The notes beneath the pieces are model-generated. The model had not been told where the DNA came from. It did no database searches and saw only the letters and a program-made list of their open reading frames with translations. This document shows, one piece after another, positions 1-64,000 of a stretch of 64,000 nt of DNA (its first letter is position 1; every line of letters begins with the position of its first letter). The DNA lies in the NCBI GenBank assembly GCA_030549335.1, contig CM060197.1:46651654-46715653 (forward strand), read 5' to 3'. This DNA comes from Pontederia crassipes. Taxonomy: Eukaryota; Streptophyta; Magnoliopsida; Commelinales; Pontederiaceae. The position numbers were made by a program, and so were the translations under genes.

Positions 1-540
1 ACATTTATAATCCCTGAAACTAGTGATAAATCTCATAAGTTAGATATGCGCATTCGTATTTTGCATAGAATTATGCTCTAATCCTACATAAATGTCTACG
101 AGTACAAAGATTATATACTTACCACAGTTTCGAAGATGCAGTTTGGCGAGGATGTGGAGAAGAATCGCTGACTAGTGACTACCACCGAATCCAGAAGCTC
201 ACAGCGGATGAGGCCAAGCTCCTCCTTTGAAAAGGTAAGGGCCGTCGGTGGCCGGCGAGAGGCTTCGAGCCTTCGACTTTGTGTGAGGCAGGGACGCGAG
301 ACGCCGGCGAGGCTAAGACTGCGCAAGTGCGCATGCGAGTGCCGCCAAGATGAAGTCGTGTGCTGTGCCTGCAGGCTGCAGGGGTTCAGACGCTCTGCGA
401 TCAGGCGCTCAGTCAGCCGGCCAGGAGTTGGGACTTGGGAGATTGGAGACGGCGTCGCCGCGTCGGGGAGACTTGAGAGTTACTACCATCTACCAAGTTA
501 GGGGCTGTTGGTTTAGGGCAAAATGCAAGCAGTGCAGTGA
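1..540. other. GC-rich unassigned segment
   Basis: The first 110 bases are AT-rich, then composition turns GC-rich to about 500. Short open frames exist on both strands (111-326 minus, 175-501 plus), but neither shows a domain, signal peptide or membrane segment I recognise, and overlapping open frames on both strands are expected at this composition. A GTAAG-like donor follows an AAAG at about 229-235, so an exon edge is conceivable. I do not assign a gene. Confidence 0.3.
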
Positions 541-806
541 AGCAGCAGAGTGTAGGCTCGGTTCAATCAACTTCTAAGTCGAATTCATTCAATCGGACCA
601 ATCATCCGGATGGACCAGATCCGGCCCGGGTCTATCGGTTTGGGTCGGATCCATCCGGGTCGAAAAAGATGAACCCGAACCCGATCCGAACCAAGTCGGG
701 TTCAGCTCGGTTCGAGTCGGGTTCGACCCGAACTGAAATTCGAACCGACCCAAACACAATTGGATCGGTTCGATTTATCGAGATCTGACCCGGTGAACAC
801 TCCTAG
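541..806. repeat. GGGTCG/ACCCGA-rich imperfect repeats, hAT-like terminus
   Basis: The stretch is made of interleaved GGGTTCGG and ACCCGAAC words that form imperfect inverted repeats, as in many plant non-autonomous hAT elements. It ends at CTCCTAG; read in reverse this gives CTAGGAGTGTTCACCGGGTC, close to hAT ends of the TAGGGGTGTTCAC kind. No matching left terminus is visible, so the left boundary is uncertain. The right boundary is supported because sequence from 806 onward resembles 56849-56907, which has no such repeat next to it. Confidence 0.45.
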
Positions 807-1822
807 ACGCATCAATTACCGCCGAAAAAAATAAAATAATGCAACGAAAGGAGAATACAGAGATTGATCTAATAGTATTTCTTGCAATGGACACATTATC
901 ATGTTTGATGTCTTACGTAAATAATTTTAATACATTATCATGTAGGCCGACGGCCTTGTCATCGGTAGTCCCATATTACTCGGGTTTCGGAATGGCCGGC
1001 GGATTTATCAATTCTCATCCGTATTATTTTATCAGGTAAATAATGGTTTTAGTGTGAAATTATTTATCATTTTACTATTTTCAACTAATTTTGAAAATTA
1101 TTGTGATTTGTGAACAAAATAGTTTAAAATTACACAGGTGAGTTCTTCCTAAGCCAACTATTTTATTTCGGTCCGTCCGAATAATTCTAAACACCGGGTG
1201 ATTTTTTTTTATAGAAAAAATTACCTTGCTGCTGTGTTTCTATTAACATGTTTCAAGTATCTGGTACTTAGCTTGAAAGCGTTTAAAAATATTAGTAAAT
1301 GATACTAAACTTTATAGGGACCTAAACATCATCAAATAACATATTATCTAATTTTTATTATAATTATTGGTTAGTATTGTTTTAATATTTATTTATTTTA
1401 TAATATATCTTGGTCCTCCTAAAAAAAATTCTTGGTTCCTTCCAATTTATAGGTGAAGTGAAAATATGTCATGCTTTAAAAGAGAAACGAAATTAATCCA
1501 ATAGAATAATATCAATGACCTTTTTCATTTTTTTCTTTCTTTTCTTTTTACTTTTAATTATTTTTTAATATATTATTTATTTATTTGTTTATTATTATTC
1601 AACTTATAAACTAATTAAATTATTCAATTTTATTAATGAAAAATTATTTAGTTTTAATAATTAAAAAATATTTTATTAATTAGTTAAAATATTTTGCTCA
1701 GTATTATAGTATAATGAAATTACAAAAAATCATATGAATTAACTTACACATTATATTAATTATATTTATTGTATTATAATATTAATTAAGTAAAATTAAT
1801 GTAAAATCTTTAAAAATATAGC
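807..1822. other. AT-rich spacer; first ~65 bp match the RALF-like gene's upstream region
   Basis: 806-872 aligns by eye with 56849-56907, upstream of the RALF-like start codon; both share an oligo-A run and the word AGAATACA followed by GAGATTGATCT or AAGATTGATCT. The rest is AT-rich with poly-T and poly-A runs. The 66-codon open frame at 839-1039 begins inside the shared non-coding stretch, so I do not regard it as a gene. Confidence 0.4.
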
Positions 1823-1852
1823 ATGTTAAGCGTATTAAGGACGTGCCTCCTC

Positions 1853-2031
1853 CTACTCGCCAAGGTTGACCACGTCTCCGATAGTGCCGGCAGTCCCCAG
1901 AACTCCCCGTCCTGTTCCGAGGGATTTCGCGATAATGGAGGAGGACGAGGAGCCGACAATGATCACTGCAACATCATCAATCTTCACAGTCGGGCCGTTA
2001 TTTGAACTAGGAAAAGTGGCAGCATCGCCGG
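1853..2031 (-). pseudogene. possible 3' coding remnant of a small host gene cut by the Ty3 element
   Basis: On the minus strand an open frame runs from the edge of the 5' LTR for about 58 codons to a TAG at 1855-1853. It reads as plausible protein (for example VKIDDVAVIIVG, then a Ser run and a Gly-rich tail ending VVNLGE). It has the same orientation as the signal-peptide-like start at 12584-12542 on the far side of the element, and the phases are compatible. No target-site duplication was found, so material may be missing at the junction. A different plus-strand frame is also open here, and I recognise no family for either. The evidence is frame and context only. Confidence 0.3.
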
Positions 2032-4338
2032 CGTAATATCCTCAAAAATAAAATAAAAGGAAAAGAAAAAAATAGAAAAAAATTCTATAACTAAATAAGG
2101 CCTAATTACAAAGTCACTAGTCTAACAAGCCCAAAATCTAACCTATAAATACTCCCATATTCCCTAAATCACACAATCCTCTCTTTTCTTTTTCTCTCCA
2201 GCCGGCAGCACCCTCATCACCCCTCTCTCAATTTCTCTCTCTCATTTTCTCTCCTCTCACCCTCACGGCCAGTACCTCCTCTCCAAGAAGCAGATGGACA
2301 ACAACAAGAAGAAAAAGAGACTCGAACCTAAAGGTATCTAAAGGGGATCCAAAGTCATCTCTACTCTCTCATTGATGTTTTTATTTGGATAGAGAATTTC
2401 GAGAATACCCTATTCTTAATAGTTATTTTGATTGAGGGTTGCATAATTTATATTGCATAAATCTCTTAAATTTGTGACTGTCTTGTAATAATTATTAGGG
2501 TAGGTTTTTTTATTAAAAAATTACAAATAATATATGAATGAAAAGCCTCAAAGTCTAGTTTCCACATAAATTGGTTTATATGATTTGGAGCTGTATACAA
2601 ATAGTTATGATCCAAATATCGCACTCATGTCATGCTATCTCGGGTAACATTGAGACCAAATTGTAAAACGTATAGTAAATTGGAAATACTGAATTAGGAT
2701 TTGAAATTTATTTTCAAGTTAAATGTTCGTATTATATTTCTGTGAAAATTAGAATCATCTGAAAAGAACAAGTATATGTTAAGTTATTAATATTTTAGTG
2801 ACTGCTACCAGAATACTGTGTAGAGAATAAATTTTGATAATTGTACGAATTTCTAAAAAAAAGTACCAACTGTTGTTAATGAGTGGAAATTGCGTGTTTC
2901 AATGTGTTATGATGCATAAATGTTAAGAGATCATATCTGAAATATTTATGATGTTTTAAACTATTTTTATTGGAATTTTAATCTAAAAAATTGAGACTTT
3001 CAGGTGGAAGATCAGACTTCGAAGATATTGGCACGGCCATGTCAGGTCCCGGAACGACCGTGATAGAACGACGAAAAGATGGGATCAAATCCATCATTCT
3101 GTCATGGCCTTGACTCTGTCGGTCATAACCATGATAGAGGGTGTAAGGAAACTGGGTTTCTGTCACGGCCATGACGAAACCTATCATGGCCATGACAGAA
3201 AAAAATTGATTAATGTTATATTATTTTTAAGGTTTACTATTATGTATTATTGATTGATGATTGTATATGAATCTAGATACACGAATTGCATGGACAACCA
3301 TAACTAGGTTAAAATCTGAAGATTGAGCGACGTAAATTAATTGATAATTGTGATAATAATGAACCCAATTGAAGAATACTGTTATTTTTTGCCCCTCAAA
3401 TTGATGATAGGAAATATTGTGCCCTGCTCTATTGTATTAGAATTTCCCTCGAGAAATTATTGTGCCCTGCATTTTGAAGTTAGCATTTTCAAAGAGAATA
3501 ACTGTATCTTATCGACAACGATATGTATATTTTCATTCACATTCGGATGATGGAGCCTCGGCTCTAAGGCCTAGCTAGCCTACTGGAGGGTAACGAATTG
3601 GTTCTTTAATTACTGATAAAATCAAAGACTAAATTGACTGACTGACTGAAAGGACGGATGACCATGAAAGTGGGACTCAAAGGGTTATGACGCAACCCCG
3701 TGGATATTATCGAGGCAAAGTAAGGATAAGTGCTTGTCACTTGATATGCCTGCTATACTGACTGACTAATTGATGAACTAATGATGATGTTTACATGCCA
3801 AGTATTTTACCGATGACCTTATGTTATGAACTAAGGACATGTACATTTTTATGACTATGACATGACATGTATATATGTTCTTTGTTATTATGAAATTGTC
3901 ATATATATATACATATATCATGCAGTATCCTGTTTATGATGCATCACATACACTGCATGGCCTTTACATACTAACTGGAAACCCTGCACCCTGGATTCGT
4001 GCAGGTAACTGATAAAATTGGATGGATGGCTGATCAGCTCATGATGGCTAAGTTGCACATGGTACAGGAATAATTAGTCATCAGTCTCTAGAGTTTCTGT
4101 TTAGAATGAGTCTTATGGAATAATGAATTTTTCCTAGTTCTATGACATGATGATGAAACCACTTTTGTTTAAGTCTTCCGCCGAATTATAGATGATTTTA
4201 TTTTATTTTCATGTTTAATAATTTTCTACAATAGTATGTCCATTATTTTATTATGATGATGTTATGGCGAACGGGCTAGCACTGTCTAAATGACCCAATT
4301 TTCCACGATAATTTGGGGGTGAAATTCGGAGTGTTACA
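2032..4338 (+). repeat. 5' LTR of the 2.0-12.5 kb Ty3 element
   Basis: About 2307 bp, collinear with 10260-12541 throughout. A CT-rich leader at 2170-2290 follows a TATAAATA word at 2142-2149 and is a plausible retroelement promoter and transcript start. The middle (3017-3200) carries the palindrome array described separately. Confidence 0.85.
3017..3200. repeat. palindrome array (GTCACGGCCGTGAC-like) in the 5' LTR
   Basis: Several degenerate copies of the 14-bp palindrome GTCACGGCCGTGAC occur, many with CG changed to TG or CA, as expected from loss of methylated CpG. The same motif forms arrays in the unrelated Athila-like LTRs of this window. Confidence 0.7.
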
Positions 4339-4339
4339 G

Positions 4340-4352
4340 TTAGTATGAGAGC
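4340..4352 (+). other. primer-binding-site-like sequence (tRNA-Met type)
   Basis: Just inside the 5' LTR, TTAGTATGAGAGC is close to the TGGTATCAGAGC primer site complementary to initiator tRNA-Met that Tekay/Del elements use. Confidence 0.55.
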
Positions 4353-4514
4353 ATGGTTAGGAACTATGTTAAGTATGTTATAGGACCGTTAAGTGTCTAA
4401 GTCCATGTGCAACCATCACAAGCAGCCATCGAAGGTAAAGAGTGTATGTTTTGTGCCATATGATTAATTGTTTAAATTAATCATCTAATGTTCGTTGGTT
4501 AATGTTTATAAAGG

Positions 4515-5513
4515 ATGGAGCCAGGAGGTCCTTCGAACACTTCAGGAGACCAAAGGGAATTGATCAAGAGCATGACCCGCATGGCTTGTGCTTTGGAAAG
4601 GAGCGTGGACTCGAGGCACTTTGGCCACTTGAGTTTTAGGATTGAGAGGTTTCTAAAACTGCACCCCCTACTTTCAATGGGGAGAGGAATCCAGACAAGG
4701 TTGAGGCTTGGTTGGACATCATTACTGAGAAGTTCTAATCCATGGACTGCTCCGACCGACATAGGGTCAACCTGACTACTCACCAGTTGGTTGACCAGGC
4801 TCGTCACTAGTGAAAATCGGTGACAATGACTCAGTTCGACGAAGATGATGAAATCACCTGGAGGGATTTCAAGAAGGCCTTTAGGAACCATTACCTTCCT
4901 CCACATGTCAGGGGGAGAAACGAGCTGAGTTCATGAATTTACAATAGGGCAGCTTGACTGTAGATGAATACCTCAACAAGTTCCTTGAGCTTGAGAGGTA
5001 TAGTTCTCTAAAGGACAATAAAGAGCTGAGGGTGAACTATTTTATCAAAGGACTAAATCCTCGCCTGAGGATGAATATCAAATGTGGTGACCCCGAGACC
5101 ATGGCCAAGGCAATCTCTTTGGCAACCAAACTAGCAAGAGAAATTAAGACACATCAAGAAAGCCTTTAGGAACCACTACCTTCCTCCACATGTCAGGGGG
5201 AGAAACGAACTGAGTTCATGAATTTACAATAGGGCAGCTTGACTGTAGATGAATACCTCAACAAGTTCCTTGAGCTTGAGAGGTATAGTTTTCTAAAGGA
5301 CGATGAAGAGCTCAGGGTGAACCATTTTATCAAAGGACTAAATCCTCGCCTGAGGATGAATATCAAATGTGGTGACCTCGAGACCATGGCCAAGGCAATC
5401 TCTCTAGCAACCAAACTAGCAAGAGAAATTAAGACACAGAAGGGGTATGAATAGAACAAGGAGTCTAGGAAAGATAAAAAAAAGCAAAGACTGGAAGAAT
5501 AGGGACTCCAAAC
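4515..5513 (+). pseudogene. Ty3 gag fossil (capsid region) with an internal 285-bp tandem repeat
   Basis: The translation has retrotrans_gag features: a proline-rich start, a PPTFNGE-like word, WRDFKKAF, then LTVDEYLNKFLELERY and a KCGDPETMAKAISLATKLAREIK-type helix region, cut short by the solo LTR at 5514. A 285-bp segment is tandemly repeated (4869-5153 and 5154-5438), which duplicates 95 codons of the capsid region at about 95% identity by eye. The frame is broken. Its nucleocapsid part lies beyond the solo LTR at 6534-6679. Confidence 0.75.
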
Positions 5514-6528
5514 TGTAGGATCGAAAGCACCAAAAGGGGGGAGGGGGTGAATTGGTGAAATTAAATTTTCCAAAAATTCACCTTCGGAGAAAATCGATAA
5601 AAACAATCACAAGCAAATAAAGATAATGCGAAGATGAAGAATAAAGAACAAACACAAGAAGACACGATATGTTGACGAGGTTCGGCCCCAACACTTTGGC
5701 CTACGTCCCCGCTCCGACTTCTTGACCTCGAGACCGCCGAAGATTCACTATCTTTCTCTTTTCTTGAAGGGAGAGAACAACCCTCTTTATACAATCACGC
5801 CTTCTTCTCCGCTCAAAAGGCAAGACACACCTCTTTTACAAGGAGCTCTCAATCTCACTACATTTCAGAAAGTGAATGTTCCCTCTAACTCTTTTCTTTT
5901 ACAAAAAAATTTTCTCACACTCAAGGCTAAGAAAAAAAAAGGGAAGAATTTTGCAATTCTATGATAAAAAACTTGAGAGGAGCTCTATGATGTTCTTTCT
6001 TGCTTGGATAAATTTTCTTCAGGCTTTAACACTCCTTTTATAGGCTCCTAGGGGTGAGAATCCATTCAAAAAGTCTCCCCCAATTTTCTCCTCAAAATTC
6101 TAGCCATTACTGTTCATTTGACTGAAGGGTCAGTCGACCGCTGGGATGGGCCGGTCAACTGGTCTATGTGACCGTTGTCTTATTTCTGTGCTTTTACGCT
6201 GTCCGATCGACCGATCCTTCGACCGATACAACGACCGGTAATGTCTCGACGTCGACCGATCTTTTTGCTGTCACCGATATAGTCTCGACGTCGATCGGCA
6301 TCTTGTCATCTTTACTTCCACCGAATATCAATCGACCGGTGCTCATGGTCGGTCGACCGATGGGCCGACCGGTCGTGTTGGAAAACTTTTCTTTCAACTT
6401 TAAATTTGACGATTTTTTCAGCGAATCTGTTCATATCAATTCTACACCTGCATTATCACTACTTGAGCATAGATTAGTAATTTTTATGTCCATTTTAATT
6501 TGTTATCATCAAAATATATGATTCAACA
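5514..6528. mobile_element. solo LTR, SIRE/Maximus-like copia, nested in gag
   Basis: A 1015-bp block starts TGTAGGATCG and ends ATTCAACA, flanked by the perfect 5-bp duplication CAAAC (5509-5513 and 6529-6533). The early GGGGGGAGGGGGTGAATTGG word and the GACGAGGTTCGGCC box are typical of SIRE-type copia LTRs in plants. There is no internal region, so it is a solo LTR left by LTR-LTR recombination. A CGACCG-rich low-complexity stretch lies at 6190-6375. Open frames inside it have no coding meaning. Confidence 0.85.
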
Positions 6529-6533
6529 CAAAC

Positions 6534-6679
6534 CCTACTCCAAAATTGAAGGAGAACAAAAAGACAAAGCCTGTCCTTACTATCACATATTCCATCCTAG
6601 AGAATGTAGGTTCAAAACTGGAGCGTGCCTGCGTTGTGGCAAGACTGACCATTTTGTCAGGGACTATCCTGAGCAGAAG
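6534..6679 (+). pseudogene. Ty3 gag fossil, nucleocapsid zinc-knuckle part
   Basis: Past the solo LTR the gag sequence resumes with a basic linker and a zinc-knuckle-like segment (CLRCGKTDHF). It belongs to the same element as 4515-5513 and ends where the Athila-like LTR begins at 6680. Confidence 0.65.
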
Positions 6680-7996
6680 TGATGCACAAAAAATTATGCA
6701 TTAGTTTAGGTCATTTGATTAGCATTTTAGAATGTTTTTATGTTTAGAAAAGGAGGAGTTTTGATTTGTTTTCATATAATTTCATCTAGATTTGATTTCT
6801 ACCTAAATCTAAAAATTATTCATGACAGGATATGAGAGAACGTCAAAATTAAGGCAAGAAAAGACCTAAAATAGCTTAGAAGACTATCACGACCATGATA
6901 GATTGTTTCGTGACCGTGACAGTTTCTGTCGTGGCCGTGACAAAAATATTTTTCAGCAAAAAATGGCTAAGTATTTTTCAAGCTTTTCAGCCTTCTGTCA
7001 CGGTCGTGACAGAGCCTTTCATGACCATGACGGCAGTCTGTTAAGCAGTTTTAAGCCATTTTTATTCACGTTTTTTATAAGATTTCGGATTGTTGAGTCA
7101 TGCTACCGGAAAAACTATTTAAGGATACCCCAAATCAACTGGAAGAACATCTTTGAAGGACAGAAATCACAGATTGAAGACTTGGTGAAGGAGATCTAGA
7201 GGCTACAACGAAGTTCTGCCGGAAACTCGAGAGAGGACAATAGAATTAGAAGTAGTTCCTCTTGTTCTCTATCCTTATTCCTGAAACATTATTTAGATTG
7301 ATGTACTATAATTTTATAGAGTAGTTCTTTAGGATTTTCTTAATTGAACTCTATTCTTTATGAATTCTTTGTACGATTAGTTGATGGATCAATAGCATGT
7401 TTGATGATTTTATTAATTGTTGCCTGATATTTATTCCTTTGAATCTTTTTATTATCTGAAAAAAAGTTTTTAAATTCTCTAGAGTTTTTCTCTGATTTTT
7501 CCTCTTACATGCCACTCTTGGAGAAATCGCAAGAGATCCAATTGTGTTGTTGTTAAGGTGACTTGAGAAAGCCCTTAACTTTATATTCCAGTTGAGTGCA
7601 TTTTGAGATCTAATAAATTAGATTAAAAATCGAGAGGTTTAATCTCTTTTGTTGACTTTAATATGATTTAAAGTTTGAAATATTAGTTAAATTAATTTGG
7701 AAATTTTACTTTATTAATTCATCATCTTTTGTCTAGAATTCATACATGAGTAGTAGTATTCATTAAGATAAATCATATTCATCAATTCTACACTTTTAAA
7801 CCCCATTGATCATAACTCAATATTTATATTATTTATTTTTCTTATTATTACAAAACACAGAGTTATTATTTCTTCTCAATTTATAAGTAAGAGAAGTTAT
7901 TAATTATTTCTTGTTCTCGTGGGAACGATACATTATACTCATAATTTTATTACTTGAACGATTAGTGCGCTTGCTAGTGTTTCTAAGTCCGCATCA
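6680..7996 (+). repeat. Athila-like 5' LTR (1317 bp)
   Basis: The block aligns in reverse orientation with the LTRs at 19562-20841, 23275-24624 and 29818-31925. It contains a palindrome array at 6886-7040. Confidence 0.85.
6886..7040. repeat. palindrome array in the Athila-like LTR
   Basis: At least five copies of the GTCACGGCCGTGAC type are present, the best being TGTCACGGTCGTGACAG near 6995-7012 and CGTGGCCGTGAC near 6930. Confidence 0.75.
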
Positions 7997-8002
7997 AGTT
8001 TT

Positions 8003-8020
8003 TGGCGTCATTGTCGGGGA
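8003..8020 (+). other. primer-binding site, tRNA-Asp type
   Basis: TGGCGTCATTGTCGGGGA differs at three positions from TGGCGCCGTTGCCGGGGA, the complement of the plant tRNA-Asp 3' end. The exact form is present at 23251-23268 (minus strand) in the related element. Confidence 0.85.
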
Positions 8021-8125
8021 CTTGTTAATAATTAATTTCTTATCTTACTTATTAATTTGAGAATTATTACATTTCATTTGTATTGGTGTGGTTGCGAGAA
8101 TTGAAGAGTTCATAATCCACATATC

Positions 8126-9475
8126 TTGGAGGATTCTAGCACTAGTGCCTTGGGACATAGGCATAATACACGAAGTTTAGGCGAACCACTAGTGTTTGAT
8201 CCTGAAATAGAGAGAACTCCTAGAAGACTGAAGAAGAAAATTTCTACTATTGTTAAGATGGCAGATCAACAAAGACAAATTGAAAACCAACCACCTCCAC
8301 CTGAGTACAAAACTATGAGAGATTACACCATGGGACAAATGATTGATGAAAGAGGAAGTATTACACTCCCTGAAATTGGTGCTAACAATTTTCAAATTCA
8401 GTAGGGAACAGTTCAAATGATATCAAATACACAATTTTGAGGAGATAAAGATGAAGATCCATTCGGCCACATTACGAAATTTGTCCAATTTTGTTCAACT
8501 TTCAAATTTCAGGGAGTAACAGATGATGCGGTTCGACTAAAACTTTTTCTTTTTTCTTTGAAAGGAAAAGCTTATACTTGGCTCACTACATTGCCGACAG
8601 GAACCATAATAAATTGAGAAGAAATGCGTCAAGCATTCATTAACAAGTACTATCCACCACAAAAAGCTGCTAGATGCTTATCTGAAGTTTCTTTTTTTGC
8701 CAGCATGATACAGAGTTTATGCATGAAGCTTGTGATAGGTTCAAGGATCTCGTCAGTAAAGTTCCAAATCATAACATTCCTCTTTACCAACAAATTCAAT
8801 ACTTTTACAATGGGGCTTCAGATAAAGGACAAGATCGACACCGCTGCTGGAGGAACCATTGCTGATAGATCCCCTGAAGATCTTTATAAGTTATTCGACA
8901 ATCTTGCCTTGAACAATTGGCAAAACTCAAAGACAAAGAAGGCTGGACTTTATGAAGTTGATAAGGCTACCCACATTCAAGCCCAATTAGATGCCTTAGC
9001 AAAGAAAATGGATCTGTTGATGACTCAAAGATCTATCAACAAGGTTTCGAACATCACATGTGACATGTGTGGAGGGGGACATCCTAATCATGAATACTAA
9101 GCAGGTATATATTTTAATTAGCAAAATTTTGAGGATGTTAACTTTGTTTCTAATAATGCTTTTAGGAACAATGTTGGAGGAAATGCGTACAACAGTGGGT
9201 TAAGGGCTCCTCCTAATTACTCTTGGGTGAATAATAAGAGTTCAGCACAACCCCCTGTTTATCAACCTTATACCGAACTAAAAAGTGATTTGGAAAATGT
9301 CTTATCAAAGTTCATCCTCATTATGAAGACCAAGTTTACTAATCAAGATGCATCAATCAGAAACTCAGAAACACAGATCGGACAATTGGCAAACATGTAT
9401 CCAGAAGACAGCCAGGGAGCTTGCCTAGCAATACAGAGAAAAATCCAAAAGAGCAAGCGAATTCAATCACGTTAA
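8126..9475 (+). pseudogene. Athila-type gag fossil
   Basis: An N-terminal part at 8126-8404 has the word TMRDYTMGQMIDE before the capsid region. It is followed by capsid sequence at about 8405-9100 with the characteristic REAFINKYYPP-like, FKDL and IDTAAGGTIADRSPEDLYKL segments, and then a cysteine-rich CDMCGGGHPNHEY region. A further piece (9227-9475) has the IGQLANMYPE-type tail seen downstream of Athila gag zinc motifs. It belongs to the virion-like particle and is broken in several places. Confidence 0.75.
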
Positions 9476-10259
9476 TAAGTGGCCACTCAGTGTCCTTATT
9501 AGATCCCTAAAGATGAAAGGACAAAAGTCAAGCTAACGACTATAACTTAGAACTACTAGAGATGGTCTCCATTAAGCAATACCTCCCAAAGGCATCAGTG
9601 GAGATAGAAGGAAATTAAGATTGCTTTACTTTGGTCTACACGACTTAAATGATGACATGGAATGGTCAAGTGTTGAGCTAGATAGTTTGACACTTAGATT
9701 AGGTTAAGAATTTGAGTAGCGGAACGGAAGCGTAGCGCAAGAATGATTTCCATTTCATAAAGTTAACTAAGGATCTAAGATTCACATTAGAATCTTGAAA
9801 ATACAAAATGATATGATGACATGATCAGGACCATCACCAAGAACCGTTAGCAATAGGCTATTAAGAAATGCTATTGAAGACACATGAGGAAGGCCATGTT
9901 GGTGCACACGAAGAGCTGAAGATCAATTAAGTGACAAAGATGAAAGGTTCTTATTTAAGATTAAGTTAATGATTAGAGTTGCACAACGAAATTATTACTC
10001 AAGAACGATCTCAATTCCTTGAGATTGATTAGAGATATGAGATTCTTGGAGTAACAAATGATGGTGATCGACTAGTAAAGAAGAAATACAAAGGTCGTTA
10101 AAGAGAGACCACCGAGGAATGCACATTGGATGTCACAAATGAAAAGATCATGCCGGTTTATACGATGAGCGAAAGACAAATGGAGTAACATGGATGCAGA
10201 GACCTATTGTATAAGATTCTACGAAATTCGAGGATGAATTTTATTTTAAGAGGGTATAT
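9476..10259 (+). other. degraded internal tail of the Tekay-like element
   Basis: No domain is recognisable. The last 35 bases carry the polypurine-tract-like sequence that abuts the 3' LTR. Confidence 0.55.
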
Positions 10260-12541
10260 TGTAATATCCTCAAAAATAAAATAAAGGAAAAGAAAAGAAA
10301 AATAAATAGAAAAAAGAAACCTATATCTAATTAAGGTCCAATTATGAAGCCACTAGTCTAACAAACCAAAATCCAACCTATAAGTACTCTCATATGCCCT
10401 AAGCCACACAACCCTCTCTTTTCTTTCTTTCCAGCCGGTAGCACCCTCACCATCTCAATTTCTCTCCTCCCATCCTCATGGCCAGCACCCCCTCTCCAAA
10501 GAGCAGCGCAGATAGAAACAAGAAGAAGAAGAAGAGAAAAAAGGGGAGGAAAAGAAAAAGAAGAAGAAGAGAAGAAAGAAAGAAGAAAAAGAAAGTATTA
10601 GGATTAAGATTAGGGCTTTAACTCAAACCCTAAAGGTATGTAAAGGGGATCCAAACCCCTCTCTCCCCTCTTAGTGATGTTTTTGTTTGGATTGAGAGTT
10701 TCGAGAACACCCTATTCTTGATAGGGATTTTGATTGAGTATTGCATGATTTATGTTACATAAATCTATTAAATTTGTGATTGTTTTATAATAATTATTAC
10801 AGTAAGTTTTTCTTATCCAAAAATTACAAATAATATGTGGATGGAAAGCCCTCGAAGTCTAGTTTTCATAGAAATTGGTTTCCTATGCTTTCGAGTTGTA
10901 TACACATATTTATGATCCAAACATCGGACTGGTGTCATGCTGTCTCGAGTAACAACGAGACCAAATTGTAAAATATATAGTAAATTGGAAATACTGAATT
11001 AGGTTTGAAATTTATTCTCACGTTAAAGGTTCGTATTATATTTTTGTGAAAATTAGAATCATCTGAAAAGAATAAATATAGGTTATGTTATTAATATTTT
11101 AGTGACTGCTTTTAGAATACTATGCAGAGAATAGGTTTTGGTAGTTGTATGAATTTCTAAAAAAAATCTCAACTCTTGTTAATGAATGCAAATTGCATGT
11201 TTTAATGTGTTTTATGATGCATAGATGTTAAGAGATCATATCTGAAATATTTATGATATTTTAAATTATTTTTATTGAAATTTTAATCTACAAAACTGAG
11301 ACTTTCGGGTGGAAGATCGGACTTCCAAGACATTGACACGCCCATGCCAGGTTCCGAAATGACCGTGACAGAACGACGAAAAGATGGACAAATCCATCAT
11401 TCTGTCACACCCGTGACAATTGTTGTTTACGGCCATGACAGGGTAGCACGACTGTGACAGGATAACATGGTCGTGACTCTGTCGGTCACGATCGTGACAA
11501 AGGACGTAAGGAAATTGGGTCTTTGTCACGGCCGTGACGAAACCTATCACAGCCACGACAAACAAAAAAAACTAGTTTATGTTATATTATTTTTAGGGTT
11601 TACTATTATGTATTATTGATTGATGATTGTATATGAATCTAGATACACGAATTGCATGAACAATCGTAACTAGGTTAAAATTTAAAGACTGAGCGACGTA
11701 AACTAATTGATGATTGTGATAATAATGAACCCAGTTGAAGAATATGTTATTAGTCGTCCTTCAAACTGATGATAGAAAATATTGTGCCCTGCTCCATTGC
11801 GTTAGAATTTCTCTCGGAAAATTACTGTGTCCTGCACTTTGGAGCTAGCATTTCTTGAGGGAATAATTATATCTTACCGGCAATGATATATATATTCACA
11901 TTCACTTTTGTGTGAGGCTCCAAGACCTAGTTAGCCTACTAGAGGATAACAAGTTGATTCTTCAATTACTGATAAGATCAAAGACTGAATTGACTGACTG
12001 AATTGAAAGAACTTATGACCACGAAAGTGTGATCCAAAGGGTTATGAAGCAACCCCGGGGATATTACTGATGCAAAGTAAGGACAAGTGCTTATCACTTG
12101 GTATGCCTGCTGGATTGACTGACTAATGAACTGATGATGATGTTTACATATCAAGTATTTTACTGATGACTTTATGTTATGAACTAATGACATGTACATT
12201 TTTATGATTATGACATGACATGCATATATGTTCTTTGTTATTATGAAATTGTCATATATATGTCATGTAGTATCCTACTTAGGATGTATCACATACACTG
12301 CATACACTGAATGGTCTTTACGTACTCTAATTTGAAAACCATGCACCTTGAATTCGTGCAGGAAACTGATAAGCTTGGATAGATGGCTGATAAGCTCATG
12401 ATGGCTAAGTTGCACATGGTACAGAAATAATTAGTTATAATATGTCCATTTTATTATGATGATGTTATGATGAACAGACTAACACTGTCTAAATAATCCA
12501 ATTATCCATAATAATTTGTGGATGAAATTCGGAGTATTACA
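10260..12541 (+). repeat. 3' LTR of the 2.0-12.5 kb Ty3 element
   Basis: About 2282 bp, collinear with 2032-4338 and ending GGAGTATTACA. Its 3' portion from 11571 is present again at 14413-15367 as part of a tandem duplication. Confidence 0.85.
11335..11562. repeat. palindrome array in the 3' LTR
   Basis: There are about nine copies, better preserved than in the 5' LTR, including TTGTCACGGCCGTGACG at 11524-11540 and TCACGATCGTGACA near 11486. The array is longer here than in the 5' LTR, so copy number has changed since insertion. Confidence 0.75.
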
Positions 12542-12584
12542 AGAGAAGAGCAGCTACCAACGCCAGCTTAGATGATGAACCCAT
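12542..12584 (-). pseudogene. start of a secreted host protein, cut by the Ty3 element
   Basis: On the minus strand an ATG at 12584 opens MGSSSKLALVAALL, a compact signal-peptide start (short polar n-region, then a hydrophobic core). The frame runs into the retrotransposon after 14 codons. The likely continuation lies beyond the element at 2031-1853. A duplicate of this start at 15411-15368 differs by a small indel and loses the hydrophobic frame. The protein family is unknown. Fourteen codons could look like a signal peptide by chance. Confidence 0.35.
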
Positions 12585-14412
12585 CACGCACCTTAAGCAC
12601 TTGACGCCATAGAGGCGAATGCATGGGGGGATCCATATATTGAGTGTTCAGGTAAATTATATTGGCATGTGTGATATAATTTACTATAAGCTACGTACGA
12701 TTAGGTAGATGTTAAAGAGAGTTCGAGATAATAAATATAAATTTTATCCAATCATTTTTTCTTTGGGGGTAAAAGAAAAAAATCATTTTGATTGACATTC
12801 TAATATATTTAAATATCGTATTTCTCAAATCCAAGCTGTTCGAGTCAACTTTTCTACCCAATGTGGAATACTGGTGGTTGCGTTTGTAAGTGAACGATGA
12901 ATTCTAACAATTTAATTTTGCGTTATTTGATAATGTACATTATTTATAAACGTAAATAATATTATTATTTATATCATAACGGTTATTATATTACAAACTA
13001 ATATTGTTATATTTTATACATCACAATATACTTTATAATTATTTCTTAAATAAACGTTACCGGTATTTAATTGATGGTTATGTTTTATTAAACATTACTT
13101 ATTCTTTTAACCTTTTGTCACATTTACCTTTTTTTGCCATCGTTACTTAACATCAAGATTTTTGTAGTGGATAATTAGAAATGTGACATTCCAATTAAAA
13201 TGACATTCTTATGAAATATTAAAAAAGAGGACTAGTAAAAGAGAGAGACGAGAGAGGGAGGGAGGACTTGTTAGAGAAAGATGATTTGTAAGAGAGAGGA
13301 TTCTCTTGATTTCATCTTAGAGATAAAGAGAGGGAGAGAAATAGAGAATTCATCTAGAATTGAATTATGCTTAGATGATTTTATTAAATTGAAATAAACA
13401 TAGAAATTTAACTTTGTATGGAATGCGATTTCTTAAATTTCATTCATTGACATCTTTACATTCTAAGTGTATCTTCAATCAAACGCACCATAGTTGCATC
13501 TTTTATCCTCCTAATTGCAATATAATGTTTTTTAAGAAATTATATTCCGGGATGTTACTCAAGAAAATTTTTAAAATTATAGCATGGGTTTGTAAATGAC
13601 ACAATAATAAATGCGAAAGGACGATATATATAGCACAAGAAATTTATATTTGTCATGCCAATTAACTAAGTTTATTTAAATTTAAATTTACATAATGTGA
13701 AAGGACAGAGGATTACGTTCCTATGTGGCTGGTTATATATCACGTAACTAACATAACGCATGCAGTCCCATTAATTGTGCAGGGTGTGGTGCCTCATGAA
13801 AGAGACTAGAAAAATACGTATACCTATAATTTTATTTTAAATTTAATTTACTAATTTATGCACTCTTTTATTATTAATCAAATCCATGATAAGAAGATAA
13901 GAGACGAAAGCCTTATTTGATACAGCAACAAGTGAAGGAACACAGGCTTATTCTTACATTTCTTTTATTAAAAGATAGCTTTCGAGATGCGTGAACTTTA
14001 CATTATTTTCACTTCACCGAAGAACACAGTTTGTCTCTACTACTCCAATATATTAGGAATATTTTATTTTGTTCTAGGGACAAGAGGAAAGATATCAAAG
14101 GCAAAAAAAAGAAAAAGGTCCCATTCAGAACAGAAAAAGTGAGTGATAGAGTGATATTTTTCATGCCAGAAAGAAACGTACGGATCTGAAGATTTCACAT
14201 TTTTCAAAGTTGAAGCTTAGATTCTAAGATAAAAATTCGAATATCATTAAATTTTTATTAAAAAATATTTTTACTTCATAGAATATAAAATTAATGATAT
14301 CGTTTTTCTTAATTATTTAAACTTTTAGTCGATCATAATGAATCATGATTGAAAAAAATGCTAAATCTAATCCTACTTTACTACAACATTAAAAAAAACC
14401 TAATCATACCTT
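12585..14412. other. host flank (possible upstream region), AT-rich
   Basis: No convincing coding sequence is seen; the 61-codon frame at 13414-13599 is repeated without conservation pressure in the downstream copy. The stretch lies upstream of the minus-strand start at 12584, so it may include that gene's promoter. At 13150-13165 the sequence TTTTTGTAGTGG resembles a CACTA-type terminus in reverse, but no partner end is found. The sequence is repeated at 15412-17226, and parts recur at 44790-45170. Confidence 0.5.
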
Positions 14413-15367
14413 ACTAGTTTATGTTATATTATTTTAAAGGTTTACTATTATGTATTATTAATTGATGATTGTATATGAATCTAGATACACGAATTGCATG
14501 GACAATCGTAACTTGATTAAAATTTAAAGACTGAGCGACGTAAACTGATTGATGATCGTGATAATATGAACCCAGTTGAAGAATATGTTACTTTGGAGCT
14601 AGCATTTCTTGTGTGAGGCTCCATGACCTTTGGAGCTTAGGGCTAGCATTTCTTTGGAGCTAGCATTTCTTGAGGAAATAACTGTATCTTACCGGCAATA
14701 ATATGTATATTCCCATTCACTTTTGTGTGAGGTTCCATGACCTAGCTAGCCTACTGGAGGGTAACAATTTTATTCTTCAATTACTGATAAGATCAAAAAT
14801 TGAATTGACTGACTGAATTGAAAGGACTTATGATCACGAAAGTGGGAACCAAATGGTTATGAAGCAATCCCGAGGATATTACTGATGCAAAGTAAGGACA
14901 AGTGCTTGTCACTTGGTATGCCTACTGTACTGACTGATTGACTGACTAATGAACTGATGATGATGTTTACATGTCAAGTATTTTACTGATGACTTTATGT
15001 TATAAACTAATGACATGTACATTTTTATGATTATGATGTGACATGCATATATGTTCTTTGTTATTATAAAATTATCATATATATGTCATGTAATATCCTG
15101 CTTATGATGTATCACATACACTGCATATACTGAATGGTCTTTACATACTCTAATTTGAAAACTCTGCACCTTGAATTCGTGCAAAAAATTGATAAACTTG
15201 GATGGATGACTGATCAGCTCATGATGACTAAGTTGCACATGGTACAAAAATAATTAGTTATAATATGTCCATCATTTTATTATGATGATATTACGACGAA
15301 CGAACTAACATTGTCGAAATAACCCAATTATCTATAATAATTTGTGGATGAAATTCGGAGTGTTACA
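14413..15367 (+). repeat. duplicated partial Ty3 LTR
   Basis: The sequence corresponds to 11571-12541 and ends GAGTGTTACA. It lacks its left 1.3 kb and has no element body beside it, because it was carried by the tandem duplication rather than by a new insertion. Confidence 0.85.
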
Positions 15368-15411
15368 AAAGAAGAACAGCTAGCAAGGCGTTGCTTAGAT
15401 GATGAACCCAT
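15368..15411 (-). pseudogene. duplicate of the interrupted secreted-protein start
   Basis: ATG at 15411 opens MGSSSK as at 12584, then the frame diverges through an indel in the hydrophobic segment and reads into LTR sequence. It is a dead copy made by the tandem duplication. Confidence 0.3.
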
Positions 15412-17226
15412 CACGCACCTTAAGCACTTGACGTCATAGAGGCGAATGCATGGGGCGACCCATATATTGAGGGTTCAGGTAAATTATATTGGCATGTGTG
15501 ATATAATTTACTATAAACTACGTACAATTAGGTAGATGTTAAAGAGAGTTCGAGATAATAAATATAAATTTTATCCAATCATTTCTTCTGTGGGGGTAAA
15601 AGAAAAAAATCATTTTGATTGACATTCTAATATATTTAAATATCGTAATTTTCAAATCCAAGCTATTCGAGTCAACTTTTCTACCTAATGTGGAATACTG
15701 GTGGTTGCGTTTAAAAGTGAATGATGAATTCTAACAATTTAATTTTGCGTTATTTGATAATGTACATTATTTATAAACATAAATAATGTTATTATTTATA
15801 TCGTAACGGTTATTATGTTACAAATTATTATTGTTACATTTTATACATCACAACGTACTTTATAATTATTTCTTTAAATAAACACTACCAATATTGGTTA
15901 CGTTTTATTAAACATTACTTATTCTTTTAACCTTTTATCACATTTATCTTTTTCTGCAACCGTTACTTAACATCAAGATTTTTGTAGTGGGTAAATAGAA
16001 ATGTGACATTTCAATTAAAATGACATTCTTATAAAATGTTAGAGAAGGGGATTCGTAAAAGAGAGAAATAGGAGAGGGAGCGAGATAGGACTCGTGAGAG
16101 AAAGAGGATTTGTAAGAGAGAGAGGATTCTCTTGATTTCATCTTAGAGATAAAGAGAGGGAGAGAAATAGATAATTCGTGTAGAATTGAATTATGCTTGG
16201 ATGATTTTATTAAATTGAAATAAACATAGAAATTTAACTTTGTATGGAATGCGATTTCTTAAATTTCATTGAAATCTTTACATTCTAAGTATATCTTCAA
16301 TCAAACGCACCATAGTTGCATCTTTTATCCTCCTAATTGCAATATAATGTTTTTTAAGAAATTATATTCCGGGATGTTACTCAAGAAAATTTTTAAAATT
16401 ATAGCGTGGGTTTGTAAATGACACAATAATAAATGCGAAAGGACGATATATATAGCACAAGAAATTTATATTTGCCATGCCAATTAACTAAGTTTATTTA
16501 AATTTAAATTTACATAATGTGAAAGGACAGAGGATTACGTGCCTATGTGGCTGGTTATATATCACGTAGCTAACATAAAGCATGCAGTCCCATTAATTGT
16601 GCAGGGTGTGGTGCCTCATGAAAGAGACTGGAAAAATACGTATACCTATAATTTTATTTTAAATTTAATTTACTAATTTAGGCACTCTTTTATTATTAAT
16701 CAAATCCATGATAAGAAGAAAAGAGACGAAAGCCTTATTTGATACAGCAACAAGTGAAGGAACACAGGCTTATTCTTACATTTCTTTTATTAAAAGATAG
16801 CTTTCGAGATGCGTGAACTTTACATTATTTTCACTTCACCGAAGAACACAGTTTGTCTCTACTACTCCAATATATTAGGAATATTTTATTTTGTTCTAGG
16901 GACTAGAGGAAAGATATCAAAGGCAAAAAAAGAAAAAGGTCCCATTCAGAACAGAAAAAGTGAGTGATAGAGTGATATTTTTCATGCCAGAAAGAAACGT
17001 ACGGATCTGAAGATTTCACATTTTTCAAAGTTGAAGCTTAGATTCTAAGATAAAAATTCGAATATCATTAAATTTTTATTAAAAAATATTTTTACTTCAT
17101 AAAATATAAAATTAATGATATCGTTTTTCTTAATTATTTAAACTTTTAGTCGATCATAATGAATCATGATTGAAAAAAATGCTAAATCTAATCCTACCTT
17201 ACTACAACATTAAAAAAAACCTAATC

Positions 17227-18430
17227 TAACATACTTTTTCTTGGTCTAGTCAGGAGTTCGTGATACTCGACACATCTCTTATGAACATTTAAATGGATAG
17301 ATTAGTTTTGTATATGTTTATCTAAAATTAAATATAATGATAAAAAAATTTAAAAGTTGATTTCATATATTAATTTCAATGGCCGAATGAATGAATTATG
17401 AAAATTCTAAATATAAAACATAGATCTTTTAAAGAAACAAACGTTGAGTTGAATTTAAAAACGGAGATAAATAAATTTTTGATCAGAAAATATGTTTCGA
17501 AAATATGATGAAGAATTAACTATTTGGTTAGAATTTGCTAGAATATATTATATATATAATGAATAAAAGTATTGAAGTTAGGATAGTATATGAAAATTAA
17601 TAGTATCCCAAACATCTCAAGTACACGCATACATATATAATTTAAACAAATATCGTAAAATACATGCATGTTTTAAAAAATATAGTTCAAACAAATTCGT
17701 TTATTAAAATTCAACTCCGATGATAATCCCGAATAAATTATTTCATAGACAATGCATTATTTTTCATTGAAAAGTCGATTTCTCCAAATTTTATAGCAAA
17801 ACAAAATATATTAACATAAATAAATCACATTAAAATAAGAAATCTGTAAATTTAATCTAAATAATTAATATTATCATGAATATAACTTTTTCTATCATTT
17901 ATATACTTGTATTGAATAGAATCTCATAGGATTGTGCAACTGAAATTAAAATATTATTAACACTTCATACATCAGTTATGAATTGTAATATCACAATATG
18001 ATAATTTTTCAGTAAAAATAATTTTGAAAATTTTGTTTTCTTCTATTAATAACATTTTCAGAAGTGGATGAAGAAAAAAAATACTGTGAAAATAAAATGA
18101 TGACCAGCGAGTGCTGTGATAGGATGTCCTGCTGCATGTCGAAGTGTTCTTAATTTCAAATACATGAACAATAAGCACATGGAAGGCTGCAGGTATAACG
18201 TCGCCACCTTTGGAGGACACCAAACACAATTTACAAGTTCATCAAAAGCTGATGGTTACGTCGATCCATTTAATTGGAATAAAAAAATTACTAGATCCGT
18301 GGCCACCGTAATATCTGGAATTTTTAATCAGGGATAATTCAGATTTTTTTCCAATTCCCGTGATCTTCCCTATATAAGATATCTTTCCTCTCCATTTACC
18401 TCTTTTCCCCATATCTCCATTTACCTCTCC
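17227..18430. other. AT-rich host spacer, paralogous to 40113-40690 and 44860-45160
   Basis: 17558-18170 aligns with 40113-40690 at roughly three-quarters identity, starting at ATTGAAGTTAGGATA in both. 17240-17510 resembles 44865-45160. The short open frames are not conserved between copies. A TATA-like CTATATAAGA at 18370 followed by a CT-rich run with three TCCATTTACCTCT repeats could be a plus-strand promoter, but no gene follows. Confidence 0.5.
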
Positions 18431-18676
18431 ATTATTAATCAATTTGGTTAGATTATATATATATATGATGAGCGCATTTGGATCGTTGATCCATTGATGA
18501 ACGGTTCAGATAAATAACATACTTAAATGATCAACAATTTATCTGAACCGTTGATCCACTGAACCGTTGATGATCCAAATGGGTTCATCATTCCTCCAGA
18601 GCATGCATTTATCCCTATATATATGCCATATGAATCAAACATTATTAATCAATTTGGTTAGATTATATATATATAT
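18430..18676. repeat. direct repeats flanking a MITE, period 210 bp
   Basis: The 37-bp stretch starting CATTATTAATCAATTTGG occurs at 18430 and again at 18640. The paralogous locus at 41250 has it once, so the second copy is a local duplication that includes the MITE. Confidence 0.75.
18466..18590. mobile_element. 125-bp MITE
   Basis: The arms are inverted: TGATGAGCGCATTTGGATC at the left against TGATGAACCCATTTGGATC (reverse of the right), with inner arms sharing GAACGGTTCAGATAAAT. It is a short non-coding foldback; superfamily not certain. Confidence 0.7.
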
Positions 18677-18711
18677 ATATATATGTATGGATGTATATGT
18701 TTGTGTGTGTG

Positions 18712-18770
18712 AAGCGACTAACGCTCAGCACGATGTGAAGCGGGTGGAGGATGGTCCGATCGTGATCCAA
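18712..18770 (+). repeat. MULE left terminal inverted repeat
   Basis: The sequence matches the reverse complement of 28685-28756 with a few substitutions and small indels; the core GCGGGTGGAGGA(T/C)GGTCCGATC is shared. Confidence 0.75.
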
Positions 18771-18949
18771 CGCTGGATATGGAGGCGCCCCTTCGATTGC
18801 GATTGGACGGAGGATATGGATCTAGCGAGATTTTGGAAGAGAGGTCAAGTGCCCTCCTGAATGCCTCCCGCTCGATTTTTCGATTTACCTCCTCGCATCC
18901 GGCAACGCCCCGCGTTCCAGGTACAAATCTGGCGATCACACTGCCTCCT

Positions 18950-19480
18950 CGCATCCGATGACCACCACCCACTCCCCCCCTTCTAAGTATACTCGCATCC
19001 TCTCTCTCTCTCCCTCTCTCTCTCTCCCCAATTGCATTTTCCTTGCCATAACTCCCTCTTCATGAAGGTGTAGGGATTGGCCCCTTCTTGTCCGGCGAAC
19101 ACAGGTCCTCCCCACTACAGGTCTTCTCCGACGATCGCCATGCCTCCTCGCATCCGATGACCACCCTACATTCTAGGTACGTATAGGGATCCGGCGACTG
19201 CCCCGTGTTCTCTCTCTCTCTCTCTCTCTTCATTGCATTTTCTTTGCCATGACTCCCTCTTCGTGAAGTAACAGATTTGGCCCCTTCTTGTCCGGCTAGT
19301 GTAGGTCCTCCCCACTACAGGTCTTCTCCAGCTCACATTCTCATCGACGTTCTAGGTATCCCCCCACCCGCACATTATCTCTCTTTCCCATTGCCTTTTC
19401 CCTGCCATGACTCCCTCCTCTCTCGCTTAGGTGCAAGGATCCGGCCCCTTCTACGGCGACCTGCCGGCATTTGCAGGTAA
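18950..19480. repeat. about 205-bp tandem repeats in the MULE left arm
   Basis: A unit containing ATTGCATTTTCCTTGCCAT, then CTCCCTCTTC and later GGTCCTCCCCACTACAGG, occurs at about 19029, 19234 and (diverged) 19389. CT microsatellite runs separate the units. The arm is non-coding. Confidence 0.7.
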
Positions 19481-19561
19481 GTCCCCCACTCACGCTTAGT
19501 GTTATGGTCTAAAATCGCTGCTCATCGTTCCTCTGCTCTAGATCTATATTTCTTGGATGTT

Positions 19562-20841
19562 TGATGCGTGTAGAATTGATAGCAAGTGCACTAGTCGCTC
19601 AAGTAATAAAATGAATGAGTAGAGTTATCGTTCCCACGAGGACGGTTAATAACTTAGATTTTATTTTGACTTTGTTAATTGAAAAATTAAGAAAATATAT
19701 GATTTCAGATGTGTATAAAAAGAAAATAATAAAAATAAAGGAAATGATCACTTGGAGAAATAATGATTTGATGATTAAGACACCTAATTATCACCACTAA
19801 AATGTAATGAATTTTCTCAACTTAGAATTAGTTGAATCGATAATAAAGTGAATTCCCAACTTTAGTTAACCAATGTTTCAGGCTTTAACTACTATCTTAT
19901 GAATAATTAGAATAAATCAATCCTCTCGGTTTTTAATTTACTTAATTAAATCATAAGATGCATTAAAATAGAATTAATATTAAGGACTTTCTCAAGTCAC
20001 CTTAATAACTACACAAATTAAGTTTCTTTCGATTTCCCTAATTGTGGTATGCAATAATTAAGATCAATCCTAGAAACTATTATGAAAATAATCACTTCTT
20101 CTCAGATAGCAATCAAATCATAAATCATGGAATCAAAGGTAAGCATTAAACATGAAATTGCAATGCTATTAAAGATTCAAATCAAACTAATATTAAGAAG
20201 AATCCAATACATAAATAGGGTGCAACTAAGATGGCCCTAATGAAGGAATAAATCTGAGAATAACAACATCAAATCTGGAATAAAAATGTAGGGAAAAGAA
20301 AATGAAGAACTCTAGCATAGGCTAAGCGCGTCCTCTCTCGAGTTTCCGACAGAGCTTCGCTATTATCTTCGATCTTCTCCTTTTTCTAGGCTTCAAAACT
20401 ATGCTCCAGGGATGCTTTTCCAAGCTCTCTTCTGCCTTCTTTTATAGGTATTTTCGTCCTCTAAGGAAAGAAACCGAAAATATATTCAAAAAGTGAATAA
20501 AAATAACTTTAAAATGGTCTAACAGACCGCCTCATGGCCGTGCAAGGCTCCGACACGGCCGTGACAAGGACTTAGTCAAATTTCTGCTTGGAAATCTTTT
20601 TGTCACGGCCATGACCAGAACTGTCACGGCCGTGACAGTCTTATTGGCTATTTTAGACCTTTTCTTGCCTCGATTTCGACGTTCTCTCGTATCCTACCAT
20701 GAATAATTTCCAGATTTAGGTAGAGATCAAATCTAAAGGAAATTATATGAAAACAAATCAAAACTCCTCTTTTCTAAACATAAAAATATTCTAAAGTGTT
20801 AATCAAATGATCCAAACTAATGCATGATTTTCCGTACATCA
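19562..20841 (-). repeat. 3' LTR of the compact element (left side)
   Basis: 1280 bp, starting TGATGCGTGTAG on the plus strand and ending CCGTACATCA. A palindrome array lies at 20530-20645. Confidence 0.9.
20530..20645. repeat. palindrome array in the compact element's 3' LTR
   Basis: Contains CGACACGGCCGTGACAAGG near 20551 and the perfect ACTGTCACGGCCGTGACAGT near 20620. It is about 70 bp shorter than the array in the other LTR of the same element. Confidence 0.8.
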
Positions 20842-20860
20842 AATACCCCCAAGCTTAACA
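20842..20860 (-). other. polypurine tract of the compact LTR element
   Basis: AATACCCCCAAGCTTAACA on the plus strand is a purine tract on the element's sense strand, directly next to the 3' LTR. A near-copy lies at 21729-21748. Confidence 0.7.
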
Positions 20861-21728
20861 TTTTGTTTGTCCTCAAGCAAATTTCAGATAAGGCATAGTG
20901 CTTCATCACAAAACTAATACTTTCCTCTCACTGTTCTTTTACACGACCATCACTAGAGTATCTATTCTCAATCAATATCCGGTCTTGCAGAATTCTTAGC
21001 ATTCAAACATGTCTTTCCTGCATATCTACAAATAATATTAGTCAATCTCATAAGAGTATCAATATTGAACCACAAGTCTTTAAGGAGTTTATTTTCATAC
21101 TAATATCATTTCATATTTCAGCATTAATTTTTTTTTTCACTTTAAGAATTTAGTACTCCTCCATATTGCACAAAGTGGTCCATGTAACGGGCTTTCGACC
21201 GACGGATCCAAGAGCAGATGCTCTTAGGTCGCCAGGCAAGAATCCCCTACGGATCTAATCACCCAGACACACCAAGGTTCTAGAGGGTACTTTATACTTT
21301 TCACTTAACTGTTGGAGCTCAACTAGCTCTCTTTTCATTCACTTTAACATTAAAATTAATTAGCATAATTATAAGCTCCTTAAAGACTTAATGTTTTCAA
21401 TAGAGATGCAATTATAATCAAGACTAACATCATAGTAAATAATAGAGAAATTCATCATTTAAAAGCTAGTCCTTCTACTTAGCAACAAACTTAATCCAAA
21501 TCTCAATACTTTAGTGATACCCGATAAAAAGAAACAATGATTGAATTTCATAGATTAAGCGATGTTCTGAAAGTAAGCTTAAAAACAATAAAATAATAAA
21601 CAAAGAGAAATGAGATGTCACTTAAAATTTTTAAAATTTTCATAATTAGATGCATGGCAAACAAAAGATGATTGATTCAAAATACTAAAATAAGACATGC
21701 CATGCAAATGCAAAATGGACTAAGTCCC

Positions 21729-21748
21729 TAATACCCCCAAGCTTGAAC
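21729..21748 (-). other. second polypurine-tract-like site
   Basis: AATACCCCCAAGCTTGAACC repeats the tract at 20842 almost exactly, 0.9 kb further inside the element. It may be an internal (central) tract or the trace of an internal duplication. Confidence 0.45.
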
Positions 21749-21939
21749 CTGACACTGCCTCAGTGTTTGACCCATATACATGAAAACTACAAAATAATAA
21801 TAATAAAATGCAAAATGAGTAGAGACAACCTAATGATTTCTGGGTTCTGTTGAGCAATTAAAAATATCTTGGTCACATTGCTTGGCCGGCTCATAGGCTT
21901 CTTCCGGCATGATTTGGACTTCTGCATTTTAGAACTGTC

Positions 21940-22005
21940 ACGGCCTTGGCGCTCAATAAGATAGACTTGACCGTGAGAGATGTAGGCACGACCGTGACGG
22001 TGTCC
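21940..22005. repeat. internal palindrome motif cluster
   Basis: Three copies of the GTCACGGCCGTGAC type lie in the internal region, outside both LTRs, the best being GGCACGACCGTGACGG. Confidence 0.6.
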
Positions 22006-22159
22006 TCCTGAAGCAATCTCAATCTAAATAATTTTTAATGTTAACTAATCTAAATTAAAGAATCCAATACTAATGCTAAACTAAAAACTAAGAGGATAAA
22101 AGTTTAAGAGTATAGTTCTAAGTTATAGTCTTTAGCTTGACTTTTACCCTTTTGTTACC

Positions 22160-23104
22160 TCAAGTATCTAGAAGGGACTCAAAGTGACCTTTTTTCATCT
22201 TACCTCTGATGTAATGTTTAAAGTATTGTCCCTTCACTTTATAAGAATTACCTGCATCTTCCTGTGGAGTTTGGTCCTTGGACTTCCAATGCATGAAATT
22301 TTGTGATGTCGGAGGTGATGACAGTGTGTTTCCTTCTATTAATGAATGATTTGGAGGTAATGGTGGGATGATTGTTGGACTTTCTGGAGACGAATTTCTT
22401 CTTCGCACTTATCCATCTTCCATAATATATTCACTTGTCTCCTTGACCCTCCATTGAGTAGTCCATGTCTTCTGATAATAATTCTTCCTCGGTCTTCTTC
22501 TTCCTGAATTAAAATACTGCAATTGACATGGGCATATAATAGGTGTAGAGTTGTTCGGAATATTATCCCTCAAGGCATGAGCAATCTGAGAAGCCAACTC
22601 CACTTTCTTCTCTAATGTTTGAAATTTTGCCTGCATCATATCAAACTTAACATTAAAATTTGGGGATTGAGGAGGAGAAGAAATAATAACCGGTTGTTGA
22701 TCCTTCAATTGTGTCAACTGTGATTGTAGATTATTAATGAGTTGATCTTGTAGGATGAATCTTTTCTCTATGACTCCAATCAATTGGCACAACTTTTCTT
22801 CGATGTTGGAATTTGACTCTAAGTAGGTGGATGGAGGAGCATCATTTTTCACTTGGATCCTAGCCTCCAATTGCTCTACTTGTCCCAACAACTTCATAAA
22901 GGCTCTTTCTTGAAGTTGAAAATTTTCTTTAGCCATTGTGATGAACTTTAATATCTTGTCTTCAATTGTATAATTTCCTTGTACCACAAGAATGAGTGGG
23001 ATACTGTTATTTGCAATGTGTGAAATTTGTGCTTCATAATCCTCAAACATCTTTCTTTGTTCTTTCAAATAGTAATCTCCCACAGTCTTTGGTTTTGTTG
23101 TCAT
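22160..23104 (-). CDS. coiled-coil ORF of the compact LTR element (not a standard gag)
   Basis: The open frame begins at 23104 and codes 231 residues (22409-23104), with a further proline-rich 80 or so residues in the same frame below it. Heptad-like Leu/Ile spacing (LMKLLGQVEQLEARIQ, LINNLQSQLTQLKDQ, FQTLEKKVELASQIA) suggests long helices and coiled coils. The tail is basic (SGRRRPRKNYYQK). I see no capsid motif, zinc knuckle, aspartic protease or polymerase motif. It starts about 150 bp inside the primer site, the usual place for gag, so it may be a highly diverged gag or a particle-associated protein mobilised by an autonomous Athila partner. Function is unknown. Confidence 0.5.
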
Positions 23105-23250
23105 TTAGAATTGTCTCTTGAAGATATTTACTGCTCACACAAGATAAAGAGATGAAAGTCTGTGAACTAAAAGAATCTGCGTGGAATTTAACAGAAAAAT
23201 AAAACCTCTCAAATAACAAGTAAAATAAAAATAAAAATTATTAAACACCG

Positions 23251-23268
23251 TCCCCGGCAACGGCGCCA
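23251..23268 (-). other. exact tRNA-Asp primer-binding site
   Basis: The plus strand reads TCCCCGGCAACGGCGCCA, the complement of TGGCGCCGTTGCCGGGGA. It lies six bases from the LTR edge. Confidence 0.95.
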
Positions 23269-23274
23269 AAAATT

Positions 23275-24624
23275 TGGTGCATGTAGAATTGATAGCAAGT
23301 GCACTAGTCGCTCAAGTAATAAAGTGAATGAGTAGAGTTATCGTTCCCACGAGGACGGTTAATAACTTAGATTTTATTTTGACTTTGTTAATTGAAAAAT
23401 TAAGAAAATATATGATTTCAGATGTGTATAAAAAGAAAATAATAAAAATAAAGGAAATGATCACTTGGAGAAATAATGATTTGATGATTAAGGCACTTAA
23501 TTATCACCACTAAAATGTAATGAATTTTCTCAACTTAGAATTAGTTGAATCGATAATAAAGTGAATTCTCAACTTTAGTTAACCAATGTTTTAGGCTTTA
23601 ACTACTATCTTATGAATAATTAGAATAAATCAATCCTCTCGATTTTTAATTTACTTAATTAAATCATAAGATGCATTAAAACGGAATTAATATTAAGAGC
23701 TTTCTCAAGTCACCTTAATAACTACACAAATTAGGTCTCTTTCGATTTCCCTAATTGTGGCATGCAATAGTTAATATCAATCCTAGAAACTATTATGAAA
23801 ATAATCACTTCTTCTCAGATAGCAATCAAATCATAAATCATGGAATCAAAGATAAGCATTAAACATGAAATTGCAATGCTATTAAAGATTCAAATCAAAC
23901 TAATATTAAGAAGAATCTAATACATAAATAGAGTTCAACTAGGATGGCCCTAATGAAGGAATAAATCTGAGAATAACAACATCAAATCTAGAATAAAAAT
24001 GTAGGGAAAAGGAAATGAAGAACTCTAGCATAGGCTAAGCGCGTCCTCTCTCGAGTTTTCGGCAGAGCTTCGCTATTGTCTTCGATCTTCTCCTCTTTCT
24101 AGGCTTCAAAACTATGCTCCAGGAATGCTTTTCCAAGCCCTCTTCTGCCTTCTTTTATAGGTATTTTCGTCCCTCAAGAAAAGAAACCAAAAATATATCC
24201 AAAAAATGGATAAAAATGGCTTTAAAATGGCCTAGCAGACCACCGACACGGTCGTGCAAGGCTCCGGCACGACCGTGACAGAAGGCTGAAAAGGCTGAAA
24301 AATACTTAGCCAAATTTTTGCTGAAAAATTATCTGTCACGGCCGTGACACGGACTTAGTCAAATTTCTGCTTGAAAATCTTTCTGTCACGGCCATGACCA
24401 GAACTGTCACGACCGTGACAGTCTTATTGGCTGTTTTAGGCCTTTTTTTGCCTCGATTTCGATGTTCTCTCGTATCCTGCCATGAATAATTACCAAATTT
24501 AGGTAGAGATCAAATCTAAAGGAAATTATATGAAAACAAATCAAAACTCCTCTTTTCTAAACATAAAAACATTCTAAAGTGTTAATCAAATGATCCAAAC
24601 TAATGCATGATTTTCCGTGCATCA
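23275..24624 (-). repeat. 5' LTR of the compact element (right side)
   Basis: 1350 bp, starting TGGTGCATGTAG and ending CCGTGCATCA. Nearly identical to 19562-20841 except for about 70 extra bases in the palindrome array. Confidence 0.9.
24240..24425. repeat. palindrome array in the compact element's 5' LTR
   Basis: Five or more copies, including CTGTCACGGCCGTGACAC near 24333 and ACTGTCACGACCGTGACAGT near 24403. The spacer GGCTGAAAAGGCTGAAAAAT, absent from the partner LTR, sits between copies. Confidence 0.8.
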
Positions 24625-24629
24625 ATGTT

Positions 24630-26090
24630 AATCACCATAGACGATCTACATTATTTGGTGTTAGTGTTATGCAACCGTCACAGGTGTTAATCACCGTAGA
24701 CAATTTATATTACTTGGATGTGCTCTACTAGCCGACGAGACTGAAGACACTTTCGTTTGGTTATTTGAAACATGGATGGAATGCATGAATGGGAAGAAGC
24801 CTATACGTATTAATACCGATCAAGATGTGGCAATGAGTAATGCTATTCGCAGAGTGCTTCTTGGTACACGACATATGTTTCGTATATGGCATATTATGAA
24901 GAATGCCATAACACATCTCCGGGATTTATACATGCATGATAACTTTAAAAAAGATTACAATGACTGATTTTTTGCGTCCATGAGCAAACAAGAATTTGAG
25001 GAGAGGTGGTTTTATTTGAAAGAAATATATGATATTTCGGATGGCATTGGTTGGAACAAATATATAAGAAGCATGAACATTGGATCCTAATTTATTCAAA
25101 TGATACATTTATCTACGCAGAGGGCTAAGAGTATTAATGCATTCTTTGATGGATTTGCTAATTCTAGTACTTCACTTGATTTTGTGTATCAGGTAGCTCT
25201 TTCTACTCGCCATGAGACCAAAGAATGAGAAGATTTTAAGAATATGTATTCTTTTGTTGTCACAACTTCAAAAAGTCCTTTTGGAGATCCATGACGGAAA
25301 AGTCTACACTCAAAATTGTTTTTCCATATTTCAAGAAGAATTCAAGAAAATCATGCATTCATGGAGTACACTTATTTTACAAGATGATGTAAAATTTGTT
25401 TACTCTGTGTATTTATCAAGTGAAGAAGATCAATAGAGGATTATTGTGGAGTACACTGCACAACCAAAAAATCTTGTGAATTGTTCTTGTAAGATGTTTG
25501 AACAAGAAGGAATATTATATGCACATGCATTATTGGTTATTAATGAAAGAAGAGTTGTTTCATTACCATAGCATTATATTCTTTATCGTTGGACAATGAG
25601 TGCTCGATATTCAACTATACACATGGCATCCGACGATGGACTTACAATTGGTGAATGTGATATCACTCTGATATGAAAGTTGAACTTTAAAAGAAACTGG
25701 CGCAAGGTGGCATAAATGAGTTTACGATCATCAGAACATTTGGATGTTGGTTTTGCAATTTTGAAGGAAGCTATTCAAAGTTATATTGTATAAAGATAAG
25801 TGATGCAGTTGAAACTTCTCCAGTTGAGATACATTCGAGTCGAAAGGAAGGACAATGTTCTTCAATTGAAGGTTCTAATATTGTCATACATGATCCATGT
25901 GCCATCAAAGCAAAGGGAAGGCCAAGGAACATTCAACGAATGAAATCTAATATTGAGGTTTCCATGTCACAGAGTGGTCCTAAAAAGCGAACATGCAGTT
26001 ATTGTTTAACAAAAGGACATTACATAACTTCTTGTCCGTTGAAAAAGGCACATGTAACATTACATCACTTCTTGTCCATTTAATTTTCTT
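24630..26090 (+). pseudogene. FAR1/FHY3-type MULE transposase relic
   Basis: The best-preserved part (24683-24964) reads GCALLADETEDTFVWLFETW and then a TDQDVAMSNAI segment, the conserved core of the MULE transposase domain in FAR1-RELATED SEQUENCE proteins, including the acidic residue of TDQD and the HIMKN region. A SWIM zinc finger follows at about 25474-25530 (CSCKMFEQEGILYAHAL, the C-x-C...C/A-x-H pattern with one cysteine replaced by Ala). A CX2CX4HX4C knuckle (CSYCLTKGHYITSC) is at 25987-26040. The N-terminal FAR1 DNA-binding domain and first part of the transposase are missing; the nested LTR element sits exactly at the truncated edge. Several stops and frameshifts lie between 24965 and 25980 (for example TGA at 24965-24967), so it cannot make a working transposase. 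A 60-bp GTTAATCACC(A/G)TAGAC repeat occurs at 24628-24720. Confidence 0.8.
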
Positions 26091-27470
26091 TGTGTTATAT
26101 GGCATCTTTTACTAACATACATTTTGTTGTAGCAGTTAAACAGTACACAAGAGGAACAAGTACATAATATTTAGTAGGCAAGAAAAAAGTGTATGTATTA
26201 TGAGATATTCCCTTTTGTCTATCTGGTGCTAAAAAATTCCATAAAAAACAATGTCAACCTTATTTGTCTTTGTAGTTAATGGTTTCATTCTTGTAATTAG
26301 TATTAAGTTAACTTCCCTTTTTGCAGGGGGTTTTCATGGAGAACAATATGAAATCTTGAAGAATGTATCCTGAGGCATCGTTGAAGTGTTATGTAACTGA
26401 TTATGATGAAGCACTATAGTTGGATCTAGCACTATTGTTGAAGTATTATGTAACTGGTTATGATGTAGCTGATGTAGTGATCTTTGAGAGGTCTATTGGT
26501 GATGTTCCAAAGCAAGGATACTACCAATAAGTGATATTCCAAGTAAGGATATGTTGTAATTTAGTATTATCTGTTGTCCCTTTAGGTCGTGTTTAGATGT
26601 TGGCATGGTCTATTGGTGTATCCATATGTTTGTGTTGAAAAAATCTGTGCTTGTTTGGTATTACAAGATGTTGTCTTTGAGTGGATAATTCAGAACAGCA
26701 ATTGCAACAAATTTATTATGGACCAGTCCTAACATGAACATAGCTGTTGTGCTCACCATTTCTCGGACTTGGACTTGATAATTGTTTGTTAACAATCAAT
26801 ATTGACCCATACGTTGATATGCTTGTATCGTCTGATTTGCACATATTATGGAGACATATTTTTGCAACATGCTTCGCCCGTTAGTGGTAATAGATGTAAT
26901 CTTAGTATTCATCTTATTCATTATGGGATACATACTCCAAGGTTACATAAATAGAGAAAATCTTGCTACATGTATATAATCAATTCTGATTGATATGTAT
27001 ATAAACTAATATTTGAGTTTATTTTTCTTCCTATTCTTTTTTTTGTGTGTGTGTTTTTAGCTGGAAAAAAACTTTGAACAAAACGTTCATGATATCTTTT
27101 ACATACACAATACACCAAAACACACAAGAGAAGAATCCATGGACATTGATCTCAGTACACCAAAAAAAATGTTCATGAAAAAAACTCTGAACAAAAGAAG
27201 TAATTGTACGCATGGACATTGATCTCAGTGCACAAAAGAGAAGAATTCAACATTGATCTCAGTACACATGGAATTAAGGAAACAAAGTATGTAAATAAAA
27301 GGGTCTCATACACAACATTCCACAACATTCTAACATATATAAGAGCCACAGCACATTAGTCCATAATTCACAAATTAATACATAAGAGTAGTTGGGATCC
27401 TAAAAACAAAGTAGTCATATAATTATTTCATCGTCGTTACTATAACTAACATAAGTAAGAAAAAAGGTTG
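26091..27470. other. non-coding 3' part of the MULE
   Basis: No recognisable coding sequence. It holds intron-like AT-rich sequence and the possible last exon region of the transposase (26330-26540), with repeated words TGTAACTGATTATGATGAAG and TGTAACTGGTTATGATGTAG about 60 bp apart. Short repeats of GGACATTGATCTCAGT(A/G)CAC at 27140-27265 are also present. Confidence 0.4.
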
Positions 27471-27477
27471 AATATTT

Positions 27478-27836
27478 TCAAAACGATGAAGGAGATCGAT
27501 GTCTTGAATATTTCATTGTATCAAGTTCTTGCTTCAGGTGTAGGATTTTGACTTCATTCTCCAACCTATTTATCTTGCGTAGCAATCCATTAGTGATATT
27601 CTTATAGTGATCTTCGAGAGGTCCATCCATCCAACGAAAAAATTGACATGCTTCAATTAGTTTCAAAAGATAAAATTAGAAAATGATTTAGTGTTATCAT
27701 TGTGTTATTAACAAAAGAAAAACTAATGTTATCTTACTCTGTAATTCTTACAACCATAGAACCTCCGACCAGGATTGAGCTCCGTCCAAGATGTTTTATC
27801 ATTCGCTTCTTCTTCACAATAGCATTGAAACACCAT
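27478..27836 (-). CDS. GRF-type zinc-finger protein carried by the MULE, two exons
   Basis: Exon 1 (27836-27738) codes 33 residues starting MVFQCYC, then TSWTELNPGRRFYGCKNYR. An AGA|GTAAGA donor at 27737 opens a roughly 70-bp intron. Exon 2 (ending at 27478) continues EACQFFRWMDGPLEDHY and a leucine-rich helix (LLRKINRLENEVKILHLKQE), which is likely a coiled coil. The CxC...NPGRRFYGC...CxFFxW pattern is the GRF zinc finger (zinc-binding, single-stranded nucleic-acid binding in better-known proteins). The exact acceptor is unclear: the nearest AG at about 27651 would not keep phase with exon 1. The protein is about 95 residues, small but typical of plant GRF proteins. It sits inside the MULE in opposite orientation to the transposase, as a second element gene or a captured host gene. 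Confidence 0.65.
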
Positions 27837-28368
27837 TTTGTTTAACAGTGAAGCCTTCAACATATTCGTTACATTTGCATTAAGTCTATCGATTTGATTA
27901 CAAGTACTATGGTTAAAAAAATAACATCACACCAAAGGTGCTGACAGACATCTAGGTATCAAGTACAAGCAAGTGGGGAAAAAATAAGCAATGCACTTTT
28001 TAACTCTCAGTTCTCACATGAAACTATCTCTCAATACAAGCAAATGCACGAATATTTAGATGTGACCCGAAAGCAACTTCAACTACATGGAAGTCATCGA
28101 GTCTTAATAACTTGATTGTAGACGATTTGAGCACAGAGAAAAAATATGCATGACTTGGCCTATCTTTCCAAATCAAGGATCCTAACTATTAGTTATAAAC
28201 ATAAAGGTTGCTATTAAAGTAAAAAAAACCAAAAGCAAATGATAAGAACCGTTAATAAGAAGAGGAGAAGCACCTGCCTTCTATGCGCTCTTATCAGCCG
28301 TTGTGATCTGTGCCTTTTACGCCCTTACCAGCCGTCGATCACCGCCCCTGTGGTCGCTGAAGAAGAAG

Positions 28369-28373
<5 letters not shown>

Positions 28374-28419
<46 letters not shown>
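28374..28419. repeat. (GA)n microsatellite
   Basis: About 23 AG units lie in the MULE right arm, mirroring the CT runs in its left arm. The charged RE-repeat open frames across it are artefacts. Confidence 0.95.
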
Positions 28420-28422
<3 letters not shown>

Positions 28423-28684
28423 AGAGTGAGAGCAAGAGCAAGAGGGAGCATGACCTGCTTTCTGTGTGTCCCTATCGATCACCGTATTTTTTGACTCTAG
28501 AGGAAAAGAAAGTATCTCCGCCGGCACTCTAAACACTGCACATCGTTGGAGGAAAAGGGATAACACTGAGAGAGAGGGAGGTTGGGAACACCAGATAGAA
28601 GTCGAGAGGTATCACGTTGGAGATCGGTCGAAATGACTATTGGACGAAATCATGATTTAGGGCAAAAGAGGGGAAAGAGAAAAC

Positions 28685-28756
28685 GAGAAATGAAAAAAAG
28701 GTGATCGGACCGTCCTCCACCCGCTCACACCGTGTTGAGCATTACCCGCTTCACAT
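28685..28756 (-). repeat. MULE right terminal inverted repeat
   Basis: The reverse complement of the left terminal repeat at 18712-18770, with the shared core GACC(A/G)TCCTCCACCCGC. Confidence 0.75.
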
Positions 28757-28788
28757 ATACATTATACTTCATACCCTATATACATACA

Positions 28789-28791
<3 letters not shown>

Positions 28792-28847
<56 letters not shown>
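28792..28847. repeat. (TA)n microsatellite
   Basis: About 28 uninterrupted TA units at the junction between the MULE end and the next MITE. The equivalent left flank at 18665-18684 is a shorter TA run. Confidence 0.95.
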
Positions 28848-28849
<2 letters not shown>

Positions 28850-29276
28850 GCGGACCCATGTAGCAATTGATAGGGTCAATTGACCGCATTAAAAAATTAT
28901 GTTTAGTAAGTTGCCTTGATTTCTTTCTTCCCTTTTAGATAAAATTGATCTACCTCTCATGTCATATATTGTAAAATTATTATTTATTCCTTGATTCCTC
29001 TCCTACTCATTGACTCATTTTAAAATGGGCGACTTAAATAATAATTGTACTTCCAATTTTTTTTATACACAACAAATTATACACAAGAAAAATGATAATA
29101 AAAAAGAAACACAACCATTATATATATAACATATCATAATAATATTTTTTTAATCAATTTTAGTTTCTCTGGTTAAATAATAAATTGAGTGGTATCATTC
29201 AAAATATTTTAAAATAACATTATTTAAAAAATAATTTTATTTTTAATCTATTAAGTTAGGGGTCCTAGGTCTGCCC
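28848..29276. mobile_element. about 430-bp MITE, hAT-like ends
   Basis: The left end GGGCGGACCCATG and the reverse of the right end (GGGCAGACCTAGG) form imperfect terminal inverted repeats of the kind common in plant hAT-like MITEs. The interior is AT-rich and non-coding. A target duplication cannot be read because both flanks are TA/TG microsatellite. Confidence 0.55.
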
Positions 29277-29605
29277 TCGTGTGTGTGTGTATATATATAG
29301 CACTAGTGGCATATTATTAGGTTTCATTAAGCTAACATTATGAGATTTGAAATTGATATTCCTCCAATTTTTCATTTGGATTTGGATTTGGCAAGATGAA
29401 CAGATGGGCCAAAGAATGAACTACAACACAATTCCCAATTTGATTTGAAACGAATGAAGTTCATCCAGCCCATTATCTGCGGTGCCTGTATCATGTTTTT
29501 GTAATTAAAATATGTATTTATTAGTGAGCACATGGAAGCCATGCAGGTATAACGTCGCCACTCTAAAGTTGGACGACATTAACACTTCCAAATTCATCTA
29601 ATAAA
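29277..29605. other. host spacer paralogous to 41976-42170 and 18170-18270
   Basis: 29303-29480 (GCACTAGTGGCATATTAT onward) aligns with 41982-42140. 29526-29600 aligns with 18173-18235 (AGCACATGGAAG then GCAGGTATAACGTCGCCAC). The shared words show one ancestral block, now split by the MULE. No conserved coding frame. Confidence 0.6.
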
Positions 29606-29772
29606 TCAACGAGAGTTGATTAGAGTGGATAGCAGCTTCTTAAAAGTTTTGAGTTTGAATCTTTTATCGATATAGAAAATTTTCATTGGCATCCTTATTT
29701 GTAGACTTTAACTTATGATCAGTGTGCTTCTTAGCGTCACTTTCTAAACACTGAGTTCACAACCGAAAAAAA
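29606..29772 (+). mobile_element. SINE-like insertion
   Basis: A 167-bp block flanked by TCATCTAATAAA (29594-29605) and TCATCGAATAAA (29773-29784), a 12-bp duplication with one mismatch. It has a box-B-like GAGTTTGAATC at about 29649 preceded by a weak box-A-like region, and ends in an A-rich tail. The paralogous site at 18228-18245 lacks the block. It fits a tRNA-derived SINE. Confidence 0.45.
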
Positions 29773-30672
29773 TCATCGAATAAAGTTGATGGTTGCATCT
29801 TTTGTTCATCCCAAATATCTAGTTGCTTAAGTAATAAAGTGAATGAGTAGAGTTATCTTTTCCACGAGAATAATTAATAACTTAGATTTTATTTTAACCT
29901 TGTTAATTGAAAAATTAAGAAAAGTTTTGTTTTCAAGAGTTAATAAAATAAAATGATGAAATAACAAAATGATCACCTGGATAAATAAGGATTTGATGAT
30001 TAGAGTATCTAATTATCACCACTAAACTCAACTTAGAATTAATTGAATCAATAACAAAGTGAATTCCCAAAATATATCTTATGAACAATTAGAATAAATT
30101 AATCCTCTCATTTTTAACTTATCCAATTAATCATAAGGTGTGATAAAATAGAATTAATATTAAGGGCTTTCTCAAGTCACCTTAATAATTACACAAATTA
30201 TGTCTCTTTCGATTTTTCTAATTACAGCATGAAATAAACAAAATCAATCATAGAAACTATTATAAAAAATAATTACTTCTTCTCAGATAACAATCAAATC
30301 ATAAATCATGGAATTAAAGGAAAACATTAAATACGAAATTGCAATGCTATTAAATATTCAAACTAAACTAATATTAAGAAAGATTTCGAAACACAAATAG
30401 GGTTAAACTAGAATGACCCGAATAAATGAATAAATTTGAGAATAACAACATCAAATCTAATATGAAATAGTAGGAAAAGAAAACAAAGAACTCTTGTGGC
30501 CATTGTGCACGTGCTCTCTCGATTTCCGGTAGAATTTCACTATTGTTCCTGCTTTTTTTTGCTCTTTCTAGGCTTCAAATTTTTGCTCCAGGATACTTTC
30601 TCTTCTTCTCCATTTATAGATTTTCTCATCCCAAAGGAAAAAAACCAAAATTCTATCGAAAAAGTGGATAAA

Positions 30673-31475
30673 CATTACATAAAACATGACTTTAAGTGAC
30701 GAAAAATTGTGACAAAAAATTTGTCACAAAATATGATAAAATAGGGGTAAATTACTCTATTAGTCCTCCAACTTTGAGTCAATTTTGAATCGGTCCTTCG
30801 ACTTTAATTTGTAACTCTTTGATTTACTTACACGATTAGTCCTCTTGACTGGTGATAGTGATTTTTCCGGTGCCTTGCGTACGTGGCCGTCATGTGAGTC
30901 GTTTCTCTTTCATCCATGTAATTCAAGTCATCCACATCATTTAACACTACTAAACCAGATAAACTATACGGAACGTCCTCTAACTTTGAGTCGATTTCTA
31001 CACGGTCCCCAACTTTAATTTGTAACTAGAATGTCCCACAATTTTAATTTTATTGCATGATTCATCCACTTGGCTGATAATAGACAGTCTTCCAATTATT
31101 TTGTTGATGTGGCATAATAAAATATAATAAAAAAATTTAACTTGCTGACATGGAACAATAAAAAATAACATAATAATAAAAAGGAATTAATTTAGCACCC
31201 AAGGATGGCACCCATCTAGAAACCCTCTGGCCATGTGGGGCTAAGGATCTAGAGGCTCAAGTCGTTTGGCACCTGAGGGTTGTTAGTCATGTCATGTAGG
31301 ACATGAGCCAGGATTTGGACCTCATGAAAATTGAGTAGGGAGTATCCTAGAGGGGGCTTAATCGATTGTAACCAACCAATTTTATTACACATCTATCACA
31401 AATCATTATTAGTGACAGATTTTTACTATTTTGTGATAAATTTTTTTGTCACAATAGCTCAATTTTCTTGTAGTG
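30673..31475. mobile_element. 803-bp non-autonomous CACTA element
   Basis: The right end TTCTTGTAGTG is the reverse of CACTACAAGAA. The left end CATTACATAAAA is a worn version, and both share subterminal GTGACAAAAAA...TTTGTCACAAAAT words in inverted order. A 3-bp AAA duplication flanks it, and deletion of the block restores GGATAAAAATGG, the unoccupied sequence at 24208-24219. The interior includes an ATTAGTCCTCCAACTTTGAGT repeat that occurs twice (30760, 30975). Confidence 0.85.
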
Positions 31476-31504
31476 AAAAATGGTTTTAAAATTGCCTAAC
31501 CGTC

Positions 31505-31715
31505 CACTGTCACGATCGTGAAAAGCATTGTCACGGTCGTGAAAGGCACTGTCACAGCTGTGAAATGTTTTGTCATGATTGTGACAGGGACAAAAAATTT
31601 CCTGGCTTCGAATTTTTTTGTCACGACTGTGAAAAGAACTGTCACAGCCATGACAGTGACGGATAATTTTCTACATGCAAGATCTTTCTGCCATGAAAAG
31701 AATTAACACGGTTGT
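31505..31715. repeat. palindrome array in the truncated LTR
   Basis: At least seven copies with mixed decay, including GTCACGATCGTGA, GTCACGGTCGTGA, GTCACAGCTGTGA and GTCACGACTGTGA. Paired changes often keep the palindrome (GATC, AGCT centres). Confidence 0.75.
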
Positions 31716-32046
31716 GACAGACTTCTGAGGTATTTTTGGGCCTTCCTTGTCTTGATTTCAACGTTTTCTTATATCCTATCATGAATAATTTTCAGATTTA
31801 GGTAGAAATCAAATCTATAAGAAATTGTATAAAAATAAATCAGAACTCCCCTTTCCTAAACATAAAAAACATTCTAAAATTCTAATCAAATGACTAAACT
31901 AATGCATGAATTTTCATGCATCAATTAGACTCCTCGGAGAACATATTAAAAGATGAAAAAGAAATAAGGGATTTTTTGTGCAGCACTAAATCACTAGAAA
32001 CACGAATCCTAGCTAATTGCCAATTCCAATGCAATGTTGGTCTGAC

Positions 32047-32100
32047 CTTCAAATCTGAGTGACTCTTCAAATCTGAGTGGCTCTTCAAATCTGAGTGGCT
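32047..32100. repeat. 18-bp tandem repeat, three units
   Basis: CTTCAAATCTGAGTGGCT is repeated three times with one change. On the minus strand it encodes SHSDLK repeats in a 60-codon frame (31921-32103). The flanking sequence is unassigned and the frame is probably incidental. Confidence 0.85.
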
Positions 32101-32179
32101 CAACGACTGTAGAATTGACCTCCTTGGTCTCTCTTGATGAATCTAAACATGTCTATTACTACAAAGAAATCTGTCAATT

Positions 32180-32640
32180 GGCGACACAATCATGTCGGTG
32201 CTAAGGTGACGCTAATGCATGGCTAAAAGATATAGTCACACATTAGCATCTAAATGGCATCGCACAGAGACAACAACGTTTAGTAGCTATTAGCGTCGCA
32301 ATGGCGCCGACGACAAATGTGACGCTACTAATGCTACACTCTATTGCGACATTAACATGACGCGAAATGTGTCCTCGCGAGGAGTTCAAAGGTGTCGATA
32401 ATCCGATGCTAAGTTGGCGCTGAAACATGCGACAATAATTAGATGCTAAGATGGCGCTAAACTTCTTCTAAATGTGAAGCTAAATAGACGCTAATGTGTT
32501 GTTGTGTTTCATCTCTAGTGCGACGCTAAAGTGACGTCAAATATGGCAATGCTAAACATGCGCTAAAGTGATGCCACTTGTGATATATTTGTAATAACAT
32601 CTAATCTCCTTGTGTGGCTAATGCGATGCTAAAGAGATGC
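32180..32640. repeat. CACTA subterminal repeats
   Basis: More than fifteen short words of the GCGACGCTAA, GATGCTAA and GGCGCTAA type occur in both orientations, the expected binding-site array for the TnpA-like protein. Confidence 0.7.
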
Positions 32641-34538
32641 TAAATACTAATAACTTTGCCCCATTCCAGCCGTTTTGTTCCCTTCCCAAATCATACAAAT
32701 TATAGAATGCGTATATAATGCATTCTTCACATTGATAACAATAATAATAAAGCAAAGCACTCATAACCATCACAAAAGTACAAATAAGATAACAAAACAA
32801 TATCACATAACAAAATCGTAATGCAAAAGTTTCTATCCTAAATTGTTATCGTCTTCATTGTCATTCCTGTCATTCGATGCCGACGTACTCGGTCCTTGGG
32901 CTCGTGGGGACCGACTCCATGGTTGAAGCACTGTCAAGATTGCCTACAAAAGTAGAGGCAAATGCTAAGGAAGCTGCTAGCTAGCTGCTCCGAAATGAGT
33001 CCCTAATATTTTCCATTACGAGCTCATTTGCGATGGATGAACTTGGAGCAGATGAACCGTCTGCATATCCTTCGCTTCTCCTAGGAACTTGAGCGGTTGT
33101 GTCTAGGCCACACAAGTATCCTCCTTGTATCGTACCGGCCACCTCCTATCAAACAGCAACTTCCTCTACAAAATAGATAAATTATATATAACATTATAAA
33201 CATATAAATTATATAACATAAAAAATATATATAAACATACAAAGTGTTATAATGTTAAAAGTGTGAAACATTTTGGAGATACGTTACCTTGTGGCTGAGT
33301 ACTAGGATTGTCTCTGTACTTCTCGATCATTTTCTGATTATACACATTCTAAAAAATTTAAACATTGAATATTTGAAAAATCATTTACGCTAATGTGAAG
33401 AACCAAGTGAACATGTGTTGATATTTACCAAAACTCTAAGAGCAGTGGGTGTGACCAATTAATTGGTCTTCGTGCTCTTATGTGGGACCTCGTAGACCGC
33501 ACGAAAGTCTACAATACGACATTGTTTTTTCCTGCAATAAAGTTTCATACTTTATAAAATATATAAGTATAAGATAAAAGTTTGATTATATCATTTTGTA
33601 TCGACATTATCATGCATCTTCGATGCTCTTAAATCGAGTGAAGTCGTCTGTGTCGATGCGCGCCTCCAACTTCAAAAGTCTATTAACTTTCGCCTTTGCA
33701 AACTTTTTTTTGTCAATCTTCATCCATAACGAAAATAATTCAAATATAAACTTACCACTTCTTACATAACGACTCCCAAATTGGGCGCTTCATATGTCTT
33801 GGGCATCTTTATATGCCCTACTCCAAATTGAGGCATGTGGGTGTAACAACTTTGCGAAACTTATATAGTCGATTTCTAAAGCATTTCACAGCCATCTCCT
33901 CAAACGATCTCAGGAGTGTCTCTAAATTTAGATTCTGATGAAACTAATTTGCTTCCTAAAAAAATATTATAGATGTTAGTAATTTAATGCAAAAAATAAA
34001 ATAATATAAAATAAAATATTAATGTTAAAAAAAGATCATGTAGTAAACAACAGAAAGATATAATCTCGCATATTGAATTGTGACATCTTTTCACGATCCT
34101 GCCCCTTCCGACAAGTGAAAAAGGACAAGAGCACTAACATCCCACACAGTAGAAGCGTGTATGAAAGTGGTCCTACAATTTACGAAAAAGAATTAATTTT
34201 GTGTTTATAAACAAAATTATAGAAGGGGTATGTAAGAACTTATTTAACTTACGACCAAACAATATTGTTCACAGTGACCACCCCATTATCGTGGAATCCC
34301 TTTCTTTTTTGTCGAAGAGGAATCATCATCTATTACAGTTGGAGTAGGCTGAGAGGGTCCAACAAGATCGACGGGCCCTGTTATAAAAGAAATCATTAGT
34401 ATAATACAAAAATAAACTAATGATAGTTCATATATCAACAGTAAAGTTCGCATCCCGAGTGGTATCAAGTGTTGGCTCTTAAAAAAAGTAGTCCGCTTGT
34501 AAGAATGTGTCGATCATGTCTCATCGATGGTGTCGCAA

Positions 34539-36335
34539 CTAACAATTACTAAAATAAGAAGATAGTGTATGTCGCGATTGGAACTTCACCATTGATTTCC
34601 CCATCACCACCGTCTTTGAACTTGCGTATGTTGCGATTGTATGTGTGGGAAGTAAGGTTGGATGCATCACATATGAAATATGCTTCAAATATAACATGCA
34701 TTTTTTGAAAGGATACATCCACCGAAATTGAACTGGACTAGCAACTTTTGTTTCATATGAAAGATGTACAATCAAGTTCTCCATCACATCAAAAAAGAAG
34801 GTGAAAATATCTTCGCACACACGGTAATCACAATAGAAGACTCTAAATGAGACATATCTTCTTCACGAATAGTGGATGTACAAATCTCATTAAAGAATAT
34901 AGATAACTCCGTTAATGTTTTCCAAATGACCTTTGGCAAAAGTTCTTTAAAAGTAACTGGAAGCAATCTTTGCATGAAAATATGACAATGTATCTTCCAA
35001 TTTTTCATGTTGAAATAATGAGATATGTTTGATGCATATCCATTTGAAAATTTCAATTCTTTGACCAATTCAAAATCCACTTTGTGTTGATCATTGTCTA
35101 AGACGTATGTAGCTTTTGGCTTCTTGCATTTTTCATTTTAAAGATAAATAATATCTAATTCTAGTCTTCTACATATATCTATCATGACTTCGTGGGATTG
35201 TATGATATCTTTTGTTCTTCCTTTAACATTCATAATAGTGTTGAAGATGTTGTCAAATACGTTCTTCTTGACATGCTTGACATCCAAGTTATGTCATATG
35301 AAGACCAATAAGGCAACTCCCAAAAATACTTATTTTCTTTCAATTATGTTCACTTCCAAAATCAATTTACTTGTAAGAACTAGCCTTCAAATCGAATGAG
35401 ACTTGATTAAGTTTGTTGACCTCCTCTAGCATTTCTTGTCTTGTGAAATGAGGAGGCAACATGTACTTAGTTGCATTCTTCTTCGTAATTTGAAAATCCT
35501 TTCTCGGTTTGTATCTAGACTCGCCACAAATAGAACAACTGAGAAGTGAGTTATTTTCCTTATAATACAACATAATAGCGACATGTATCAATCTTTTAAT
35601 AGTGCAAACCTAAATCTCTCATCAATCTTTTGCACTTGTAAAAACTTTTCGGCAACCTTTCTGATGTTGGAAGCATACTCTTGATAATGACAATCATTCA
35701 ATTAAAATAACTTTGGCTCATATTAAATTTTGATTTCAAGTTCATTAGTTGTGTCACTGCAAAAAGTGTAGTTTGCTTCATGTATCCATCCCATAAAGGT
35801 TCGTCAGCTTATCTGAGAAGGTTATAAAACTTAGAGGCCGAAGGATTTTGATCTTCTTCAATAACATTTTTTGCTTCCATTGCATCTCGTATTATGTCCC
35901 CATACGGATTGCTCGATTCACCCACATTGACATCTATGTTAGCATCAAATGTTATCTCTTTATTCCATCTGTCTTCGCCATGAAAAAATTAATTTGTGTC
36001 TTTTAGTAAGAAACCATTGTAATATAAATCCTTCTCCACATCATATTTAGTTTCTATTGATAACATTTGCATTTTTGACATGGGCATAAGATTTCGCCAC
36101 ATGAAGAAGCAACACCTTCATTTCCATGTGCCACCTTAATAAATTCATAAACACAATCATTATATTCTTTTGTTATAATACCACATTTATCCTTCCAACG
36201 ATGAATCCAACTACGATATGACTTTGTCATTTCTATAATAGACAACATTAAAGCATATGTCATTAAATTCTTTCTGATCAATGAATTATTATATTCTGGT
36301 CTCTTTTTTTTCAATGTTCTCATTTTATTTACCAA
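34539..36335 (-). pseudogene. CACTA transposase (TNP2 family) relic
   Basis: Read from the right, 36335-36054 contains a Transpos_assoc-type domain (SYRSWIHRWKDKCG, DCVYEFIKVAHGN, LCPCQKCKC). 35591-35367 has a CSICGESRYKP zinc-ribbon-like word. 35080-34784 has SNGYASNISHYFN, CHIFMQRLLPVTFKELLP and FFNEIC. 34820-34539 has FFFDVMENLIVHL and PVQFRWMYPF. The last two make the DUF4218 region usual at the C-terminal half of TNP2 proteins. The pieces lie in different frames with AT-rich gaps, the catalytic middle is not clearly visible and a frameshift separates the two DUF4218 parts, so this copy is dead. Confidence 0.75.
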
Positions 36336-36420
36336 GAATGTTCATCCACATTCTTGTTAACTAATGCATGCAAAATATAACATACTTTAGTCTACTATTT
36401 AAATTAATATTTCGGTAATT

Positions 36421-38454
36421 TGATCATGGTATGCATCAATTTAAGTCATTTTTTAGTCATAATTTCAGATTTATCGATTCCAATTATTAATTCTTTGTAT
36501 ATTTTAATAATGGACGGATTAATTAAATTTTGATAATTATTTTGGAGAACAAGCCGAGATGATGGATAAATAACCAGGCGCAAAAGATATAATTGGGGAT
36601 AAACTCAAGGATCAATTGAAATTCTATCCATTATTGGATGCAAAAACACTAGCATTAGCTGACATTTATCTTTCTCAAAAGAGAATCGAAGCTAAAGGAG
36701 TTTTATCGGGCGCAAAACACACAAAGAAGCCATCATTAACCAATATTTTATCGATTGTTATCGGCCGTGATGCATATCAAGATGTTTTTATCGGCCATGT
36801 TCATAATGATTGGGCACCAAGTGAATGAAACATTAACTGATACTTATCTTTATCGGCCGAAAAGTGTGTTATCATGGGTGCCAAATGATGGGAAAATCCG
36901 AGAACTAGGAGAGAAGATCGCAGAGAGATTGCAGAAAAATAGAGGAGACACACGAAATTTACCCAGGTTCACCCTTGAGATGAGGGCTACGTCCTGCAAA
37001 GAGGTTCCACTATATGTTTAGGTTTACAGTCGCCACACCAAATTACATTAAAAATTAGGCTATTAATAGCCTCTCCAAACCGGGTTTAAAATCCAAACAA
37101 ACAGAGAAAAAACCTAATCCGAACCACACGGGCCGGCTAAACAAAAGCCCAAAACCCGTCTAGGTTTCGGGGAAGCGGGACCACCGTCAGGTGGCGGGGC
37201 CCCCCGAACCCCCCTTTCGTTCGTACGCCAGCAATAATGTTAATTGGGTAATACTCAGATTCCCCTAAGCTCACGTGGGCGAACCCGGTGTGAGAAACAA
37301 GGGGCCCTGAAGTATTCACCAACTCTAACACCAAAGTGGATAAAGTCATAAACAACTCAATTCGTAAAGTTTGTCTCCACAAAATTAAACTCGGTCGTAC
37401 GATATTCATGATCGTGATCAACATGAAGACCGTACCACACTTACAAAGAGAGGAGGAAACCATCATCCCAATTGGTGCTCTGAAGTCCAGGTTTCTTCCA
37501 TAGAGAGTTGTGAGTCTGCAAGCTACGACCAAGAGGAGAGGTGCGACCGTTGGAGGTTGATTGTAACTTTGATCAAGTGCGAGAGGCTGCCGAATTTATG
37601 CCCGTGATTCGAAGGCCTTCTTATTTGATTGTTATCTGGGTGTAATTCTTTATATTATCTCTCCAAAATTTCTAGGATGAACTCCATATTTTCAGTTATT
37701 TTATTATATGAGATCATTATTTAATAAATGAAAACTATTTGAACCATGTTATTAATCGAGTTAATTATCTTTTCGGTTTCTTTTTTTATGCATGCTAAGT
37801 TTATTGCCTTTTGATGAGTAATATAATTTTTAATATTAGATTACAAACCTATGTTGGGGTGATTAATTTTAGTAATTATTATTGCTCTGATAATTGATCT
37901 TTTAATTTTAAGTTGATACATACATAACACGTATTTGGTAACTCATCGATTGTGCCAAATTTCGTGCGGTTTATACCCAGCGTGGATAGTTATTAATTTA
38001 GGATTTACAATTTCATGCATTTTAGTTTTCTGTGAATTAAGGGGTTTACTCAGCGCTAGAAATCTTTTAAATTTACAGAAGTTAAGATAGTTCGATTTAG
38101 TCAGAGCATAAATCATTACTTTTAGTGATCCTAATCCGTCATAAGAATCAAAGTTATTATTTACTATAATAGTGGATCATACAAGTTTACCTTTGCAATT
38201 TTCATCCTAAGACCTACTTCAACACCATTATATTATCTTATCTTATTATTATCTTATTTTCTCTATTTTATGGTATAATTACAAAACTTATCTTCAAAAT
38301 TTATGTTTTTCTTCTCTCATTAATTTATAAATTTAAATATTGAATTAATAATATTTCTCGTAGGTTCGACAGTCTTTATTCTTTTTACTATATTACTTTA
38401 GCAACTAGTGCACTTGCCAATGAATTTATTTTGCTACATCATTTTACGCATCAT
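36421..38454 (+). mobile_element. probable Athila-like solo LTR with a foreign block inside
   Basis: The right end (GCAACTAGTGCACTTGCC, then ACGCATCA at 38454) matches the end pattern of the Athila-like LTRs (GCGCTTGCTAGTG...GCATCA at 7960-7996), and a GGTTCGAC box precedes it. The left edge near TGATCATGGTATGCATCA is tentative. 36850-37600 has a different, GC-richer composition with an ACCCAGGTTCACCC...GGGCTACGTCC word like a copia LTR, so it may be a nested insertion. No internal domains adjoin. Confidence 0.4.
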
Positions 38455-38905
38455 TAATTAAAATGAGAACATGACCGAAAAGACCAAAATTTGATAATAA
38501 TTTATCAGTATTTGATTTCAAGTTGAATCTCATCGAATATGGAAGGGAAGCTTAATTAAGAACAATATAGTTAATTTGTTCATTTATTTTTCAAGTCACA
38601 ATGTTCATTTAATTGGAGACATGCATAAGAACCAATATAATTTTTTGTTTATCTATGTTTGAAGTCACAACGTTCATCTAGTTAGAAGCATAATTAAGAA
38701 TAATATAATTTATTTATTCATGCTAATCTAATTGGAAGCATAATCAAGAACAATATAGTTGAAACCATAATTAAGAACAATATAATTCAAATAGTATTGT
38801 TCAATTTGTTATGCTAATCTGGTTGGAAGCATAATTAAGAACAATATAGTATAATATAACTAAAAATATAATTAAGAACAATATAATTCAAATAGTACTA
38901 TTGAA
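38455..38905. repeat. degenerate repeats of a CATAATTAAGAACAATATA unit
   Basis: The word AATTAAGAACAATATA or a close variant recurs about eight times between 38565 and 38893 at irregular spacing, alternating with CTAATCTAATTGGAAG-like words. It is AT-rich and non-coding. Confidence 0.7.
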
Positions 38906-39740
38906 TTAACAAAAAGGGGACTTACCGCATGGCCGTGGCGTCAGAGGATGTTGGGGGCAGTGGCGACGTCCGGCCATGGCATGGGAGGAGGGCGACGGAG
39001 GGCAGCGGAGGACGGCGGCGACGTCCGGCAATGGTGTCCGAGGAGAGTGGAGGTGGGCACCAGTCGGTAGGGCCGAGGAGGGCAGCGTCCGGCAGGGCAG
39101 AGAGCGGCGTCCGACAAGGCGGAGGGCGGCGTCCGACAAGGCGGATGAGGGCGGTGTTCGGCACTAGGGAGGGTAGCGTCTGGCAGCACGGAGAGCGGCG
39201 TCCGGCAAGGCGGAGGCGTGCGGTGTCCAACAGGGTGGAATTGGCATCAGAGAGGAGGGCGGGGGAAGTTGGAGGAGGGCTACGAAAGTTGGAGGAGGGC
39301 AGGGGAGGAGACGGAGGAGCAGGCCGGCGGGATCGGATGACGCAGTAGAGGAGGGCGGGGTAGGAGGAGGCCGGCAGGATCGGATGAGGCAGTAGAGGAG
39401 GGCGGGGTAGGAGGAGGCCGGCGGGATCATAGGAAAGCACTGAAGAAGGGCGACGGGGTCGGAGGAGGCCGGCGAGGTCAGATGAGGGAGGCGGGGTCGG
39501 AGGGGGGCGACGGGGTCAGAGGACGGTGATGGGATCAGAGGCGGCCGAGCGAGGCATGAGGAGGCAAGCGGGGTCGTAGGAGGGCAGCGGAGGACGTGGA
39601 GGAGGCGGAGGAGGGCGGCGTCCCGCAAGACACCGAAGGAGGACAGCGGAGGACGGGGTCGGCGGTCGCAATCGATCATCGGTCGAACAGTCGCACGATC
39701 GCCAGTCGCCGGTCATAGTAAATAGTTATCAGGCACCGGA
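38906..39740. repeat. GC-rich minisatellite-like block
   Basis: An abrupt shift to GC- and purine-rich sequence built of GGCGGCGTCCGGCAAGGCGG and GAGGAGGGCGG(G/C)G units in imperfect tandem. Long open frames exist on several frames of both strands because stops are scarce; their translations are Pro/Ser/Arg/Gly low complexity with no domain. I do not call a gene. Confidence 0.7.
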
Positions 39741-40112
39741 TCTAGCACCTGACGGCCGGATTGGCCGTCAGGCATCATATCTGGCGGCCGGATCGGTCGT
39801 CAGGCACCGGATCTGGCGGTCGATCCGGCCGTCAGATGCTTGTCGGCCGAATCTGGCCGCCAAGCGCTGGATCCAGCACCTGGCGGCCGGATCCAGCCAT
39901 CAGGCGGTGGTCAGCATTGGGGCCGATCTTCGGCGTCCACCCTACAATTCCCAGTCGCAAACCCGGTGACATTCTCGGACCCGAAACTGGATCCGGTCAG
40001 GTTCGGGTTCGGGTCCGGTACCGGGTCGAAAAATTTTCGACCCGCATAATTCGAGTCGGACCGGGTTCGCTTAGACCCGGACCCGATACCGGGTTTGCTC
40101 AGCCCTATTATT
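39741..40112. repeat. GGATC(T/C)GGCGGCCGGATC repeats running into a hAT-like terminus
   Basis: About eight imperfect units of GTCAGGCACCGGATCTGGCG are followed by GGGTTCGGGTCCGG / CGACCCG words as at 541-806. The block ends TTTGCTCAGCCCTA; the reverse, TAGGGCTGAGCAAA, is a common plant hAT end. Sequence from 40113 continues the host spacer shared with 17558, so the right edge is well placed. The left edge is unknown. Confidence 0.55.
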
Positions 40113-42360
40113 GAAGTTAGGATAATATATCGATCTAATTAAAACATTTCAAGAGGCTCGAATTTATTTATAAAGAAAATACATATATATAAACAAATAT
40201 TCTAAAATAATTTTAAAAATATATAGTTCAAATAATTTCTTTTTTAACACTCAACTCAGATTATAAACCAAAATCAATTATCGCATATTTGACGATGCAT
40301 TTTTTTATCATTGAAAAGTCGACTTCTCCAAAAGTGATATAATAAATCAAAATATGTTAACAAAAATTAAACATGATGAAAATAAGAAAAAAAAGTAAAT
40401 TTCACCTACATTAAATAGTATTATCATGAACATAAATTTTTATTATTATAATTGTATCGATTATAATAATCTCATAGGATTGTTCAAATGAAAATTTGTA
40501 CATCAATTAAGCATTTTAATCTTGTAAAATCATAAGACCGAGATATGATAATCATTTTTGTAAAACTAATTTTGGAAATTTTGATTTCTTCTCTTAATAA
40601 CAACCTCAGAAAGATGTAGAAAAAAAAAAAGATGGCTAGCAAATGATGTAGTAGGATGTCATGCATGCCGAAATGTTTCTCAAATACATGTAAGGAAGAA
40701 GAAGAAGAAGAAGAAGAAGAAGAAGAAGAAGAAGAAGAAGAAGAAGAAGAAGAAGAAGAAGAAGAAGAAGAAGAAGAAGAAGAAGAAGAAGAAGAAGAAG
40801 AAGAAGAAGAAGAAGAAGAAGAAGAAGAAGAAGAAGAAGACTTCAATTGGAAGGAAATTTGAATTACAGCTCGTCCGATTCCAACACACACTAACAGTGC
40901 CACACCACAAACTAATCAATTACATCGAACCATCTCTTCACAAGCTACTCAACAGCTCAATTTATAATTCCTGCTAGCTGATACAAGATGGATTAAACTG
41001 GTATTATAAATCGGATAACACTGCTAGAAAGTAATATGAAGACTCTACAAATCGGCGACAACTCCTTTCTTCTCAGGCGACGATGGACGGAATCCTGCCG
41101 GCAACAGATTCAACTAGGACGACGGTGCATGAACTCCAATAATCTCTTTTTATTGGTTGTAAGGGATAAATACTATTAAGCTAAATACCAATAATATTTT
41201 TTATTGTATATGTATATATTTTTTGTTATTATATGAATAAAATATTATTAATCAATTTGGTTAGATAAAGTACTAGCTATTATACTTTTTACTCTGATTC
41301 CATATTATTGAGATGTTAATAACTATAGATACCAGATAACCAGATGTTTAAAAGAAAAAAAAATCAGTTACAAGGAGGTTCACGCCCTTGAAGAAAAAAT
41401 AATAGAAAAAAAAATAATATATACATGTGCCACTTAGGGGTGAAAGTAGTTTCAATCAGGTTGGATTTTCGATCTAGAAAAAATAATCATTACTTTTAAA
41501 GTTAATTTTTAAAACTTAAAAAACCATCTTAAAACTATTTAAAAAATAAAAGTCATCCTCTAATAAATTGGTTTATTCAAGTGATTTTTTGGGACTTACT
41601 TTTATATAATTATATCATAAAATTAAATTAATATAAAATATTTATTTTTATATTAAATATAAAATATACTACTACAATTTTAAAATTATTAAATTAGAGT
41701 TTGATAGTGTGATAGAAAAGTATGAAATTTTATACAAAAAATATTATATCTATAATAAAAGAATTGGTAACATATAAATTAATTATATAAATAAAAAATG
41801 AGTTCCACATGTTCCTATCATTTTCATATAAGTCCTAATTTTAATGGGTGGATTTTAATTTATTAAAAAACATTCTAAATCATGTTGACTCTTAATTTTT
41901 TTTATTTTTTCGATTTAATTTTTTTGAGCCACGTAGATTTTTTAGATTCATAGATTTTTTCTTACACCCCTAGTGACACTAGTGGCATATTATCAGTTTT
42001 CATTAAACTAATTTTATGAGATTTGAAATTGACATTTTCCTCTTTTTTTTTTCCATTTGGATATGTATTTGGCAAGATGAACAGATGCCTTCAATGGGCT
42101 ATTGATTTGAAACGAACGTGGCCCGTCCGGCCCATTATCCACGTGACTAAATCATTGATAGCCAATTTTCGTTCTTTAGGTATATGGATTTTATCGGGAG
42201 ATAGGGATTTAAAAAGGAGGTCAATAATAACAACATTAATAACAATTTTGAAACCATAATAATAATTTGGTTGGCATAATAATAATTTTCTATCGCTTCG
42301 ACGTCCGTCTGATTGCTGGCGATCAGGAGCGCCAACATAAATTAAGAGACATCAAAGTAT
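40113..42360. other. host spacer copy, paralogous to 17558-18170, 18430-18680 and 29303-29480
   Basis: 40113-40690 matches 17558-18165, 41250-41275 matches 18430-18460, and 41976-42140 matches 29315-29480, in the same order. This copy therefore shows the block before the MULE inserted in the other one. No conserved coding frame is seen. A short minus-strand frame ending at 41075 (VESVAGRIPSIVA) is the only protein-like piece and is weak. Confidence 0.65.
40694..40840. repeat. (GAA)n microsatellite, about 49 units
   Basis: Uninterrupted GAA repeat of about 147 bp in the host spacer copy. The paralogous position at 18165 has none. Poly-Glu, poly-Ser and poly-Phe frames across it are artefacts. 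Confidence 0.97.
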
Positions 42361-42363
42361 TTC

Positions 42364-42430
<67 letters not shown>
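42364..42430. repeat. (AAT)n microsatellite
   Basis: About 22 AAT units in an AT-rich spacer. Confidence 0.95.
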
Positions 42431-42964
42431 TCTTATTACCTGTTTTTTAAATGACATTACATTTTTCACAAAATTGGATTCTTTTTCCTTTTGTTATAGA
42501 TGTATATCATAAGAGTGTTTTTTTTATATCATCTTTGATATAAAAATCAGCAAAGCCACTCCACGTTCTTGAGAAGATATCAAGAAAATATCTCACGCAG
42601 AATATTAATAAGCGGAAAGATGACGATCCTTATAGAAAAAACTAAAAATATATAAAGGAACGCAAGACTGAAAGTTCTTATACTGCAACCAATCTTTTTA
42701 ACTATGCACCTGCTCCAATTAAAAAAAAAACAACTTATCACATCAAAATTAAACCACCAATCTTAACTAGAGATAAAACATGGATATATTTATGAGATTG
42801 ACAATATCTTATCCTGCCTCAGGTAGGTTAAAGCTTTTAAATTAAGGTTCGTTCTCCTTAATTAATTTGTGATGCATATATAATTCACTATATGAATCAT
42901 GCAGGGCGATGCATCTTTCGGTTCATCCTTGACATCAATATGGTTCAAGGTTCGTTCTCCTTAA
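42431..42964. other. AT-rich spacer with a 105-bp direct repeat
   Basis: AAGGTTCGTTCTCCTTAATT occurs at 42846 and again at 42950. Nothing else is recognised. Confidence 0.5.
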
Positions 42965-43064
42965 TTAATTATGTGGTGGCGGATGGTGGTTGGACTCGGG
43001 TCGGACCAGCCTGGCACGATCTAGGCCTGGGCTGAATGTGCCGTCCCTTCGAGCCGGGCGCTCA

Positions 43065-43065
<1 letters not shown>

Positions 43066-43130
<65 letters not shown>
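43066..43130. repeat. (TTA)n microsatellite
   Basis: About 21 TTA units. Confidence 0.95.
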
Positions 43131-43300
43131 TTTGAACCCATGACCTCCGTTTAGTTTTATATGTAGTAACTACTAATTCAAAATAGAAGATGTGATAATG
43201 GACCACATTAAATATATTAAAAATAATAAGATTTATCTTTTAATTATTATTTTATATTAATATACCTGATTAAAAAATTTCAAAATTTTTAGGGGACTTG

Positions 43301-44388
43301 TGTCACGCCTTATTCTTCAGCCACATCCCAGGATGAGCGTGAGACGGTGGGCCGACAAAGCTGGGACACAGGCGGCGCCCACTTTAGCAAAATGCACACT
43401 TGAGCAGAATGCGCATTTTGACAGAACATCCAGTTTGACAGAACGCTTACTTTGGCAGCGGCGGCAGGGCAGTGCGTCATGCAGCTAGGCAGCAGAGGGA
43501 TGATATCGTTCCAAGAAAAATTGGCTCATTCCAAAGTGTTCGAAAGGTTGGCAGATATCAGGCAGGACAGCTGGCCATGAGTGATCAGCGTTGGTTACTC
43601 GCAGGATAAAGATTGCGACTAGAAGATATGTTGGAGTTGTACCATATCTGCTAAGATCATGGAGGATCTTTGGAATCTGGCCGGCCACCTTATCCTAACT
43701 AATTCAGGTGATCAGGAGGATCTTGAGGAGAAGATCAGGAGTAATTGTGAGGATTATTCCACCCAACAACTTGGTGAGCAGATCAGGGAGATCTTGCGGA
43801 TATCAAGGAGGATAACTGAAGAGATCTCGAGATGATCACGAGGATCATTCCAAATTAATCTGGTGAGAAGATTAGAGGAGACTTGAAGAGAAGATCTTGT
43901 GTCAACTAGGGGGTTTTTACGGATGGAGGGAATCGAGGAGCATATCCTGACGAGATCAGCTAGAGAATCGAGAGGATATCCCAAGATATTAACTGAGAGA
44001 ATCAAGGAGGAAGATCTCGGGATATCAACAAGAGATCGAGAGGGTTCCTAAAATCTCCGCCACATCAAGGGGGAGTTAATACTGTTGCTCTCCCCATACT
44101 TGTATAAATTGGCCCTTAGAGTCGGCCATTGTACTCATCTTTTCATTCGGCCTTCAGCATCGAGTCGAGAGTTGTCGATTGTGTTGTTTGGAGTTGAATA
44201 GATCTACTTTCTCCCACAACCTCGAGTGCTTTTTCCTTGTGTCTTGTCTCATTTTATTTTGTCTTCCACTGCGTGTTCATGCAGTCGTCGCGAGGATGCC
44301 CGGTCAGACTGCTTGGATCATCGTGCACAGAGAGGTTTTTAAGGTCGGTTGCACTCAAGTTCTAAATCAGGAACTTTGAACCGTGACA
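43301..44388 (+). mobile_element. copia 3' remnant: internal tail plus LTR
   Basis: A polypurine tract (AAGGGGGAG at 44068-44076) precedes a 306-bp LTR (44083-44388) that starts TGTTGCTCTCC, contains a TATAAATT promoter word and ends GTGACA. Upstream 43301-44067 is GA-rich sequence with AGGAGATC repeats and no recognisable domain. No 5' LTR. Confidence 0.6.
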
Positions 44389-44789
44389 CCCGGGCCCAAC
44401 ATGAGTCTACCCTACCCTTTTACCCTCTTCCTTGGCTTAAGTCAAATTTAGTTTAGTATAATTATATATTAATATGTATGTTTAATAAAATTTAAAAGTA
44501 ATTGTATTGATTATCCCTCTTTATAAATTGTAGGAGGTTAGGGATCGAAACTAGTCACATTCTTTTTTTTCACTCATAATAATATGTAAATAAAAAATCA
44601 TGTCACACCGAATCGTGCTGGACTGGACCCGTGCTCGCCGAACCGTACCTAGCACCTTGCTGGGCAGCCCAGTATGATTTGACCCGCACCCAACCCAATT
44701 ATCAGGCCCAGGTCGGGCTGGCCCGGCAAAAATTTGTGCAGGCCGTGGGGTCGGCCGTGCGGCCCGCACTAATGTCCATCTCTACATGC

Positions 44790-45257
44790 CTCTAACAGAC
44801 ATTATCACATGCGGTCTCCTTAATTGAGCAAGGCCAGTCGTTCATGAAAGAGACTAGAAATGTGTCAACATGGTCAAGTGGTCTTCTTAGTCTAATCACC
44901 AGTCTTTTCATGATACTCTATTTTGGATAACATTAATCTTGTCTGTGTTTAGATCAAATTAAATATAATAATGATAATTAAAGTGTTAATATGATAGATT
45001 AATTTTAGTAGTGAATGAGTTATGGGAATCATAAATATAAAATATATTCTTTTTAAAGAAAATAAATAAATGCTAAGTTGAGTTTTTTTTTTAAAAAAAA
45101 TTTTCAGAAGAAAGTATACTTCAAAAAATATTTCAAAGATTAATGTAAGCTTAAGTGCACATTTACAAGATCATATTAGCTATAGATGCTTCATGCATAT
45201 TTCTAGAATCAACAATTTAATCCACCAACAAAAAAGAAAATTAACTCAGGCAGAGAA
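44790..45257. other. host spacer resembling 16560-17510, then RALF 3' flank
   Basis: 44795-44850 resembles 16565-16625 (CATGCAGTCCCATTAATTG and CATGAAAGAGACT words). 44865-45160 resembles 17240-17510. It lies directly 3' of the RALF-like gene (minus strand), so the same block occurs beside two different interrupted genes. Confidence 0.5.
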
Positions 45258-45324
45258 ATTAACTATACCGCTTTCTTGCTTAGCCTTAACAGACATGCCC
45301 TGAACATTATTACGCTTCTTATCA

Positions 45325-45402
45325 TCGACAATTGTAAGCTCCGCCGCCGCACGACTAGGGGAAGTAAGGAGCACCGGCTTTGCCGGAGCCTGCCGCATGT
45401 TT
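45325..45402 (-). pseudogene. RALF-like gene, 3' part beyond the Ty3 insertion
   Basis: On the minus strand, next to the target duplication (45398-45402), the frame of the 5' part continues as AAGSGKAGAPYFP to a TAG at 45357-45355. In the same frame just past the stop it reads SCGGGAYNCR, then more stops. GAxYNCR resembles the GASYYNC(R) segment of RALF peptides, but the other cysteines and the PYxRGC region are missing. The gene was therefore probably decayed, or an atypical short relative, even apart from the retrotransposon. Confidence 0.4.
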
Positions 45403-47672
45403 TGTAACGCTCGATTCATTTAAAAAAAAGAAAAAGAGATAAAATAGGAATATAAAAACAAATAGAGGAAGAGATAAATAGGAAATAAAGTTTTAAAATC
45501 TGAGGGGATTAAATCAAATCTTAAAGTCCCAATGGATCTCAAATTTCTCTCCTATAAATATGAGGCCAAGCCAACGAACTAGCCCCATTTATTTTTCCTA
45601 CAAGCCGGCCCTAATGTCTCTCCCGCTCGTGTGTCTTTTTCGTTCCTTCTCGTCCCTGATTCGCCGCCACCAATAGGGGACTCGTCGGAGGGATTTAGAC
45701 ATCGACGAACGTGAATGACTCACCTGGACAGAAGGAAACGGTCAGAAATAAAAAGAAAAAGGAATTGGAAGAAGAAGAGGAAGAACACAAAGAAGAAGAG
45801 AAAGGATAATGGAAACTTCATGAGGTACGGAACTAGGGTAGATTCTTCCTAGAATCATAATTTTAGACTTGAAGCATGTTCTAGTTAATCCCTAGTTATA
45901 GTATGATGTCGTATGATGATGTTTGATGCCGGCCATCATCGAAAAAGATGATCGAAACACGCACTGCACGTCCGCGCAGATTCTGCGTAAGAGGACCTGA
46001 TCCGATTGACCTTAACCCGACCCGAGCAGGTCCAAACTCGGATCAAGTTCTGTGAACTCGCCTCGGATCCGCCATTGCCGCGCTCTCCGAGCTCTGCAAC
46101 CGGACAAACCCGGCCCGGGTTGATGATGACCCGGCTCGAGTTCCACCCACGATGACCCAACCCAACCTGGGTGTGACCCGAGCCCAGCCCGGGTTTAACT
46201 CAATTTTTTCGAGAATGATGTTCGATGAACTCGGCCCGGATTCTACCTGACTCGGATCGGGTTCCGATGCTGTTTTGATGATTTTTATAATCTCTTGATC
46301 CCTGATTCATGTGATTAATCCTGATTTAAGTCATGATTATGCTTATGTTATTATGCCTTTACTATAATGATGTCCAACATGACCATGATCTTATGACTGT
46401 TATTATAATGAATTGATTTAGATCCAATCATATCGGTGATGACACCTATTCATACCCATCAATGTTGATCTATTTATGATGATGATTAAGATGTTTATGT
46501 GCATCTGATTTCTCTCCATGATCCTATCTTGTAGCTCTGATTATGTCTTATATAATGATGATGATGATTAAGACCCTTGATCATTATGATTTATTAATTC
46601 TTTTCTATGATGACCAAATCTTGATCATGATCCTTATGTCCTAATAAAGATAAATTAAAAACTACAAGATAAAAGATAAAAAATGTTAAATGGAGAGCGC
46701 TTTTTATGATGGACTGGTTAGTTATGGACTAACTACGATCAGTTATTGGCTGGCTCTGCTAATTATGATGATGATGATGGACGAGTTGAGACAGGCCTCC
46801 CCGTGGATTGAAATATACCCCACTATAAGTCAAAGATGAATAATAAGATGATGAAGAAGATGAAGCATATTAATAACAAAATATTTTCATGATGATTAGC
46901 GACTCTTGTCACACTTATGATGGTCTGTCCATGATCTCTTGATCTATTATTAATATGATCTAAAGAAGATGATACAATTCATGATTTTCTATTTTCACAC
47001 AATTATTTTTCATGAATCTTTATATGATGATGACTTCATAATCATGATGATCGACTTTTGCCTCCTTTATGATTTATTTTGATCTATCCTAATCTTTAAT
47101 CTTATGATGTCAAGAAGATTACAATCTATCAATTTCCTATCTATATGTCAAGTTATAGGATCTCTTTTTCACATATGATGATGATGATGTTTATTTTTTT
47201 TATATGATGATGATGTCCTTATGATTCTTGTCTAGTATTATGATCTTATGATGATGTTTATCTTACTTCCATACTGAGTTGTAAAACTCATAGGAAGGTT
47301 CTCCCCTGCATATTTTTAAATGCAGGATCAGATTTTAATGATGAAGGTGGCCAACGGTGACAGATTGAGCTCATAAGTGGCTGCACATGATTATCGAATC
47401 CTTTAGATGATGGATAGTTTTTTTCTTTCTTTTTATCATTTGATGTATTAGCTTTCCTTTGGACTCCTATAAAGTCATTTATCAATCTTCCGCATTTCAT
47501 GATGCTATTCTCTTTCATTATTAATGATGATTTAGTTATTCTGCATTTATCATTATTGAGTTGACCAGTCAAGTCTTCCTTATTGGTCAATATGATGTAC
47601 ACGTAAGGATGACCCGTAGCGTTCCCGAAGCGTATTCTGTCACATGGCGGGGTGTGATTTGGGGACGTTACA
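45403..47672 (+). repeat. 5' LTR (2270 bp) of the element in the RALF-like gene
   Basis: Contains a TATAAATATGAGG promoter word near 45552, a GACCCGA/GGGTCGG-rich patch (46010-46200) and long ATGATG-rich sequence. Confidence 0.9.
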
Positions 47673-47674
47673 GT

Positions 47675-47688
47675 TAGGTATTGGAGCC
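47675..47688 (+). other. primer-binding site, tRNA-Met type
   Basis: Next to the 5' LTR, TAGGTATTGGAGCC is close to TTGGTATCAGAGCC. Confidence 0.7.
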
Positions 47689-48940
47689 TAAAGTTTGAAC
47701 ATTCTCATGTCTTAATGTATGATGTCATGGTCCATGTACAAGTGTCACGAGCAGTCACCGCGCCACCTGAAGTCATGTCAAGTAAGTTTGTCCCTCTTTC
47801 ATTAGTTAAATGATTAAGATGGCAACTCTTAACTTATGATACTTGCTTATGTCAATATTGATCTTTACGATATCTATAATGATGACCAATGATGATGTAC
47901 TATATGAAGATAGAACAATTTCATGATGTGACAATTGACATGATAACATTTATCTTCCGTATTATCTTATCATATATTTCTCATGTCACACTTCATATTG
48001 TCCATCGTGCTAGGATGATGAAGTAATGATGCAATGATGATTTGACCAAATCTCTATTATTGATTTCATATGTGACCTCAATCTATATGGTCGTTCGTAC
48101 TATCAAAGAAGTGTCCTTTCATAATGATGTTTAGGAAAAGGTCACATCAACATAAGTAAGAAAAAATTACTGATCTATTTTGATTTGGTAAAGATGATGA
48201 TTGACATTATTCCATTATCAATCTTATCAAATCATATGTTTTCATTATCTACAATGATGAACAACACTCTTAGTGAGCCTATTGACCCTTATATGACATA
48301 AGCTACTTTTAAGGATGTTGACCTTATGAAAATAATTTCATACCATAAAGTACGTCCTACTAATACAAATGACGATTCTTAGGAGGATTATGATGGGATT
48401 CTTAGTGCCAATTGAGTTTTGTTTTAGGATGTATAAGTATTATGGAAGAAGAAGATAGTTACCAGTACCCAAGTGAACTAAAAGCTATAGTTAGAAGTTG
48501 AGTATCATATCGACATTCTTTCTAGTATGACTCTGATTTCAAAAGCCCCATGACACATGAATTGAAGAGTTAAATTTAGTAACTTTAAGACAAGGGATTT
48601 ATGAGACCGATGTCTCATTTTTAGAATGTTCCACTTCTTTTGTAAAGAAGAATGACGACTCTATGAATTTAAAGATTCATTTACAAGTTGTTAAATAAAA
48701 CAACCATTAGGACGCAAGTATCTATTTCCATGTATAGATGACCTATTTAAAACCAGGATGTTCTCCAAAGTTGACCTATGAAGTGAGTACCAGTAGCTTC
48801 GGATTGTTGAAGAAGATATACAACAACAACAAATAACAACAAACCTTATCCCACTAGGTGGGGTCGGGTACATGGATCATACGACGTCATTCCGCTCTAT
48901 TAATAACCAAACATTTCGGTATATTATTCACTAATAGATC

Positions 48941-49906
48941 TTACTCTATTAGTTCGCCAAGTGTCTGCCTTGGCCTCCCTCTCCCTCTTTTAATCGGACT
49001 CCAGATTATTTGATCTACTCTTCTTACTGGCGCATCTAATGATCTTCTCTGAACATGACCAAACCATCTCAAACGATTCTTTACTATTTTCTCACTAATA
49101 TGAGCCACTCCGACTCGTTCACGTATATGGTCATTCCTAATCTTATCTAATCTTGTATGATCACACATCCATCTCAACATCCTCATTTCGGCTACCTCCA
49201 CTTTACATTCATGTTGTCCCTTCATAGCCCAACATTCACTACTATATAACATTGCCGGTCTTATAGCAGTACGATATAATTTTTCTTTAACTTTATTGGG
49301 TACTTTTCTATCACAAAGAACTCCAATGACTTTCCTCCACTTACACCAACCAGCTTGAATTCTATGATTAACGTCGTCATAAATCTCATCATCTTGTCTT
49401 ACAATTGATCCTAAATATTTAAACTTTATCACTTGAGGGATTATATCCTCCCCTAGCCTAACTTCCAAATCGTCTCTAAGTTGTTTATTTGTGAAATTGT
49501 AATGCATATATTCTGTTTTATTCCTACTTAAACGAAAATCTTTTGACTCCAACGTATTTCTCCATATTTCCAATTTTGTATTAATCTCTTCTCTTGAATC
49601 CGCTAAAAGTACTATATCATCCGCAAATAGCATGCACTTAGGTACCTCCTCTGTGATACTTTCGGTTATAGCATCGATTACTAAGTTAAATAGACACGGG
49701 CTTAAAGCTGATCCTTGATGTAGGACAATTCCTATAGAAAATTTATTTGTCTCACCTCCGGGTGTCCTAACCCTAGTCAATGCCCCATCGTACATATCTT
49801 GTATTACCTTAATGTAGGCAACACTCACCATCTTCTTTTGCAAGGCTTTCCAAAGTACATCTCTTGATACCCGATCATACGCCGTCTCTAAGTCAATGAA
49901 AGTCAT
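48941..49906 (-). pseudogene. LINE reverse transcriptase, C-terminal part
   Basis: 321 residues cover RT motifs from FIDLETAYDRVSR (motif A) through QGSALSPCLFNLVID (motif B) to CMLFADD (motif C with both catalytic Asp), then the thumb and the RTE-specific tail with WFGHVQRR. This is the longest intact reading frame in the window. Upstream RT and endonuclease lie in other frames (49928-50872, 51037-51834), so a full ORF is not made. Confidence 0.9.
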
Positions 49907-49927
49907 ATGTAAGTCTCTTCTCCTACT

Positions 49928-50872
49928 TCAATACTTCTCCATCATCCCCCTTAGTAAATAAATCGTCTCTGTAGTGGATCTTCCTGGCATGAACCTAAAT
50001 TGTCTCTCAGAAATACTAGCCTCCATTCTCAATCTATGCTCAATCACTTTTTCCCATAATTTCATTGTGTGACTCATAAGTTTAATCCCTCTATAATTTG
50101 CACAATTCTGAATATCCCCTTTATTTTTGTAAATAGGAACTAATGTACTTAATCTCCAATCATCAGACATCTTTTTCGACCGTAAAATCTCATTAAATAG
50201 TTTACATAACCACAACACACATTTTTCTCCTAAACATTTCCAAACTTCAATCGATATACCATCCGGTCCAACGGCTTTACTATTCTCCATTTTCTTAAGA
50301 GCTTCGCTAACCTCCGAGACTTTAATTCTACGATAAAATGACCTATTAAGCTCACATTCGCTAACTGTCAAGTCCTCCAAATCACAACGGGAACCTTCAT
50401 ATCTATCATTAAATAGCTTATAGAAATACTCTTCCCATCTGTTCTTAATATCTCCCTCAGTATTTAAAACCTTGCCAACTTCATTTTTTATGCATCTTAC
50501 TTGATCCAAATCTCTCGACTCCTTCTCTTTATTCCTTGCAATTTTGTAAATCCTTTGGTCACCAGCCTTTGTCCCTAACTCCTTATAAAACTCCTCATAT
50601 GCTTTAGCACGAGCATCACTAACTGTCTTCTTAGCCTCCCTTTTCGCCAAACGATACTTTTTCCAATTGTCAGAACTATTGTCCAAGTGTATCGCCTTGA
50701 AACAATTCTTCTTATTACGCACATTTTCTTGGACCTCCTCATTCCACCACCAAGTTTCATTATCTCGTGGTCCAAAATCTTTTGATTCTCCTAAAATGGC
50801 TTTAGCAATCATTTCAACATTTTTTGCCACATTCTCCCACATGATACTAGCATCTCCTTCTAACTCCCACAC
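49928..50872 (-). pseudogene. LINE linker and reverse transcriptase N-terminal part
   Basis: 314 residues run from the endonuclease-RT linker (charged, WWNEEVQE) to RT motifs 0-2 (AVGPDGISIEVWK, WRLSTLVPIYKNKGD, NYRGIKLMSHTMKLWEK, RFMPGRSTTE). A frame break separates it from the downstream RT piece. Confidence 0.88.
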
Positions 50873-51036
50873 ACTTTCCTCTAATAACTTACTTCTAAAA
50901 GTCTCTCGCTTCTCCCCCTTTAACTGTCACCACTTGATTTTTCGATCAAAAATTATTCGAGGTTTTGATTTTATACATTTTATTTGCATATCAAGAACTA
51001 ACAATCTATGTTGTGTAGTCACCTCATGCCCATGAA

Positions 51037-51834
51037 TTATTTTGCAATTACTACAGCGTCTTTTATCAATATTTTTGTCAAGAAAAAATTGATTTGAAAC
51101 CTGTGAGTTCCACTTTTGTACGTGATTAAATGTTCCTCTCTTTTCCTAAAATAAGTGTTGATAATCTTAAAGTCGTATGCTAAAGAAAAATCAATAATAG
51201 TTTGTCCTTCCTCATTCAACTTTCCAAAACCACCATGAACCCTTGCATGTGGTCCTGTCTCTTTATCAACATGTCCATTAAGGTCTCCCCTAATATAAAC
51301 TTTCTCGGTTGTTAGTATACTTTCAATCAAACCCTTCATATCTGCCCAAAACTTCTCCTTGAGATGTGATTCTGCTCCTACTTAGAGTGCATATGCACTA
51401 ATAATGTTCATAGTCTCATTTCCAACAATTACTTTCACGGATATGATTCGATCCTCAATCCTTTTAACTTCCATAACATTCTTCCTCCATTCTGCATCCG
51501 CGATAATACCAACACCATTCCTTCCCTTTACTTTACCTGTATACCAAAGTTTGGAACCATTTAACCTAATCTCTTTAATTCCCTCTCCTACCCATCTAGT
51601 TTCTTGCAAGCATAAGATACTAATCTTACGCTGGTCCATTACTTGTGCCACCTCGAGGCGCTTCCCATTCAACGTCCCAATGTTCCAAGAAACCAATCTG
51701 ACCTTAGTATCATGAACTAGCTTCTTTAACCGCCTCCGTCCATTAGAGTGCGGTAGCCCTTGCTCATTTGACACTGCATTCAGGCAAGGATACAGCGGCT
51801 CTTGCTCTCTTATGATTGTACCCGAGCTGTACAA
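51037..51834 (-). pseudogene. LINE apurinic-type endonuclease domain
   Basis: Two open pieces (51834-51382 and 51339-51037) carry EEP-fold motifs: RLVSWNIGTLNGK (N-terminal strand), ILCLQETRWVG (catalytic Glu) and RGDLNGHVD (the GDxN motif). The end of the domain with the SDH motif is not clear. Confidence 0.85.
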
Positions 51835-54146
51835 CGCGTTACTTACGAGTAACGACCTAGCATTAACACAATATATTCATTGATCCATGTTCATGAGATT
51901 CGACAGGGTTTTACACTGGCTGTCGGGGCCTAACACAACCCTCCTCCTTTATCCGAGCTTGGGACCGGCTATAAAACATAGGCGGAGTTTGTTGAAGAAG
52001 ATATGATGAAGATAATTTTTATGTCGATGTATAATCACTATGAATTTAGTGATGCCACTGGATTAACGAACACCCTCAAACTTATATGGACTTCATGAAC
52101 ATGGTGTTCGTACTATCCCGGAGCAATATAAGGAACATATGTGAATTGATACTGATGGTACTAAGATAGCATAAATTCACATGAAAAAAAATGATTGAAG
52201 AAGTATAAGATGAAATAACTAACTTAGGAACTCAAATGAGTTGTGGTATTATCCTCAATTATTTAGGAAGGATTGTGAGGTTGTAGTATTATTCTGAAAT
52301 ACTACTTATATGAAGTTTCTAAAAGATTCTAAGTTCCTCGTAAATTACCACCATGGTAACGAATTCTATTCCGCACTCAAATACAAGAAGGAAGGCTCAT
52401 TAGGCTTCAATGAGACTGCGTGAATATGAACAAGTATGTGGAACCCAAATGATGAAGCCTTAAAAGAGGAAGTATTACACAAATGTTCTAAGCCTGGGTT
52501 GTGATCCATTTGGGATTATGCCTTATAAGAAAAAAGTATTAAAGGAATATTATAAGCCTAGGTTACGATCCATTTGGAAAGTACAAGATAAGGATGTAAC
52601 CATAAGTCTGGGTTACGATTCATTTGGGAAGTACATAGATGTATAAGGATGAACGAATAGCAATGACATGAAACATGGAGATACAAAAGTATGTTCTAAG
52701 TACTTAGTATATCAATATGAAAAAGGTAGAGCACCAGAAACCTTATAAAAAGATGATGCACGACATTAATATTTTTTATATAAGAATGGCATTATCTAGG
52801 ATGACACTTTTATCTATTGATGTCAATGCTAATTTTAATGATCCTTACGATCATGTATATGATTATATGAATTATGAACAATTTTATTTTATAAAGATGG
52901 TGACTACCAATGATGATGGATTATACTTAATGACCCTCATGATAAAATTTCTCCCACAATGCTTGGCTGTGCCATTGTTGATCTTAATGATCCACATGAT
53001 GACCACCCCGTAATAAATGAGTGATCTTAGGATGATGATAATCTATCTTAAGATGTCAAATAATCAATCATCTTGATTTCCTTATGATGTCCCATGGTTG
53101 TATAATTAATCATACTATATGTTACCTTGATGACTCTTAATTTTAGGATCGGCGATGATCATGCCATATGCGCATGATTATGATGATCACTTTTATCGAA
53201 ATAATCATGAGATAAGTTCTTATTTTTCACCCATCAATGCATATCGATTCTATGTCATTGTTCATGATGATTTCTATTGTCAAGGAGGATTATGTCATTT
53301 GCAAAATTTCCATCGAGACCTTGTATAGGATACCATATTGCTTACCTACATGTAGGAATGAGGTAGGTGAAGGAAAGTTTCTAATGCCAAAGAGCTGAAG
53401 TAGACAACATAAACATGTCAAGAAAGTTGCATTGATATAAAGAGGATGAAGGCAGCTCTAACATGAAAGAAATTTTATGCCGATGAATATGGGCATAGAT
53501 GAATTTTTTTAAACCAAATGACAAAGTGGTATGAAAGGTATCTCCAACCAAGTATGTTTGATCCATATCACTCAATGGATCAGAAATTGAAATATGTCCA
53601 AATGATGTCATGTCATGACATCCTTATGCTTTCTCATGATGATTGAAGCTAAAAGACTTAATTGGTCCCTTGTGACCAAAAGTTAGGATGCTAGATTAAG
53701 GAAGATACAAGATGAAAAGAGGATTGTCATGATTTATGTAAAGAAGAGTTTATAATATTATATGAGGCAACTCTCTAATTGACATATGGATGATTTGAAT
53801 AGCAACACATTATTGTGTTAGTTGAAGTAGATTTTATTTTCCCAATTATAGAAGAGGCAAAATGAAAAGGTAAACCATATGATGAAGGAAAAGATGAAAG
53901 AGAAGGTTATATGATAAAAGGACCTTTGCCTAAGATTTATGATGATAAAAGGACTCATTGTCCTAATGCATATGATAATGGAAGGACTATGTCTTTAATA
54001 TGATAAAGATGGAATGATGAGGAAGAAATGCTTTTCTAAGTGTGAGATGTACCATCACACAAATGACCAAGAAGTTTTCTTCTTGTTAGTAAGCTCCTAC
54101 CCGATGACTAAATTCGAGGACGAATTGTATTTTAAAGGGTTTATAA

Positions 54147-56454
54147 TGTAACGCCCGATTGATTTCAAAAAAAAAAGAAAAAGAGAAAATAGAAATATAA
54201 AAACAAATAGAGGAAAAGATAGATAGGAAACAAAGTTTTAAAATCTGTGGGGATTAAATCAAATCTTAAAGTTCTAATGGTTCTCAAATTTCTCTTCTAT
54301 AAATATGAGGCCAAGCCAACGAACCAACCCCATCTATTTTTCCTACAAGTCGGCCCTAATTTCTCTCCCGCTCGTGCGTCTTTTTTGTTCCTTCTCATCC
54401 CTAATTCTCCGCCGCCAACAGGGGACTAGTCGGAGGGATTTAGACATCGAAGAACGTGGATGACTCGCTTGGACTAAAGGGAACTGTCGGAATAAAGAGA
54501 AAAAGGAATCGGAAGAAGAGGAGGAAGAACACAAAGAAGAAGAGAAAGGATGTGAGGTTCAATGGAAACTTTACGAGGTACGGAACTATGGTAGATTCTT
54601 CCTACAATCATGATTTTAGACTTGAAGCATGTTCTAGTTAATCCCTAATTATAGTATGATGTCGTATGATGATGTTTGATGCCGGCCATCGTCGGAAAGG
54701 ATGATCGGAACACGCACTGCGCATCCGCGCAGATTCTACGTAAGAGGACCCGGTTCGGATTGACCTTAACCCGACCCGAGTAGGTCCAAAATCAGACCGA
54801 GTTCTGTGAACTCGGCCCGGATCCACCATTGCCGCACTCTCCGAGCTCTGCAATCGGACGAACCCCGCCCGGGTTGATGATGACCCAGCCCGAGTTCCAC
54901 CCACGATGAAGAAGTCGGGCGCGATGACCGCCCCAACTTGACGATGACCCGACCCGGCCCGGGTGTGACCCGAGCCCAGCTCGGGTTTAACTCTAGATTT
55001 TCGAGAATGATGTCCGATGAATTTGGCCCGGATTCTACCTGACTCGAATCGGGTTTCGATGCTATTTAGATGATTTTTATGATCTCTTGATCCCTGATTC
55101 ATGTGGTTAATCTTGATTTAAGCCATGATTATGCTTATGTTATTATGCTTTTACTATAATAATGTCAAACATGATCATGATCTTATGACTCTTATTATAA
55201 TGAATTGATTTAGATCCAATCATATCGGTGATGACACCTATTCATACCCATCAATGCTGATCTATTTATAATGATGATTAAGATGTTTATGTGCATCTGA
55301 TTTCTCTTCATGATTCTATCTTGTAGCTCTGATTATGTCTTATATAATAATGATGATTAGGACCCTTGATCATTATGATTTATTAATCCTTTCCTATGAT
55401 GACCAAATCTTGATCATAATCCTTATGTCCTAATAAAGATAAATTAAAAGCTGCAAGATAAAAGATGAAAAATATTAAATGGAGAGCTCTTTTTATGATG
55501 GACTGGTGACGACCAGTTATGGGCTGACTACGGCCAGTTATGGGCTTGCTCTGCCAATTATGATGATGATGGACGGGTTGAGGCAGACCTCCTCGTGGGT
55601 TGAAATATACCCTACGATAAGTCAAAGATGAATAATAAAATGATGAAGAAGATGAAGCATATTAATAACAAAATATTTTCATGATGATTAGTGACTCTTG
55701 TCACACTTATGATGATCTGTTCATGATCTCATGATTTATTATTAATATGATCTAAAGAAGATGATACAAATCATGATTTTCTATTTTCACACAATTATTT
55801 CTCATGAATCTTTATATGATGATGACTTTATAATCATAATGATCGGCTTTTGCCTCCTTAATGATGATTTATTTTGATCTATCCTAATCTTTAATCTTAT
55901 GATGTCAACAAGATTACAATCTATCAATTTCCTATCCATATGTTAAGTTGTAGGATCTCTTTTTCACATATGATAATAATGATGTTTATTTTCTTTTTAC
56001 ATGATGATGATGTCCTTATGATTCTTGTCTAGTATCATGATCTTATGAGGATGTTTATCTTACTTTCATACTGAGTTGTAAAATTCATAGGGAGGTTCTC
56101 CCCTGTATGTTCTTAAATGCAGGACCAGATTTTAATGATGAAGGTGACCAACGGTGACAGATCGAGCTTGTAGGTGGCTGCACATGGTTATCGAGTCCTT
56201 TAGATGATGGATAGTTTTTTCCTTTCTTTTTATCATTTGATGTATTAGCTTTCCTGTGGACTCCTATGAAATCATTTATCAGTATTTCGCATTTCATGAT
56301 GTTATTCTCTTTCATTATTAATGATGATTTAGTTATTCCGCATTTGTCGTTATTGAGTTGACCAGTAATATTAATGATGTACACATAAGGATGACCCGTA
56401 ATATTTCCGAAGCGTATTCTGCCACGTAACGGAGTGCGATTTGGGGACGTTACA
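54147..56454 (+). repeat. 3' LTR (2308 bp) of the element in the RALF-like gene
   Basis: Collinear with 45403-47672; ends GGGGACGTTACA. Minus-strand reading through the LTR from the RALF-like exon gives a fused 270-codon frame that is an accident of the insertion. Confidence 0.9.
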
Positions 56455-56459
56455 TGTTT

Positions 56460-56732
56460 ATTCTGATTCAGCGTGAGATTGGCTATGTACTTACCTGACT
56501 GGAGGAACCTCTCAACCGTCTCCGATGGCAGCGCCCTCTCCTCTTCCTCCTCCAGTCCACCGGGAGACGGACGCCATTGTTGTCCTGTGGAGCCATTGAC
56601 CTGTCCTCGTTCCACTTCCATACCCAGAGCTCCGCCATATTCATCATCCTCAACAGCAGTCGTAGCAGCACACAAGGCAGCAGAGAAGACTGCAGCCATG
56701 ACTAGGAGTGGAAAGCAGATGCTGAACCCCAT
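56460..56732 (-). pseudogene. RALF-like secreted peptide precursor, 5' part, cut by the Ty3 element
   Basis: ATG at 56732 opens MGFSICFPLLVMAAVFSAAL, a clear signal peptide (cleavage likely after CAA at 21-23), then an acidic propeptide with a Glu run (residues 61-65). Residues 70-91, SETVERFLQSGKYIANLTLN..., match the spacing of RALF precursors, where S-E-x3-R-x-L-x3-KYI holds the RRxL protease site and the YISY receptor motif; here they read ERFL and YIAN. The frame is interrupted at codon 93 by the 11-kb element. In-frame ATGs lie upstream (to 56897), but this one gives the signal peptide. A GTAAGT at 56494 could act as a splice donor. RALF peptides signal through FERONIA-type receptor kinases at the cell surface; that role is inferred from family only. 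Identification rests on pattern recall, not a search. Confidence 0.5.
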
Positions 56733-56927
56733 TGCATGCACTCGCTCCCCTCCTCGTCGCTTTCTCTCACCTCTTCTCTGGTTCGATCCCAAGGTGTGCT
56801 GCTCACAGCTGCGCCTGACCCGCCTATATGTAACCTTGTCAATGATAATTACGCAGCAACTACTACCGAAAAAAAATACAATGAAAAGAGAATACAAAGA
56901 TTGATCTATCTTACATAATAATAATAA
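56733..56927 (-). promoter_or_regulatory. upstream region of the RALF-like gene
   Basis: No strong TATA box is seen within 100 bp; a CTATATGT word on the plus strand at 56824 is the nearest. 56849-56907 is shared with 806-872 at the window's other end, and copia sequence begins at 56928, leaving under 200 bp of native upstream sequence. Confidence 0.35.
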
Positions 56928-57297
56928 TGTTGGAATTTATATCAGATATAAATTCTAGAGGTTGCGGAATACCTCTTGCAGCGGAAGCGGATCGTCGGGA
57001 CTTTCCCACGAACTCTTGACGAACGCACTTGCACCTCGGGATCGGTAACCGAACCTCTGAGAAACGGAACTCTTTGCCACAGCACAAGTACTCTGGACGA
57101 ACCTCTGTGAAAGTGTGTTTGGGACATATACTATGGGTCCCCTTTTATAGGGTGGGGAGACTTGGGCGACAAGTTAGGCAGAACGCATCATGCACGTCCA
57201 TCACGCATATGATGATGTGTCTGCACAGGCATGCGCCTCGCCCTAATGGGCCGTGCGTATGTGCGGCCCATGTGCCCAAAAGGGCACTATTCCAACA
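56928..57297 (-). repeat. copia LTR (370 bp), minus orientation
   Basis: Starts TGTTGGAATT and ends TTCCAACA. It is followed on the plus strand by ATCTCCCACTTGCCC, the reverse of a copia polypurine tract, so this is a 3' LTR of a minus-strand element. Confidence 0.8.
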
Positions 57298-57879
57298 ATC
57301 TCCCACTTGCCCGCATTGGGCATTGTACTTTCGTTTATCCAGAATTTGTAAATGTGTTGTGCGATCCATGAGTACAAGCACGCTTCTTTATAGGAGCTAG
57401 AAAGATACGTTCAATCGCTCAACTATCTTTAGAGCGTATGTCATGCCCCTTAGGGATTCATGACAGCTCACATATGAGCCAACAAATGCTCAAATAATAT
57501 AACTTGTTATGCCCTAGATCTGTCTTGCAGCATAGTTAAGACAACGCATGTCTTGCTCTGCGATAATCTTTCACATACACTATTTTCAAAAAAATAGTTG
57601 GCCAATTGTATGCGAAAGCTTTATGCAGCTCATAACAGTTCTTTCTCTCGCCCTCATGTCTTATAGTAGTGAACTAGCTATTTTTCTAGACATGGTTCGT
57701 CAGGCTACTTTACTTTTCACCTTTGAGTATCATGCTAAAGTAGCAGGCACTAATTCCTTTCCTTAAGACATAGTCAAGAGTCTAAGGGCACGTGCAGATG
57801 AAACATCTATCAGAGACACACCATGATGACCATTGAACTAATCAATTCATCATGTCTCTCTAGGTCGACTTTGCATAGA
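57298..57879 (-). other. copia 3' untranslated region fragment
   Basis: Sequence next to the polypurine tract is non-coding, as usual in copia elements with a long 3' tail. It ends where plus-strand copia coding sequence starts, so this is a junction of two elements. Confidence 0.55.
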
Positions 57880-59440
57880 AGAAGACGATGATGAGGCGAA
57901 TGCTGCTCGCTTCAAAAAGCTTGGTCCGAACAAGAAGTCAAAGGGACAGCGTGGAAAGCTGCCGCGTGGAGCTTGTTATGCCTGTGGAAAATTCGGACAT
58001 TTCAAATCGAACTGCACCAAGGCAAAAGGGCAAAAAGGGCAAAGCCAAGATAAGAAAGGCAAGAAACCCAAATTCGCTGACGTCATTGAATGCAACGCTG
58101 GAAGTACTGATTCTATGGGATGGTGGATCGATTCAAGGGCGACCCATCATATCACCAAGACCAAGGATGGGATGACTGACTTCAAAGAATTGAAGAAGGG
58201 GGAACAAAAAATATACATGGGTAACAACACCTACCTTGATGTGGAAGGTGTGGGAAATTATAGGTTGGATTTGGGAGATTGCATCTTGTCTCTTAATGAT
58301 GTGTTATATGCTCTCGGTATCCGTCGAAACCTCGTATTTGTTCCCATACTTCTGAAGAAGAATTTTGAAGTTAGGTTTTATAATGGTAGGGCAACTATAG
58401 GTAAGGACAAGAAAGTCCTTACCGTCGGGAGGTTTGTTCCTGGACATGATTTATTTTGCCTACCTGTTGTAACTGACAATATATCAATGAATGTGGATGT
58501 CATTTTTTATTATTCTCTGTGTGAATATTCTGATTATGATCTTTGGCACGACCGATTAGGACATCCAGGAAAAACAAAAATGGAACAAATCATAAGAATG
58601 AACCTAGTTCCTAGAATTTCAAATGCAAGAACATTGCCTTGTGAACATTGTTTGACCGGAAAAATGAATCGAAAGCTATTTTCAGGAGTAATAAGGTCAA
58701 AAGAATTATTAGGATTGGTTCATTCTGATATTTGTGGTCCTCTTAGTATCATGACACACAAGAATAAGGAGTACTTTATCACATTCATTGAGGTTTTTTC
58801 AAGATTCTCCTATGTTTATCTCTTGGATAAGAAGTCAAATGCTTTTGAAGCATTCAAGAGATATAAGATGGAAGTAGAGAAGAAATTAGGAAGACCAATT
58901 AAAACATTAAGGACAGATAGAGAAGGGGAATACACCTCCCAGGAATTTAATGATTATTGCATTCAGGAAGGTATTAGTAGACAAACTACAATGTCATATA
59001 CGCCACAGTAGAATGGCGTGGCATAAAGAAAGAATAGAACATTGATGAATGCAGTAAGGTGTATGTTGTCCCACTCAGGCCTTCCTAAAAGTTTTCGGGG
59101 AGAGGCAGTATTAAGTACAAATTGCATACAAAACAGAATTCCCACAAAGTCCGTAGAAACCACGCCATATGAATTGTGGAATGGCAGGAAGCCTGATATA
59201 GGCCATCTTCGGAAATGGAGATGTAAAGCGCATATTCTAGTTCTTAATCAATTGAGGGACAAACTTGATTTTAGGATGTTGGCATGCAGGTTCATTGGAT
59301 ATAGTCAACAATCCAAAGGGTATAGATTTTTTCACAGAGAAAAAGGGTTAATTGAGAGTCGCGATGCAACATTCCTTGAAAATGAAAAGGAACAAGTGCA
59401 CGAAGAAGAGGAGCAAGTGCCGGATGCTCACGGTCAAGTT
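57880..59440 (+). pseudogene. copia gag-pol fossil A (zinc knuckle to integrase)
   Basis: Domains in order: zinc knuckle (CYACGKFGHFKSNC), aspartic-protease start (WWIDSRATHHI), the GAG-pre-integrase region (LWHDRLGHPG, CEHCLTGK) and integrase core (HSDICGPL, FITFIEVFSRFSYVYLL, RTDREGEY), then the TPYELWNGRKP and KGYRFFHR tail regions. LTRs and RT are absent. Broken, with a small number of breaks. Confidence 0.8.
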
Positions 59441-62165
59441 TGACTCTTATCGGAAGCAACCAAATCATACGATGATGGAGCATATCAAAAAGATGTCTAA
59501 CATGATCCGTGAACTCAAAAGTACGGGACAAGTGCTCGATGACGAGCAACAGGTGCAAGCTCTGATCTGCTCTAATATAGCATCTGTTGCTAATAGTTAT
59601 TCTTTTATATCATCTGTTGATGTGAATGATAGTGCCAACATTTGGCATGTCAGACTAGTACATATTGGTCAAGATCGAATGAATAGACTTGCTAGAGAAG
59701 GCCTCTTGGGGTCTCTCGCAAAAGTTGATCTTTCAACATGTGAGGAATGTCTAGTTGGTAAGAAAACAAGAACACCATTTGGGATGGGAAAACGCGCCGA
59801 GTACCCATTACAATTAATCCATTCGGACATATGTGATCCGATGAATGTTCATGCAAGACGGTTTCTCTTATTTCATCACATTTATTGATGATTATTCACG
59901 TTACGGTGTTGTATACTTGATTTCTCATAAATATGAAGCATTGGATTATTTTGTACGATTCATGTACATGGCAGAGAATCAAGTGGATCGCAAGATTAAA
60001 GCCTTGCGAACCGACTGTGGACGTGAATATCTCTTTGACTTATTCAAAAAGTTATGTGATGAAAAAGGTATAGTTAGGCAACTAACAGTACCGAGAACTC
60101 CACAACAAAATGATGTTGCAGAATGACGGAATCGTACCTTATTTGATATAGTCCGATCCATGATGGCGCAAGCTAATCTCCTAATTTCGTATTGGGGAGA
60201 TAGGTTATTGACTGCAGCCTACATTTTAAACCGTGCACCATCGAAATCCGTTTCTACCACACCTTATGAACTTTGGACAGGTCGAAAGCCTAACCTTAGT
60301 TATTTGCATCCTTGGGGTTGCGCAGCCTATGTTCTAAACAACTCTCATAAGTATGGGAAGTTGGGTCCTAGAGGGCAGAAATATATCATTATAAGATATT
60401 GTGAAACCTCTTAGGGCTATGTATTCATAGGAGAAAGAGAAGATGGTATGGTAACGAAAATTGAAAGTAGAGATGTGACATTCATAGAGAACGAATTTTC
60501 TAAGCAAGGCGAGATAGACAAGGAATTTTTCATAGATGTAGAGGAAGATCCTGAGTTGACGGCTCAAGTGGATCAACTAGTTGAGGAGTTAGTCTCCTCT
60601 ATCCCACAGCTTGATCCGAGTGGAAGAGATTCACAACCATCAACTGCTGATCAACCTGAAGATTCTCTTCGACGGAGTACTAGAAAACATGTTCCGCGCC
60701 GACGTTTTGAAATCGAAGGGCTGCATGAACATGGACCACATGAGGTCAACATAGTAAGTCTGGAAGATGAACTTGAGCCAAAATCTATCAAAGAAGCTCT
60801 CTCGTCCCCTGCTAAGAAAGAATGGATTAAGGTAATGGATGAAGAGTTAGGATCCATGCAGAAAAATCAAGTCTGGGACTTGGTTGATCTCCCACCAAGC
60901 CATAAGGCAATTGGGAACAAATGGGTTCTCAAAATTAAACGTGGCGTGGATGGATCAATTGAGATATATAAAGCCTGCCTAGTGGCGAAAGGTTTCACCC
61001 AATCTGCGGGTGTTGACTATGAAGAAACTTTTGCACCAGTTGTAAGGTTTGCTTCAATTCGCCTAATATTAACTATAGTCGCACAATGGACTTAGAATTA
61101 CATCAAATGGATGTAAAAACCGCATTTCTCAATGGAGAACTAGATGAGAAAATTTACATGGAGCAACCTCAAGGCTTCATTGTAAAAGGAGAAGAGCGCA
61201 AAGTTTGCAAGCTACATCGGTCCATTTATGGACTCAAACAATCATCTAGACAGTGATATCTGAAATTTCATTAGTCAATCATTTCGTACGATTTTAATAT
61301 GATTGATGAAGATCACTGTGTGTATGTTCATAAGTTCGAGGATAATTTTGCTATCCTGATGTTATATGTCGACGACATTCTAATAGTTGGGAATAATAGA
61401 GACTATGTCATTACCATTAAGCAATGGTTGTCCTCCATGTTTGAGATGAAGGACATGGATGAAGCAGCATACATACTGGGTGTGAAAATTCAACGCGATC
61501 GTTCCAAACAACTCCTTGCCTTGTCGCATGAATCATATATAAAAAAAAAATTTTGGAACGATTCCACATTGATGGTTGTAAACCCATTGACACTCCTATT
61601 ATGAAAGGCGATGTTTTAAGCTTGGACATGTGCCCAAAAACTCTAGAGGAACAAAATAAAATGTCCAATGTTCCTTATGTGAGTGTGGTCGGCAGCCTGA
61701 TGTACGCTATGATGTGTACTCGACCGGACATATGTTTTGTCGTGGGTCTAGTTAGTCGATATCAGGCTAATCCAGGATGTCAACACTGAAAGGCGGTGAA
61801 GAGAATCATGAGATACCTCAAGGGTACTGCAAATTTTGCATTATGCTATCATGGAGGAAGTCTACAACTTGTTGGATTCACCGATGTCGATTGGACTGGT
61901 GACGTTGATGAACGTAAATCCACCTCCGGATACACTTTCTTGCTCAGCAATGGTGTTATTACTTGTAGTAACAAGAAACAAGATTGTGTGGCACTGTCAA
62001 CTATGGAGGCTGAATTCATAGCTTGTTCAGTGGTAGTACAAGAGACCTTATGGCTTTAGAGATTCCTTCAAAACCTGAGAATTTCTGAGAATGCAATGAA
62101 GAAAATGATTCTCCACTATAACAATCAAGCAGCCATAGCTTATGTGAAGGACGAGAAATACCACG
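59441..62165 (+). pseudogene. copia pol fossil B (gag piece, integrase, RT, RNase H)
   Basis: A short gag helix (MMEHIKKMSNMIREL) joins directly to a second GAG-pre-integrase and integrase, then RT (KEALSSPAKKEW, WVLKIKRG, and YVDDILIVGNN near 61360) and RNase H (TDVDWTGDVDERKSTSGY, STMEAEFIA). It differs clearly from fossil A, so it is a separate element joined to it by deletion or insertion. Broken, with several breaks; no LTRs. Confidence 0.8.
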
Positions 62166-62760
62166 TCGAAGACCTAACTTTTTCTTTTGTAGTTGGCCAA
62201 GTCTTGTTCAATGGCCAATTGGGCTGGCAAATCTGTCGCCGACTTAATACATCCATTAAGTCGTAAAGTCGTGATAGCCATGTCAAAATTGGGAGGAAGG
62301 CTATTCAGCACGGTGGCAACCTGTAAGGGTTCAGGAATCATTGTACCAGCTGTTGCTAAGTCTTTAGCCAACACAATCATTCTATTGACATGATCTATCA
62401 CATTTTCTAACTCTTTCATTTTACAAGTGTTATAATTGTGCAATAACAACTGAATATTTACTTCAGTTTTATAGTCATATTTGGCCTTTATAGCCATCTA
62501 TAGATCACGTGTTGTTTTTTGTGATTCGAACACCCTTATCAAATTATCTTCCATGTGCATCAACATGAAAGATCTTGCCTTCTTATCCTCTCTCTCCCAC
62601 TTGTCATGTGCTTTCTCTTGTGCCTCAATTTCTTCTGGTGTGACATTCTCGGAAATCACAGGACAATTATTTTCAATAACCCTATGAAGGTTATCATGCA
62701 TAAGTCCATACTTGATCTTGCGGCTCCACATATCATAATTCACGCCATTTAGGCGTTAAA
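62166..62760 (-). pseudogene. copia gag fossil C, minus strand
   Basis: A UBN2-type gag: WSRKIKYGLMHDN, KWEREDKKARSFMLMHMED, LQVATVLNSLPPNFDMAITTL. It begins next to the primer site and LTR at 62984-63233 and reads toward fossil B, where it stops abruptly. Broken, with about one or two breaks. Confidence 0.8.
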
Positions 62761-62983
62761 GTTTTGCCAGCTCCATTGCAAATAACTTTGAAGTCATTTT
62801 CTACTCGACGAGTTACGCAGGCAAACAAGGGAAATTAAATCCGACGGTTCCGATGACGAGGACAGCAGATTCTTGTTGGAAAAAATTCGCCGGATGAAGA
62901 CAAAAGTGCTGGAGGGGACGATCGCTCAAAAGACTCATGTGGTTTGTTGGAAAAAAAACAGCGTTCGCACAGGAAGATCGCTC

Positions 62984-62995
62984 GCTCTGATACCA
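62984..62995 (-). other. copia primer-binding site, tRNA-Met type
   Basis: The plus strand reads GCTCTGATACCA, the complement of TGGTATCAGAGC. Confidence 0.9.
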
Positions 62996-62996
62996 A

Positions 62997-63233
62997 TGTA
63001 AGCTTTTGAACCACGATTGGAGTTCCCAGGACGTCATCTTCAACTATTTATAGGCGCATGCACCGTCCAGTCCACCTCCTTGAACCGTGCCCCTTTCCGA
63101 CGAATGGACGCACCGTTACGTCAAAGGTTGCCTCCGGCCACCTTCCAAGCGGTCGAGCCACTTCACCGACGGTTGCTCCGGCAACCGCCTGTGACCAATA
63201 AAGGTCACTATATAACAGTATGAATGTCGGACA
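62997..63233 (-). repeat. copia 5' LTR (237 bp) of fossil C
   Basis: TG...CA ends (TGTAAGCTTTT to CGGACA). On the minus strand a TATATAGTG word lies about 30 bp from its start, a plausible retroelement promoter. Confidence 0.8.
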
Positions 63234-64000
63234 GCTGAAAATAATTATTATAATGTAGTTAATGTTCTAATTATATTTTATTTAAAGTTTGATTGAATTT
63301 CACTTATAAGAGATTGCTAATTGGAAAGTGATAGTTCGTGGATTGTTGTGACCTGATTAGGCTGTTACTAGATGACGAGACCTTCTTTTCCTTTTTGGTA
63401 AGTATTATAGTAAATTCATAATAGGACTTGGTTTATGATAAGGACGCTGAGTACCCATGATTAGTGAATTACCAAATTCATTTTATAATATTAATTAATC
63501 AAGTAACGAATGTGATAGGTTGTGTTTACTTTTGATTGGATTCGGACAAGGAGATAATTTGGAACTCGACGAATATAAGGTGAGGGAACTTATCTCAAAT
63601 GATATAAATTACTTAACTCTTCGGAGTGGTAATATTGTCCCATCCGATGTGGGGCAGAATTTCTAGATCGTTTTTATTCATGCATAATCATACTTATTTG
63701 TGTGCTTCATATGTGTGTCATCATATGAATTGTGATGTTTAATTATGACGGAATTTTTAGATCATTTTTATTCATGCATAATCATACTTATTTGTGTGCT
63801 TCATATGTGTGTCATCATATGAATTGTGATGTTTAATTATGAATTTTGGAAGCCTATCGATTTTGATAAAAGTTTCTATTATTTTCCTGAATAAAATATT
63901 CATTTTTGAAATGAAATATTTTAGCGTGATGACTTCAACTTCAAACCGTCGTTGTGAATCATCATGTGCACTTCATGTAAAAACTCACATAAGGCAGAGT
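63234..64000. other. AT-rich spacer, possibly another LTR
   Basis: No coding sequence is recognised. Words such as ACTCGACGAATATAAGGTGAGG and TCATCATATGAATTGTGATG are common in Ty3 LTRs, but no terminus is visible before the window ends. Confidence 0.35.
63655..63842. repeat. 94-bp tandem duplication
   Basis: Two units (63655-63748, 63749-63842) differ at only about three positions, so the duplication is recent. Confidence 0.9.

Follow-up and report, generated by a model that had tools for sequence, protein, structure and literature searches.

A probable RALF-like pseudogene split by an LTR retrotransposon within a tandem gene family of Pontederia crassipes

In a 64,000-nucleotide stretch of the Pontederia crassipes genome (contig CM060197.1, hereafter the window), a minus-strand frame resembling a RALF precursor stops at one end of an LTR element and resumes at the other. 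The locus raises the question of whether the element ended a peptide-hormone gene, struck a copy that was already dead, or settled in an intron of a gene still in use.

Architecture of the interrupted locus

The preliminary description held that a RALF-family gene is split by an 11,052-bp LTR element (45403-56454) with a perfect TGTTT TSD, and these coordinates were confirmed. The RALF-like precursor lies on the minus strand and spans 56732 to 45322, element included, with the following features:

56460..56732, minus strand: codons 1-91, forming the 5' part of the RALF-like gene, an open frame with a hydrophobic leader, an acidic stretch and SETVERFLQSGKYIANLTLNQN; homologous to 24 loci of the same genome
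56502..56513, minus strand: ERFL where the sister has the RRFL cleavage site, specific to the window copy (alignment with the sister)
56455..56459: right copy of the TSD, TGTTT
45403..56454, plus strand: LTR retrotransposon of 11,052 bp, apparently non-autonomous, its orientation inferred from PBS-like and polypurine-like sequences
54147..56454, plus strand: right LTR, 2,308 bp
48941..51876, minus strand: LINE-like reverse transcriptase and endonuclease ORFs within the element and antisense to it (Pfam matches)
45403..47672, plus strand: left LTR, 2,270 bp, TGTAACG...CGTTACA
45398..45402: left copy of the TSD, TGTTT
45322..45402, minus strand: 3' part of the RALF-like gene with one TSD copy included, codons 92-118, reading KHAAGSGKAGAPYFP, stop, SCGGGAYNCR, stop (codon map); matches the C-terminus of the relatives
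45355..45357, minus strand: internal in-frame TAG, CGG in the sister (comparison with the sister)
45322..45324, minus strand: terminal TGA, where most relatives end or within one to two codons of it (relatives' frames)

The frame is in phase on either side of the element, as had been claimed: once joined, it is open from the ATG at 56732 to the TAG at 45357-45355, giving 106 aa, after which SCGGGAYNCR leads to the TGA at 45324-45322. The hydrophobic leader is visible in the window copy and conserved in the alignment of relatives, and the two cysteines of the window copy (codons 109 and 116) both lie past the internal TAG.

RALF identity

Taken alone, the window sequence gives a sub-threshold RALF match. 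In a Pfam scan of the joined 106 aa, RALF (PF05498) was the sole family found (17 bits, E 0.013; curated cut-off 22 bits), and its match, over residues 65-104, straddles the insertion site. Among the ten proteins scanned, neither the 5' nor the 3' piece on its own matched a Pfam family, and the joined form carrying X in place of the stops and all six shuffles were likewise without a match. With the joined protein, a solved-structure search returned nothing at E up to 10 and a viral-contig scan gave 15 pattern stretches, none of them confirmed; scanning the window for tRNAs and Rfam families found nothing.

The predicted RALF identity is made firm by relatives in the same genome, because the joined protein matches 24 loci and five of eight open-frame relatives exceed the Pfam RALF cut-off (of the remaining three, one reached 18.4 bits and two had no RALF match); the in-frame part of the sister scored 13.7 bits against this profile. 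The proposed similarity to RALF therefore stands for the joined protein and for the relatives above the cut-off, but the window copy itself stays below it.

A two-cysteine RALF-like family

Searched against the same genome, the joined protein gave 27 match rows, representing 24 loci on contigs C15, C16 and C9, and the 11 rows following its own are 66-87% identical. All 18 aligned relatives have exactly two cysteines at the same place, ending C-x(4-6)-C, and are without the Cys1-Cys2 segment; the acidic stretch is kept in the aligned relatives. RRxL is present in 16 of the 18, and exact YISY in one. The alterations of RRxL and YISY noted earlier are both real, but whereas ERFL (RRFL in the sister) and the internal TAG are specific to the window copy, YIAN is common to the window copy and the sister, so that it predates the insertion. 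The single RALF-like cysteine segment is indeed present past the stop, but it is the normal end of the family (18/18 relatives) rather than a remnant, and the suggestion of an unusual RALF copy was borne out. Judging from these comparisons, the missing cysteines are not a product of decay from a four-cysteine RALF, because all 18 aligned relatives have exactly two.

The locus is a member of a tandemly duplicated, unusual two-cysteine RALF-like gene cluster with mostly open frames, and since most members are still open, the break of the window copy is ordinary. Between C15 and C16, divergence is only 0.5-1% at three family loci; a fourth pair, L057/L059 (0.26), was excluded from this figure because its flanks cease to be homologous.

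The inserted element

The element has paired LTRs, TG...CA ends and a 5-bp TSD, as LTR retrotransposons do. Its left LTR is followed by GGTATTGGAGCC and its right LTR preceded by ATTCGAGGACGAAT...AAAGGG, candidates for a tRNA primer site and a polypurine tract of the plant Ty3 kind. The Ty3 label of the preliminary description comes down to these terminal motifs, and no coding domain found supports it. The element has 20 stop-to-stop ORFs that reach 60 aa; the 12 scanned (nine in full, three in shorter form) gave no gag, integrase or Ty3-type pol, the other eight all lying within the LINE-like stretch. The antisense ORFs there matched RVT_1 (E 1.4e-21, over the cut-off), and RVT_1 (E 2.7e-5) and Exo_endo_phos (E 3.4e-4) under the respective cut-offs; "LINE-like" is our reading of the pair RVT_1 and Exo_endo_phos. 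The inner part of another copy of the element, L089, contains only short ORFs by eye. Among known elements it comes closest to the non-autonomous large-retrotransposon-derivative type, which it resembles in its long LTRs, 5-bp TSD, many copies and the absence of gag/pol domains in the ORFs scanned; unlike such derivatives, the window element carries antisense LINE-like ORFs.

Sister gene and order of events

A sister gene without the element lies about 70 kb off on the same contig (C15:46638567-46639648). The joined flanks match it in a single alignment with 949/1119 identities and one TSD copy, and each flank alone independently retrieves it. The sister is broken too, by a 1-bp insertion in the mature region that shifts the frame. 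Searching with the 5' flank (E up to 1e-5) gave 16 places, itself at 100% and the sister at 86%; none of them was an allelic unoccupied copy on contig C16, where the best identity, 84%, came with partial cover. Apart from itself and the sister, the near-full-length matches were C16 places, at 82% and 81%. The search for an unoccupied locus accordingly yielded an empty-site paralog in the same genome, but no allele on C16, despite the low C15-C16 divergence at three family loci.

The window copy and the sister group together with support 0.996, on branches of 0.069 and 0.0096, respectively. Change in the window copy is about 5-7 times that in the sister, an asymmetry that rests on about 15 substitutions (12/15, p 0.035); in the 5' part, nonsynonymous changes worked by hand with L050 as outgroup amount to about 0.65 on the sister branch vs about 8.35 on the window branch. 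That the 5' part is still open over 91 codons is, by our own rough estimate, uninformative at such divergence. The K2P values for the LTRs (0.089) and the duplication (0.098) are close, and the order of events therefore depends on transversion counts and on the absence of the element from the sister: the insertion is placed after the duplication because the LTR pair differs by transversions at 35/2248 sites vs 42/1029 between window copy and sister.

Taken together, the best explanation, to which we give a probability of roughly 0.93, is that the window locus is a pseudogene of a tandem RALF-like family, split by an LTR insertion after duplication. The decay previously suspected is evident in the internal TAG, the change from RRFL to ERFL, and the faster change than in the sister. 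Comparison shows that the ancestor had an unbroken coding sequence some 117 codons long, with a leader, an acidic pro-region, RRFL, a YIAN-type mature N-terminus and a terminal cysteine pair. Duplication of this gene, on a single contig and across about 70 kb, was followed by entry of the retrotransposon into one copy at codons 92-93, with 5 bp duplicated; the same copy also carries the nonsense codon, has lost the RR site and has outpaced its sister in change. Function was presumably lost, since transcription from the original promoter would continue into the right LTR in antisense and leave the cysteine segment out.

Alternative explanations

It is conceivable, if rather unlikely, that the gene had died by the time the element arrived, so that the transposon struck a pseudogene. 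The window branch is long, and the pair may have been weakly constrained, given that the sister, too, has a lesion in its mature region. However, the lesions differ, with a TAG in the window copy vs CGG in the sister and a frameshift in the sister but none in the window copy, and therefore neither lesion predates the duplication; moreover, the 5' part of the sister is conserved, in contrast to the nonsynonymous changes on the window branch.

The two readings that would leave a product in use are both highly improbable. The element might lie inside a short intron starting at GTAAGT (56494), with the gene still spliced and functional, as the preliminary description had allowed; CAG/GTAAGT, which we take to resemble a good plant splice donor, occurs in both the window copy and the sister. 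We reject this idea, because at 19 of the 24 related loci a continuous frame passes through the site, contiguous in sequence comparison as in a single-exon gene. GTAAGT is part of Gly-Lys-Tyr codons, also in the uninterrupted sister, the bases past the putative donor are codons of the aligned Lys-Tyr-Ile segment, and the 3' piece contains the internal TAG. The RALFs of maize are reported as intronless (PMC11511124), and those of soybean and Arabidopsis as having one intron among them, in GmRALF11 (PMC9583537). The other reading, a new secreted protein in which the RALF leader and pro-region are fused to an antisense right-LTR tail, would use a 270-aa ORF from an upstream TTG. This ORF (56897-56085, minus strand) is open, neither LTR closes the frame of the tail, and the NG86 dN/dS between the LTRs over 122 codons is a tempting 0.35, but the inter-LTR substitutions by codon position (9, 12, 18) show no significant periodicity (p 0.20), and equal or stronger periodicity is seen in 8 of 65 overlapping windows taken along the LTR. 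That both LTR copies should be under selection is implausible; furthermore, the 270-aa ORF matched no Pfam family, and the 131-aa part formed by the 5' piece and the start of the LTR tail matched RALF only, from its host end (13.6 bits, E 0.15).

Comparison with known RALFs and implications

The family resembles canonical RALF precursors (PF05498; clades I-III, Campbell and Turner, 2017) in its leader, acidic pro-region, SE-x-x-RR-x-L context and single exon, in a Y-I-S-Y-like stretch at the mature N-terminus and, in the C9 relatives, in a PYxRGC(5N)C-like C-terminal pair. It differs from them in having two cysteines, without the whole Cys1-Cys2 segment, and a degenerate YISY, and the window copy departs further through the insertion, the internal stop and ERFL for RRFL. 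The RALF-related peptides of clade IV, as described in PMC5258720, likewise have a degenerate YISY and a changed set of cysteines; in these peptides, however, RRXL is almost entirely absent and the acidic region is missing, whereas RRxL is kept in 16 of our 18 aligned relatives and an acidic stretch in the aligned relatives. Two-cysteine BnRALFs have been reported in Brassica (PMC9113046), and RALFs lacking the first disulfide are described from nematodes and Fusarium in PMC10442051; they likewise have one cysteine pair, the second pair being retained in the parasite peptides and in some BnRALFs. The likeness drawn here concerns the cysteine pair, and unlike these examples the present loci form a plant-encoded tandem family with the cleavage site mostly kept.

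The insertion itself is ordinary and the one-disulfide RALF family mildly interesting; as two-cysteine RALFs were already noted in Brassica, the family extends a known kind. The locus offers a clean case in which a transposon has ended a gene for a peptide hormone while its tandem sister still shows the empty site, and yet the RALF-like family that it revealed could matter more than the insertion. We suggest tentatively, at somewhat short of even odds, that the window copy belongs, as a dead member, to a plant family that still works, in which at least 18 aligned loci (24 found) would form a RALF branch minus the complete first-disulfide segment, mostly retaining the leader, RRxL and the last cysteine pair. 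If its open members are secreted and active, they would make up a one-disulfide RALF series produced by a plant, sharing its cysteine set with the nematode and Fusarium RALFs. Such a natural series could be used to ask whether the first-disulfide half is needed for receptor or cell-wall binding, and, if active, would reveal which part of RALF suffices for signalling.

Structure of the split gene

The minus-strand RALF-like gene of the window (56732 to 45322) is divided by an LTR element with the following parts.

45403-56454: LTR element, 11,052 bp
45398-45402 and 56455-56459: the two copies of a TGTTT target-site duplication
45403-47672: left LTR, 2,270 bp, TGTAACG...CGTTACA
54147-56454: right LTR, 2,308 bp, TGTAACG...CGTTACA

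When the two host pieces are joined on the minus strand, the frame opens with an ATG at 56732, crosses the insertion point (codons 92-93) and reaches a TAG at 45357-45355, past which it encodes SCGGGAYNCR and ends at a TGA at 45324-45322. These coordinates and the codon map bear out what the preliminary description had claimed for the element, its target-site duplication and the joined frame.

Membership in a divergent RALF-like family

In a Pfam scan of the joined 106 residues, RALF was the single family and, with 17 bits (E 0.013), fell short of the curated cut-off of 22 bits; the matched stretch (residues 65-104) spans the junction. In a control scan of ten sequences, no Pfam family was returned for the 5' piece alone, the 3' piece alone, the joined form in which X replaces stops, or any of six shuffled versions, while the 5' piece continued into the LTR matched RALF at 13.6 bits (E 0.15). 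Therefore, the window sequence by itself makes RALF a good guess only.

The plant's own genome (1.13 Gb, 43 contigs; window at C15:46651654-46715653) was searched. The RALF profile matched 74 places at E up to 10, and the joined protein gave 27 match rows, which manual grouping reduces to 24 loci (8 on contig C15, 9 on C16, and 7 on C9), with 66-87% identity in the 11 rows ranking next after the locus's own. Of eight open-frame relatives tested, five scored above the RALF cut-off, at 25.4 to 35.2 bits, one reached 18.4 bits and two had no RALF match; the in-frame part of the closest relative (the sister) scored 13.7 bits, and a canonical RALF from the same genome 83 bits. Based on the identity and Pfam scores of these relatives, the locus belongs to a divergent RALF-like family, arranged in tandem as follows.

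C15:46.45-46.71 Mb, C16:3.0-3.48 Mb, and C9:3.27-3.33 Mb: tandem RALF-like family without Cys1-Cys2 (loci L050-L075)

Several members or similar places have irregularities of their own. One member has ACG in place of the ATG start of the other aligned members in both of its copies, L057 (C16:3446806) and L059 (C15:46465633). An insertion of about 570 bp interrupts the pro-region of another, L065/L071 (C16:3340704-3341786), whose RRIL site is directly followed by an in-frame TAG. Low-scoring RALF-like places with variable C-termini also cluster at C8:4.65-5.14 Mb and C7:68.8-69.1 Mb, and four of these places have an in-frame TGA. A RALF-like frame on C11 (L042, 11778800-11780800) has other residues at the cysteine positions (VPW...), and 598 bp of the window element's LINE-like stretch (94.8%) lie at the same locus.

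Empty site and the intron question

The sister, at C15:46638567-46639648, lies about 70 kb away on the same strand. Each insertion flank matches it independently, and the joined flanks align with it in one piece, with 949 of 1,119 columns identical and the five duplicated bases present once, giving a direct view of the pre-insertion structure. The sister retains RRFL and shares YIAN with the window copy. It has a lesion of its own: some ten bases upstream of the target site stands one base that is absent from the window and the other aligned relatives. The homology ends upstream at 56928, about 195 bp before the ATG, where TGTTGGAATT starts. In the stretch 56928-64000 lies a Copia-like element, with Pol_BBD, gag_pre-integrs and rve in an ORF at 58115-59011; no second copy of its LTR was found up to 4 kb beyond the window. 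On the other side, homology to the sister's downstream side (about 85%) takes in 42475-42942 as well, and the duplicated unit therefore extends beyond the gene to the left. At 40484-40903 on the minus strand, an ORF with a long serine run is probably a simple repeat.

The preliminary description had offered as an alternative that the element may sit in an intron starting with GTAAGT at 56494. This idea fails, since the same GTAAGT occurs uninterrupted in the sister, and the site is crossed in one open frame by 19 of the 24 loci. The other five are the window copy, the sister (frameshift), a broken C16 copy (C16:3340899-3341786) with an insertion at another place, and two distant, unused loci, L074 and L075. 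Introns occur rarely in RALF genes, on which two papers agree: maize RALF genes are described as intronless (PMC11511124), and for soybean and Arabidopsis one intron is reported, in GmRALF11 (PMC9583537).

Cysteines of the family

Eighteen relatives (the 19 read-through loci minus L070) were aligned in two modes together with nine RALF-like proteins, also from this genome, whose mature part has four cysteines. All 18 have two cysteines, lack the Cys1-Cys2 segment and possess the pair that aligns with Cys3-Cys4; RRxL is retained in 16, and exact YISY in one. Their C-terminal ends include ...QCGAGIYNCRG, ...RGCSTAYNCKP and ...SCTYPPC. Because all 18 lack Cys1-Cys2 and relatives end similarly, SCGGGAYNCR in the window is the native family end rather than the remnant of a four-cysteine RALF. 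In local Pfam alignments, the matching C15/C16-type relatives and the C9 relative L069 reach profile position 44 or 45 only, which we infer to be the second cysteine, whereas two other C9 relatives reach position 64; the assignment to the last pair is thus firmest for those two.

Identity of the element

Inside the LTRs are reverse-transcriptase and endonuclease ORFs, antisense to the element, which we read as LINE-like: RVT_1 is above cut-off in one inner ORF and below it in a second, and Exo_endo_phos is below cut-off. Twelve of the 20 inner stop-to-stop ORFs of at least 60 amino acids were scanned (three in shorter form; the other eight lie within the LINE-like stretch), and in none of these was a domain of gag, integrase or Ty3-type pol found. 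A primer-site-like and a polypurine-like sequence resemble those of plant Ty3 elements, and the Ty3 label given earlier is tentative at most. The 248 bp preceding the right LTR had 358 candidate matches in the genome, of which 40 were scored (own copy 100%, others 86-92%), and another element copy, L089, shows by eye short ORFs only in its inner part. We read the element as a high-copy, non-autonomous LTR family.

Decay and timing

The window copy and sister group together in the tree (support 0.996), with branch lengths of 0.069 and 0.0096. With L050, a relative outside the pair, as outgroup, changes split by hand were about 8.35 nonsynonymous and 4.15 synonymous on the window branch and 0.65 and 1.85 on the sister branch, five times as many on the former, out of about 15 changes in all (p 0.035 for 12 of 15; 0.007 for 13 of 15). 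The window TAG is CGG in the sister, with both altered bases within one CG pair, a pattern suggesting deamination of methylated CG on both strands.

The LTRs differ by K2P 0.089 (150 transitions and 35 transversions in 2,248 columns), and window and sister by 0.098 (52 and 42 in 1,029 columns). Because the LTRs are transition-rich, we ordered events by transversions, whose divergence is 0.016 between the LTRs, 0.041 between the duplicated copies, and 0.002-0.003 between C15 and C16 (three loci). On this count, the insertion followed the duplication and preceded the C15/C16 split. Yet the search found no allelic copy of the 5' flank on C16, where loss is the simplest reading. At the rice substitution rate of 1.3e-8, which may not apply here, the LTR divergence would correspond to about 3.4 million years.

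The probable peptide before and after insertion

There is nothing unusual in a transposon interrupting one gene of a tandem family, and two-cysteine RALFs are already known. For example, 10 of 61 Brassica napus RALFs have the first pair only or the last pair only (PMC9113046), and the first disulfide is missing from RALFs of nematodes and Fusarium (PMC10442051). In the portions seen of the open-licence literature, no tandem plant family of such make with RRxL kept is described.

Going by what is known of RALFs (PMC5258720 and PMC10442051), before the insertion the gene most likely encoded a secreted prepropeptide, which cleavage at RRFL would turn into a peptide of about 40 residues with one disulfide. 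On paper, the RALF-like 5' part could also yield a fused product with a tail encoded by the LTR, and an LTR-versus-LTR dN/dS of 0.35 would favor it; however, codon periodicity between the LTRs is non-significant, and we therefore give it little weight. After the insertion, the one-disulfide peptide would not be expected from the window copy.
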